Shown: positions 1 to 35,290 of the stretch, one piece after another
How positions within the stretch are numbered: position 1 is the first letter of the stretch
How the letters are laid out: every line of letters starts with the position of its first letter
From: a virus
Direction: 5' to 3' (one strand)
Virus record (IMG/VR): IMGVR_UViG_3300042566_000069
Span: 1-35,290 of that record
Length of the DNA stretch: 35,290 nt
Notes under the pieces: generated by a model
Databases searched by the model: none
What the model was told of the DNA's origin: nothing
Seen by the model: the letters and a program-made list of their open reading frames with translations, nothing else
Translations under genes and position numbers: made by a program

Positions 1-216
1 TTAAAGATGATTATGACTAGAATAGGGATAGGCAGTAAGATAGTTATCACAGGGGATATTGAGCAAACCGACAGAAAGACAGCCGATAACGGATTAATGG
101 ATTTGTTAGTCAGGCTAGATAAGGGGGAAATACCAGGACTACAATCTTGTAAGTTTGATACACGTGACATTCAACGACACAAGATTATTGAGCACGTTCT
201 TAAATTGTACTCATAA
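1..216 (+). CDS. phoH: PhoH-like ATPase, C-terminal fragment (cut by window start)
   Basis: The reading frame is open from the first base and ends with TAA at 214-216, so only about 71 C-terminal residues are present. The segment TRIGIGSKIVITGDIEQTD, followed by NGLMDLLVRL, is the typical end of PhoH-family P-loop ATPases, where the GD of VITGD belongs to the C-terminal half of the nucleotide-binding fold. The Walker A motif would lie upstream of the window. PhoH proteins are common in marine T4-like phages; the family is linked to RNA metabolism or phosphate stress, but its phage role is not settled. The gene converges on the minus-strand gene at 240-506 and the two share a terminator. Confidence 0.85.
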   Translation, partial: LKMIMTRIGIGSKIVITGDIEQTDRKTADNGLMDLLVRLDKGEIPGLQSCKFDTRDIQRHKIIEHVLKLYS

Positions 217-241
217 AAAGAGGGGCAATTGCCCCTCTTTT
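216..241. terminator. Bidirectional rho-independent terminator
   Basis: This is a perfect 26-base inverted repeat centred between 228 and 229, with a GAGGGGC/GCCCCTC core flanked by AAAA and TTTT. It overlaps both convergent stop codons (phoH TAA at 214-216 and the minus-strand TAA at 240-242). The GC stem with a T tract on either strand suits termination in both directions. Confidence 0.9.
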
Positions 242-506
242 ATTTTGTTTGTAGCGTAATCTGCGCTTCTTTTTCTAATTGAGCTATTACGTTTGGATAC
301 ACCTTGCTGTAGTAAGTGTGCATTCTATCCCAGTCAGTATCAACTACTTTACCTTCAATAACGCATTTCTCAACTTTCCTCTTAGCGTAATCCATAATCA
401 CGTTGCATGTTTGAATGTCTGAGGTGCGGATCTTCTTGGCAACAGTCATCTGTTCATCAATCTGACCACCGGGTTTACGCATAAATGTAATCATCAAGTA
501 TCTCAT
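240..506 (-). CDS. Conserved-looking hypothetical protein (88 aa)
   Basis: I do not recognise a family. The protein starts MRYLMITFMRKPGGQIDEQ and is mixed alpha/beta in character, with a Lys/Arg-rich centre (YAKRKVEKC, about residues 40-48) and a helical C-terminus. It has no signal peptide or membrane segment. Its ATG overlaps the gp44 stop codon as ATGA (503-506), so it is probably translationally coupled to gp44. In T4 the gene directly after 44 is 62, the clamp-loader small subunit of 187 aa. This protein holds that position but is half the length, and I see no clear gp62 likeness. A diverged clamp-loader partner is possible but unsupported. It ends inside the terminator shared with phoH. 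Confidence 0.8.
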   Translation of the reverse strand: MRYLMITFMRKPGGQIDEQMTVAKKIRTSDIQTCNVIMDYAKRKVEKCVIEGKVVDTDWDRMHTYYSKVYPNVIAQLEKEAQITLQTK

Positions 507-1426
507 GATGTTAGCTCCACTAATGTTGCTGCCAAACTAATCTCAGGGATACCCACTAGTGGCAGATTTGCTAGACCATTACGAATAACGATAATACTTG
601 CATCACGTTGTTCGTTAGAACTGCCCCACAAGTCTAAGTTATCATACATCCAACGGTATGTGTCTTCAATACGTGTAGGATACAATGCGATATACTGCAT
701 CAACTGCTGACGACCGTCTAATATTTTACCTGACTTAAACAATGATGTGGCAGCTAATAACAATTCGTGTTCGCTAGACCCTTGTGTCTGTGGTTCTAGT
801 AGCTTACCTGAGTTGCTATTCACTTGCAACTGATTCAAACACTTGCGCAAGTCAGGATATGTCGCACGAACATAGCTATCTAGTGTGTCTAATTCAAACT
901 CAACACTCTCAGTAACCAATACTGTTGCCGCACGTGCAGTAAATTCAGTCATATCTGTTTTAGCGATATGAAACTCATGGCATCTGCTCTTAAGTGCAGG
1001 GATGATCTTGTGCTGATAGTTACAAGTTAAAATGTATCTAACTGTTTGATGATATGCTTCCATATCATTACGCAATGCCGCTTGTGAAGGCTGTGTTAGA
1101 TAATCAGCTTCGTCAAGCAAAACAACTTTGAATTTACCGAAAGGCATTGTTTGCACAAACCCGTTAATCTTTTCACGCAAGAAGTCAATGCCGTTTTCAC
1201 GACTAGCGTTGATTTCTAGTACGTCATAATCTTCTACACCGAGTTCCTGAATCAGCACCTTAGCAAGTGTTGTCTTACCAGTACCGGGGTCTCCGCTCAA
1301 TAACAAGTGAGGTATAGAGCCATCTTTGACCCAGTTAGTGACTTGTGATTTTTGTCGTTCGTCAACAAAAACATACTCACTGATTTTTGTAGGGCGATAC
1401 TTCTCTACCCATAATTGATTCTTCAT
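503..1426 (-). CDS. 44: Sliding clamp loader subunit gp44 (AAA+ ATPase)
   Basis: This is the large subunit of the phage clamp loader, which uses ATP to load the gp45 sliding clamp at primer ends during replication. The 307 aa match the usual length (T4 gp44 is 319 aa). Visible motifs in order: N-terminal LWVEKYRPTKISEYV typical of the RFC/gp44 family; Walker A GDPGTGKT at 45-52; Walker B VVLLDEAD at 101-108; sensor 1 LTCN at 133-136; and the SRC arginine-finger motif at 147-149. The start codon overlaps the upstream stop as ATGA (1423-1426), and its own stop overlaps the next start in the same way, so the block is translated as coupled genes. No gp45 gene is seen in the window. Confidence 0.95.
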   Translation of the reverse strand: MKNQLWVEKYRPTKISEYVFVDERQKSQVTNWVKDGSIPHLLLSGDPGTGKTTLAKVLIQELGVEDYDVLEINASRENGIDFLREKINGFVQTMPFGKFKVVLLDEADYLTQPSQAALRNDMEAYHQTVRYILTCNYQHKIIPALKSRCHEFHIAKTDMTEFTARAATVLVTESVEFELDTLDSYVRATYPDLRKCLNQLQVNSNSGKLLEPQTQGSSEHELLLAATSLFKSGKILDGRQQLMQYIALYPTRIEDTYRWMYDNLDLWGSSNEQRDASIIVIRNGLANLPLVGIPEISLAATLVELTS

Positions 1427-1752
1427 CGCTTTAATGCTTCCATAGTAATAATTTGTGAAACGTGCTTACCGAGTTCTTGTTCATCGTTAACGACATATAG
1501 ACTAGTATCTACTCTGTCATTTCTAGAGTCATATTGTCTAAATTCTATTGCCCAACCACCGTTTGCTTTGAACATTTTGAATGTAATTGGTTCTGAACTT
1601 AAATCATCACTTTCTCTGACTTTAGAGATTCGGTTAGACTTGCTGATCGGTCTCCCAATTAAATTGACTCCTGCGGGTTCTGCTTCCATATCCTGTGAAC
1701 CATTGACCGCAGAAATCTTATTCCCCAACCATCTATAAAACCATGTTATCAT
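1423..1752 (-). CDS. Hypothetical protein (109 aa)
   Basis: No family recognised. The N-terminus is aromatic (MITWFYRWLG), the middle is charged and likely flexible, and the C-terminal half looks folded (GWAIEFRQYDSRNDRVDTSL, about residues 66-85). There is no long hydrophobic segment, so it is probably soluble. The ATG at 1750-1752 overlaps the TAA of the GroES-like gene by one base (TAATG), and its stop overlaps the gp44 start as ATGA. It therefore sits in a tightly coupled operon with chaperone and replication genes, and an accessory role there is the most that context suggests. Confidence 0.75.
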   Translation of the reverse strand: MITWFYRWLGNKISAVNGSQDMEAEPAGVNLIGRPISKSNRISKVRESDDLSSEPITFKMFKANGGWAIEFRQYDSRNDRVDTSLYVVNDEQELGKHVSQIITMEALKR

Positions 1753-2129
1753 TAATATACCTGTGTGCTCATTGTTTCGTCATACATCGGCTCATCCGAT
1801 ACTAATAGTATATCATTAGGATCGACTTTACGCAACGTCTGTTTACCCTCTGGTGTTTCTACTGTGATACCACGTGTCCACCTACCGTGACTGATAAGGA
1901 TATACTTACCAATCTCATACTGTGGGTCATTTTGATTTGGACCTAGACCATAAATCTTTGCCCAACGTGGGCGAATACCTGCACTTTTCTTATCATCATT
2001 CACTAAGATGATGCCACCATTAGTGATGCGATCCTCAAAACTCATTTCAGACACAATAACGTGGTCACGAAAGAATTTAAGACCATCTACCTTCGTAGGG
2101 CTAAACGCTGGTTTGCTGTATTCGCTCAT
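1752..2129 (-). CDS. GroES-like co-chaperonin (gp31-like)
   Basis: Probably caps the host GroEL chaperonin so that the major capsid protein can fold, as T4 gp31 does. The 125 aa are close to gp31 (111 aa) and GroES (about 97 aa). The order of elements fits the GroES fold: a first strand with FFRDHVIVSE (about 19-28), a mobile-loop region EDRITNGGIIL (32-42), AKIYGLGP (57-64), IGKYILISHGRWTRGI (72-87) and a closing DPNDILLVSDE (103-113). GGIIL matches the GroEL-binding tip GGIVL of bacterial GroES. The insert ISHGRWTRGI is longer than in bacterial GroES. No GroEL gene is present, so it would act on host GroEL. The assignment rests on motif order, not an alignment. Confidence 0.75.
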   Translation of the reverse strand: MSEYSKPAFSPTKVDGLKFFRDHVIVSEMSFEDRITNGGIILVNDDKKSAGIRPRWAKIYGLGPNQNDPQYEIGKYILISHGRWTRGITVETPEGKQTLRKVDPNDILLVSDEPMYDETMSTQVY

Positions 2130-2488
2130 TTCTTTCCTTTTTTGGTTTCTGCGGCTTTAATTTTCTCAACTTCAATGTCATCGTCTATACTTTCTTCAAG
2201 TTCACGTTCAATTTCGTTGAGTTCGCTAAAGTCTACCTTAGGTGCAGGGACTGTCTGAGACACTGGTTGTTGCGCAGGTTTTCTAGGTTGGGCTGACCTA
2301 TTGCCTACTGTTTTTGAATATTTTTCATTTACTTTTTGAGTGACAGGTTTGACTACGTTGCCAAATGCGTCAATAGTATCACCTCGGGCATTTACACTCA
2401 TATTTCCCACTGCTCTAACTCGCTCATTGCGTGTCTGCAATGCAGCCATATCTACTGTCTTACCTAATGCTGTTCTGTATGTTGCCAT
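2126..2488 (-). CDS. Hypothetical protein with acidic C-terminal helix (120 aa)
   Basis: Function not recognised. The N-terminal third (MATYRTALGKTVDMAALQTR, then VGNMSVNARGD) looks conserved and structured. Residues 50-85 are Pro/Gln/Ser-rich and probably disordered. Residues 87-110 form an acidic helix (ELNEIERELEESIDDDIEVE), and the tail is basic (KKGKK). A compact head with an acidic helix would suit a small adaptor, and T4 gp33, the late transcription accessory factor, is about this size, but I see no motif that makes this more than a guess. The ribosome site AAGGAAAA lies about 6 bases upstream of the ATG. The stop overlaps the GroES-like start as ATGA. Confidence 0.8.
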   Translation of the reverse strand: MATYRTALGKTVDMAALQTRNERVRAVGNMSVNARGDTIDAFGNVVKPVTQKVNEKYSKTVGNRSAQPRKPAQQPVSQTVPAPKVDFSELNEIERELEESIDDDIEVEKIKAAETKKGKK

Positions 2489-2498
2489 GATTTTTTCC

Positions 2499-3005
2499 TT
2501 ATTTTAAAAACTCGTCAATAGACAAGTCGTAATACAAACTATTTATTCTGTGGACACCTATTAAAAACAATACAAAACTAGCAACACTAGAACCACGACC
2601 TACACCCCAAACGATGTTGTTGTCACGCATAGTATCAACTAGATATTTTAAGTATTTTAACAAGATGAACATATCCCTATCTTGGAATAATAATAGTTCT
2701 TCTCCTGCACGTTGAAGTTCAGATTCACTAGTACATTGCTCTAGTATCCACTTAGCAATATCCATGTCTTTGTATTCTTTAGGGAAAAGCCATTGTGATT
2801 GTCGTTGTTCATCAAACTCATCTAACGCAATGCCCAAATCAGTGTATACCTTTAAGTCAGGTATATTTTCAATAGACAAGAACCCACTAAATTCAACAGG
2901 TTCTTCCACAAACGCATTTTTTACCGTCCTCGTAGGATCTTGTAAAAAAATATGACAAAGGTCAGTTTCGTTTAGAATAAGTTGACCGTATATATCTGTT
3001 CTCAT
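2499..3005 (-). CDS. C-family DNA polymerase (PolIII alpha)-like fragment protein
   Basis: The C-terminal half resembles the palm entry of bacterial DNA polymerase III alpha: MFILLKYLKYLVDTMRDNN is followed by VWGVGRGSSVASFVLFLIG (133-150) and then YYDLSIDEFLK. DnaE carries GPGRGSAAGSLVAY followed by DPLxFDLLFERFL at the same spacing. The protein stops right after FLK, just before the place where DnaE has its first catalytic aspartates (PDFDVDF). It therefore cannot be a polymerase by itself, although the GxGRGS phosphate-binding loop is intact. An upstream in-frame TTG at 3023 would add six residues; I prefer the ATG at 3005 (168 aa). It lies 10 bases before the next gene. It may bind nucleotide or DNA, or compete with host DnaE, but no function is known to me. 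Confidence 0.7.
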   Translation of the reverse strand: MRTDIYGQLILNETDLCHIFLQDPTRTVKNAFVEEPVEFSGFLSIENIPDLKVYTDLGIALDEFDEQRQSQWLFPKEYKDMDIAKWILEQCTSESELQRAGEELLLFQDRDMFILLKYLKYLVDTMRDNNIVWGVGRGSSVASFVLFLIGVHRINSLYYDLSIDEFLK

Positions 3006-3011
3006 TGTGCA

Positions 3012-3040
3012 ATGATAACACAAACAGATATGATGTGCAA
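3012..3040 (-). promoter_or_regulatory. Candidate sigma70-type promoter for the 3005 operon
   Basis: On the minus strand TTGCAC (3035-3040) and TATCAT (3012-3017) are separated by 17 bases in the only gap of this block. The -10 matches consensus at 5 of 6 positions, the -35 at only 3. Transcription would begin at or next to the ATG at 3005, giving a leaderless message; no Shine-Dalgarno is visible there. Confidence 0.35.
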
Positions 3041-3049
3041 CCTATTTGG

Positions 3050-3652
3050 TTACTTGTCCTCGGTCATAAAGACTATTTCGGAAGATTTAGTATGCTTTTC
3101 TTGCCACATCAATGAGCACTCATTCCAATCATTTGCTTTGTTGACCAATTTCACAATCTTATCTTTTTTGTTCTGTGCTTTGTGTAAGTCTGCTATCGTA
3201 GTACCAGATTCATGCCACCAACCCATTTGTTCAAATGGACCATATGCATCTTCATTGTCATACAAGAAGCTTACGCCATCACTTAATTTAGTAGTGATTC
3301 TGATATCTGTCACTTCTAGTCTTTTTTCAGTGATTGCATTCAACTTAATCAACAGCAACATTGAAACAATCTGATCGTATGGTTCTTCAGGTAGTGTAGA
3401 TACTTTCAAGTCTGCCGCAACATATTTCTCAATGACCTTCTTCTCGGTACTTTTTACAAATATACAGCTTTCTAGTGACTCAGCAAGAAAATAACTGATG
3501 CGATCCATAGCGATGTTTTGTTCCGGGATTGATTCTGTCATGACTAACATAGACAGACCAACTGCATATGTGTTCATCAACATCCTCCCATCAAAATATA
3601 CGCCGGCTTGGAATTCAAATTCTCGTTCTATTCTAGTGTTCATATCAATCAT
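3050..3652 (-). CDS. Hypothetical protein (200 aa)
   Basis: I do not recognise the family. The sequence looks like one globular alpha/beta protein, with no signal peptide and no membrane helix. Notable stretches are NTRIEREFEFQAGVYFDGRM near the N-terminus, a charged helix-strand pattern at about 65-115 and an aromatic segment GPFEQMGWWHESG near 140. The ATG at 3652 overlaps the upstream gene by 8 bases; a second ATG at 3643 (MNTR) is an alternative start, and neither has a clear ribosome site, which suggests coupling to the upstream gene. It sits between a small coiled-coil protein and the polymerase-like fragment. Confidence 0.75.
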   Translation of the reverse strand: MIDMNTRIEREFEFQAGVYFDGRMLMNTYAVGLSMLVMTESIPEQNIAMDRISYFLAESLESCIFVKSTEKKVIEKYVAADLKVSTLPEEPYDQIVSMLLLIKLNAITEKRLEVTDIRITTKLSDGVSFLYDNEDAYGPFEQMGWWHESGTTIADLHKAQNKKDKIVKLVNKANDWNECSLMWQEKHTKSSEIVFMTEDK

Positions 3653-3872
3653 TTTTCTGAATGTTAATTTGTGCAGTCTGCTTTTTCATCAGATCATCCA
3701 TTTTTTTACTATATTCGACCCTATAGCTGTCTAGAGCCATATGCAGTTGATGGATTAGTGGTTGATTACCCATGCGATAAGCAAAGGTAAGTTTCTTGTT
3801 AAGACCAGAAATAGTCTCTTGTAAGTCTTCTAAAGACTTGTCAGATAGGTCGTTTATAAAAGGATGTGTCAT
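3645..3872 (-). CDS. Small helical hypothetical protein (75 aa)
   Basis: The protein starts MTHPFINDLSDKSLEDLQE and continues as almost pure amphipathic helix to residue 65, with heptad-like leucines (a likely coiled coil). I recall short proteins with a similar HPFINDLSD opening in T4-like phages of aquatic bacteria, with no known function. The ATG follows an AAAAAGG tract directly. Overlap with the downstream gene is 8 bases. The stop codon of the structural gene at 3885 and a late-promoter-like octamer (3879-3886) lie just upstream. Confidence 0.75.
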   Translation of the reverse strand: MTHPFINDLSDKSLEDLQETISGLNKKLTFAYRMGNQPLIHQLHMALDSYRVEYSKKMDDLMKKQTAQINIQKND

Positions 3873-3878
3873 CCTTTT

Positions 3879-3886
3879 TATTTATT
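3879..3886 (-). promoter_or_regulatory. Late-promoter-like octamer (AATAAATA)
   Basis: The minus strand reads AATAAATA ahead of the gene starting at 3872. It differs by one base from the recurring GATAAATA of this window. It overlaps the stop codon of the 3885-5162 gene, so chance in AT-rich sequence is a real alternative. Confidence 0.35.
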
Positions 3887-5162
3887 ACCAAGAAGTTAGT
3901 GCGATTCTTTTCCAAATGTCACTACCCACGTAAATGGTAGCAGTCGTTGCTGTAGTATCAGTTGATAGTGTTACTACTGTATCAGCAACTCCATTTGTTC
4001 TAGAACGACTTAGCGTAATATTTGGGCTAGAAATTGACTTAATATAATAAATTGTGTTTGCAACAATTCCACCTATATTAGCATTAAAGATAATAGGAGC
4101 GTTTGTTACTAGACTAGTTGTATTGTTGAGAGTAACAACGTTAGTAGTCACGGTAGTTGATAATACATTTCTATCATATGTATTAGCATTATAGTCTTGT
4201 GTTGCAACATACAAATATTGTTGCGGACTAGCTAACATAGTAGTACCGGTTGCATTAGCACCAATAGCAATATTAGCACCACCTTTAGTAGCAGCCACAG
4301 TGAATGTTGTACTAGAAACTACATTTCTAACATAATATGTCGTTCCTACAACTATGTTACCTGCAAGAGATGTACCAGTAAATGTAATTGGTAAATCAGT
4401 ATACAATTCACTTGTACTACCCGATGTAGTCAAGTACGGGTCAGTATTTGCACCTGTAATTACTAACTGAGTAGATGCTCCACCAGATGCTATAGTTCCC
4501 GCTGAGTCACCCAAGAATCCAGTAGGAGGAACTAGGCGTTGTTGAACTTGTGTTGTTTGTAGAGGTCTATTATATGGTTCGATTGTAATAGTATCGCCGC
4601 AATCAATTGAACTTAAACTATAATCTAATTGAGTAATACCGTATGGCACAGTCACTGTTGCAACGTTTCCAATGTTTGCATAGTTTTCTAACAGAGTAGT
4701 TCCATAGTTACCGTTAGATTGTATTACTTGCTCAGGGAACGAAATCACTGCGTTTGCATTGCTAACTGATAATTGTAATTGTACATTACTCTGTGTACCA
4801 GTAGGTGCCCAACTACCAAAAGTAAATGATACGTTACCTGATACCGTACCGATCTGCACATCACCCAACGACACATCAACTAACACAGTACCTGATAATG
4901 AGTTACCTAAGTTATATGTAGTGTGTCTAAATGATCTAATTGCGGCATTGCTAATAAGTGTGTTAGCCATGTCATTGTTCAGTACAGAATTCTGTAGGGC
5001 TGACTTCAACACTACATTAGTTTGCAAGTCCGTAATCTCATTACTTGCAATATCTAAGTTAGTTTTTATAGTAGCGAAATTATCCCTGAAGCCTTGAGAG
5101 TTATTGTTGACTCCGGGTACAGGGTAATTTACATTTAATCCGTTTGTGTTAATTGTGCTCAT
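3885..5162 (-). CDS. Virion structural protein with two repeat modules (425 aa)
   Basis: Probably a fibre or baseplate-associated virion protein. The N-terminus (MSTINTNGLNVNYPVPGVNN, then SQGFRDNFATIKTNLD) matches a style seen in structural proteins of marine T4-like phages: a short anchoring segment followed by a helix. Residues 70-215 are beta-rich and low in charge (SFTFGSWAPTGTQSNVQLQL). From about 230 to the end there are two copies of a beta module built around GTTYYVRNV...FTVAAT and NTIYYIKSI...ITLSRS. The same module occurs in three other virion genes here. No catalytic motif, signal peptide or membrane segment is seen. It lies 24 bases downstream of the Ig-domain protein, so both are likely co-expressed late. 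Confidence 0.8.
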   Translation of the reverse strand: MSTINTNGLNVNYPVPGVNNNSQGFRDNFATIKTNLDIASNEITDLQTNVVLKSALQNSVLNNDMANTLISNAAIRSFRHTTYNLGNSLSGTVLVDVSLGDVQIGTVSGNVSFTFGSWAPTGTQSNVQLQLSVSNANAVISFPEQVIQSNGNYGTTLLENYANIGNVATVTVPYGITQLDYSLSSIDCGDTITIEPYNRPLQTTQVQQRLVPPTGFLGDSAGTIASGGASTQLVITGANTDPYLTTSGSTSELYTDLPITFTGTSLAGNIVVGTTYYVRNVVSSTTFTVAATKGGANIAIGANATGTTMLASPQQYLYVATQDYNANTYDRNVLSTTVTTNVVTLNNTTSLVTNAPIIFNANIGGIVANTIYYIKSISSPNITLSRSRTNGVADTVVTLSTDTTATTATIYVGSDIWKRIALTSW

Positions 5163-5183
5163 TTGCGTTTATTCCATTATCTA

Positions 5184-5191
5184 TATTTAGT
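5184..5191 (-). promoter_or_regulatory. Late-promoter-like octamer (ACTAAATA)
   Basis: The minus strand reads ACTAAATA 21 bases before the ATG at 5162, overlapping the stop codon of the upstream gene. The same variant precedes gp18 (21749-21756) and the HNH-like gene (21803-21810), which supports it as a real variant of the late motif. Confidence 0.45.
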
Positions 5192-7700
5192 ACTGTGTGT
5201 TGTCGGGTAAAATTGTTTGTCTAGGGAACAGTACATAAAAGTCTTTGCTATCCAATGGATTGGGTACTGGGCTAGCACTAGGTAACCCTGTCCAAGCAGG
5301 TGGTGTAGTTGACTTGTCGTAATTGTACGTGATGCTCTTATCCACCGAGAATCTATCAATTCTAAAGTTAATTTGATTTAGTACGTAGTTTCTACCGATT
5401 GGATCTTTCCAATTATTTTGTATATTACTCTGTATCGCCGCTGCCTTACCAGGTTTTGTATAGCATATTACCCAGGCTTGAGTGTATCCCAAGGTACTGC
5501 CATTAGGTTGCTGACTAGTCATCCATAATGGTAACAAGGTACTATCATATTCTTGACCTAATACACTGGCTACTTGATTACGCATGTTAGGTAAACTATT
5601 TGGATATAATATTCTAGCATATCCCGGAGTCAGACTGGTATAGTATTGTTGTCCTAAAATATCTACGTAACTTGTATAGATATCAGTAAGACTAGTATAC
5701 CAAGGACCTAATCCTAAATCAATTGGTCTAGGCCAATAAATTTCTTTTTGTATACTAATGCCTTTTGAATTTACAAGATTATCAACTACTTCACTGTATA
5801 CTACTTCATAGATTATCTCACCTACATCATTCTTAGCTACAGCCGTTTTAATTTCACCTAAAGTAATGTTTCTCCAATAATGATTCTTTGAAACAGATGC
5901 TATATATTCATCAATATCACTTGCGTATATTCCGTAAGCATGTTCATAAATTACACTAGACGCTTTACCAAAGTAAACATCACTTGGTCTGTACAAATCG
6001 GTAGTAGGAATTAGACTCTCATTGTCTAATAGAGTATCAATAATAACTCTATCAGAGATACTAGGTGCTGCCTTAATATATAAAATATCAGTAGGCTGGT
6101 TGTATTGCTGTAATACAGTTACTGTAAATGTTCTACTTGACAATACCACTGGGTATAATAATGAGTATGCTTCAATAGTAAAAGTAAATTCAGTAGTATC
6201 ACCTTGATTCAACACGCTAGTAGTAGGTTGATTCGCTACATAACCAGTTATCTCACCGTTATCTAATAAAACCAAATTTGGAGGCAATATGCCGTTGGTT
6301 ACTCTATAAGATAAATCTACATCAGATATTGCTGATACACTCAATGTACTAATTGTTCCGTTAAAAACAGTTCCTAAATTAGAAGGAGTGACCCAAGTTA
6401 CTACACCATTAATGTCATTTGTAAGATTATATGAGAAATTATAATATGCGCTAATTAGCGAGGGGTTTGTTGCTTTATATGTTGCTACACTAAAAATAAA
6501 TTGACTGATACCAGTTGAAGTGAGTGTAGGTGTTCCAGTAATCCATCCTGTACTACTATCTCCTGTTAATCCTATAGGTAAACCTGAGAATGAGTAGGTG
6601 AGATTACTGCCATCAAAATCGTATCCAATAATTTTAAAAGCAAAGTAATTACCACTTAATATCGTTCCAATGAACGCCGGAGATGCCGGTGGGGTTGTCA
6701 GATTGTCACTTTCTGGAGATGGTATTATGTAATATCCATAATATGCATTAGCAGGGTTAATTATAAACGTTTGTGGTCTAGTGTTTAAGATAGACGGAAC
6801 TCTAGTATTAGGTAGGTTACCGGGTCCACTTTGACTTACAGGTGTATTTTGATTTATTACTGTTATAGAATATGCTGAGGTGTCACCACCTAAAGGACTT
6901 ATAAGCTCTAATACAAAAGCATATGTTCTAATCGTAGGTTGTCCCGCACTTACAGACGGCAATGTTACTAACATATAACCAGTATCGTTGTTCAAATTAT
7001 AAACGGGGCCGTTTTGAGTAGTACTTACAGTAAATGAGGTAGCGTTTATAACACCCTTAACATAATATGTCAATGTAGTAGTCAATCCACCAAACGTTGT
7101 ACCTGAAAATAATACAGGTCTACCTACAGTAAATCCAACTGTACTAAGGCAAGTAATACTATTAGAAGTATCTGTAGTTGTAGCACTGGTAGTAACCGTC
7201 GGTAAAGTAACTCCGTTTATAGGTGGTTCAGGATATCCTCGAATTATTCCACTTTCATTTATTTCTAAACCAGGTGGTAATAATCCTTCTTTTAATTCTA
7301 CCCGTGTTACGTTGCTATTATCGGGATTGCTGTATTGAATAGGGATTTCTATCCAAATACTGTCTTGTGTGCTAACTAATAGACCTTCCGGTGTAGTGAA
7401 CTGCGGTATCGCTACCCCTGAAATTCTTATAGAAAATGTTCTGTCTCTTAGATTGTTTAAGTTATCAGTTGCTCGAACCGTAAAAATACTAGTGGTATCT
7501 ACTACTACCAATCCTGGTAAACCAGTGATAATGCCGTCGCCGCTCATGGACAAACCCGGTGGTAAATTTCCACTGATAAGAGTGTATGTAATCGTTGTTC
7601 CCGGTAAGACCGCAGAGGCAGACAGATCATATACCATTTCGACTAACGCAGGAAATGAGCCTATTGTCCCGGCTGCCGTATTCCAAACTGGTTGTGCCAT
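5187..7700 (-). CDS. Large virion protein with putative Ig (He_PIG-type) domains
   Basis: An 837-aa protein, probably part of the adsorption apparatus. Four copies of a putative-Ig motif, LPPGL-x(5-6)-G-x-ITG-x-P or a close variant, are visible: about 46-61 (NLPPGLSMSGDGIITG), 140-156, 373-391 and 471-487. These domains bind carbohydrate or protein surfaces in many phage and bacterial adhesins. Between the second and third copy, at about 180-245, sits the TYYVKGV...SFTVSTTQNG module shared with other virion proteins here. The last 250 residues lack Ig motifs and look like a separate conserved tip or attachment domain, ending in FYVLFPRQTILPDNTQY. There is no signal peptide. It starts 1 base after the GH19 lysozyme gene and is probably cotranscribed with it. 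Confidence 0.85.
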   Translation of the reverse strand: MAQPVWNTAAGTIGSFPALVEMVYDLSASAVLPGTTITYTLISGNLPPGLSMSGDGIITGLPGLVVVDTTSIFTVRATDNLNNLRDRTFSIRISGVAIPQFTTPEGLLVSTQDSIWIEIPIQYSNPDNSNVTRVELKEGLLPPGLEINESGIIRGYPEPPINGVTLPTVTTSATTTDTSNSITCLSTVGFTVGRPVLFSGTTFGGLTTTLTYYVKGVINATSFTVSTTQNGPVYNLNNDTGYMLVTLPSVSAGQPTIRTYAFVLELISPLGGDTSAYSITVINQNTPVSQSGPGNLPNTRVPSILNTRPQTFIINPANAYYGYYIIPSPESDNLTTPPASPAFIGTILSGNYFAFKIIGYDFDGSNLTYSFSGLPIGLTGDSSTGWITGTPTLTSTGISQFIFSVATYKATNPSLISAYYNFSYNLTNDINGVVTWVTPSNLGTVFNGTISTLSVSAISDVDLSYRVTNGILPPNLVLLDNGEITGYVANQPTTSVLNQGDTTEFTFTIEAYSLLYPVVLSSRTFTVTVLQQYNQPTDILYIKAAPSISDRVIIDTLLDNESLIPTTDLYRPSDVYFGKASSVIYEHAYGIYASDIDEYIASVSKNHYWRNITLGEIKTAVAKNDVGEIIYEVVYSEVVDNLVNSKGISIQKEIYWPRPIDLGLGPWYTSLTDIYTSYVDILGQQYYTSLTPGYARILYPNSLPNMRNQVASVLGQEYDSTLLPLWMTSQQPNGSTLGYTQAWVICYTKPGKAAAIQSNIQNNWKDPIGRNYVLNQINFRIDRFSVDKSITYNYDKSTTPPAWTGLPSASPVPNPLDSKDFYVLFPRQTILPDNTQY

Positions 7701-7701
7701 A

Positions 7702-8325
7702 TTAGTGTGCGCCCAAGTGTTCTAGTGCTAAATGATAATGATGTTGTCTGTCGGCTAAACCAATTGTTCCACCATTAATGCGTTTTGTTAATGTGACGAA
7801 ATCATCCTTATCACAAAATTGATTTAGTTTGTTGTTGTCCCAGAACCAACCAGCACTAGCAACAGCACCATTAGGTGTCTCTAAGTATCTAACAGTATCC
7901 TCAATGCTCATATCTAATGCTTCAGCAAAGCGAGTATAGTTATCACGACCAGTCAATTGAATCAATCCACGACCTCTGAACCTAAATCCGTCACCTGAGT
8001 TTTCATCACCGTTCTTCATGCGATTAGCATAAACACGATTGGCAATCTTTTCTGGCTTGCGTTCATATTGCTTTGCTAGATCCTCTGAGGGGAAATACTT
8101 TTTAAAAGTACCCATCAATCCTTTAGCACTGTAGTTTAAGTTTTCAATGACTGCGTTGAATCCACCTGATTCATGCGCTATCTGTGCTAAGAATCCTGCA
8201 ACACGGCGAGGATTATCAAACATTTCATAATACTCTGCTACTGTGTTTAATGGCTCTACATAACCCTCTAGTATAGAGCGTTTTGTCTTTGGACACATTG
8301 CTGTTAATAATTCTATAGTTACCAT
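7702..8325 (-). CDS. GH19 chitinase-type endolysin / lysozyme
   Basis: A cell-wall hydrolase of glycoside hydrolase family 19, expected to cut peptidoglycan glycan strands. The core is intact: FLAQIAHESGGF at 45-56 with the proposed catalytic Glu52, ENLNYSAKGL (61-70), ANRVYANRMKNGDE, the very typical FRFRGRGLIQLTGRDNY, SAGWFW, and RINGG followed by GLADRQHHY. The 207 aa match phage endolysins of this family. There is no signal peptide or separate binding domain, so release would need a holin; an XhlA-like membrane protein is encoded at 30146-30457. Its place among tail fibre genes also allows a virion-associated lysozyme. Ribosome site AAAGG lies about 8 bases before the ATG. Confidence 0.92.
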   Translation of the reverse strand: MVTIELLTAMCPKTKRSILEGYVEPLNTVAEYYEMFDNPRRVAGFLAQIAHESGGFNAVIENLNYSAKGLMGTFKKYFPSEDLAKQYERKPEKIANRVYANRMKNGDENSGDGFRFRGRGLIQLTGRDNYTRFAEALDMSIEDTVRYLETPNGAVASAGWFWDNNKLNQFCDKDDFVTLTKRINGGTIGLADRQHHYHLALEHLGAH

Positions 8326-8334
8326 GTTTTACCT

Positions 8335-11300
8335 TTATGCGTATGTGGCGCCCACTGTATACCACTGTGTTGATGACGGGGCTATAAATTGAATCGTTGT
8401 TGTACTTTGTGAGAAACTTAAGTTTGTGCCTAAACTGTTTATCTGTGCCCCTGATGCCGGGAATACTAACATTGCATTTGCAGTAGTGTTAGTAACATTT
8501 ACTACCATACCTGCTACTGCGGTTGGCAATACAACAGCGTTTGCGCCTGATGCTACAGTAGATACTATGTTGATTTCTTTTGACAATACTGTACCTGCAC
8601 CTTGTGTTGTGCCTGCTGCCGTAATACCTGTGCCAACTGAACGTATATGATACGCTGTTGCGATTACATTAGCACCTTGTACGTTGCCAGTAGAAGTCAT
8701 ACTTGTCAATGTACCTGTACTTGTAATATTTGGTTGAGCCGCAGTTGTTACTGTGCCTGCTGTAGTAGCACTCGTAGCCGCACCTGACAACGAACCAGTG
8801 AATGTTGTAGCACTTACATTACCTGCACTTATGTTACCTGTAACTGCTAAACTTGTTAGGGTACCAACACTTGTTATATTTGGTTGTGCCGCCGTTGTTA
8901 CTGTACCAGCACGGGTTGCAGTACCAACTGTTATGTTTGCTATGTTTGCGTCAGTTACAACAATATTACCATTCATGCCTCCATGAATAGAGCATTGATA
9001 TTTGTAATTGCCTGTTATGCCATAAGGAACTTTCCAGTACAGTGTTCCTGCCACTTGACCCTGGGCTGAACTGTCAGATAACACTGTTCCTGCAGTGGAC
9101 ACATGTGACAGGCCAGTGCTGTAGTTTGCGCCAGCACCTGTTTGAATTAAGAATGGGTGTCCGGTTATATTCAAATTAAAAGCTAACGTTTCACCACTAG
9201 TAACATATAATGCAGGGTTAGTGGTAGCGCCATATTGGTCAAATAGATAGGATGCTCCACTATTACTGACATTCAATCTTGTTGTACCCTGTAGATACAA
9301 TTCATCTGTGGTCAGCCCGGCTGTGTTGAAAGTTGTGATGTTACCAAAAGTTAATGCACTTAATCCACTACCATTACCAGTAAATACGCCAGTATTTGCT
9401 GTAAATGCCGGTGCAGTAATAGTTCCACTCACACCCAATGATGTTAGGGTACCAACACTTGTTATATTTGGCTGAGCCGCAGTTGTTACTGTACCGGCTG
9501 TAGTTGCGCTAGTAGCCGCACCACTTAGTGCACCAACGAATGTTGTAGCTGTTATAGCTCCATTTGCTAAGTTAGCTGAGAAGTTTGCATTAGATAAGTG
9601 TGCATAATTACCATTAGCAGTAGCACTTATGAATGGAATGAATACAGTTCCAGTAGTTGTTAATGTTGTCAATAATGCCGCAGAATTGGTTGCATATGTC
9701 GCATTAGCTACAGTACCGGTGACATTACTTCCTGTCAACGTTGTTAAGTTAGCACCGTTACCTGCAAATACACCGGTTGCAGTAATATTACCTGCATTGA
9801 CGTTGCCGGCTCCACTAACAATTAAACCAGCAGAACTAACTGTTAAACCAGCAAGTGTACCTACACTTGTAATGTTTGGTTGTGCGGCTGTTGTTAATGT
9901 TCCTGCAAAGTAATTTGAAGTCGTTAGATTACCTAAGTTAGCATTGTTAGTTTGAATGTTACCAGTGACTGTCATCAAGTTAGTAGCGTCATTAAAAGTT
10001 AGATTTGCGCTACCTTGATATGTAGACCCGTCTTTATATTGAATAGAAGTATTAGAGCCACCGGGTGGGGTAGTAACTACTGCACCCCATGTTAAAGTTC
10101 CTGTACCATCGGTGGTCAACACCGATAAGTTTGTTCCTCCAGTTATACTAACATTACTTACTGGACCTAATGAAGTGACACCGCTTACAGTCAGACCTGT
10201 GAGCGTACCAACACTTGTGATGTTAGGTTGCGCGGCGATTAATACTGTGTTTGCTGTATTAGCTCTACCGTAGAAGTTACCAGTAAAATAATTCGCAGTG
10301 ACTGAGTTACCTAAATTGGCATTATTAGTTTGTATATTACCTGCAAGTGTTAGTTGATTAGTTACTTTATCAAAAGTATAGTTTGCGCTACCGTTCAATA
10401 CATCACCGTCATTAAACTGTACATATGTATTTGTGCCGCCTGCAGCCGCAGTGTCTACGCCCCATGACAAATTGCCGGCTCCATCAGTTTTAATAGTATA
10501 ACCAGAAGAGCCACCTGTGATATGCAAGTTAGCTAAATTACCTAATGTTACATTACTTGCTGATGAGGTGTCGATTATACCTCCTGCAGTCAACCCTGTT
10601 AATGTACCTACTGATGTAATGTTAGGTTGTGCATTAGTTGTTACTGTGGCTGCTGAACCAGTTACATTACCTGTTAATGCACCAGTGAATGTAGTTGCAC
10701 TTACATTACCAGCACTTATGTTACCAGTAACTGCTAACGATGTTAATGTACCTGTACTTGTAATGTTGGGTTGTGCATTAGTTGTTACTGTGGCTGCTGA
10801 ACCAGTTACATTACCTGTTAATGCACCAGTGAATGTAGTTGCACTTACATTACCAGCACTAATATTACCACTAACTGTTAATGAAATTAATGTACCAACA
10901 CTTGTAATGTAAGGTTGTGTAGGGTTAGTCGCCTCGTTTGACGTGATGGCGTAGACCGCATAATATGCCGACTGAGCATCAGTTGCATATGTGGCGTTGG
11001 CCACTGCGCCAGAAACATTAGCCCCGGCTACGGCATTAGCAGTAGTTGCGAATGCAACTGCACCTGTTACGTTAGCACCAGTAATAGAAGTTAATGCTGA
11101 ACCGTTACCTGAAACATTTGTAAATACACCATTCGTTGCGCCAATATTGCCCACGTTTGCGTTACCGGTAACACTCAATGCCCCGCTTGTTACTAGATTT
11201 CCACCGGTAACATTACCTGTTGCTACGATTAAACCACTAGTACCCAAGTTACCAACGTTGGCGTTACCGGTGACAGAGAATGTACCTGTTGTTATTAAAT

Positions 11301-11790
11301 TTCCGCCTGTGATATTTCCACTAGCAACGACTTGACCGGCAGTTGTGATATTACTACCCGATACATTACCTGTAGCGACTAGTTGACCACCGGTGACTAA
11401 GTTGCCACCTGTAACATTACCCACAGCAGTTGCATATCCTGACAAGTTGATATTAGATACATTAGAGATATTTGCCGGCAAATCTACCCACAACGTCTGA
11501 GAGGATGCAGTAATACTCGTATCTTGTGCTCCGTTACTATCACGACCAATACTTAATGTACTAGTGTGTACTTGCACACATGCAATGTTTGCAGTAACAA
11601 TAACGTTACCTGTCGGGGCGCTTACCGTTATACCAGCACCGGGTGTTCTATTGACAGAAGCAACTGACGCACCTTCGACACCAGCATACACCTCAGTAAA
11701 GTTTTGTTGTACTTTGTCAAATGCAGTTCTTATTGCATCAGCACTTGGATCATCGGGGAATGCGCCAAAATCTATATTTCTTTGAGCCAT
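8335..11790 (-). CDS. Long repetitive tail fibre with embedded cupredoxin domain (1151 aa)
   Basis: A host-recognition fibre candidate. The N-terminus (MAQRNIDFGAFPDDPSADAI, then AFDKVQQNFTEVY) is a short attachment segment. Most of the rest is degenerate repeats of Gly, Asn, Thr, Ser and Val. One class is ATGNVTGGNLVTSG-like (about 115-210). Another is QPNITSVGTLTSLxVxGNI, with eight copies by eye, often followed by GNVSATTFTGAL. Such repeats suit a long thin trimeric beta shaft. At about 845-950 lies a different, charged domain with H878, C933, H936 and M939, a complete type-1 copper ligand set (see the separate feature). The C-terminus is compact (FPASGAQINSLGTNLSFSQS). Codon-level repeats include a 144-base tandem unit. 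A late-promoter octamer lies 20 bases upstream. Confidence 0.9.
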   Translation of the reverse strand: MAQRNIDFGAFPDDPSADAIRTAFDKVQQNFTEVYAGVEGASVASVNRTPGAGITVSAPTGNVIVTANIACVQVHTSTLSIGRDSNGAQDTSITASSQTLWVDLPANISNVSNINLSGYATAVGNVTGGNLVTGGQLVATGNVSGSNITTAGQVVASGNITGGNLITTGTFSVTGNANVGNLGTSGLIVATGNVTGGNLVTSGALSVTGNANVGNIGATNGVFTNVSGNGSALTSITGANVTGAVAFATTANAVAGANVSGAVANATYATDAQSAYYAVYAITSNEATNPTQPYITSVGTLISLTVSGNISAGNVSATTFTGALTGNVTGSAATVTTNAQPNITSTGTLTSLAVTGNISAGNVSATTFTGALTGNVTGSAATVTTNAQPNITSVGTLTGLTAGGIIDTSSASNVTLGNLANLHITGGSSGYTIKTDGAGNLSWGVDTAAAGGTNTYVQFNDGDVLNGSANYTFDKVTNQLTLAGNIQTNNANLGNSVTANYFTGNFYGRANTANTVLIAAQPNITSVGTLTGLTVSGVTSLGPVSNVSITGGTNLSVLTTDGTGTLTWGAVVTTPPGGSNTSIQYKDGSTYQGSANLTFNDATNLMTVTGNIQTNNANLGNLTTSNYFAGTLTTAAQPNITSVGTLAGLTVSSAGLIVSGAGNVNAGNITATGVFAGNGANLTTLTGSNVTGTVANATYATNSAALLTTLTTTGTVFIPFISATANGNYAHLSNANFSANLANGAITATTFVGALSGAATSATTAGTVTTAAQPNITSVGTLTSLGVSGTITAPAFTANTGVFTGNGSGLSALTFGNITTFNTAGLTTDELYLQGTTRLNVSNSGASYLFDQYGATTNPALYVTSGETLAFNLNITGHPFLIQTGAGANYSTGLSHVSTAGTVLSDSSAQGQVAGTLYWKVPYGITGNYKYQCSIHGGMNGNIVVTDANIANITVGTATRAGTVTTAAQPNITSVGTLTSLAVTGNISAGNVSATTFTGSLSGAATSATTAGTVTTAAQPNITSTGTLTSMTSTGNVQGANVIATAYHIRSVGTGITAAGTTQGAGTVLSKEINIVSTVASGANAVVLPTAVAGMVVNVTNTTANAMLVFPASGAQINSLGTNLSFSQSTTTIQFIAPSSTQWYTVGATYA
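8945..9265 (-). other. Cupredoxin/plastocyanin-like domain inside the tail fibre
   Basis: Residues about 843-949 of the fibre read as a blue-copper fold: LYVTSGETLAFNLNITGHPF with H878, then GTLYWKVPYGITGNYKYQCS and IHGGMNGNIVV. Ligands would be H878, C933, H936 and M939. The spacing C-x2-H-x2-M equals that of amicyanin (CTPHPFM), and the preceding Y-x-Y/F-x-C and trailing G-x-I-V-V match plastocyanin-type C-termini. It interrupts the repeats cleanly. Copper binding is inferred. Confidence 0.7.
10625..10860. repeat. Tandem 144-base repeat within the tail fibre gene
   Basis: By eye, 10625-10716 (92 bases) recurs without a difference at 10769-10860, a period of 144 bases or 48 codons. Each unit encodes the GNVSATTFTGALTGNVTGSA segment plus flanks. 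The identity at silent positions indicates recent duplication or gene conversion rather than only protein-level selection. Confidence 0.85.
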
Positions 11791-11810
11791 ATCTATATTA
11801 CCTTATCTAG

Positions 11811-11818
11811 TATTTATC
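11811..11818 (-). promoter_or_regulatory. Late-promoter-like octamer (GATAAATA) for the tail fibre
   Basis: GATAAATAC on the minus strand lies between the fibre start (11790) and the terminator of the upstream gene. This resembles the T4 late promoter TATAAATA. AAGG precedes the ATG by about 10 bases. Confidence 0.7.
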
Positions 11819-11840
11819 GTTTTCGGATAAACGAGAACCC

Positions 11841-11871
11841 AAAAAAATACCCGACTAGAGCCGGGTATTTT
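11841..11871 (-). terminator. Rho-independent terminator after the 781-aa gene
   Basis: A 10-bp stem (AAAATACCCG at 11844-11853 with CGGGTATTTT at 11862-11871) has an 8-base loop. On the minus strand it is followed by seven T residues (11841-11847). It lies 15 bases past the stop of the 11886-14231 gene and separates that unit from the fibre promoter. Confidence 0.88.
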
Positions 11872-11885
11872 GTGTGATTATACTA

Positions 11886-14231
11886 TCACTTGATTCCTGC
11901 TAATGATTTCCAATCATGTAACAAATTAGTAGATTCTTGCATAGGATTACCTAATCTACTTGCTTGGGTTGCTACTACAGGAACTGTAGTTTGACCTGTA
12001 GATTTCTGCTTGTTTAGACCACCAGAGATAACTTTAGTCATGAAGTTGATATCAGTTTCAAATTTGTCATCATCACCGTTAGCGTATGATTCTTGAACTG
12101 CATCTTCTTCACCTTCTTCTTTGTCTTGACCTGCATCGACCGTAGCTAATGCTTGGTCTTCTGCGGCTTCTGCATTTTCATCTGCGGTGGTTTCGGCTGC
12201 ACCTGAATCAGGAGCGTTATCTTCAGAAACTTCAAATTCTTGTTGATCTTCTGACTCAACTTCATCTACCATTTCTTTGTCGCCTTCAGGAGCACAGTTG
12301 CCCTCATGAACACCGCCGCATGATTCACATGTTGCTTCATCATCTTCATGATCGTGACCTTCACTGTCATGCTCGTCGGAACTTTGTTCATCTTCATAAT
12401 CACCGTTATCATCACTACCTTCTTCGCCGCCAATAGCAACTACATTAGGTTGACCTGCGCCGCCTGTGACTTTTCTGATTAGATCCATCATACCTTCATG
12501 GTCATCTACAACATCAATATCAGCTTCACCTTCTTGACCAGCAACATCAACTGTCATTGGATCCGGTGCAGTTTGTTGACCGTTCATCCCACGAGCTTCA
12601 TCACCACCAAATAGACCTAAGCCTGCTTGTTTGATAGCAGCCAATAATTGGTCAGCTTCACCGTCTTGTGCAGATACTGTAACTGAATCAGGTTGATTCT
12701 GATTACCTTTACTGATAGAAACAGTCATACCTTCTTGAATTTCTGTATATTCATTCAATAAGTTACTTAACTCGTTGTCCCATGACTCAAACATGCTACC
12801 TGTTTCTTCAATTGAAGAACGGTCTGTGAATGTGCGGCCGCCGATACTAAACTTGCCACCGGTTGGTGTGCGATTTAGTGCGTTAGTAAATGCATTTCCT
12901 TCGTCCATCTCATGATCTGCTTGACTAGCCATACCAGGAACTGTTGCTGGCATTTCAGTCTCTAATACACTGCCCATGCCATAGCATTCGTCTAAGCCTT
13001 CTTTGTATCCTTCGTGATACATACGGGCTTCTTCCATATCTTCGTAGTTCTTACCGCAATGTGAATGACCTTTTAGACCATGAGACTTACCTGCTAATCT
13101 AGCAGACTGTAAATTTTGTGACAAGCCTTCTTTGACTTTCTTTTTCTTCTTCAAATCGTTTTTGCCTTTGCCATCTTCAGCATAATCAGGGATGTTATTC
13201 TTATTAGCGTCTGGCTTCTTGCTTTCAAACGTACCTTGGTTGCGACCTGCACCTAATCCAGCACCCATGTCGCCGTCGTGTGATGGCATGTCACCTTCTT
13301 TTAGACCACGTAACTTAGCAAGAATAGCTCCCGCAATACGCTTACCTTTTTCACCGCCACCAGAACTCTTAGCAATCTTAGCAAAGTTCTTGCCTGGCTG
13401 ACCAATGTCTTTACCAGCGGCTGCTTTCTTGGCAGAATAGCTTGCTTCTCCGGCCTCATCGACTGACTCACCATATCTACCTTTGTGACTGCTGATTCGG
13501 TCGTATTCTTGGCCACGGTCGTATTCTTGAGGGTCCTTAAGTCCAGTCTTATCTCCGTTTGGTCTACTGAATCCAGACAGTTGTGATGCCAAACTTGGTG
13601 GTTCACGGCTAGCCAATCGTTTCTGAATTCTTGCGTCTTCGGCGTCACGAGCAGTTTTACCGGATACTCGATCTACCACCTTATTCACTGCGCCGCCAAC
13701 TTTACGAGCCATATCGCCAAGACCTTCTTCCATTTCTTGACCGTCTGGGTTCAATGACATTTCACCTTTACCAATAGATTGTTTAATCTGTTGTGCAAGT
13801 TGTGGGTTGTTAACTGTACCTAGAGTCTTGTTGCCTTGTTGAATAACTTGAGTCTTTGTTTGTGACGCTGGTTTGATTTCAATCTGTTCAGCTTCAGCTA
13901 ACATATTTTGGTCAATTGTTTCTATCCAATCTTTAAGACTATGCTTAGTAGTCTTCTTTTTATCATGTGCAGGTAACTTAACATCTTTGCCATGTTTTAC
14001 ACCAAATGCACTGAAGTCATACTTCTTAACTTCGCCTGAGGCGTCAGCATCTTTCTTTGGACGACCACGACCCTTTTTAGGGGCATCAGATTTAACTTTC
14101 TTGCCTTCTTCGTCTTCGTCATCTTTACGACCATACCCACCTGGTTCAGCAGTGTGCTTGACACCAGTTTTAGTCTTTTCTGTAGCCTCGCTCAACTGGC
14201 TCATTTTTGCTAGCATGTCTTTTAAATTCAT
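11886..14231 (-). CDS. Large acidic, mostly disordered protein with AT-hook (781 aa)
   Basis: Not assigned to a family. It is rich in Glu, Asp, Gly and Lys and probably largely disordered. A canonical AT-hook KKGRGRPKK lies at 52-60, a minor-groove DNA-binding motif. A Cys pair CESCGG plus HEGNC (C635, C638, H642, C646) could hold zinc. Residues 600-720 are extremely acidic. The N-terminus MNLKDMLAKMSQLSEAT has an LxE site at 13-15, and LAE-A recurs at 111-114. Both fit the T4 prohead protease rule (L/I-x-E), suggesting a core or internal head protein that is cut during maturation. The C-terminus has a short folded-looking part (DINFMTKVISGGLNKQKSTG). Ribosome site AAAGGAAC is clear. It is followed by a terminator. 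A scaffold-like role is also possible. Confidence 0.8.
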   Translation of the reverse strand: MNLKDMLAKMSQLSEATEKTKTGVKHTAEPGGYGRKDDEDEEGKKVKSDAPKKGRGRPKKDADASGEVKKYDFSAFGVKHGKDVKLPAHDKKKTTKHSLKDWIETIDQNMLAEAEQIEIKPASQTKTQVIQQGNKTLGTVNNPQLAQQIKQSIGKGEMSLNPDGQEMEEGLGDMARKVGGAVNKVVDRVSGKTARDAEDARIQKRLASREPPSLASQLSGFSRPNGDKTGLKDPQEYDRGQEYDRISSHKGRYGESVDEAGEASYSAKKAAAGKDIGQPGKNFAKIAKSSGGGEKGKRIAGAILAKLRGLKEGDMPSHDGDMGAGLGAGRNQGTFESKKPDANKNNIPDYAEDGKGKNDLKKKKKVKEGLSQNLQSARLAGKSHGLKGHSHCGKNYEDMEEARMYHEGYKEGLDECYGMGSVLETEMPATVPGMASQADHEMDEGNAFTNALNRTPTGGKFSIGGRTFTDRSSIEETGSMFESWDNELSNLLNEYTEIQEGMTVSISKGNQNQPDSVTVSAQDGEADQLLAAIKQAGLGLFGGDEARGMNGQQTAPDPMTVDVAGQEGEADIDVVDDHEGMMDLIRKVTGGAGQPNVVAIGGEEGSDDNGDYEDEQSSDEHDSEGHDHEDDEATCESCGGVHEGNCAPEGDKEMVDEVESEDQQEFEVSEDNAPDSGAAETTADENAEAAEDQALATVDAGQDKEEGEEDAVQESYANGDDDKFETDINFMTKVISGGLNKQKSTGQTTVPVVATQASRLGNPMQESTNLLHDWKSLAGIK

Positions 14232-14249
14232 TTCAATTGTTCCTTTGAA

Positions 14250-14873
14250 TTATTTTCTTGCGCCAGTTGCTGGCATCGGTGGTCGTGTGATTTTACTCAT
14301 AGGACTTTGTTGTCCTAACTTAGCATCATCCAAGTATGGCTTGAACGGATCAAACGAATCCTTTGTCTTATCACCTGCGTAAGGGATATCAATTTGTGAA
14401 CCCTTAGCTTGAGTTTGTATACTAGGTAGATATGATTGACTGTAAGCTTTATTAGCTTCTTTGGCACCCGGTTGTTCTTCCATTTCTTCATGTGTAAGAA
14501 CAGGTGAATGTTGCATTTCATTTGCATATCCGTCAGCTTCATTGTTAATACTATCATTGAAATCACTAGTGATTACTCTGACCATATTAACATTGTAACC
14601 TAATAATTGTGCAATCTGCTGAATCATTGGTTCTGTTGCTGGATATCTAAAGTCAGCTTTGATGATAGTGATAGGCTGGTTTGCTAAATTAGGAAATCCG
14701 TAAGGATCTTTTTGTATAGGTGTAGTGACTGGGTCGCTAATTTTAATTGGATCAAACTTATTAAGATTGTATTTAAACATATCTATAAAGTTCTTATCCA
14801 CTTCACCTGCAATCTTGATAGTGTAATTGTATGATTTTACACTTTCGGTTATGTAATGTTTAAGGCTTTTCAT
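14250..14873 (-). CDS. Hypothetical protein with capsid-targeting-like N-terminus (207 aa)
   Basis: Function unknown. The N-terminus MKSLKHYITES closely mirrors the T4 capsid-targeting sequence MKTYQEFIAEA: same length, aromatic at position 7, and an I-x-E site ending at residue 10, where gp21 would cut. Residues 15-110 look folded (YNYTIKIAGEVDKNFIDMF, then ITIIKADFRYPATEPMIQQ). The C-terminal half is Gln/Pro-rich and probably flexible, ending MSKITRPPMPATGARK. It sits between gp16 and the acidic AT-hook protein under its own late-type promoter (14893-14900), with ribosome site AGGAAT. A packaged internal head protein is the favoured but unproven reading. Confidence 0.75.
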   Translation of the reverse strand: MKSLKHYITESVKSYNYTIKIAGEVDKNFIDMFKYNLNKFDPIKISDPVTTPIQKDPYGFPNLANQPITIIKADFRYPATEPMIQQIAQLLGYNVNMVRVITSDFNDSINNEADGYANEMQHSPVLTHEEMEEQPGAKEANKAYSQSYLPSIQTQAKGSQIDIPYAGDKTKDSFDPFKPYLDDAKLGQQSPMSKITRPPMPATGARK

Positions 14874-14892
14874 TTCTTATTCCTGTATTCAG

Positions 14893-14900
14893 TATTTATC
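14893..14900 (-). promoter_or_regulatory. Late-promoter-like octamer (GATAAATA)
   Basis: GATAAATACTG on the minus strand lies 19 bases before the ATG at 14873, leaving room for the AGGAAT ribosome site. It overlaps the stop of the gp16-like gene. Confidence 0.7.
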
Positions 14901-15381
14901 ATTTCTCAACAGTTTTGGGGTTAAGCATCTTGAGCAGTTCATTTCTGTCTAATGCTTTACCTTCACCGATAGGAGTTGATTCTACTTCTTCACTCTTTTC
15001 AGCAGTCTTTTGATCCAACTGTGCTTTTTTAAGCTGTAAATCAATCATTTTGAGTTTTTTGTTTATCTTTGCTGTCTTAGCTGTAATAGCATGTCCAAGC
15101 ATACTGCTTGCCGCATTGAAAATTTCACTAGCAAAACGACTATCAACTTGCATACCAAGGTCTACTAAGTCTTTGTAACTACTTGTGGCCATGGCAGCTA
15201 GTTCATCCATTTCACTATCAGCGGCATCTAATCCTCTGACTTGTGGTAGTGCGTTCTCTATCTTTTCTAAATTATTGAGTGCTTCAGTTGTTACTTCGTG
15301 AGCATGTTCAGGGATAGGTCTTGATAACTCGTCTATCGTATCCTGAGGTAATTCAAAAAGTTCTTGTAATTTTTTGGTCAT
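14899..15381 (-). CDS. 16: Terminase small subunit, gp16-like
   Basis: Likely the DNA-recognition subunit of the packaging motor; it would regulate the large terminase gp17, which is not in this window. The 160 aa match T4 gp16 (164 aa). The centre is a long helical hairpin (DLVDLGMQVDSRFASEIFNA, then AITAKTAKINKKLKMIDLQL, about 72-122), like the coiled-coil oligomerisation core of gp16 proteins in T4-like phages. The N-terminus (MTKKLQELFELP) and charged C-terminus look flexible. Its ATG is only 4 bases after an AATAAATA octamer, with no ribosome site. It follows gp4. The call rests on length, helix pattern and context. Confidence 0.65.
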   Translation of the reverse strand: MTKKLQELFELPQDTIDELSRPIPEHAHEVTTEALNNLEKIENALPQVRGLDAADSEMDELAAMATSSYKDLVDLGMQVDSRFASEIFNAASSMLGHAITAKTAKINKKLKMIDLQLKKAQLDQKTAEKSEEVESTPIGEGKALDRNELLKMLNPKTVEK

Positions 15382-15385
15382 ACAG

Positions 15386-15393
15386 TATTTATT
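15386..15393 (-). promoter_or_regulatory. Late-promoter-like octamer 4 bases before the gp16 start
   Basis: AATAAATACTG on the minus strand is followed almost at once by ATG (15379-15381). The octamer overlaps the TAA of the gp4-like gene. If it is a promoter, the message would be nearly leaderless. Confidence 0.5.
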
Positions 15394-15830
15394 TACCTGT
15401 TTCTACCGTTGTAGAAAAGGTCATCTTCTGTAATGACTCTAAATGTATAGCCGTGCTGTTTGCAGTAACCCATTGCGGCTTGCCATTTAGCATGGTTAAT
15501 TGCTACAATCATTCTATCCTTAGCATTAGCCACTTTGCTTTCAATAATGCTTTGTTTTTTTGGTTTTATCTCTACTACTTCTGCTATTTGCTTACCAAAC
15601 TTATTTTGATAAACTACAAAGAAATCTGGAATGTAGTTTGTTGCTTTTCCTGTAAAAGGGTGACGATAAGGAACGATCAATGATTCACTAGCCCAATACA
15701 ATACGTGATTGTTAGAATCACAGAACGTCATAAATGTCAACTCCCAACCACTACGATATCTAGGTTTGTTTTTACCTACATATTTTTGAGTGTTTTTGGG
15801 AGTGAATATACCTTGAGCAAATCGTGACAT
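15393..15830 (-). CDS. 4: Head completion protein gp4 (TnsA-like nuclease fold)
   Basis: Finishes filled heads before tail joining. The start MSRFAQGIFTPKNTQKYVG and the following RYRSGWELTFMTFCD are the hallmark of T4 gp4 (also called gp50/65), and the 145 aa match its usual length (about 150). The residues E30 (RSGWE), D69 (YIPDF) and E87-x-K89 (VEIKP) form the E...D...ExK pattern of the TnsA/PD-(D/E)XK nuclease fold, so the active site looks intact. It starts 1 base past the stop of the upstream 120-aa gene, suggesting coupling, and ends within the gp16 promoter-like octamer. Confidence 0.9.
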   Translation of the reverse strand: MSRFAQGIFTPKNTQKYVGKNKPRYRSGWELTFMTFCDSNNHVLYWASESLIVPYRHPFTGKATNYIPDFFVVYQNKFGKQIAEVVEIKPKKQSIIESKVANAKDRMIVAINHAKWQAAMGYCKQHGYTFRVITEDDLFYNGRNR

Positions 15831-15831
15831 G

Positions 15832-16194
15832 TTACAGTACTACGTTACGTGCAACCGGGATATTAGGTTGTGGTACAATACTGATACCGTACAATGATGT
15901 TTTAGATTTGAAACTATTCAGATAGTAATTAATGACTTGATTCATTTCTAACTTGTTGTTACTACCTTTAATAGCACCTAATAAATCTAGTGTGGGAATA
16001 CCGGTCTCTTGAGAAATTCTGAAAAGTATTGAAGTGAAGTTACCGGCAATATTCTTAGTGTCACACACTGATAAGAAATATCCTTGTACAATATCATATT
16101 CACTTGCGTTTACTGTTAAGTCAAATGAATAAAAAGAATCAAAAATTCTAACTGTTTGATCTAATGATGAGTGCGTGTCTATTATAGTTGCCAT
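15832..16194 (-). CDS. Small hypothetical protein, probable virion component (120 aa)
   Basis: The family is not recognised with certainty. The opening (MATIIDTHSSLDQTVRIFDS, then FYSFDLTVNASEYDIVQGYF) and the middle (NIAGNFTSILFRISQETGIP) resemble small structural proteins coded beside gp4 in T4-like phages. T4 has gene 53 (a baseplate wedge protein of about 196 aa) near gene 4, but this one is much shorter, so I do not assign it. It is neutral and mixed helix/strand with a Pro-rich tail. Ribosome site AGGA lies about 6 bases before the ATG. Overlap is absent, but spacing to gp4 is 1 base and to the tube-fold gene 11 bases. Confidence 0.75.
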   Translation of the reverse strand: MATIIDTHSSLDQTVRIFDSFYSFDLTVNASEYDIVQGYFLSVCDTKNIAGNFTSILFRISQETGIPTLDLLGAIKGSNNKLEMNQVINYYLNSFKSKTSLYGISIVPQPNIPVARNVVL

Positions 16195-16205
16195 AATTAA
16201 TCCTA

Positions 16206-17402
16206 TTATTGTTTCGGGCCGCTTGTTAACTGCTTACCAGCATACGGATTATTTCCTATATTAGAAGGTGCTGATACACCTGCATTTGGTGTACCTGCAG
16301 TTCCTGCATATGTAGGGCTAGATCCGTAAATAGGTGTGTTTACAGTAAGTGCTCTACCTGCAGAGGCTGCACCCGATACTAATACATTACTTATGCCTTG
16401 TGTAACTTCGGCTTTAACAATCTTTGATAAATTACCATTCTTAAACGTATTGTACGTTGTGCCGGCTTTCTGTATGGCACCTAATATGTTGCCGTTAGCT
16501 AAGTCGTTTATTGCGCCGCCAACACCGTCAACTAAACCATTTGGTCCCAAAATAGTACCGTTTGATCCTGGACGTGAGATTGGGCTTAATATTCTATCAT
16601 ATGAACTGTCTAGGCCAAAACCAGTAACAATATTACTAGGTGTTTGACCATCTAATGCACCTTGATTGTACACTACGGTTTCATATTCAATGCCCATAGA
16701 CATTTCCATCGTACCACCACCTTCAGAATAACTGTAAGTATCGTGTGCGGCTCGTGATAGTATGGGATTTATTAAAGTGTATGCAACAAAATTATGTTGA
16801 TTGAAACCAAATATTGTTATGTTCTTAAAGAATGGTAACTTAGCAGAATTAGGGCCTGAAGGTGTACTAGTTTCTCCTATGTAACCCCAGTTATCATCAC
16901 CTGATATAGAAGGAGAATATTGATTACGTGTGTTATAGTCTGCTGATGTTGCACCTGCTTGTGGTTGTCCACCACGTGCCCCAGCAAATACTACCTTAGG
17001 TTTTGTACTATCAGCATAGTAATACGTATAATATGCTTGCCACATGTTTCTAATGACATTACCATTGTCATCGTGAAATGTAATATCTATTGGATCATAC
17101 TTAATCTTAGTCTGTACTAATCGTTTTCTATTGTACTGATTTAATTCCGTTGTGCTAAAATTGAAGGACGGTAGTTTTACTGTCTTAACAGCTAAACCAA
17201 AGTTTGAGCCTGTCTCAACGTTTAAAGGATACGCTTCTCTGTTAATATCAAAATACACATGAAACAAAAACTTAAATTTAGGTGCATATGCATATGCATT
17301 GGGCCTAAATACTTTTGAAGCGTGTTGTTGATCCCGTAGGTAATCGCTGCCGAAGAATGCTCCGGCAGCGGAATTAAGTTGAGTTTGAAAAAATCCAGCC
17401 AT
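16206..17402 (-). CDS. Tail-tube-fold protein, gp48/gp54-like tube cap or initiator
   Basis: Probably sits at the baseplate-tube junction. Residues 38-130 follow the pattern of the gp19 family: PKFKFLFHVYFDINREAYPL, then GLAVKTVKLPSFNFSTTELN, then RLVQTKIKYDPIDITFHDD and NMWQAYYTYYYAD. The tube protein itself is encoded next door (17425-18063), so a second, longer copy (398 aa) is best read as a tube cap or initiator such as T4 gp48 (364 aa) or gp54 (320 aa). The C-terminal 130 residues are Gly/Ala/Pro-rich with helix (SKIVKAEVTQGISNVLVSGA) and probably flexible. A TATAAATC octamer lies 9 bases upstream. Which of the two T4 genes it equals is not decided. Confidence 0.75.
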   Translation of the reverse strand: MAGFFQTQLNSAAGAFFGSDYLRDQQHASKVFRPNAYAYAPKFKFLFHVYFDINREAYPLNVETGSNFGLAVKTVKLPSFNFSTTELNQYNRKRLVQTKIKYDPIDITFHDDNGNVIRNMWQAYYTYYYADSTKPKVVFAGARGGQPQAGATSADYNTRNQYSPSISGDDNWGYIGETSTPSGPNSAKLPFFKNITIFGFNQHNFVAYTLINPILSRAAHDTYSYSEGGGTMEMSMGIEYETVVYNQGALDGQTPSNIVTGFGLDSSYDRILSPISRPGSNGTILGPNGLVDGVGGAINDLANGNILGAIQKAGTTYNTFKNGNLSKIVKAEVTQGISNVLVSGAASAGRALTVNTPIYGSSPTYAGTAGTPNAGVSAPSNIGNNPYAGKQLTSGPKQ

Positions 17403-17411
17403 GTTGTACTA

Positions 17412-17419
17412 GATTTATA
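17412..17419 (-). promoter_or_regulatory. Late-promoter-like octamer (TATAAATC)
   Basis: The minus strand reads TATAAATC, one base from the T4 late consensus, 9 bases ahead of the ATG at 17402 and just past the gp19 stop. Confidence 0.6.
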
Positions 17420-17424
17420 AACTA

Positions 17425-18063
17425 TTAACCTTGACCTGAGCCAATACCTGTTACAGAAGCGCCACCTAATGCACGACCGACACTTGCACCAACACCAGAT
17501 GCCAATGGGCTCTGAATTGCATTATCAAAGCGCAATGTCATTGCGATTGTTACTGCTTCGTTAGTACCGTAGTTTAGTGTGTTGTAGTTAGCAGTCTGTA
17601 AGAAGCATCCGTACAATTCCCAAGTTTCTAGAACTGTAGGTGTTGCTGCTCCGTTGCCACCGTCTAAGATTTCAATGTTTGTTTGGAACTTATAATCTTG
17701 ACCAGTAGCCGCAGATGCTTGCTCAACAAAGTCCATTTGTTTTTGCAATTGCTGACCAACTAACTTAGATACCGTACCAGATGCGTCATCTCTGACGTTA
17801 ACTGTCATTGGATTCCAAGTGTGCTTACCGGCTAGATACAACGTTGAGTTGTATACTGGTAATGTAATTTCAGCGAAAGTCACGTTGGGACGTGAGCAAT
17901 CAATAACTTGTTTTGTCAATTCTACGCTAGATGCACTAGCACCAAAGTTTAAGAAGTTTACTCTAAAACGATACTGTAGTTTAGGCATCAACAAGCCTTG
18001 GTTTCCACCGGCGTTGTCTGACGCTACGGTCATGTTGAACAATGATTGTGAGGCTGTTGCCAT
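17425..18063 (-). CDS. 19: Tail tube protein gp19
   Basis: Subunit of the inner tail tube through which DNA is delivered. The 212 aa are slightly longer than T4 gp19 (163 aa), as in marine relatives. Key segments are MPKLQYRFRVNFLNFGASAS (26-45), ELTKQVIDCSRPNVTFAEIT (49-68), YLAGKHTWNPMTVNVRDDA and LETWELYGCFLQTANYNTLN, which follow the strand order of the contractile-tail tube fold. The Gly/Ala-rich C-terminus is probably flexible. It has a GATAAATA motif and a strong AGGAGA ribosome site 10 bases before the ATG, in keeping with a high-copy product. It lies directly downstream of the sheath gene, the usual T4 order 18-19. Confidence 0.93.
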   Translation of the reverse strand: MATASQSLFNMTVASDNAGGNQGLLMPKLQYRFRVNFLNFGASASSVELTKQVIDCSRPNVTFAEITLPVYNSTLYLAGKHTWNPMTVNVRDDASGTVSKLVGQQLQKQMDFVEQASAATGQDYKFQTNIEILDGGNGAATPTVLETWELYGCFLQTANYNTLNYGTNEAVTIAMTLRFDNAIQSPLASGVGASVGRALGGASVTGIGSGQG

Positions 18064-18085
18064 TTTTTGTTTCTCCTGTTAATAT

Positions 18086-18093
18086 TATTTATC
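18086..18093 (-). promoter_or_regulatory. Late-promoter-like octamer (GATAAATA) for gp19
   Basis: GATAAATAAT on the minus strand gives a leader of about 20 bases carrying AGGAGA before the gp19 ATG at 18063. This is the best-spaced late promoter plus ribosome site in the window. Confidence 0.75.
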
Positions 18094-18099
18094 TATATT

Positions 18100-18125
18100 A
18101 GATTGGGTACCTAAGTACCCAATCT
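18100..18125 (-). terminator. Strong hairpin between gp18 and gp19
   Basis: An 11-bp perfect stem (AGATTGGGTAC with GTACCCAATCT) has a 4-base CTAA loop and lies 5 bases past the gp18 stop. On the minus strand it is followed by AATATAGATAAATA rather than a T run. It may be a weak terminator, an mRNA 3'-end stabiliser or a processing site. It abuts the gp19 promoter. Confidence 0.65.
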
Positions 18126-18129
18126 CTCT

Positions 18130-21100
18130 TTATCCACCTGATGATAATTCACCTGTGTTTAAGATACGAACCGGAACATAGATGAATTCAGCTGCCTTAA
18201 CAGGCTCAACTGCAACATCAATCCACAATTCATTTCTATCTATACGAGCCGGTGTGTTATTACTTTCGTCACAAACAACCAAGTAATCGTATAGACCACG
18301 TTTAGCAACTAAATCAACTAGCAATGTTTCAACAACACCAGCGATTTGATTACGTGTCAATGCATCGTTAGGTTCAAACACGAATGGTCTGCAAGCTAGT
18401 GTCAATTGACGACGGATGTAAGCAATTAGACGAGCTACGTTAGTTCTGTCAAGAGCACTTGAACTATTGAAACTTGTCTTATTACCATAGTTCAACAATC
18501 CAATACCTGTAAAGAACACTAATGGGTTGATGAAGTTGATATACAATACATCACGAATACCTATACGTGTCTTAATTGTCTGGAACTCACCGGTTGTACG
18601 ATTCAAGTAACCAATGTTAGTAGCATTGTCAATGTTACCGCGGCGAGTACCTGCAGCCGCTAACCATGGATAAGAAACAGTATCATTACGTAAGAATGTA
18701 CGCAACATCATGTGTGATGCAGGAACAGCAACTAAGTTACCTGATAAGTCAGGAGCGATACCACTTGGATAGAATAGACCCATATAAGTATTACGAGTTA
18801 CACAACCTTCTTCACCTGTGCTTGTTGCACCTGCGGCGTTAGTAGCCCATGCTTGAATATCAGTAGCCTGATCAGGTAGACCTAATGGTGTATCACCAAT
18901 AATATAACCTGTTTCGCCACGGTCTGCATTCAACACAACCATGTTAGGTTGCAATTCTGGATAGTTAGGTGTAGCCATCAAGTTGAAGAAGTTATCTTCA
19001 TCACGAATTGCCAAGTTAGTATCAATTGCTGAACGCAATGCTTCAACTACCATAGCACGTTGTGCCTTACGACCCATGAACGGTGAACCATTAGATTGTA
19101 GACCGCTTACTGATACCCATGCATCTTGTTGAGCAGGAATAGTTTGATCCGGGAAAGTAGCTGAATTGAAATAGTTAATACGATACTGCTTGACGTTATA
19201 ACCTGAACGGCGTGTATTGAATAATAACATACCATTTGGATACAATGATGATTCAGGTGCATCTAAGTCTAGATAATTACTATCTAGTAATGAAGCAATT
19301 GTCGGGATAGGATCATCTGCAGGATTTACTGTACCGGATGCTGCCCAACGTGCATCAGCAAATAGAACACCACTTGAACTTGTTTGGTCAGCGTTATCAA
19401 TTAGTACCCACTGATCTACTCCTGTTACAGATTCCCAACGACTGATTATAGGATAGTCTTCTAAGTTAGCAGTACTTACCCAGATATCACCGTATACTAG
19501 TGCTGTACCATCTGATTGTGTAGTAGGTGTACTTGCACTTATGATTGGACCAGCAGGATCTGTTGTATTGGAACCAGTTGATGAAGGGAAACCAGTACTG
19601 TCATAGTTTAGAGTACCGTAACCATTCCATTGACCATTGTAGTTAACCATAATGTCAACTTGGTCAACTACTGAGTAGAACCAGTTAGTGTTATTAGCTG
19701 GAGCAACTGCTGGGGCGCCTTCATTAGAGATATAAGTGAAGTCTACCCAGTTTGAAAGTTGAACGCTGTAATTAGCAGGTGCTGTTCCAGACTTATATGC
19801 TACTCCGGTTACTGCACCAGATGAGACAGAAGTTATAGTTACAACTAAATCATTTGCAGTAGTTGCCCCACCTAAAGCCGTACCCAAGAATGTAACAGTA
19901 TCACCCACTACATAACCAGTGCCGGCTGCAACAAATGTTGTCGGAGCAACAAGATATACGCCATTAACTGTAGTTACGTTAAGTGTTAATCCTGTACCTG
20001 AAGTGTCACCCTGTGTGCTGGCTGCTGCCGGTGCAAATGTTAAGGTGACAGATGGTCCTGTTTTAGTACCTGTAGTAGAGCCAACTACAAATCCTGCAGT
20101 AGCTAAACAACCATTGCTATACCCAGTTGTAGTATTAATATCACTGATAGTAATTTCGCCACCTTCAGTATGAACTATTTGAATAGCACCGTTAGTAGTT
20201 ACAGACGCTTGAGTATAAGGTATATTTGCGGCAGCCCATGCTGTTACAAATCCAGTAGCCGATGCATTGTCATTTACAGTAACTGTATATGTAGCTGACA
20301 ATGTTGAAGAGCCAGGAGTTGATACGTTTACAGCTAGCCCATAAGGACCACTAGAGAATGAAGGGTTGGTTGCTGTACCGGTTACAACTGTAGGTCCTGT
20401 AGCAAGTCTTTCCCACAAGTATACCGGACTTGATAAGAAGTTTAAGTTAAATTTATATTGTGCGTAAATTGTGTTAGCAGGTATAGCACTGCCGCCTGTA
20501 GGATCTAATGCACTGTTAGCTGCCGCATCAGATATATAATTACCTACATTTTTAGATACCCAAGATGCAGTAGTAGTATTGTATCGTGATACGTCTAAGT
20601 TCAAACCGTTTCCTGCACTACCTACTTTCATCCAAACTGAACCAGTTGGGCGTGGATATTGTTGACTTGATGTCCACAATGGCATTTCTGCGGCTGTTCC
20701 CCATACAAGAGCAGGTTGATAATAGAAACCTACTGTAATACCCAAATCATTAAGCACTGTTCCAGTACCTGATACAACGTTAATATATGCGCTTGGACTA
20801 CCTATGTTCTGTGCAGAGAATATGCAAAGTTTGCCGTTTCTTACTGAAGCTGATAGTTGAGTAATATCTAATGCATTAATTGCGGCTGCGACTCCGGCTA
20901 TTGTATTATTAGTTGACGCAGGAACTGCAATAGTCGTGCTGAATCCACCGTTAATATTAAGAGTGAAGGTGTCACCTGCTGTCAATGATGTTGGTGCATT
21001 GTCACTAGTGATAGTTGGCAAATCGTCAAGCCATGCACTAGAACCTAGATTTTCCCAAATATTGTTAGTAGTCTTATAGAAGAACTGTTTGCCATTTGGT

Positions 21101-21693
21101 GCTGAAGGTATAGTATCAATTTCAATTGCATTTACTGCATAATCGCCGATATTACCTATACTAGACAACGGCACACCACTTGATAAATCATCAGGATCAG
21201 TAATGACTACTGGAACTTGTTCAGTGAACTTTCCTGTTGTTGTATTGAATGCAAAAATACCCCATGTTGTGTTAGTAGTATCTAACCAATAAGTACCGTT
21301 AGTTGGTGCACCAGTTGGGCGACCTGTTTGTCCTACTAAGCTTGCCAAATCAATGTCAGCACGTAGAACATAGCAACGATTTGTAACGCCTAATAGACTG
21401 TATGCAGCCAATAGACCATATTCGTTAAGTTCATAACCCTGAATCGGTGTACCGTTCGTAGTAGTATAGAAGAATGGTGTACCGTAAAGAGTAACCAAAT
21501 CACGTTGACTCGTAACTTGATAGAGTTTGTTTGCGTTTGCCGCGGTTGTAGCTTGTGCTACACCTGTACCAGTAGCGTCAGCTTTATTCTGTGCTGTAGC
21601 TAATACTACTAATGGGACAGAACTAGTTGGGGCTGGTAAGTACTGACTTTGGTCAATGATCGTGACTTCTACGCCTGGTGATGTTAATGCCAT
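18130..21693 (-). CDS. 18: Contractile tail sheath protein gp18, greatly enlarged
   Basis: Forms the contractile outer tail sheath. The N-terminus (MALTSPGVEVTIIDQSQYLP, then SSVPLVVLATAQNKADATG) and the C-terminal 350 residues (RQLTLACRPFVFEPNDALTR, then VAVEPVKAAEFIYVPVRILN) are typical of the sheath family. At 1187 aa it is nearly twice T4 gp18 (659 aa). The extra 600-700 residues lie in the middle, about 120-830, and look like several small beta domains. One (FTLNINGGFSTTIAVPAST, then AAINALDITQLSASV) resembles the embedded domains of flagellin and hook proteins. Others carry VAAGTGYVVGDTVTFLG and repeated short Trp-containing segments. Such domains would decorate the tail surface. The ribosome site is AAAGGAA, with an ACTAAATA octamer and a small hairpin upstream. 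Confidence 0.93.
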   Translation of the reverse strand: MALTSPGVEVTIIDQSQYLPAPTSSVPLVVLATAQNKADATGTGVAQATTAANANKLYQVTSQRDLVTLYGTPFFYTTTNGTPIQGYELNEYGLLAAYSLLGVTNRCYVLRADIDLASLVGQTGRPTGAPTNGTYWLDTTNTTWGIFAFNTTTGKFTEQVPVVITDPDDLSSGVPLSSIGNIGDYAVNAIEIDTIPSAPNGKQFFYKTTNNIWENLGSSAWLDDLPTITSDNAPTSLTAGDTFTLNINGGFSTTIAVPASTNNTIAGVAAAINALDITQLSASVRNGKLCIFSAQNIGSPSAYINVVSGTGTVLNDLGITVGFYYQPALVWGTAAEMPLWTSSQQYPRPTGSVWMKVGSAGNGLNLDVSRYNTTTASWVSKNVGNYISDAAANSALDPTGGSAIPANTIYAQYKFNLNFLSSPVYLWERLATGPTVVTGTATNPSFSSGPYGLAVNVSTPGSSTLSATYTVTVNDNASATGFVTAWAAANIPYTQASVTTNGAIQIVHTEGGEITISDINTTTGYSNGCLATAGFVVGSTTGTKTGPSVTLTFAPAAASTQGDTSGTGLTLNVTTVNGVYLVAPTTFVAAGTGYVVGDTVTFLGTALGGATTANDLVVTITSVSSGAVTGVAYKSGTAPANYSVQLSNWVDFTYISNEGAPAVAPANNTNWFYSVVDQVDIMVNYNGQWNGYGTLNYDSTGFPSSTGSNTTDPAGPIISASTPTTQSDGTALVYGDIWVSTANLEDYPIISRWESVTGVDQWVLIDNADQTSSSGVLFADARWAASGTVNPADDPIPTIASLLDSNYLDLDAPESSLYPNGMLLFNTRRSGYNVKQYRINYFNSATFPDQTIPAQQDAWVSVSGLQSNGSPFMGRKAQRAMVVEALRSAIDTNLAIRDEDNFFNLMATPNYPELQPNMVVLNADRGETGYIIGDTPLGLPDQATDIQAWATNAAGATSTGEEGCVTRNTYMGLFYPSGIAPDLSGNLVAVPASHMMLRTFLRNDTVSYPWLAAAGTRRGNIDNATNIGYLNRTTGEFQTIKTRIGIRDVLYINFINPLVFFTGIGLLNYGNKTSFNSSSALDRTNVARLIAYIRRQLTLACRPFVFEPNDALTRNQIAGVVETLLVDLVAKRGLYDYLVVCDESNNTPARIDRNELWIDVAVEPVKAAEFIYVPVRILNTGELSSGG

Positions 21694-21748
21694 TTTATTT
21701 TTTCCTTTAATGTAAAATTTTGAGGGTTACAACCCTAATGCATAGTAT

Positions 21749-21756
21749 TATTTAGT
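21749..21756 (-). promoter_or_regulatory. Late-promoter-like octamer (ACTAAATA) for gp18
   Basis: The minus strand reads ACTAAATA 55 bases before the gp18 ATG at 21693. The leader holds a short inverted repeat (AGGGTT at 21723-21728, AACCCT at 21731-21736) and the AAAGGAA ribosome site. Confidence 0.5.
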
Positions 21757-21802
21757 AAAATAACTAAAAAAGGATGGTTAATGGTGCCTTCGAAGGTTTG
21801 AA

Positions 21803-21810
21803 ACTAAATA
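21803..21810 (+). promoter_or_regulatory. Late-promoter-like octamer (ACTAAATA), 4 bases before the HNH-like gene
   Basis: ACTAAATACAAT runs directly into ATG at 21815. The motif is the same variant as for gp18 but on the opposite strand, so gp18 and the HNH-like gene would be divergently expressed. No ribosome site fits in the remaining leader. A 10-base palindrome CCTTCGAAGG precedes it (21787-21796). Confidence 0.45.
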
Positions 21811-21814
21811 CAAT

Positions 21815-22168
21815 ATGCTTGTCACAAGACCCATTTGCTTACACTGCAACAAAAACTATTGCGCCGTTAATTACAAACGTGACGGAATAACACATTACAG
21901 AAGTATGTGTGATGAGTGCGGTAGGAAGAAAAATAAACTAAAGCCTAGAAAAGCAGGTTGGGCTAAAAGTGGATACAAGAAAAAAGCCACATGTGATTTA
22001 TGTGGCTTTAAGTGCGTCTATACCTCACAGCTTACAGTGTTTCACATCGACGGAGATTTAGAAAACACTCAATTAACTAATCTAAGAACTATCTGTTTGA
22101 ACTGCGTTGAAGTAGTCAAAAAGAAAGAAGTTAATTGGAAGCGAGGGGATTTAAAGGTTGATTATTGA
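21815..22168 (+). CDS. HNH-like zinc-binding protein (117 aa)
   Basis: Four Cys pairs are visible: CLHC (about 8-11), CDEC (32-35), CDLC (60-63) and CLNC (93-96). The second half, CDLCGFKCVYTSQLTVFHIDG followed by NTQLTNLRTICLNC, has the order of an HNH endonuclease: a zinc knuckle, an H-x-D (FHID), Asn in ENTQLTN and a second zinc knuckle after NLRTI. It is very basic. It could be a homing-type nicking enzyme or a DNA-binding zinc protein. It is the only plus-strand gene in the 240-26501 stretch and splits gp18 from gp1, as expected for an insertion. Its stop region overlaps the gp1 stop region tail to tail by 18 bases. The catalytic assignment is tentative. Confidence 0.75.
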   Translation: MLVTRPICLHCNKNYCAVNYKRDGITHYRSMCDECGRKKNKLKPRKAGWAKSGYKKKATCDLCGFKCVYTSQLTVFHIDGDLENTQLTNLRTICLNCVEVVKKKEVNWKRGDLKVDY

Positions 22169-22783
22169 TTTTATTTGACTGTGCAAGTCATCAATCGTGC
22201 CGTTATTATCTAGATAGTGGTCGTAGTCTAGTCCTACACTAGAATATTCACTAGCATGAATGTTCAGCTTAGATAATTGTGCTTTACTAATAGACCATGA
22301 CATGTTACCAAACTCACCTTTATTATATGATATGGCTGCTTGAATCCATTCAGGCTGCTCACCACGTGCTGTTCTAACTGTAATGCCACCTGCATTTTTT
22401 ATAGCTAGAACCTCATTAGCAAATCTACAATCAGTGATAACAATATTGTCTTTGCTTTGACGTAGTTTGTTCTCTACGCTTGCAACCCAAATGTCAGTAT
22501 GAAAATGATTACGTAGTACATCTGTACCCCAGTATTGTAGAATCCAACGGGGCGTGATATCCATCTGCAAGCGAGTACTCCACCAAATATCAGTCTGTTC
22601 TCGCCATTCTCTGCTAGTCTTAGTAGAGCCTTCTAACAATTCTCTGTCCCAACCAAACACTGATGAAACTGCATCTTTTAGAGATGATGCAAAACTTACT
22701 CGTTTAAAACCATGGAATGTGCAGAGATAGTCTGCAACTGTATCTTTGCCGGATCCTATCAAGCCGGTTACGCCTATAATCAT
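22151..22783 (-). CDS. 1: Deoxynucleoside monophosphate kinase gp1
   Basis: Phosphorylates dNMPs to dNDPs in the cytoplasm to feed phage DNA synthesis. It has 210 aa (T4 gp1 is 241). P-loop GLIGSGKDT is at 7-15. Family-typical segments are KRVSFASSLKDAVSSVFGW, SREWREQTDIWWS, PRWILQYWGTDVLRNHFHTD and VITDCRFANEV, the last matching the lid and base-recognition region. The ATG at 22783 has AGGAGT 6 bases upstream, and that ribosome site lies inside an inverted repeat (22790-22822). The 3' end overlaps the convergent HNH-like gene by 18 bases. It is the only clear nucleotide-metabolism gene of this minus-strand group, beside neck and ParB-like genes. Confidence 0.92.
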   Translation of the reverse strand: MIIGVTGLIGSGKDTVADYLCTFHGFKRVSFASSLKDAVSSVFGWDRELLEGSTKTSREWREQTDIWWSTRLQMDITPRWILQYWGTDVLRNHFHTDIWVASVENKLRQSKDNIVITDCRFANEVLAIKNAGGITVRTARGEQPEWIQAAISYNKGEFGNMSWSISKAQLSKLNIHASEYSSVGLDYDHYLDNNGTIDDLHSQIKSIINL

Positions 22784-22789
22784 GTGGAA

Positions 22790-22822
22790 ACTCCTATCAG
22801 ATACTTAGTATACTACAGGAGT
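22790..22822 (-). promoter_or_regulatory. Hairpin that could mask the gp1 ribosome site
   Basis: On the minus strand ACTCCT (22817-22822) can pair with AGGAGT (22790-22795), with one more G-U and one more A-U pair possible. AGGAGT is the Shine-Dalgarno of gp1, 6 bases before its ATG. The loop holds a second partial palindrome (AGTATACT). Folding would block translation, so this is a candidate translational switch, or simply a stem of 6-8 bp with no role. Confidence 0.5.
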
Positions 22823-22845
22823 ATGAAAAAAGAAAGTGTTTAGGA

Positions 22846-23235
22846 TTAACCTAGTTCATCAAACAGATAGACGGTAACGGGTTTGTTTACTTTTAATGCT
22901 GATGCTACTCTATGATGCCCGTCTAAGATATAGAAGGTCTGCCCATCTCGCAGTACAACTGGCTTGTCTTGATACTCGTCAAACATAGCTTCATCACTGC
23001 CATAATCACTTAGCCAATCTTGTGTTGCAGTCAGTTCATTTGGATTCATTCGCACAACTTCGGGTTTGTATCCGTCATCAATCAAATCATAAACTATGTC
23101 TGCTAGTTCACTAGAATCAGCATGTTCATCAGAATAATGTTTCATGGTTCTGGGATCATATGTACCCCTGTACTTGCCCAATGACAATGTAGTATCTCTA
23201 TAATCTGATTCAGTTAATAGTTCGCTTATCTTCAT
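22846..23235 (-). CDS. ParB/sulfiredoxin-like domain protein with capsid-targeting-like N-terminus
   Basis: The C-terminal part, VVLRDGQTFYILDGHHRVAS then ALKVNKPVTVYLFDEL, carries the DGHHR signature (105-109) of ParB-like N-terminal domains, a fold used by nucleotide-dependent ParB proteins, nucleases and sulfiredoxin. The body is acidic (DEHADSSELADIVYDLIDDG). The start MKISELLTES resembles the T4 capsid-targeting peptide, with L-x-E ending at residue 9, so the protein may be packed in the head and injected. The 129 aa are too short for a full ParB and there is no helix-turn-helix. One base separates it from the gp13 stop, so it is likely expressed late with gp13. Its activity and substrate are unknown. 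Confidence 0.7.
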   Translation of the reverse strand: MKISELLTESDYRDTTLSLGKYRGTYDPRTMKHYSDEHADSSELADIVYDLIDDGYKPEVVRMNPNELTATQDWLSDYGSDEAMFDEYQDKPVVLRDGQTFYILDGHHRVASALKVNKPVTVYLFDELG

Positions 23236-23236
23236 G

Positions 23237-24022
23237 TTAGCCTTGGACCCAAGTTAGTGGTTGACTGTAATCAACATAACGTTTCAGTTCATCAATCAAT
23301 TGCTCTTGCAACTTAGCTCCTTCAGCTTTCATTGCTGTACCGTTTAACGTAGTTCCTCCACCTGGGCCAGCGATAGAACCAAACTTTTCACGTGCTTCTC
23401 CGATAATAGTCTTTAATATAGCTAATGTGAAGTCACCAATCCAAACGCCTGCGCCTGGGTCTTGTAATAGTACTTCTTCTGTTCGTTGGACGTCAGCCCA
23501 AATAAGTACTCTCTCACCAGTGCCTTTAGGGTCACGTACAATTCTAAGAACCTTAGTTACAGGATCAAATGTGTATACTACGTAGCCGCCGAACATACGT
23601 GCAGCCAATTCAACATAACCTGCATAGAAATCATATGTTGCCATACCACCTGCGTAGTTATAGTTTAATAGATATGTGTTTAAGATAGCTGAACTGAAGG
23701 GGTCAAATGAACTAGAACCGGGGCCTGTTTCTAATCCCACTGTTCTACGGAATAGACTACGTACATTAATGAATTCTTGTGGTAGGGTATATGTATCCAC
23801 ATTCTTAACGATAGTCATAAGTGTATATGATTCCGCAGTTGCATTCTGTGCCCTTTGTCTATAGGTCTTTATTGCGTAGTTGTATGCTGCCTCAAAGTGC
23901 TGAGGGTCAAGCTCTAAATCAATAATACCATCTCCTAAGCGGAGTCTTAAGTTATTAAATAATAACTCTTTTAATTGGTCTAGGGTTAATCCATTTGGAG
24001 TAGAAAGAATGTTAGTTGCCAT
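23237..24022 (-). CDS. 13: Neck protein gp13
   Basis: Part of the neck ring that closes the packed head and joins the tail. It has 261 aa (T4 gp13 is 309). Features fitting gp13 of T4-like phages are the LNTYLLNYNYAGGMATYDFY region, YVELAARMFGGYVVYTFDP, VLRIVRDPKGTGERVLIW, and the very characteristic LAILKTIIGEAREKFGSIAG followed by GPGGGTTLNGTAMKAEG and an end helix QLIDELKRYVDYSQPLTWV. A GATAAATA motif (24045-24052) lies 22 bases upstream. Its partner gp14 is coded divergently at 26610. Upstream lies the 432-base non-coding interval. Confidence 0.83.
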   Translation of the reverse strand: MATNILSTPNGLTLDQLKELLFNNLRLRLGDGIIDLELDPQHFEAAYNYAIKTYRQRAQNATAESYTLMTIVKNVDTYTLPQEFINVRSLFRRTVGLETGPGSSSFDPFSSAILNTYLLNYNYAGGMATYDFYAGYVELAARMFGGYVVYTFDPVTKVLRIVRDPKGTGERVLIWADVQRTEEVLLQDPGAGVWIGDFTLAILKTIIGEAREKFGSIAGPGGGTTLNGTAMKAEGAKLQEQLIDELKRYVDYSQPLTWVQG

Positions 24023-24044
24023 ATATATAAGTACCTGTATCTTA

Positions 24045-24052
24045 TATTTATC
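24045..24052 (-). promoter_or_regulatory. Late-promoter-like octamer (GATAAATA) for gp13
   Basis: GATAAATATAAG on the minus strand lies 22 bases before the gp13 ATG. It gives gp13 its own late start, separate from the early-type operon upstream. Confidence 0.7.
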
Positions 24053-24082
24053 TGGCTAATGTGTTTAGATATTCTTAGGCAA

Positions 24083-24450
24083 TGGCGAGTAGATATGAAA
24101 TCTACAAGCCAAAAAACATTCTTGAGGAACTTAGGCGATGATGAATTAAAAGATTACAGTGGAGGATTGTCTATGTCGCACCGACCCCGTGAAGGGACTT
24201 TTCCGTATTCGCTGTTAAAGTGTAGGTATATTCATCAGGATTCTACACACAGCCCAGGCCCTCTATCGCAATTACTATGACCTGGCATACTATCAACTAT
24301 TAAGATATGGGAAACGTTTCTACGCAGGGGGTAGACGTTTAAGCATCAAAGGGTAGTCCCATAAATTTGTGTTGGTCGCACTTCTACCGTCACTACACGA
24401 TGAGGACGGAATTTCGCCGCATTTCTAGGTAGCGGAACCTATAGACCAAT
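24083..24450. ncRNA. Candidate structured non-coding RNA, unclassified
   Basis: The 24023-24454 interval (432 bases) has no convincing gene, and 24181-24420 is about 47% G+C (112 of 240 by my count) against about 35% in nearby genes. Helices seen: 24083-24111 (TGGC/GCCA plus GTAGAT/ATCTAC with a 2x2 internal loop); a closing helix 24166-24174 with 24441-24450 (9 bp, one bulge); nested 24182-24186/24374-24378 and 24194-24199/24355-24360; hairpins 24220-24248, 24254-24285, 24312-24340 (10 bp, two-base bulge) and 24387-24409; and a possible H-type pseudoknot 24417-24420/24432-24435 with 24426-24430/24437-24441. The short helices could be chance; the two 10-bp hairpins, the nesting and the G+C rise are the real support. 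Strand is undecided: as minus it would be read out of the 26501 operon. I could not match tmRNA, RNase P RNA, tRNA or a group I or II intron. Confidence 0.5.
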
Positions 24451-24454
24451 ATAA

Positions 24455-24682
24455 TTAATCGGTTAGTATATCAAATACTGTACCGTATTCGTATCTAGCC
24501 CAATCATCCATGTCAACATATGTGTTTATTTTACGTCGGTACACGGTCTTTAGCCATACTCGATTGTTATGTACTTTGACAGGATACCAAGAAAACCACT
24601 TTTTCCAAGGCCCTATGATATGTTTTCTAGGAATAAATCCATAGCTAGGTGGAGGTGGAGCACGGTTGTAGCCCATTACCAT
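24455..24682 (-). CDS. Small basic aromatic hypothetical protein (75 aa)
   Basis: Not recognised. A proline run (APPPPSYGF) is followed by a Trp/Tyr/Lys-rich core: KKWFSWYPVKVHNNRVWLKT, then VYRRKINTYVDMDDWARYEY. The core looks like a small beta domain with a basic face. There is no membrane segment. The ATG at 24682 lies 1 base after the preceding stop; a second ATG at 24676 is equally possible. It is the last gene of the operon that begins at 26501, with the structured-RNA candidate right after it. Confidence 0.7.
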   Translation of the reverse strand: MVMGYNRAPPPPSYGFIPRKHIIGPWKKWFSWYPVKVHNNRVWLKTVYRRKINTYVDMDDWARYEYGTVFDILTD

Positions 24683-24683
24683 A

Positions 24684-24908
24684 TTATTCTTTGATTTTGA
24701 AAATCAAGAACAAGTCTTTGAGTGGATGATTCCATGGGTCTTTTACTCCAAACGCTATATGACCAAATCTCGTATCTCCGTCAACTTTATCTATATCTTT
24801 CTTAGATATGGTTCCGTCGATACACGTTAGTTCAAAACCGTATGGTAGTTGTTCATACTCCTCCGGAGTAAACAAATATAGATTAGTTTTTTTACTCCAG
24901 AGTTTCAT
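24684..24908 (-). CDS. Small hypothetical protein (74 aa)
   Basis: Not recognised. I chose the ATG at 24908 (MKLWSKKTNLYLFTPEEYEQ) rather than the in-frame ATG 54 bases upstream at 24962, because 24908 comes 1 base after the MazG stop and has GAAGG 10 bases before it. The residues LYLFTPEEYEQLPYGFELTC then GHIAFGVKDPWNHPLKDLFL suggest a compact alpha/beta protein. The PEEYEQLP segment resembles short motifs in other phage hypotheticals, without known role. It is neighboured by MazG and another small unknown in one operon. Confidence 0.7.
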   Translation of the reverse strand: MKLWSKKTNLYLFTPEEYEQLPYGFELTCIDGTISKKDIDKVDGDTRFGHIAFGVKDPWNHPLKDLFLIFKIKE

Positions 24909-24909
24909 A

Positions 24910-25344
24910 TTAGATATCGCCTTCTTTACGATTCTCTGAATAATGTGCGTCAAATGTGCCACCGGGGTAGCGACTTTCTAGTTTACGCACGTTTTCGTCA
25001 ATAACTTCGTTAGGGTCAATGTTCAACGCACGACAAGCATTGATCCAGTACCACATAACATCGCCGAGTTCACGTTTCATGTGAAAGACTGCGGCGTCAT
25101 CAAGAGGTTTGCCTTGGAAGATGATCTTCTTGGGCACTTCGATGAACTCGCCACTCTCAGCCGCTAAACCGAAACATGCTGTGATAAGCAACGGGACGTT
25201 GATATCAGGACCATGTGTGCTTGTTGTTGAGTCAAAGTTGCCGTCGAGTTCATCGAGGCGACTCATAAATGTAGTCAAGTCATTGCTTGCGTGGCTTGTT
25301 ACAGCCTCTACAAATTGTTTGTATTTGTTTAAATCAATATTCAT
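24910..25344 (-). CDS. mazG: MazG-like nucleotide pyrophosphohydrolase
   Basis: A member of the all-alpha NTP pyrophosphatase superfamily that would hydrolyse (d)NTPs to monophosphates, or alter alarmone or nucleotide pools during infection. The metal site is visible: E63-x-x-E66 in GLAAESGEFIE and E92-x-x-D95 in MKRELGDVMWYW, at the usual 26-residue distance. The tail has NVRKLESRYPGGTFD, typical of phage MazG-like proteins. It is 144 aa, a single-domain form. Its start overlaps the stop of the 385-aa gene as TAATG, so it is coupled to it and driven by the sigma70-type promoter at 26531-26559, which suggests early expression. Confidence 0.9.
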   Translation of the reverse strand: MNIDLNKYKQFVEAVTSHASNDLTTFMSRLDELDGNFDSTTSTHGPDINVPLLITACFGLAAESGEFIEVPKKIIFQGKPLDDAAVFHMKRELGDVMWYWINACRALNIDPNEVIDENVRKLESRYPGGTFDAHYSENRKEGDI

Positions 25345-26501
25345 TAAAATGCTTTCAAAATAATCATTCCCTCATTAAAGCGACCATTCGGTGTCGTACT
25401 GACTGCTTTAATATCGTTAAAGTATTTACGAGCCGCGGGCTTGCTTCCCATAATCTCTTTAACCTGTTCACCCGGCTTACGCAGGGTTTTAACTTCTGAC
25501 TTTGTAGTATCAAAGCCCAATAGTGTGTTACCTTTTACAGTAAATGCCTTTGAATATTCATCGGCAATGTAGTGATGCAATTTGCGTTTTGCAGTGTCAT
25601 AGACCCATGCTTCGCTTGCACCATGTAATTTTACAGGACTGATAGACACCAAGTCAAGTTTACTGGCTGTATCTTTGAATGTTTTCAAGTACTTGAGTTT
25701 AGCCACAATCTTTTCAACAGGCACAGCCTTACGTTGACGAGGGGCTTTGCTTGCTTTCTTGACCGAAATGTATGCATTCAAGTCTGTCAATACTTGTTCA
25801 ATAAATTTGACAATGTTTCTTACTTGAATTTTTGTGAGGTGACTATAGCCCTCAATCAATTGTTTATCTTTGCCCTCTTGTAGGTCAGCAAATTCTGTTT
25901 GCTTTCGCTTCCAAATCTCAGTAATCAAACTGATATGCTGTGGCATAACATTGAATTTGGAAACAAGATCCATCGTTTTAGCTTTTGTCTTACCGTCAGT
26001 TACGAATTCATCAAACACTGCTTCCAACTCACCTGCGGCATCTTTTGCTTTTTCACGCAAAATGTCTTGAATATTAGGGCGAGTAGAAACTTCAACTTCT
26101 ACTTTTACTACCTCAGGGGCATGTACAATTTTCAAGAGTCGGCTGATTTCATTAGCAAGGGTCAATTCTTCATGTGCATCCAACTCTAGCCCACGCAATC
26201 GCATACGTGCCAACCAGCACAGTGTCATCAAAAACTCATTTTCATGAATTTTGCGCATAATCTTTGCGTCAGCAGGTCTGCTGTTAAGGTCAAGATACTG
26301 AGCCATGAGTTCTTTGGCATCTTTCTTTCCGTAGAAACGATTATACCAAGTGAAAGAACGCATCAATGTTACCCGGCGCTGATCGGGATCAGGTTGAACA
26401 ACGAATAGAGGTTCATCCCCGTAATACTGCACATCTACGTCACGTGGATTGAGTGCTTTAACCTGAGAATGGTCTTCTGAGTTCTTTTTACGTGTAGCCA
26501 A
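25344..26501 (-). CDS. Hypothetical protein (385 aa), early operon
   Basis: Family unknown, although I have the impression of similar proteins in aquatic T4-like phages. The first 130 residues contain a Trp/Tyr-rich stretch (MRSFTWYNRFYGKKDAKELM) and helices. The centre (150-260) is strongly helical and charged, and the C-terminus is a distinct basic part: RKLHHYIADEYSKAFTVKGN, TLLGFDTTKSEVKTLRKPGE and KAVSTTPNGRFNEGMIILKA. The pattern suggests a DNA- or RNA-associated protein, but no catalytic motif is recognised. It is led by TTGACA-17-TATACT and by AGGAGC 5 bases before the ATG, the best host-type expression signals in the window. Confidence 0.8.
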   Translation of the reverse strand: MATRKKNSEDHSQVKALNPRDVDVQYYGDEPLFVVQPDPDQRRVTLMRSFTWYNRFYGKKDAKELMAQYLDLNSRPADAKIMRKIHENEFLMTLCWLARMRLRGLELDAHEELTLANEISRLLKIVHAPEVVKVEVEVSTRPNIQDILREKAKDAAGELEAVFDEFVTDGKTKAKTMDLVSKFNVMPQHISLITEIWKRKQTEFADLQEGKDKQLIEGYSHLTKIQVRNIVKFIEQVLTDLNAYISVKKASKAPRQRKAVPVEKIVAKLKYLKTFKDTASKLDLVSISPVKLHGASEAWVYDTAKRKLHHYIADEYSKAFTVKGNTLLGFDTTKSEVKTLRKPGEQVKEIMGSKPAARKYFNDIKAVSTTPNGRFNEGMIILKAF

Positions 26502-26530
26502 TCTTTGCTCCTAAGTTACAATGTTTTATA

Positions 26531-26559
26531 AGTATAACACATCCTCTATTTAATGTCAA
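26531..26559 (-). promoter_or_regulatory. Strong sigma70-type promoter for the 26501-24455 operon
   Basis: The minus strand has TTGACA (26554-26559, perfect), a 17-base spacer and TATACT (26531-26536, 5 of 6). Start of transcription would be near 26524, giving a leader of about 22 bases with AGGAGC at 26507-26512. This points to transcription by unmodified host polymerase, thus early or middle. Confidence 0.88.
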
Positions 26560-26596
26560 CTTTACGGTAATGCATACTATCTGTTCTGGAATTAGC

Positions 26597-26604
26597 GATA
26601 AATA
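26597..26604 (+). promoter_or_regulatory. Late-promoter-like octamer (GATAAATA) for gp14
   Basis: GATAAATAACTAT runs into ATG at 26610, only 5 bases after the octamer. No ribosome site fits between them. It lies back to back with the sigma70-type promoter on the other strand. Confidence 0.65.
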
Positions 26605-26609
26605 ACTAT

Positions 26610-28331
26610 ATGCCAAGATTATCACTTTACCACCCAGTAAAATCAAACGATTACCGATTCTTTGATAAAACCATTTCGCAAATGTTTACTGCGGGTGCTA
26701 CCGACCTGTATGTCCATAAATATATGGGCCCTACTAATCAGGGCCCTAGTAACGATTATACACAACCTGAATACGCTGAATTAAATCCTACTAATATACA
26801 AGATTTGTTATTTCTAGAGAATAGAGATAGAACATATGATCCAAACGTATTTAGATTACGTGGACATTACAATGTACAGAATTTAGACTTTGATTTAAGT
26901 CAGTTTGGATTGTTCTTAAATAACGACATTATCTTTATTACCGTTCATTATAATGATATGATTGACTTAGTGGGTCGTAAGTTAATGGTAGGTGATGTTA
27001 TTGAATTACCACACTTGTTAGATTACAATCCATTAAAAGAAACTATACCAGTTGCATTAAAAAGATTCTATCAAGTAACTGACGGGAACTATGCAAGTGA
27101 AGGTTTTAGTCCAACTTGGTTTCCTCATTTATGGCGTATTAAATGTGAACCGTTAGTTGATAGTCAAGAGTTTAGTCAGATTCTTAATGAACCTATTAAT
27201 CAAGATAATTATTTAGGCTTATGGGATAAAGATAAAGTATATCCTGCAGGATATTCTATCAGCTATGGTGATAAAAATTATATCTCTAAAATTGAAGTGC
27301 CTGCAGGTACATATCCACCCGATGAAACATATTGGCAGTTAGATACTGCACAAGATTTAAGAGATATATTATCTACGTATAATAAAAACATTGACATTAA
27401 TAATGCTAACTTAGAAGAAGCAAAACGTAATCTACCTAAAGCAGGTTACGACCGTAGTAAATTATATATTGTTCCTACATACGGTGAATTCTCAACTAAC
27501 AATACATTGTCTGGTAAGAATAATCAACCTGCACCTCCGGTAAATGTAAACACAAATTCAAACGGGGCCCCTATTACAGTCACTGGTACAGTTGCTATGA
27601 TGCGCAACCCTAAGTACAAAAATCCAAGTCCTGTCATTCGTATACCAAAAGAAGCTATAAAAAGCATTTGGGATATGACGGCTGATGCTGACTTCTCAGT
27701 AGATCCAATTGATGCGTTTGTGCAAATGAGTTTAGAAAGCATGGAGCTTGCACCAGAAGCTATTGGTAATGGATCAGGTCCTCTACAAGGTGATCGTATA
27801 CTAGTTGCTCAATCATTGGGCGTTATCACTGGACCGTACGGTACTGCTGACAACACATATGCAACAGCAGACCAGAACCCTGAATTACCGGGTTTTACCG
27901 GTACTGTGTCTACACAAATGGACTTTAGAGCAGACTGTGATCCTGCGTATCAATACATTGCACGTTCAAGTCCTCGAACATTTGGATACACAACAGGTTA
28001 CTTATCAGGTGACGGCACAGCACCCAATGGATTCCCAACTGGCGCTGGAATTGCATTCCCACAGAACCCACAAGTTGGTGACTATTTCTTACGCACTGAT
28101 TACTTCCCGCAACTGTTATATCGTTGGGACGGTAAACTTTGGGTTCGTATTTCTGAGAACGTTAGAACAGATACAAGCTTTAACGCATTAAATACTTCGC
28201 AGTTGTCCGGCTTCATAAATAATGAACAAGAGACAGTATTGACTAGTGGAACAACAGTACCACAGTCTCAACCATTGTCAAGCATATTACAGTTAACGCC
28301 TGATGCTATACCACCGAGAACTAATTTATAA
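26610..28331 (+). CDS. 14: Neck protein gp14, extended form
   Basis: Forms the neck with gp13 and receives the tail. The N-terminal 190 residues match gp14 of aquatic T4-like phages: MPRLSLYHPVKSNDYRFFDK, LYVHKYMGP, LFLENRDRTYDPNVFRLRG, LDFDLSQFGLFLNNDIIFIT, VGRKLMVGDVIELPHL and ASEGFSPTWFPHLWRIKCEP. At 573 aa it is over twice T4 gp14 (256 aa). The additional part includes WDKDKVYPAGYSISYGDKNY, like carbohydrate-binding or chitin-binding repeats, and a C-terminal FPQLLYRWDGKLWVRISENV. These extra domains may sit on the outside of the neck. The stop overlaps the gp15 start as TAATG. Confidence 0.75.
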   Translation: MPRLSLYHPVKSNDYRFFDKTISQMFTAGATDLYVHKYMGPTNQGPSNDYTQPEYAELNPTNIQDLLFLENRDRTYDPNVFRLRGHYNVQNLDFDLSQFGLFLNNDIIFITVHYNDMIDLVGRKLMVGDVIELPHLLDYNPLKETIPVALKRFYQVTDGNYASEGFSPTWFPHLWRIKCEPLVDSQEFSQILNEPINQDNYLGLWDKDKVYPAGYSISYGDKNYISKIEVPAGTYPPDETYWQLDTAQDLRDILSTYNKNIDINNANLEEAKRNLPKAGYDRSKLYIVPTYGEFSTNNTLSGKNNQPAPPVNVNTNSNGAPITVTGTVAMMRNPKYKNPSPVIRIPKEAIKSIWDMTADADFSVDPIDAFVQMSLESMELAPEAIGNGSGPLQGDRILVAQSLGVITGPYGTADNTYATADQNPELPGFTGTVSTQMDFRADCDPAYQYIARSSPRTFGYTTGYLSGDGTAPNGFPTGAGIAFPQNPQVGDYFLRTDYFPQLLYRWDGKLWVRISENVRTDTSFNALNTSQLSGFINNEQETVLTSGTTVPQSQPLSSILQLTPDAIPPRTNL

Positions 28332-29701
28332 TGGCACAATTTTTCTACGACAATCAAATTCGCAGATTCTTACTACAGTTTGCAAGAATTTTTAGTAACT
28401 GGCAAGTAACTAAAGGAAAAGATCCGGCGGGAAATGATATTTTAGTTCGTGTGCCTGTTATGTACGGTGATAGTAGTCGCCAGGCTTCAACTATTTTAGC
28501 CAACAACAGTGCAAGTAATTTACCAAGTGCGCCGATGATAACGTATTATATCACTGCGTTAGAGTATGACCAGCGTAGAACGCAAGATCCTACATTTGTG
28601 GACAGAATTAACGTGCGCCAACGTTCATACAATCCAGATACCCAACAGTACGAGCAAGTTCAAGGACAAGCATTTACAATTGAAAGATTGATGCCAGTAC
28701 CCTACACATTGCGATTGACAGTTGACTTTTGGACTACTAACTATAATCAAAAACTAGAGTTGATTGAGCAACTAGGTACATTGTTCAACCCTTCACTAGA
28801 GATTCAAAGCACGGACAACTTCATTGATTGGACATCATTGTCTGTCGTATACCAAGATGGTCTTACTTTTACTAGCCGTACAATACCACAGGGTACAGGA
28901 AATCCAATTGATGTAATGTCTTGGAAATTTTACATACCTATCTGGTTAAGCACATCTAGTAAATTGAAGAAGATGGGTGTTATTGAAAAGATTATTGCTA
29001 GTATCTACAAAGGAAAAGCACTTGATGATATTCAAGATGATGATTTATTGTTAGGTACTCGTCAGAAGATTACACCATACGGATACAAATTATTGTTGAT
29101 TGGCAACAGTCTACAGTTATTACCTGCAAATGAAGCATTCAATCCACCGAATGAGGACTTAGAATTGCCCGCTGCACCTAACACAAGTCTATATTGGACT
29201 AGTTTGTTAAACGTATACGGTACTATCAAACCAGGCATTAGTCAGATATGGTTGCAAAATCCATTTATGACTACTGAAATCGTAGGTACTATTGTTCCTG
29301 ATCCAGTAGATGATAGATTGTTAATTTTTAGCATTGACCCGGATACACTACCGCAGAATACATTAGACCCGGTAGATAGCGTTATCAATCCATTATTAGT
29401 TGGTCCCAATGCAGGATTGCCTGGACCAGTCAATGGTCGTAGATATTTGATAGTAGAGTCTATTGGATCAGAAGGCGATTCTACAGTAGCATGGGGTGAC
29501 TTGGTTGCTAATGCTAATGATATAATTGAATATAGTACTGGATCTAATTCTTGGAGTGTTGTATTTGATAGTCAAGATGCAACCGATATAGAATACGTCA
29601 CAAACTTGACGACAAACGTACAGTATAGATTCACTGACTCTATGTGGATGAAATCATACGAAGGATGGTATGACCAGGGAGATTATTCTATTGTTATCTA
29701 A
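28331..29701 (+). CDS. 15: Tail sheath stabiliser / proximal tail protein gp15, extended form
   Basis: Caps the tail and locks the sheath end at the neck. The start MAQFFYDNQIRRFLLQFARI then FSNWQVTKG and ILVRVPVMYGD parallels T4 gp15 (YFYNSSFRRYATLMGDLFSN, then FIRVPITYAS). The region MPVPYTLRLTVDFWTTNYNQ to VMSWKFYIPIWLSTSS corresponds to the gp15 core. The 456 aa compare with 272 in T4; the additional C-terminal 180 residues hold an unfamiliar beta domain with GPVNGRRYLIVESIGSEGDS and WGDLVANANDIIEYSTGSNS. Translation is probably coupled to gp14 through TAATG. The Nudix gene follows after a separate late-type octamer. Confidence 0.88.
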   Translation: MAQFFYDNQIRRFLLQFARIFSNWQVTKGKDPAGNDILVRVPVMYGDSSRQASTILANNSASNLPSAPMITYYITALEYDQRRTQDPTFVDRINVRQRSYNPDTQQYEQVQGQAFTIERLMPVPYTLRLTVDFWTTNYNQKLELIEQLGTLFNPSLEIQSTDNFIDWTSLSVVYQDGLTFTSRTIPQGTGNPIDVMSWKFYIPIWLSTSSKLKKMGVIEKIIASIYKGKALDDIQDDDLLLGTRQKITPYGYKLLLIGNSLQLLPANEAFNPPNEDLELPAAPNTSLYWTSLLNVYGTIKPGISQIWLQNPFMTTEIVGTIVPDPVDDRLLIFSIDPDTLPQNTLDPVDSVINPLLVGPNAGLPGPVNGRRYLIVESIGSEGDSTVAWGDLVANANDIIEYSTGSNSWSVVFDSQDATDIEYVTNLTTNVQYRFTDSMWMKSYEGWYDQGDYSIVI

Positions 29702-29705
29702 AATA

Positions 29706-29713
29706 GATAAATG
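29706..29713 (+). promoter_or_regulatory. Late-promoter-like octamer (GATAAATG), 5 bases before the Nudix gene
   Basis: GATAAATGATAGT leads straight into ATG at 29719. The spacing from octamer to ATG (5 bases) equals that of gp14. No ribosome site is seen. Confidence 0.5.
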
Positions 29714-29718
29714 ATAGT

Positions 29719-30135
29719 ATGAGTAACACATCTGCCGGCGTATTCTTCTACTGCGCTAATACTAACCGATATCTATATTTGTTGAGAACAGATACCAAGA
29801 ATCCGGGTAATTGGGGAATTCCGGGTGGCAAAATAGAAGACAATGAAACGTTGCTTGAGGGGATTGAACGTGAGTGCTTAGAGGAACTTGGTCATTTTCC
29901 GATTGGCGCTAAGTTAGTGCCCATACAGAAATTTGTAAATCACACTTTTACATACCATACATTCTTTTGTGAAATACTAGAAGAATTCATTCCCAAATTA
30001 AATGATGAACATTGTGGTTATGCTTGGGTAGGTGAAGGACAATATCCCAAACCATTACATCCGGGATTATTTAGCACAGTCAACTTTGATGTTGTACAAG
30101 AAAAATTAAACGCACTTACAAAAAAAGAGACCTAA
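29719..30135 (+). CDS. Nudix hydrolase
   Basis: Hydrolyses a nucleoside diphosphate linked to another moiety; the substrate is not predictable here. The Nudix box G-x5-E-x7-R-E-x2-E-E-x-G is perfect: G37, E43, R51, E52, E55, E56 and G58, preceded by NWGIPGGKIED. The 138 aa are a single Nudix domain with the expected strand before the box (AGVFFYCANTNRYLYLLR) and an aromatic C-terminal half (FVNHTFTYHTFFCEIL). T4 NudE is a distant possible counterpart. It is coded next to late tail genes and has a late-type octamer, which is unusual for nucleotide clean-up and could mean action late in infection. The stop codon lies in the loop of a strong terminator. Confidence 0.92.
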   Translation: MSNTSAGVFFYCANTNRYLYLLRTDTKNPGNWGIPGGKIEDNETLLEGIERECLEELGHFPIGAKLVPIQKFVNHTFTYHTFFCEILEEFIPKLNDEHCGYAWVGEGQYPKPLHPGLFSTVNFDVVQEKLNALTKKET

Positions 30136-30147
30136 GTCTCTTTTTTT
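30120..30147. terminator. Bidirectional rho-independent terminator
   Basis: A 12-bp stem (A-tract plus GAGAC, paired with GTCTC plus T-tract) has a 4-base CTAA loop. It separates the convergent Nudix and XhlA-like genes and overlaps both stop codons (TAA at 30133-30135, and TTA at 30146-30148 for the minus gene). Confidence 0.9.
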
Positions 30148-30457
30148 ATTTTAACAATTTAGCTATTGTCTCAAATCCAAGTGATCCTATCACTATGCCC
30201 GCGCCCATCATCATCCATCTCCACTTTTCTAAAGCAGAAATTTTTGATCCTAGTTCTTTGTGTGCCTTAGTATCTTCCTCACGCATTTCTTTCAACATAT
30301 CTCTAGTTTCAGTTGCGTTACGGTCAAGACATTCGTGCATCTCTTTCAGGCTACTTTTGATCTCGCTGACATCTTGTTCAATGTTTTTAACTTGAACTTG
30401 AAGTACAGCGATATCAGTTTTGGTAGTCTGTGCTGGCATGTTGATAGTTCTAGACAT
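30146..30457 (-). CDS. XhlA/holin-like coiled-coil membrane protein (103 aa)
   Basis: Residues 15-78 form a coiled coil (VLQVQVKNIEQDVSEIKSSL and onward to ELGSKISALEKW). The end WRWMMMGAGIVIGSLGFETI (79-98) is a single membrane segment followed by AKLLK. This build and the KW-RW-GAG-I-IG motif resemble the XhlA family, which acts with a holin in phage lysis. It may serve as a holin or holin partner for the GH19 endolysin, or as a membrane anchor. The start overlaps the stop of the upstream structural gene as TAATG, so it would be expressed late. A downstream alternative start at Met7 exists. Confidence 0.75.
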   Translation of the reverse strand: MSRTINMPAQTTKTDIAVLQVQVKNIEQDVSEIKSSLKEMHECLDRNATETRDMLKEMREEDTKAHKELGSKISALEKWRWMMMGAGIVIGSLGFETIAKLLK

Positions 30458-31713
30458 TATGCACTAGCAATTTGTACCAATGAATATGGTTGACCTGCAT
30501 CAGCATTAGCGGCTGCGGCTGTATTGAACGTTACGTATGCTGGTGTAGCATTAGCAAGTACAATGTTACCTGTAGCAACTGGACCTGATGTAGCAGTAAA
30601 CAACTCAGCAGTGTGGTCAGAAAGACTCTGAACTGTTTGAGTAGCACTATTAGCATATGTAGCTAGAACACGCATTGTATTTGGTGTTAACGCTGTATTA
30701 GCAACGTTAGCCATATAGCACTGTGCAGTTAAACCGCTAGTAGCACCTGTTACAAGATACTTCTGCTTACCTTTTTGACGAACAATAAATCCAGCTTCAT
30801 CATTTGCATAAACAAATGCGGCGCCAGTTGAGGCAACTGCGGCGTTTGCAACTAGTTCAACTACATCTTGTTGTGCATCAGGTGTGCCCGTAGCATCGGA
30901 CAAATCAACTTCTGCTCCAGCTAATGTTGATGAAACAGTAAATGCAGTTGCGTTAGCAATTGCTTTAACAAAATAAACTTGACCAGATACTAGACCACCC
31001 AAGTTAGCAGTAAATCTTACTGTACCATTAGCAAACAATGTCTGAGCATTACCGGTAGTACGAATGATGTTACCAGTGTTGTTTGTGTTAGCAACAGCAA
31101 TTGCTGTCAAGCCGCCAACGGTGTTAGCAAAACCTATCGTAGTGTAGTCTGTACTACCGTTGATGTTTGCACTTGCAACTTGAATAGCAGAACCTACACT
31201 TAGTGCGTTTGCCAAATCAGTACCAATACCTGTTACATATGCAGTGTTTGTAGCAGAGTACAACGTACCTGTACCATTAACACCAATAGCAACTTGTGCC
31301 AATACTTGTTTACCAATAATAGCAGTGTTACCACCAACTACACTGTATGTGTTAGCGTTTGTTGCTGGGAAACCTGTTCCACCAATTGGATTGTTGAAAT
31401 ATGCATCAACTACACCAACAGAAGCTGATACTGAACCACCTGTTGTATCAGTTAGTGTAACTGCTGTACGAGATGTATTTGCACTTAAGTCAGTAGCAGA
31501 TGCGGTAAAGTTATTAGCATCAATAACTGTTAAAACGTAATATGTTGTATTAGCTGTTAGACCACCGACTGTAGTAGCTACTGCGAATGGCATACCTGCA
31601 ATAACACCATTGGTTGTAAGACTTTGAGATACAGTAACAGCACCTGTTGCCGCTGTTGTATCAGTGATTGTTAAGACTGCTTGAGCCTTTGCGATTTTTA
31701 GAGGACGTCCCAT
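30457..31713 (-). CDS. Virion structural protein (418 aa) with repeat modules
   Basis: The opening MGRPLKIAK and the segment EAGFIVRQKGKQKYLVTGAT to TAQCYMANVAN recall structural proteins of marine T4-like phages; I place it among virion surface or decoration proteins. Two copies of the shared beta module are clear: GGLTANTTYYVLTVIDANNF with TASATD (about 48-75), and GGLVSGQVYFVKAIANATAF with TVSSTL (about 230-260). Composition is rich in Ala, Thr, Asn and Gly, with few charges. The ribosome site AAAGGAAAA is strong. The 85-base leader carries three hairpins behind a GATAAATA octamer, a layout not seen for other genes here. It is coupled to the XhlA-like gene by TAATG. Confidence 0.8.
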   Translation of the reverse strand: MGRPLKIAKAQAVLTITDTTAATGAVTVSQSLTTNGVIAGMPFAVATTVGGLTANTTYYVLTVIDANNFTASATDLSANTSRTAVTLTDTTGGSVSASVGVVDAYFNNPIGGTGFPATNANTYSVVGGNTAIIGKQVLAQVAIGVNGTGTLYSATNTAYVTGIGTDLANALSVGSAIQVASANINGSTDYTTIGFANTVGGLTAIAVANTNNTGNIIRTTGNAQTLFANGTVRFTANLGGLVSGQVYFVKAIANATAFTVSSTLAGAEVDLSDATGTPDAQQDVVELVANAAVASTGAAFVYANDEAGFIVRQKGKQKYLVTGATSGLTAQCYMANVANTALTPNTMRVLATYANSATQTVQSLSDHTAELFTATSGPVATGNIVLANATPAYVTFNTAAAANADAGQPYSLVQIASA

Positions 31714-31735
31714 TTGTTTTTCCTTTGATAAAATT

Positions 31736-31790
31736 AGCGGGTTCTAGCCGCTACGCAGTGGGTAACTGCATAAACTCTCAGAATGAGAGT
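31736..31790 (-). promoter_or_regulatory. Three consecutive hairpins in a late mRNA leader
   Basis: On the minus strand, in transcription order: ACTCTCA/TGAGAGT (31774-31790, 7 bp, 3-base loop), GCAGT/ACTGC (31755-31769) and AGCGG/CCGCT (31736-31752). They lie between the late octamer at 31799 and the ribosome site near 31720. They could stabilise the message or control translation. Confidence 0.6.
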
Positions 31791-31798
31791 GTATGATG

Positions 31799-31806
31799 TA
31801 TTTATC
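31799..31806 (-). promoter_or_regulatory. Late-promoter-like octamer (GATAAATA)
   Basis: GATAAATACATCAT on the minus strand, 85 bases before the ATG at 31713, heads the hairpin-bearing leader. Confidence 0.7.
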
Positions 31807-31817
31807 TTAAATGAGTA

Positions 31818-32105
31818 TTATTCAGTACCTGTATTAGCGTGATTCATGCCCAATGTACTAATGCTAAATGCCCCGGCTGTTCCTGCTACGTTGATGTAAG
31901 CAATATAATTACCTTGACCAACTAAGAAGTTATTGTCTACTGTGTTTGCAGGAATAACTTCACCCGTTGTTAGATTAGCCGTTACATTCGCATTCCCTAC
32001 TGCTATTGCTATTGCTGATGTTGTTGTAGCAATACGTACTTTGTCAGTAGTAGCTACTGTTGTTAACTGACTTGTGCTGTTTGCTGTATAAATTGCTGAT
32101 GCCAT
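31818..32105 (-). CDS. Small virion protein candidate (95 aa)
   Basis: The protein (MASAIYTANSTSQLTTVATT, then DKVRIATTTSAIAIAVGNAN) is almost free of charged residues and rich in Ala, Thr, Asn and Val, with regular alternation suggesting one beta-sandwich. No signal peptide is needed for a late virion protein, and none is seen. It lies 15 bases after the fibre gene, with a TAGGAAAAAG ribosome site, and upstream of the 418-aa structural gene. A decoration protein or small fibre partner is plausible; the family is not recognised. Confidence 0.75.
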   Translation of the reverse strand: MASAIYTANSTSQLTTVATTDKVRIATTTSAIAIAVGNANVTANLTTGEVIPANTVDNNFLVGQGNYIAYINVAGTAGAFSISTLGMNHANTGTE

Positions 32106-32120
32106 TTTCTTTTTCCTAAA

Positions 32121-34193
32121 TTATAATCTTCCAACTGCGACTTCAATGACGCCGTCGACACCGTCAAAGTCTTCTAATGCTTTGCCGATAACTGTTCCCA
32201 TTGCTGGGTTATTCCATGGTCTTGCAAATCCATTACCTGCACTGACCATCATATCACCTTTACGTATTGTACCACGTACTCTAGTCGGTACACGCCCTTG
32301 TAGAGCAATTGCGACAGCAATACCTGTACAGGTTGCATTCATTGCATAAGCTGGGTTTGTAGAGACTACCCCGGCAACTCTAGTAGTTCCGTCTTCGGCA
32401 ATTGTAACTTCTTTTTCACCGCCAAATGCTAGCACAGTACCTGGCTCATAATCTTGATCTGCTTCATAGTATTCTGCTAAGTCAGCATAAGTCGATTGTA
32501 ATTTAGAACCAGTACTCAATGACCAATTGCCAGTGATTGTACCTGCATTTGTATTTGCACCAGTTGTTAGTGTCATGTTATTGCCACTAATAGTTTGAGC
32601 ATTAGCAAATGTCAAGCTAGTAAATGAGGTACTTACACTAGTGATGTTAGGTTGAGCCGCAGTTGTGACAGTACCTGCATTAACTGCATATGTTGCATTA
32701 GCTACAGTACCGGTAACATTAGCACCGGTTAGTGCAGTCAAGCCTGATCCATTGCCGGTAAATATACCGGTGTTAGCTGTAACTGCAACTGCTGTTACGG
32801 TTCCATTCACCCCTAAACTCGTTAGTGTACCAACACTAGTAATGTTAGGTTGAGCCGCAGTTGTGACGGTGCCTGCTGTAGCTACATTTAAGTTAGCAAC
32901 TTGAGTAGTTGATGAGACTACTAACGGGGCAGTACCGGTTGCTACATTTGATATTAGTCTGCTAGCTGTAACATTGCCGGCAGTAAGAATGTTAGAACCA
33001 GTGACGTTTCCGATGGCAACAATAGTTGTGCCGGCTGCTATTGATGTGTTTGAATTTAGGATGGTTGCAGACAAATTACCAGTTGCGGCATTAAAGCCTA
33101 AATTAGCGTTAGCAGCCAATGCTCTGTTTGCTGTTGAGCTACCATTGACAAATACAGGGAAGAATGTTCCTGTAGTTTGTGCAGTTGTGACACCAAAATC
33201 ACTTACGTTAGAGTAAGCAACACTTAAGTTACCTACACGTGTTGTACTTGTGACTGTTAGTGGAGCAGTGCCAGTAGCAATATTAGATACAATGTTTGCC
33301 GCAGTAACAACTCCGGATGAATTTAAGTTAGCAACGTTTGCATTACCATTCAATGTTAATAAGTTTGTAGTGAAGTTGTACGTAAAGTCAGCATCACCAT
33401 CTAATATATTATTATTGTTGAACTGTATAGTTGTGTTTGATCCGCCGGCTGCGGCAGCACCGGAGCTTCCTAAGGAAGTAATAGCTAAAGCGTTGGGTGA
33501 GTTAGTGTACGATATGTTCGTGCTAGTAGCCGCAGTTGTCAACGATACGTCAGTGTACAATCTAACATTACCTGAAGTTGCAAAATCGCTAGCAACTTTA
33601 ACATAGAATGTATTACCGTTAACAACAGTGTTGGAAACACCGTTAGCACCACTGATAGTGATAGCAGTGCCGTTTGTATAGGGAGTAGTATTTGCTACTG
33701 TTACTAGAATGATGTTTGCATTACCAGAGTCAGGTGTAATACCTAAAATGTTTGCTCTGAGTGTGCCCTTGCTGGTCCAAGACAGGTTACCTTGTCCGTC
33801 TGTTTCAAGGACATAACCAATAGCACCACCACCTATTTTAACGTTAGCAACGTTTCCTAAGTGTACTGGTGTGTTTGAGAAATATGATGAATTGCCGGGG
33901 TCTAATGCATTGCCACCGGTGTTGACCCAAACGTTAGATAACTTGTCATAAGTCATTAACTGACCAGTGACTACGTTATTTGAAATATCCAAGTTACCGA
34001 ATGAGCCATCAATTTGACTGAAGCTGATGTTGGAATATGAAGTTAAAACCTCAACATTCTCATTTGGAGTTGTTTTACCGATAAAGAGTCGTTTGGCATC
34101 ACTAGCCCAACCCAGTTCAGCTTCATCAAGCTGTGGGAGGTCTACTAGATTACCTGATCTTTGTTGGATTTTCGAGATTTGTACTATAGCCAT
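32121..34193 (-). CDS. Second repetitive tail fibre / adhesin (690 aa)
   Basis: The N-terminus MAIVQISKIQQRSGNLVDLP then QLDEAELGWASDAKRLFIGK is a widespread phage fibre head that anchors adhesins to the virion. The middle contains Gly/Asn/Thr repeats, including AAQPNITSVGTLTSLGVNG and GNGSGLTALTGANVTGTVAN, nearly the same as in the fibre at 8335-11790. The module NGNTFYVKVASDFATSGNVR lies at about 190-210. The C-terminal 130 residues form a distinct domain: STYADLAEYYEADQDYEPGT, then VAGVVSTNPAYAMN, ALQGRVPTRVRG and GTVIGKALEDFDG. This resembles the terminal domain of phage spikes related to the peptidase G2 auto-processing group; cleavage is not shown. A late octamer lies 27 bases upstream. 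Confidence 0.88.
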   Translation of the reverse strand: MAIVQISKIQQRSGNLVDLPQLDEAELGWASDAKRLFIGKTTPNENVEVLTSYSNISFSQIDGSFGNLDISNNVVTGQLMTYDKLSNVWVNTGGNALDPGNSSYFSNTPVHLGNVANVKIGGGAIGYVLETDGQGNLSWTSKGTLRANILGITPDSGNANIILVTVANTTPYTNGTAITISGANGVSNTVVNGNTFYVKVASDFATSGNVRLYTDVSLTTAATSTNISYTNSPNALAITSLGSSGAAAAGGSNTTIQFNNNNILDGDADFTYNFTTNLLTLNGNANVANLNSSGVVTAANIVSNIATGTAPLTVTSTTRVGNLSVAYSNVSDFGVTTAQTTGTFFPVFVNGSSTANRALAANANLGFNAATGNLSATILNSNTSIAAGTTIVAIGNVTGSNILTAGNVTASRLISNVATGTAPLVVSSTTQVANLNVATAGTVTTAAQPNITSVGTLTSLGVNGTVTAVAVTANTGIFTGNGSGLTALTGANVTGTVANATYAVNAGTVTTAAQPNITSVSTSFTSLTFANAQTISGNNMTLTTGANTNAGTITGNWSLSTGSKLQSTYADLAEYYEADQDYEPGTVLAFGGEKEVTIAEDGTTRVAGVVSTNPAYAMNATCTGIAVAIALQGRVPTRVRGTIRKGDMMVSAGNGFARPWNNPAMGTVIGKALEDFDGVDGVIEVAVGRL

Positions 34194-34220
34194 AAGTGTA
34201 TTCTTTAAAAGATTTACACT

Positions 34221-34228
34221 TATTTATC
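34221..34228 (-). promoter_or_regulatory. Late-promoter-like octamer (GATAAATA) for the second fibre
   Basis: GATAAATAAGTG on the minus strand, 27 bases before the ATG at 34193 and 18 bases past the nuclease stop. It separates the late fibre operon from the nuclease gene. Confidence 0.7.
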
Positions 34229-34246
34229 ATAATCCCGACCATTACG

Positions 34247-34933
34247 TTAGATGAACTGCATGTAATATTGTTCAACTCGTTTGAACCACATGTCAGTATA
34301 TTTCGCAAATTCTTGACCTTCAATGATGAATTCTTGATAGATATTGTCTGCGGTACACATAAAAATCACACCCTTACTAATATTTGTACCGTGTACTTCA
34401 TTATGTGCGTTAGCATAGGCTGCTAACTGAACAAAATAATCATCAATCCACTCACGCTTTTTTAACTTGTTAGATTGTTTGTGATCCATGATAGCGGGGC
34501 TACCATCATGAACGCCAACCAAGTCAGTTGTTCCGGCATATACTTTAGGAAAGTAAAGGGGAACTTCTGTACCCCAATATTCATTGCACTTGACAAGTCC
34601 TTGTTGAATGATTGAATGTGCCATCTGATGGCTTTGAATGCTATATGGATTGCTTCCGGGTTCACCTGTTTCTCCTGTTTTGATATAGTTTTCAAGCCAC
34701 TTGTGCATTCGTGTTCCACGACCTGCGGCTTCTATTGTAATTTGCTGTGCTTTTTGAACCCCAACACGTTTGCGCCATTCGGTGAGTGCCTTCTTTGAGT
34801 CTTCACTTTTAGTTGCGTCTAGGATCGTAGTGACGCTAGGGAGTTTCTCACCATCGGGTGTAGCATAACGGCGTTTACCGTCAATCTCTACCCTGCTCAT
34901 TGGGATATAATTATATTTGTTGGGTATGTACAT
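34247..34933 (-). CDS. PD-(D/E)XK exonuclease, RecB/Cas4-like
   Basis: A nuclease of the RecB-like PD-(D/E)XK group, likely involved in phage recombination or host DNA breakdown. Catalytic motifs are all present: H77 in GRGTRMHKWLENY, E123, D137 in AGTTDLVG, D150-x-K152 in AIMDHKQS, and the Q169...Y173 motif in VQLAAYANAH. The length, 228 aa, is typical of single-domain phage enzymes. There is no Cys cluster, so this is unlike Cas4 with an iron-sulphur centre. The N-terminus includes LPSVTTILD, common in these phage nucleases. A TTGACC-18-TAAAAT pair upstream may be its promoter, with transcription starting near the ATG. Confidence 0.88.
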   Translation of the reverse strand: MYIPNKYNYIPMSRVEIDGKRRYATPDGEKLPSVTTILDATKSEDSKKALTEWRKRVGVQKAQQITIEAAGRGTRMHKWLENYIKTGETGEPGSNPYSIQSHQMAHSIIQQGLVKCNEYWGTEVPLYFPKVYAGTTDLVGVHDGSPAIMDHKQSNKLKKREWIDDYFVQLAAYANAHNEVHGTNISKGVIFMCTADNIYQEFIIEGQEFAKYTDMWFKRVEQYYMQFI

Positions 34934-34939
34934 TTGCTA

Positions 34940-34969
34940 ATTTTAGCATTAATGTAGTGTAAAGGTCAA
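34940..34969 (-). promoter_or_regulatory. Candidate sigma70-type promoter for the nuclease
   Basis: On the minus strand TTGACC (34964-34969, 5 of 6) and TAAAAT (34940-34945, 5 of 6) are 18 bases apart. The -35 overlaps the stop of the upstream gene. Transcription would start at about the ATG (34933), so the mRNA would be leaderless or nearly so. Confidence 0.5.
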
Positions 34970-35290
34970 TTAATTTGGCTACCGCGCCAAACAGTTTCGT
35001 TGTCTCTAGTACGCGGCTTTTCAGTCAATCTAAAACTATTCAACGTTAAATACTCTCCTGAGATAACAGAGGGCGTTTGATACTGTCTAATTATTTCATT
35101 GTATGCGTAATCTGCTAATACAACTTGTGCTTCAGGACCGTCATGACCACAAGGCAATGCAGTATAATCTCTAGTGATTTCATAAAACGGTGTAACTTGT
35201 CTAATATTATTGATACAAGTATCAACTATATTTGGAAATCTAGTGCGAACTTTCTCTATTATTTCATCACGATTGCTATCACTTGCATAG
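34966..35290 (-). CDS. C-terminal fragment of an unidentified protein (cut by window end)
   Basis: The minus-strand frame is open from the right edge of the window to TGA at 34966-34968, giving 107 residues without a stop. The segment reads YASDSNRDEIIEKVRTRFPN, IVDTCINNIRQVTPFYEITR, DYTALPCGHDGPEAQVVLAD and so on, ending NETVWRGSQIN. No start is required inside the window. The GHDGPEAQ stretch and the helical opening suggest a soluble enzyme, but I do not recognise the family. It lies upstream of the RecB-like nuclease in the same direction. Confidence 0.7.
   Translation of the reverse strand, partial: YASDSNRDEIIEKVRTRFPNIVDTCINNIRQVTPFYEITRDYTALPCGHDGPEAQVVLADYAYNEIIRQYQTPSVISGEYLTLNSFRLTEKPRTRDNETVWRGSQIN

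Follow-up and report, generated by a model that had tools for sequence, protein, structure and literature searches.

The interval between gp13 and mazG

The 35,290-nt stretch analysed here (the window), a 35-kb record, belongs to an uncultivated virus, a lake-water giant phage, and it raises the question of what occupies 432 noncoding nucleotides (24023-24454) bounded by the start of a gp13-like gene and the stop of a 75-aa ORF. A first-pass annotation, made from the letters alone, had proposed an unclassified structured RNA at this site and suggested that it could be a ribozyme, a regulatory RNA or a 3' element of the early operon. We asked whether the interval holds a conserved RNA, from which strand it is read and how it might act.

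The gene set of the window is that of a T4-like phage with a contractile tail (tail sheath, tail tube, clamp loader, dNMP kinase and a gp13-like head-tail adaptor). Matches to its gp13 in cultured phages are all below 60% identity, the best ones come from jumbo phages, and contigs related to the window run up to 364 kb. The tail sheath protein has 1187 aa (18130-21693), which is long for a sheath, and a second protein of 456 aa (28331-29701) matches tail-sheath and sheath-stabiliser families. The genes that border the interval lie on the minus strand. Downstream is the gene for the T4 gp13-like head-tail adaptor Ad2 (23237..24022; phrog_211, E 4e-22); upstream are the 75-aa ORF (24455-24682), a member of the MazG gene group, and a gene for a MazG-like pyrophosphatase (24910..25344; phrog_229, E 1e-44; Pfam PF03819).

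As annotated, no convincing gene covers 24023-24454. The raised GC content was also borne out (46.7% over 24181-24420), with flanking genes at about 40% rather than the 35% first given. No conserved reading frame was found in the RNA interval: even the longest open frames do not exceed those of shuffled sequences, and the spacing of conserved anchors varies across the family in all three phases. A plus-strand ORF (24059-24280) whose apparent ribosome site reads GGAGGATTGTCTATG was rejected as coding because its frame is not conserved.

Homologs and distribution

A BLAST search of the interval against contigs fetched via gp13 and MazG yielded about 20 relatives, and this set was extended by two IMG/VR pattern scans and then by a profile search. 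The profile search identified 117 IMG/VR loci with 68 distinct sequences, 61 of them complete, and wider viral scans added one further member (L271). Neither 50,697 cultured-phage records nor a plasmid collection yielded a homolog. Among 84,980 bacterial and archaeal genomes, one scan returned three pattern matches, about the number expected by chance, with the rest of the RNA absent.

The RNA is single-copy in records of 19-364 kb. In relatives without it, mazG and gp13 are about 65 nt apart and the GATAAATA box of gp13 is kept; no copy was found elsewhere in their loci or in four long records among them. The clean empty site, together with the lack of a copy elsewhere, indicates that the RNA is a unit which some phages have and others lack.

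Covariation and overall fold

Compensatory change in homologous intervals had been set beforehand as one of the tests on which the proposed RNA should stand or fall, and these intervals do show it. Our main statistics come from a 52-member alignment (A2) and 79 proposed pairs. These pairs are 94.7% paired, and 59 of the 79 show changes on both sides, against a mean of 38 and a maximum of 47 in 500 shuffles; the covariation score for the same structure and members is 0.441, compared with no more than 0.193 in shuffles. When column pairs were ranked by corrected mutual information, helix pairs came out at the top, and the proposed structure holds 16 of the 20 and 27 of the 40 most strongly covarying among 75,855 column pairs. 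An independent count over the central domain (A3) found both-side change in 23 of 37 pairs, a level reached in none of 500 shuffles.

Sliding the partner strand by one to three columns lowered pairing from 94.7% to 36-44%, a control that flatters the structure because the same sequences had served to derive it. The held-out test is free of that flaw: a covariance model trained without six members from outlying contexts recovered all six (E <= 3e-20). These six scored 103-140 bits with the covariance model and 58-91 bits with a sequence-only model, a gain that is indicative only because the two models differ in information content. The data leave next to no doubt that 24023-24454 holds a real conserved structured RNA.

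The conserved RNA spans about 383 nt (24068..24450), a block found in the 117 loci. It is described here on the minus strand, assigned from GNRA loops (see below), with its 5' end near 24450 and its 3' end near 24068; all helices that follow are given in this sense. The fold comprises about 18 helix segments, with at least three pseudoknots, and is laid out in three parts: a 5' domain that contains an H-type pseudoknot, a hairpin stack in the middle and a large 3' domain. Three pseudoknots are supported, namely PK1, P1 and the H-type PK2.

The 5' domain is closed by P13 (24444-24449 with 24372-24377), in which all six pairs changed on both sides. The first-pass annotation had joined 24166-24174 to 24441-24450 in a 9-bp helix that does exist in the window, but the family supports P13 instead. 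The H-type pseudoknot that it had suspected near the end does exist and covaries, with both-side change in four of four pairs of P15 (24432-24435/24417-24420) and three of four pairs of PK2 (24437-24440/24427-24430). The P14 hairpin (24405-24409/24387-24391) is 95% paired, with both-side change in two of five pairs. Next along the RNA, P9 (24358-24363/24306-24311; both-side change 6/6) encloses P10 (24335-24340/24312-24317; 2/6) and P11 (24331-24334/24320-24323; 4/4), and the hairpin formerly listed at 24312-24340 is conserved as P10 and P11.

The 3' domain is built around two hairpins, P7 and P8, whose loops pair across with distant strands. P8 (24281-24285/24254-24258 plus 24279/24259) is 98% paired, with both-side change in four of five pairs, and its nearly invariant loop (24260-24278) contains one strand of the long-range pseudoknot P1, which pairs 24266-24270 with 24083-24088 and leaves 24085 bulged. 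P1 covaries, pair 24083/24270 being TA in 34 and AT in 26 of 61 members and pair 24086/24268 CG in 58 and TA in three. A further hairpin had been annotated at 24083-24111. The window does contain it, but the outer GGC/GCC pairs of this hairpin are not conserved across the family, in which an invariant GGCGA pairs long-range with 24266-24270 instead of closing that hairpin. P6 (24250-24253/24211-24214) is followed by P7 (24242-24248/24220-24226), changed on both sides in all seven pairs. The P7 loop (24230-24237) pairs with 24139-24146 to form the 8-bp PK1 (P2), which is 98% paired in the 52 members, has both-side change in four of eight pairs and carries multiple compensatory changes in L237, L240 and L245. 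P3 (24199-24202/24148-24151; 4/4) encloses P5 (24194-24196/24186-24188; 3/3) and P4 (24179-24183/24157-24161; 4/5), the latter with a nearly invariant 17-nt loop (24162-24178). Towards the 3' end, a hairpin at 24089-24106 is flanked by two direct repeats.

PK1, P7, P8, P9 and P3 are the longest and best-covarying features, and none of them was among the helices first listed. Most of the local helices on that list are present in the window, but several are replaced by others in the family.

Strand assignment

The RNA very probably lies on the minus strand, in the same sense as mazG and gp13. It is the GNRA loops that decide the assignment, and two other signs point the same way, namely the loops of an adjacent double hairpin and upstream late promoters. 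Twenty members carry an extra hairpin with a covarying stem between P12 and P8, at the position of a linker in the window (24286..24296) that lacks it. Read on the minus strand, its loop is GUAA in 14 members, GCAA in four, GAAA in one and GCGA in one, and thus fits GNRA in 20 of 20; read on the plus strand, it would be UUAC, UUGC, UUUC or UCGC. About a dozen members (L101, L186, L096, L231, L232, L248, L169, L237, L240, L244, L245 and L247) have a double hairpin just behind the RNA in the minus sense, with GAA/UGA(A) internal loops on that strand and, in some, a cUUCGg loop. Late promoters of the form GATAAATA stand upstream in the minus sense in two other gene contexts, those of L245 (at about 115 nt) and L244.

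The double hairpin may belong to the RNA as a 3' domain or serve as its terminator, and the lineage of the window does without it. We rejected it as a general terminator, since its descriptor matched only beside the RNA among the loci examined.

The first-pass annotation had folded the plus strand, and the same RNA read from that strand is an alternative to which we assign a small probability. In its favor, the plus strand of the window folds better than shuffled sequence (z = -2.35) and the minus strand no better (z = +0.34), and G-A and A-A positions adjoining P9, which are non-standard, fit the plus strand more naturally, a point against the minus assignment. However, the mean over 25 members is -1.18 for plus and -1.09 for minus, so the strands fold alike over the family and energy does not identify the strand; folding energy, a test that the first-pass annotation had suggested, proved a weak guide. 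The GNRA loops, which appear in all 20 extra hairpins on the minus strand only, also make the plus-strand fold probably wrong. Watson-Crick covariation is blind to strand and gives no answer here, and intermediates are near parity, with 47 G-U against 61 A-C, so that neither strand is clearly favored. Consensus-structure energy, RNAalifold, loop composition and sigma-70 scans did not decide the strand either.

Gene contexts and transcription

The commonest position of the RNA is between mazG and the T4-gp13 gene. Elsewhere in the family the downstream gene differs, encoding proteins of 664, 166, 68 or 208 aa, a member of a 142-147-aa family or a 279-aa protein. Because it is found as a unit in these other gene contexts, the RNA is not specific to the mazG operon. 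In the window, the late promoter of gp13 (GATAAATA, 24045..24052, minus) lies behind the RNA, and several other lineages likewise have a late-promoter-like box after it.

These contexts bear on a cis-acting leader, riboswitch-like or protein-sensing, that would control the downstream late gene. Such a leader would fit the observations that the next gene on the minus strand is always co-directional with the RNA and that this gene is gp13 in most members. However, the promoter of gp13 itself separates the RNA from the gene, the downstream gene changes with the lineage, and relatives without the RNA retain both gp13 and its promoter. The constant position in one gene's mRNA that characterizes a cis-regulatory leader or riboswitch was not found. 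A leader specific to one gene is unlikely given the varying downstream gene and the late-promoter-like box behind the RNA, and we regard a cis-acting leader in general as unlikely too.

Members of the gp13 clade often have a hairpin with a T-run directly behind mazG, next to the RNA, and no promoter is visible at this site, which weighs against the stand-alone transcript proposed below. Transcription as a 3' element of the early operon, one of the original suggestions, is a possible mode of expression, but the RNA also occurs as a unit in other gene contexts.

Seven GATAAATA boxes are present in the window, at 26597 on the plus strand and at 34228, 31806, 24052, 18093, 14900 and 11818 on the minus strand. 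Most of them immediately precede a gene or gene group, and we read these boxes as T4-like late promoters. The gp13 box of relatives often falls between the two arms of an inverted repeat, TTTCCTGATAAATACAATATCAGGAAAC, and in L197, L211, L223 and L229 short tandem repeats of approximately GGGTTNTNTCTAYGGGTT (plus strand) separate the RNA from the gp13 promoter.

Direct repeats and proposed function

The element at the 3' end of the RNA (24070..24127, minus) contains two direct repeats, which read ATTCTTAGG (24071-24079) and ATTCTTGAGG (24118-24127) on the plus strand. The copies change together: positions 24120/24073 are AA in 47 members and CC in five, and positions 24122/24075 are AA in 42 and GG in six. 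Across members the repeat takes the forms ATTCTT, ATTACT, CTGCTT, TCTTCT and CATGC, with both copies shifting in concert. This suggests a common partner for both copies, and the repeats probably form a double site that a single putative partner binds, either a protein or another RNA. Pairing of the repeat motif with the gp13 start region was considered, as a 9-nt complementarity is visible by eye in the window, and was rejected because it is lost in the relatives examined.

The RNA recurs as a unit among different late genes, in some lineages with the double hairpin attached. Since the downstream genes differ and several have a late-promoter-like box after the RNA, we consider it likely that the RNA is stand-alone, a noncoding RNA of about 380 nt that would be made from the minus strand. 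It would be produced during infection, in some lineages at least from a phage late promoter, and its action would be in trans, by a compact RNA or an RNP and not by the leader of a gene. Both co-changing repeats would bind the one partner, and the GNRA hairpin of 20 members probably adds a tertiary contact. The independent transcript, late timing, action in trans and partner binding are all steps that we infer. A scaffold or RNP mode of action in particular is a tentative proposal, to which we give slightly less than an even chance. For a stand-alone, trans-acting ornate RNA that works like GOLLD or ROOL but is neither, we put the chance at about one half.

A trans-acting antisense regulator could also account for part of the data. 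The P4 loop (minus ACAUAGACAAUCCUCC) contains CCUCC, complementary to a Shine-Dalgarno sequence, and the loop, the repeats or both could pair with phage or host mRNAs; the loop is nearly invariant, and the repeats change as if matched to one partner. However, invariance of a 17-nt loop could equally reflect tertiary contacts, and the size and number of pseudoknots go beyond what a simple antisense RNA needs, so we think this function unlikely.

Catalysis, by self-cleavage or otherwise, is improbable as well. Compact catalytic folds typically have multiple pseudoknots and unpaired segments that hardly vary, as this RNA does, but neither strand resembles an Rfam ribozyme or intron family, and nothing that we found points to the ribozyme first suggested in particular. 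A structural role in the virion or the packaging machine, similar to that of the phi29 pRNA, would suit a site among late structural genes and beside a neck-protein gene, with terminase within a few kb in other lineages (L244 and L237), but it is highly improbable because the RNA is missing from related jumbo phages that share this neck gene, and packaging thus does not generally need it.

Comparison with known RNAs

At gathering scores, Rfam 15 (4227 models) gave no match over the RNA in the window and 18 family loci on either strand, and permissive searches of three members returned chance-level matches only. The GOLLD and ROOL covariance models did not match. Group I or II introns, RNase P and tmRNA were rejected, as no intron, RNase P, tmRNA or ribozyme covariance model matched; ARAGORN likewise detected no tmRNA and no tRNA gene in the window or in 15 family loci, and the RNA has no conserved reading frame. 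Matches to C/D-box snoRNAs at 24130-24175 were rejected as far below cut-offs, and the GATGATGA segment there is a paired pseudoknot strand. The literature searched contained no description of this RNA; published candidate lists outside Rfam were not compared sequence by sequence.

With covariation and no Rfam match, the proposal of an unclassified structured RNA stands. By sequence and structure the RNA appears to be a new class, unlike any Rfam family, and we claim newness for the class and not for the function. Our overall reading, held at about even confidence, is of an undescribed class of large pseudoknotted RNA from uncultivated jumbo phages, independent of the RNAs of hosts and cultured phages, that would serve as a late trans-acting machine or scaffold with a co-evolving double binding site. 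Few large phage RNAs have elaborate conserved folds, and for most of these no function is known. The deep alignment, clear pseudoknots and strand assignment make this class directly open to probing and imaging, and its patchy presence among close relatives, with an empty mazG/gp13 site, would permit simple comparison and deletion tests given a cultured host.

The phi29 pRNA, of about 174 nt, is likewise a structured RNA encoded by a phage, and the RNA described here lies near virion and packaging genes. It is, however, more than twice as long, has no Rfam match and is absent from close relatives. GOLLD is a large pseudoknotted phage RNA that rises during lysis and forms RNA-only cages (PMC12286853), and ROOL, an ornate RNA also carried by phages, has several pseudoknots and is not known to have a protein partner (PMC12286853). 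Like GOLLD, our RNA is a large pseudoknotted phage noncoding RNA of unknown function, but it has about 380 nt compared with more than 800 nt, does not match the model and sits among late structural genes. It shares with ROOL a phage-borne ornate fold with several pseudoknots, but is smaller and has no Rfam match. The association with tRNA genes that is typical, although not universal, of GOLLD and ROOL is absent here in the loci tested.

Another structured RNA of the same phages is the freshwater-2 RNA (RF02980), a separate 84-nt cis-regulatory family that lies behind a late promoter and whose model does not match the RNA described here. Its copy in the window (31711-31790, minus; 70.3 bits) is just behind the GATAAATA promoter at 31806 and ends at the start of a 418-aa ORF. 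It was also found in L190 and L238, and these occurrences tend to place that orphan family in T4-like freshwater phages.
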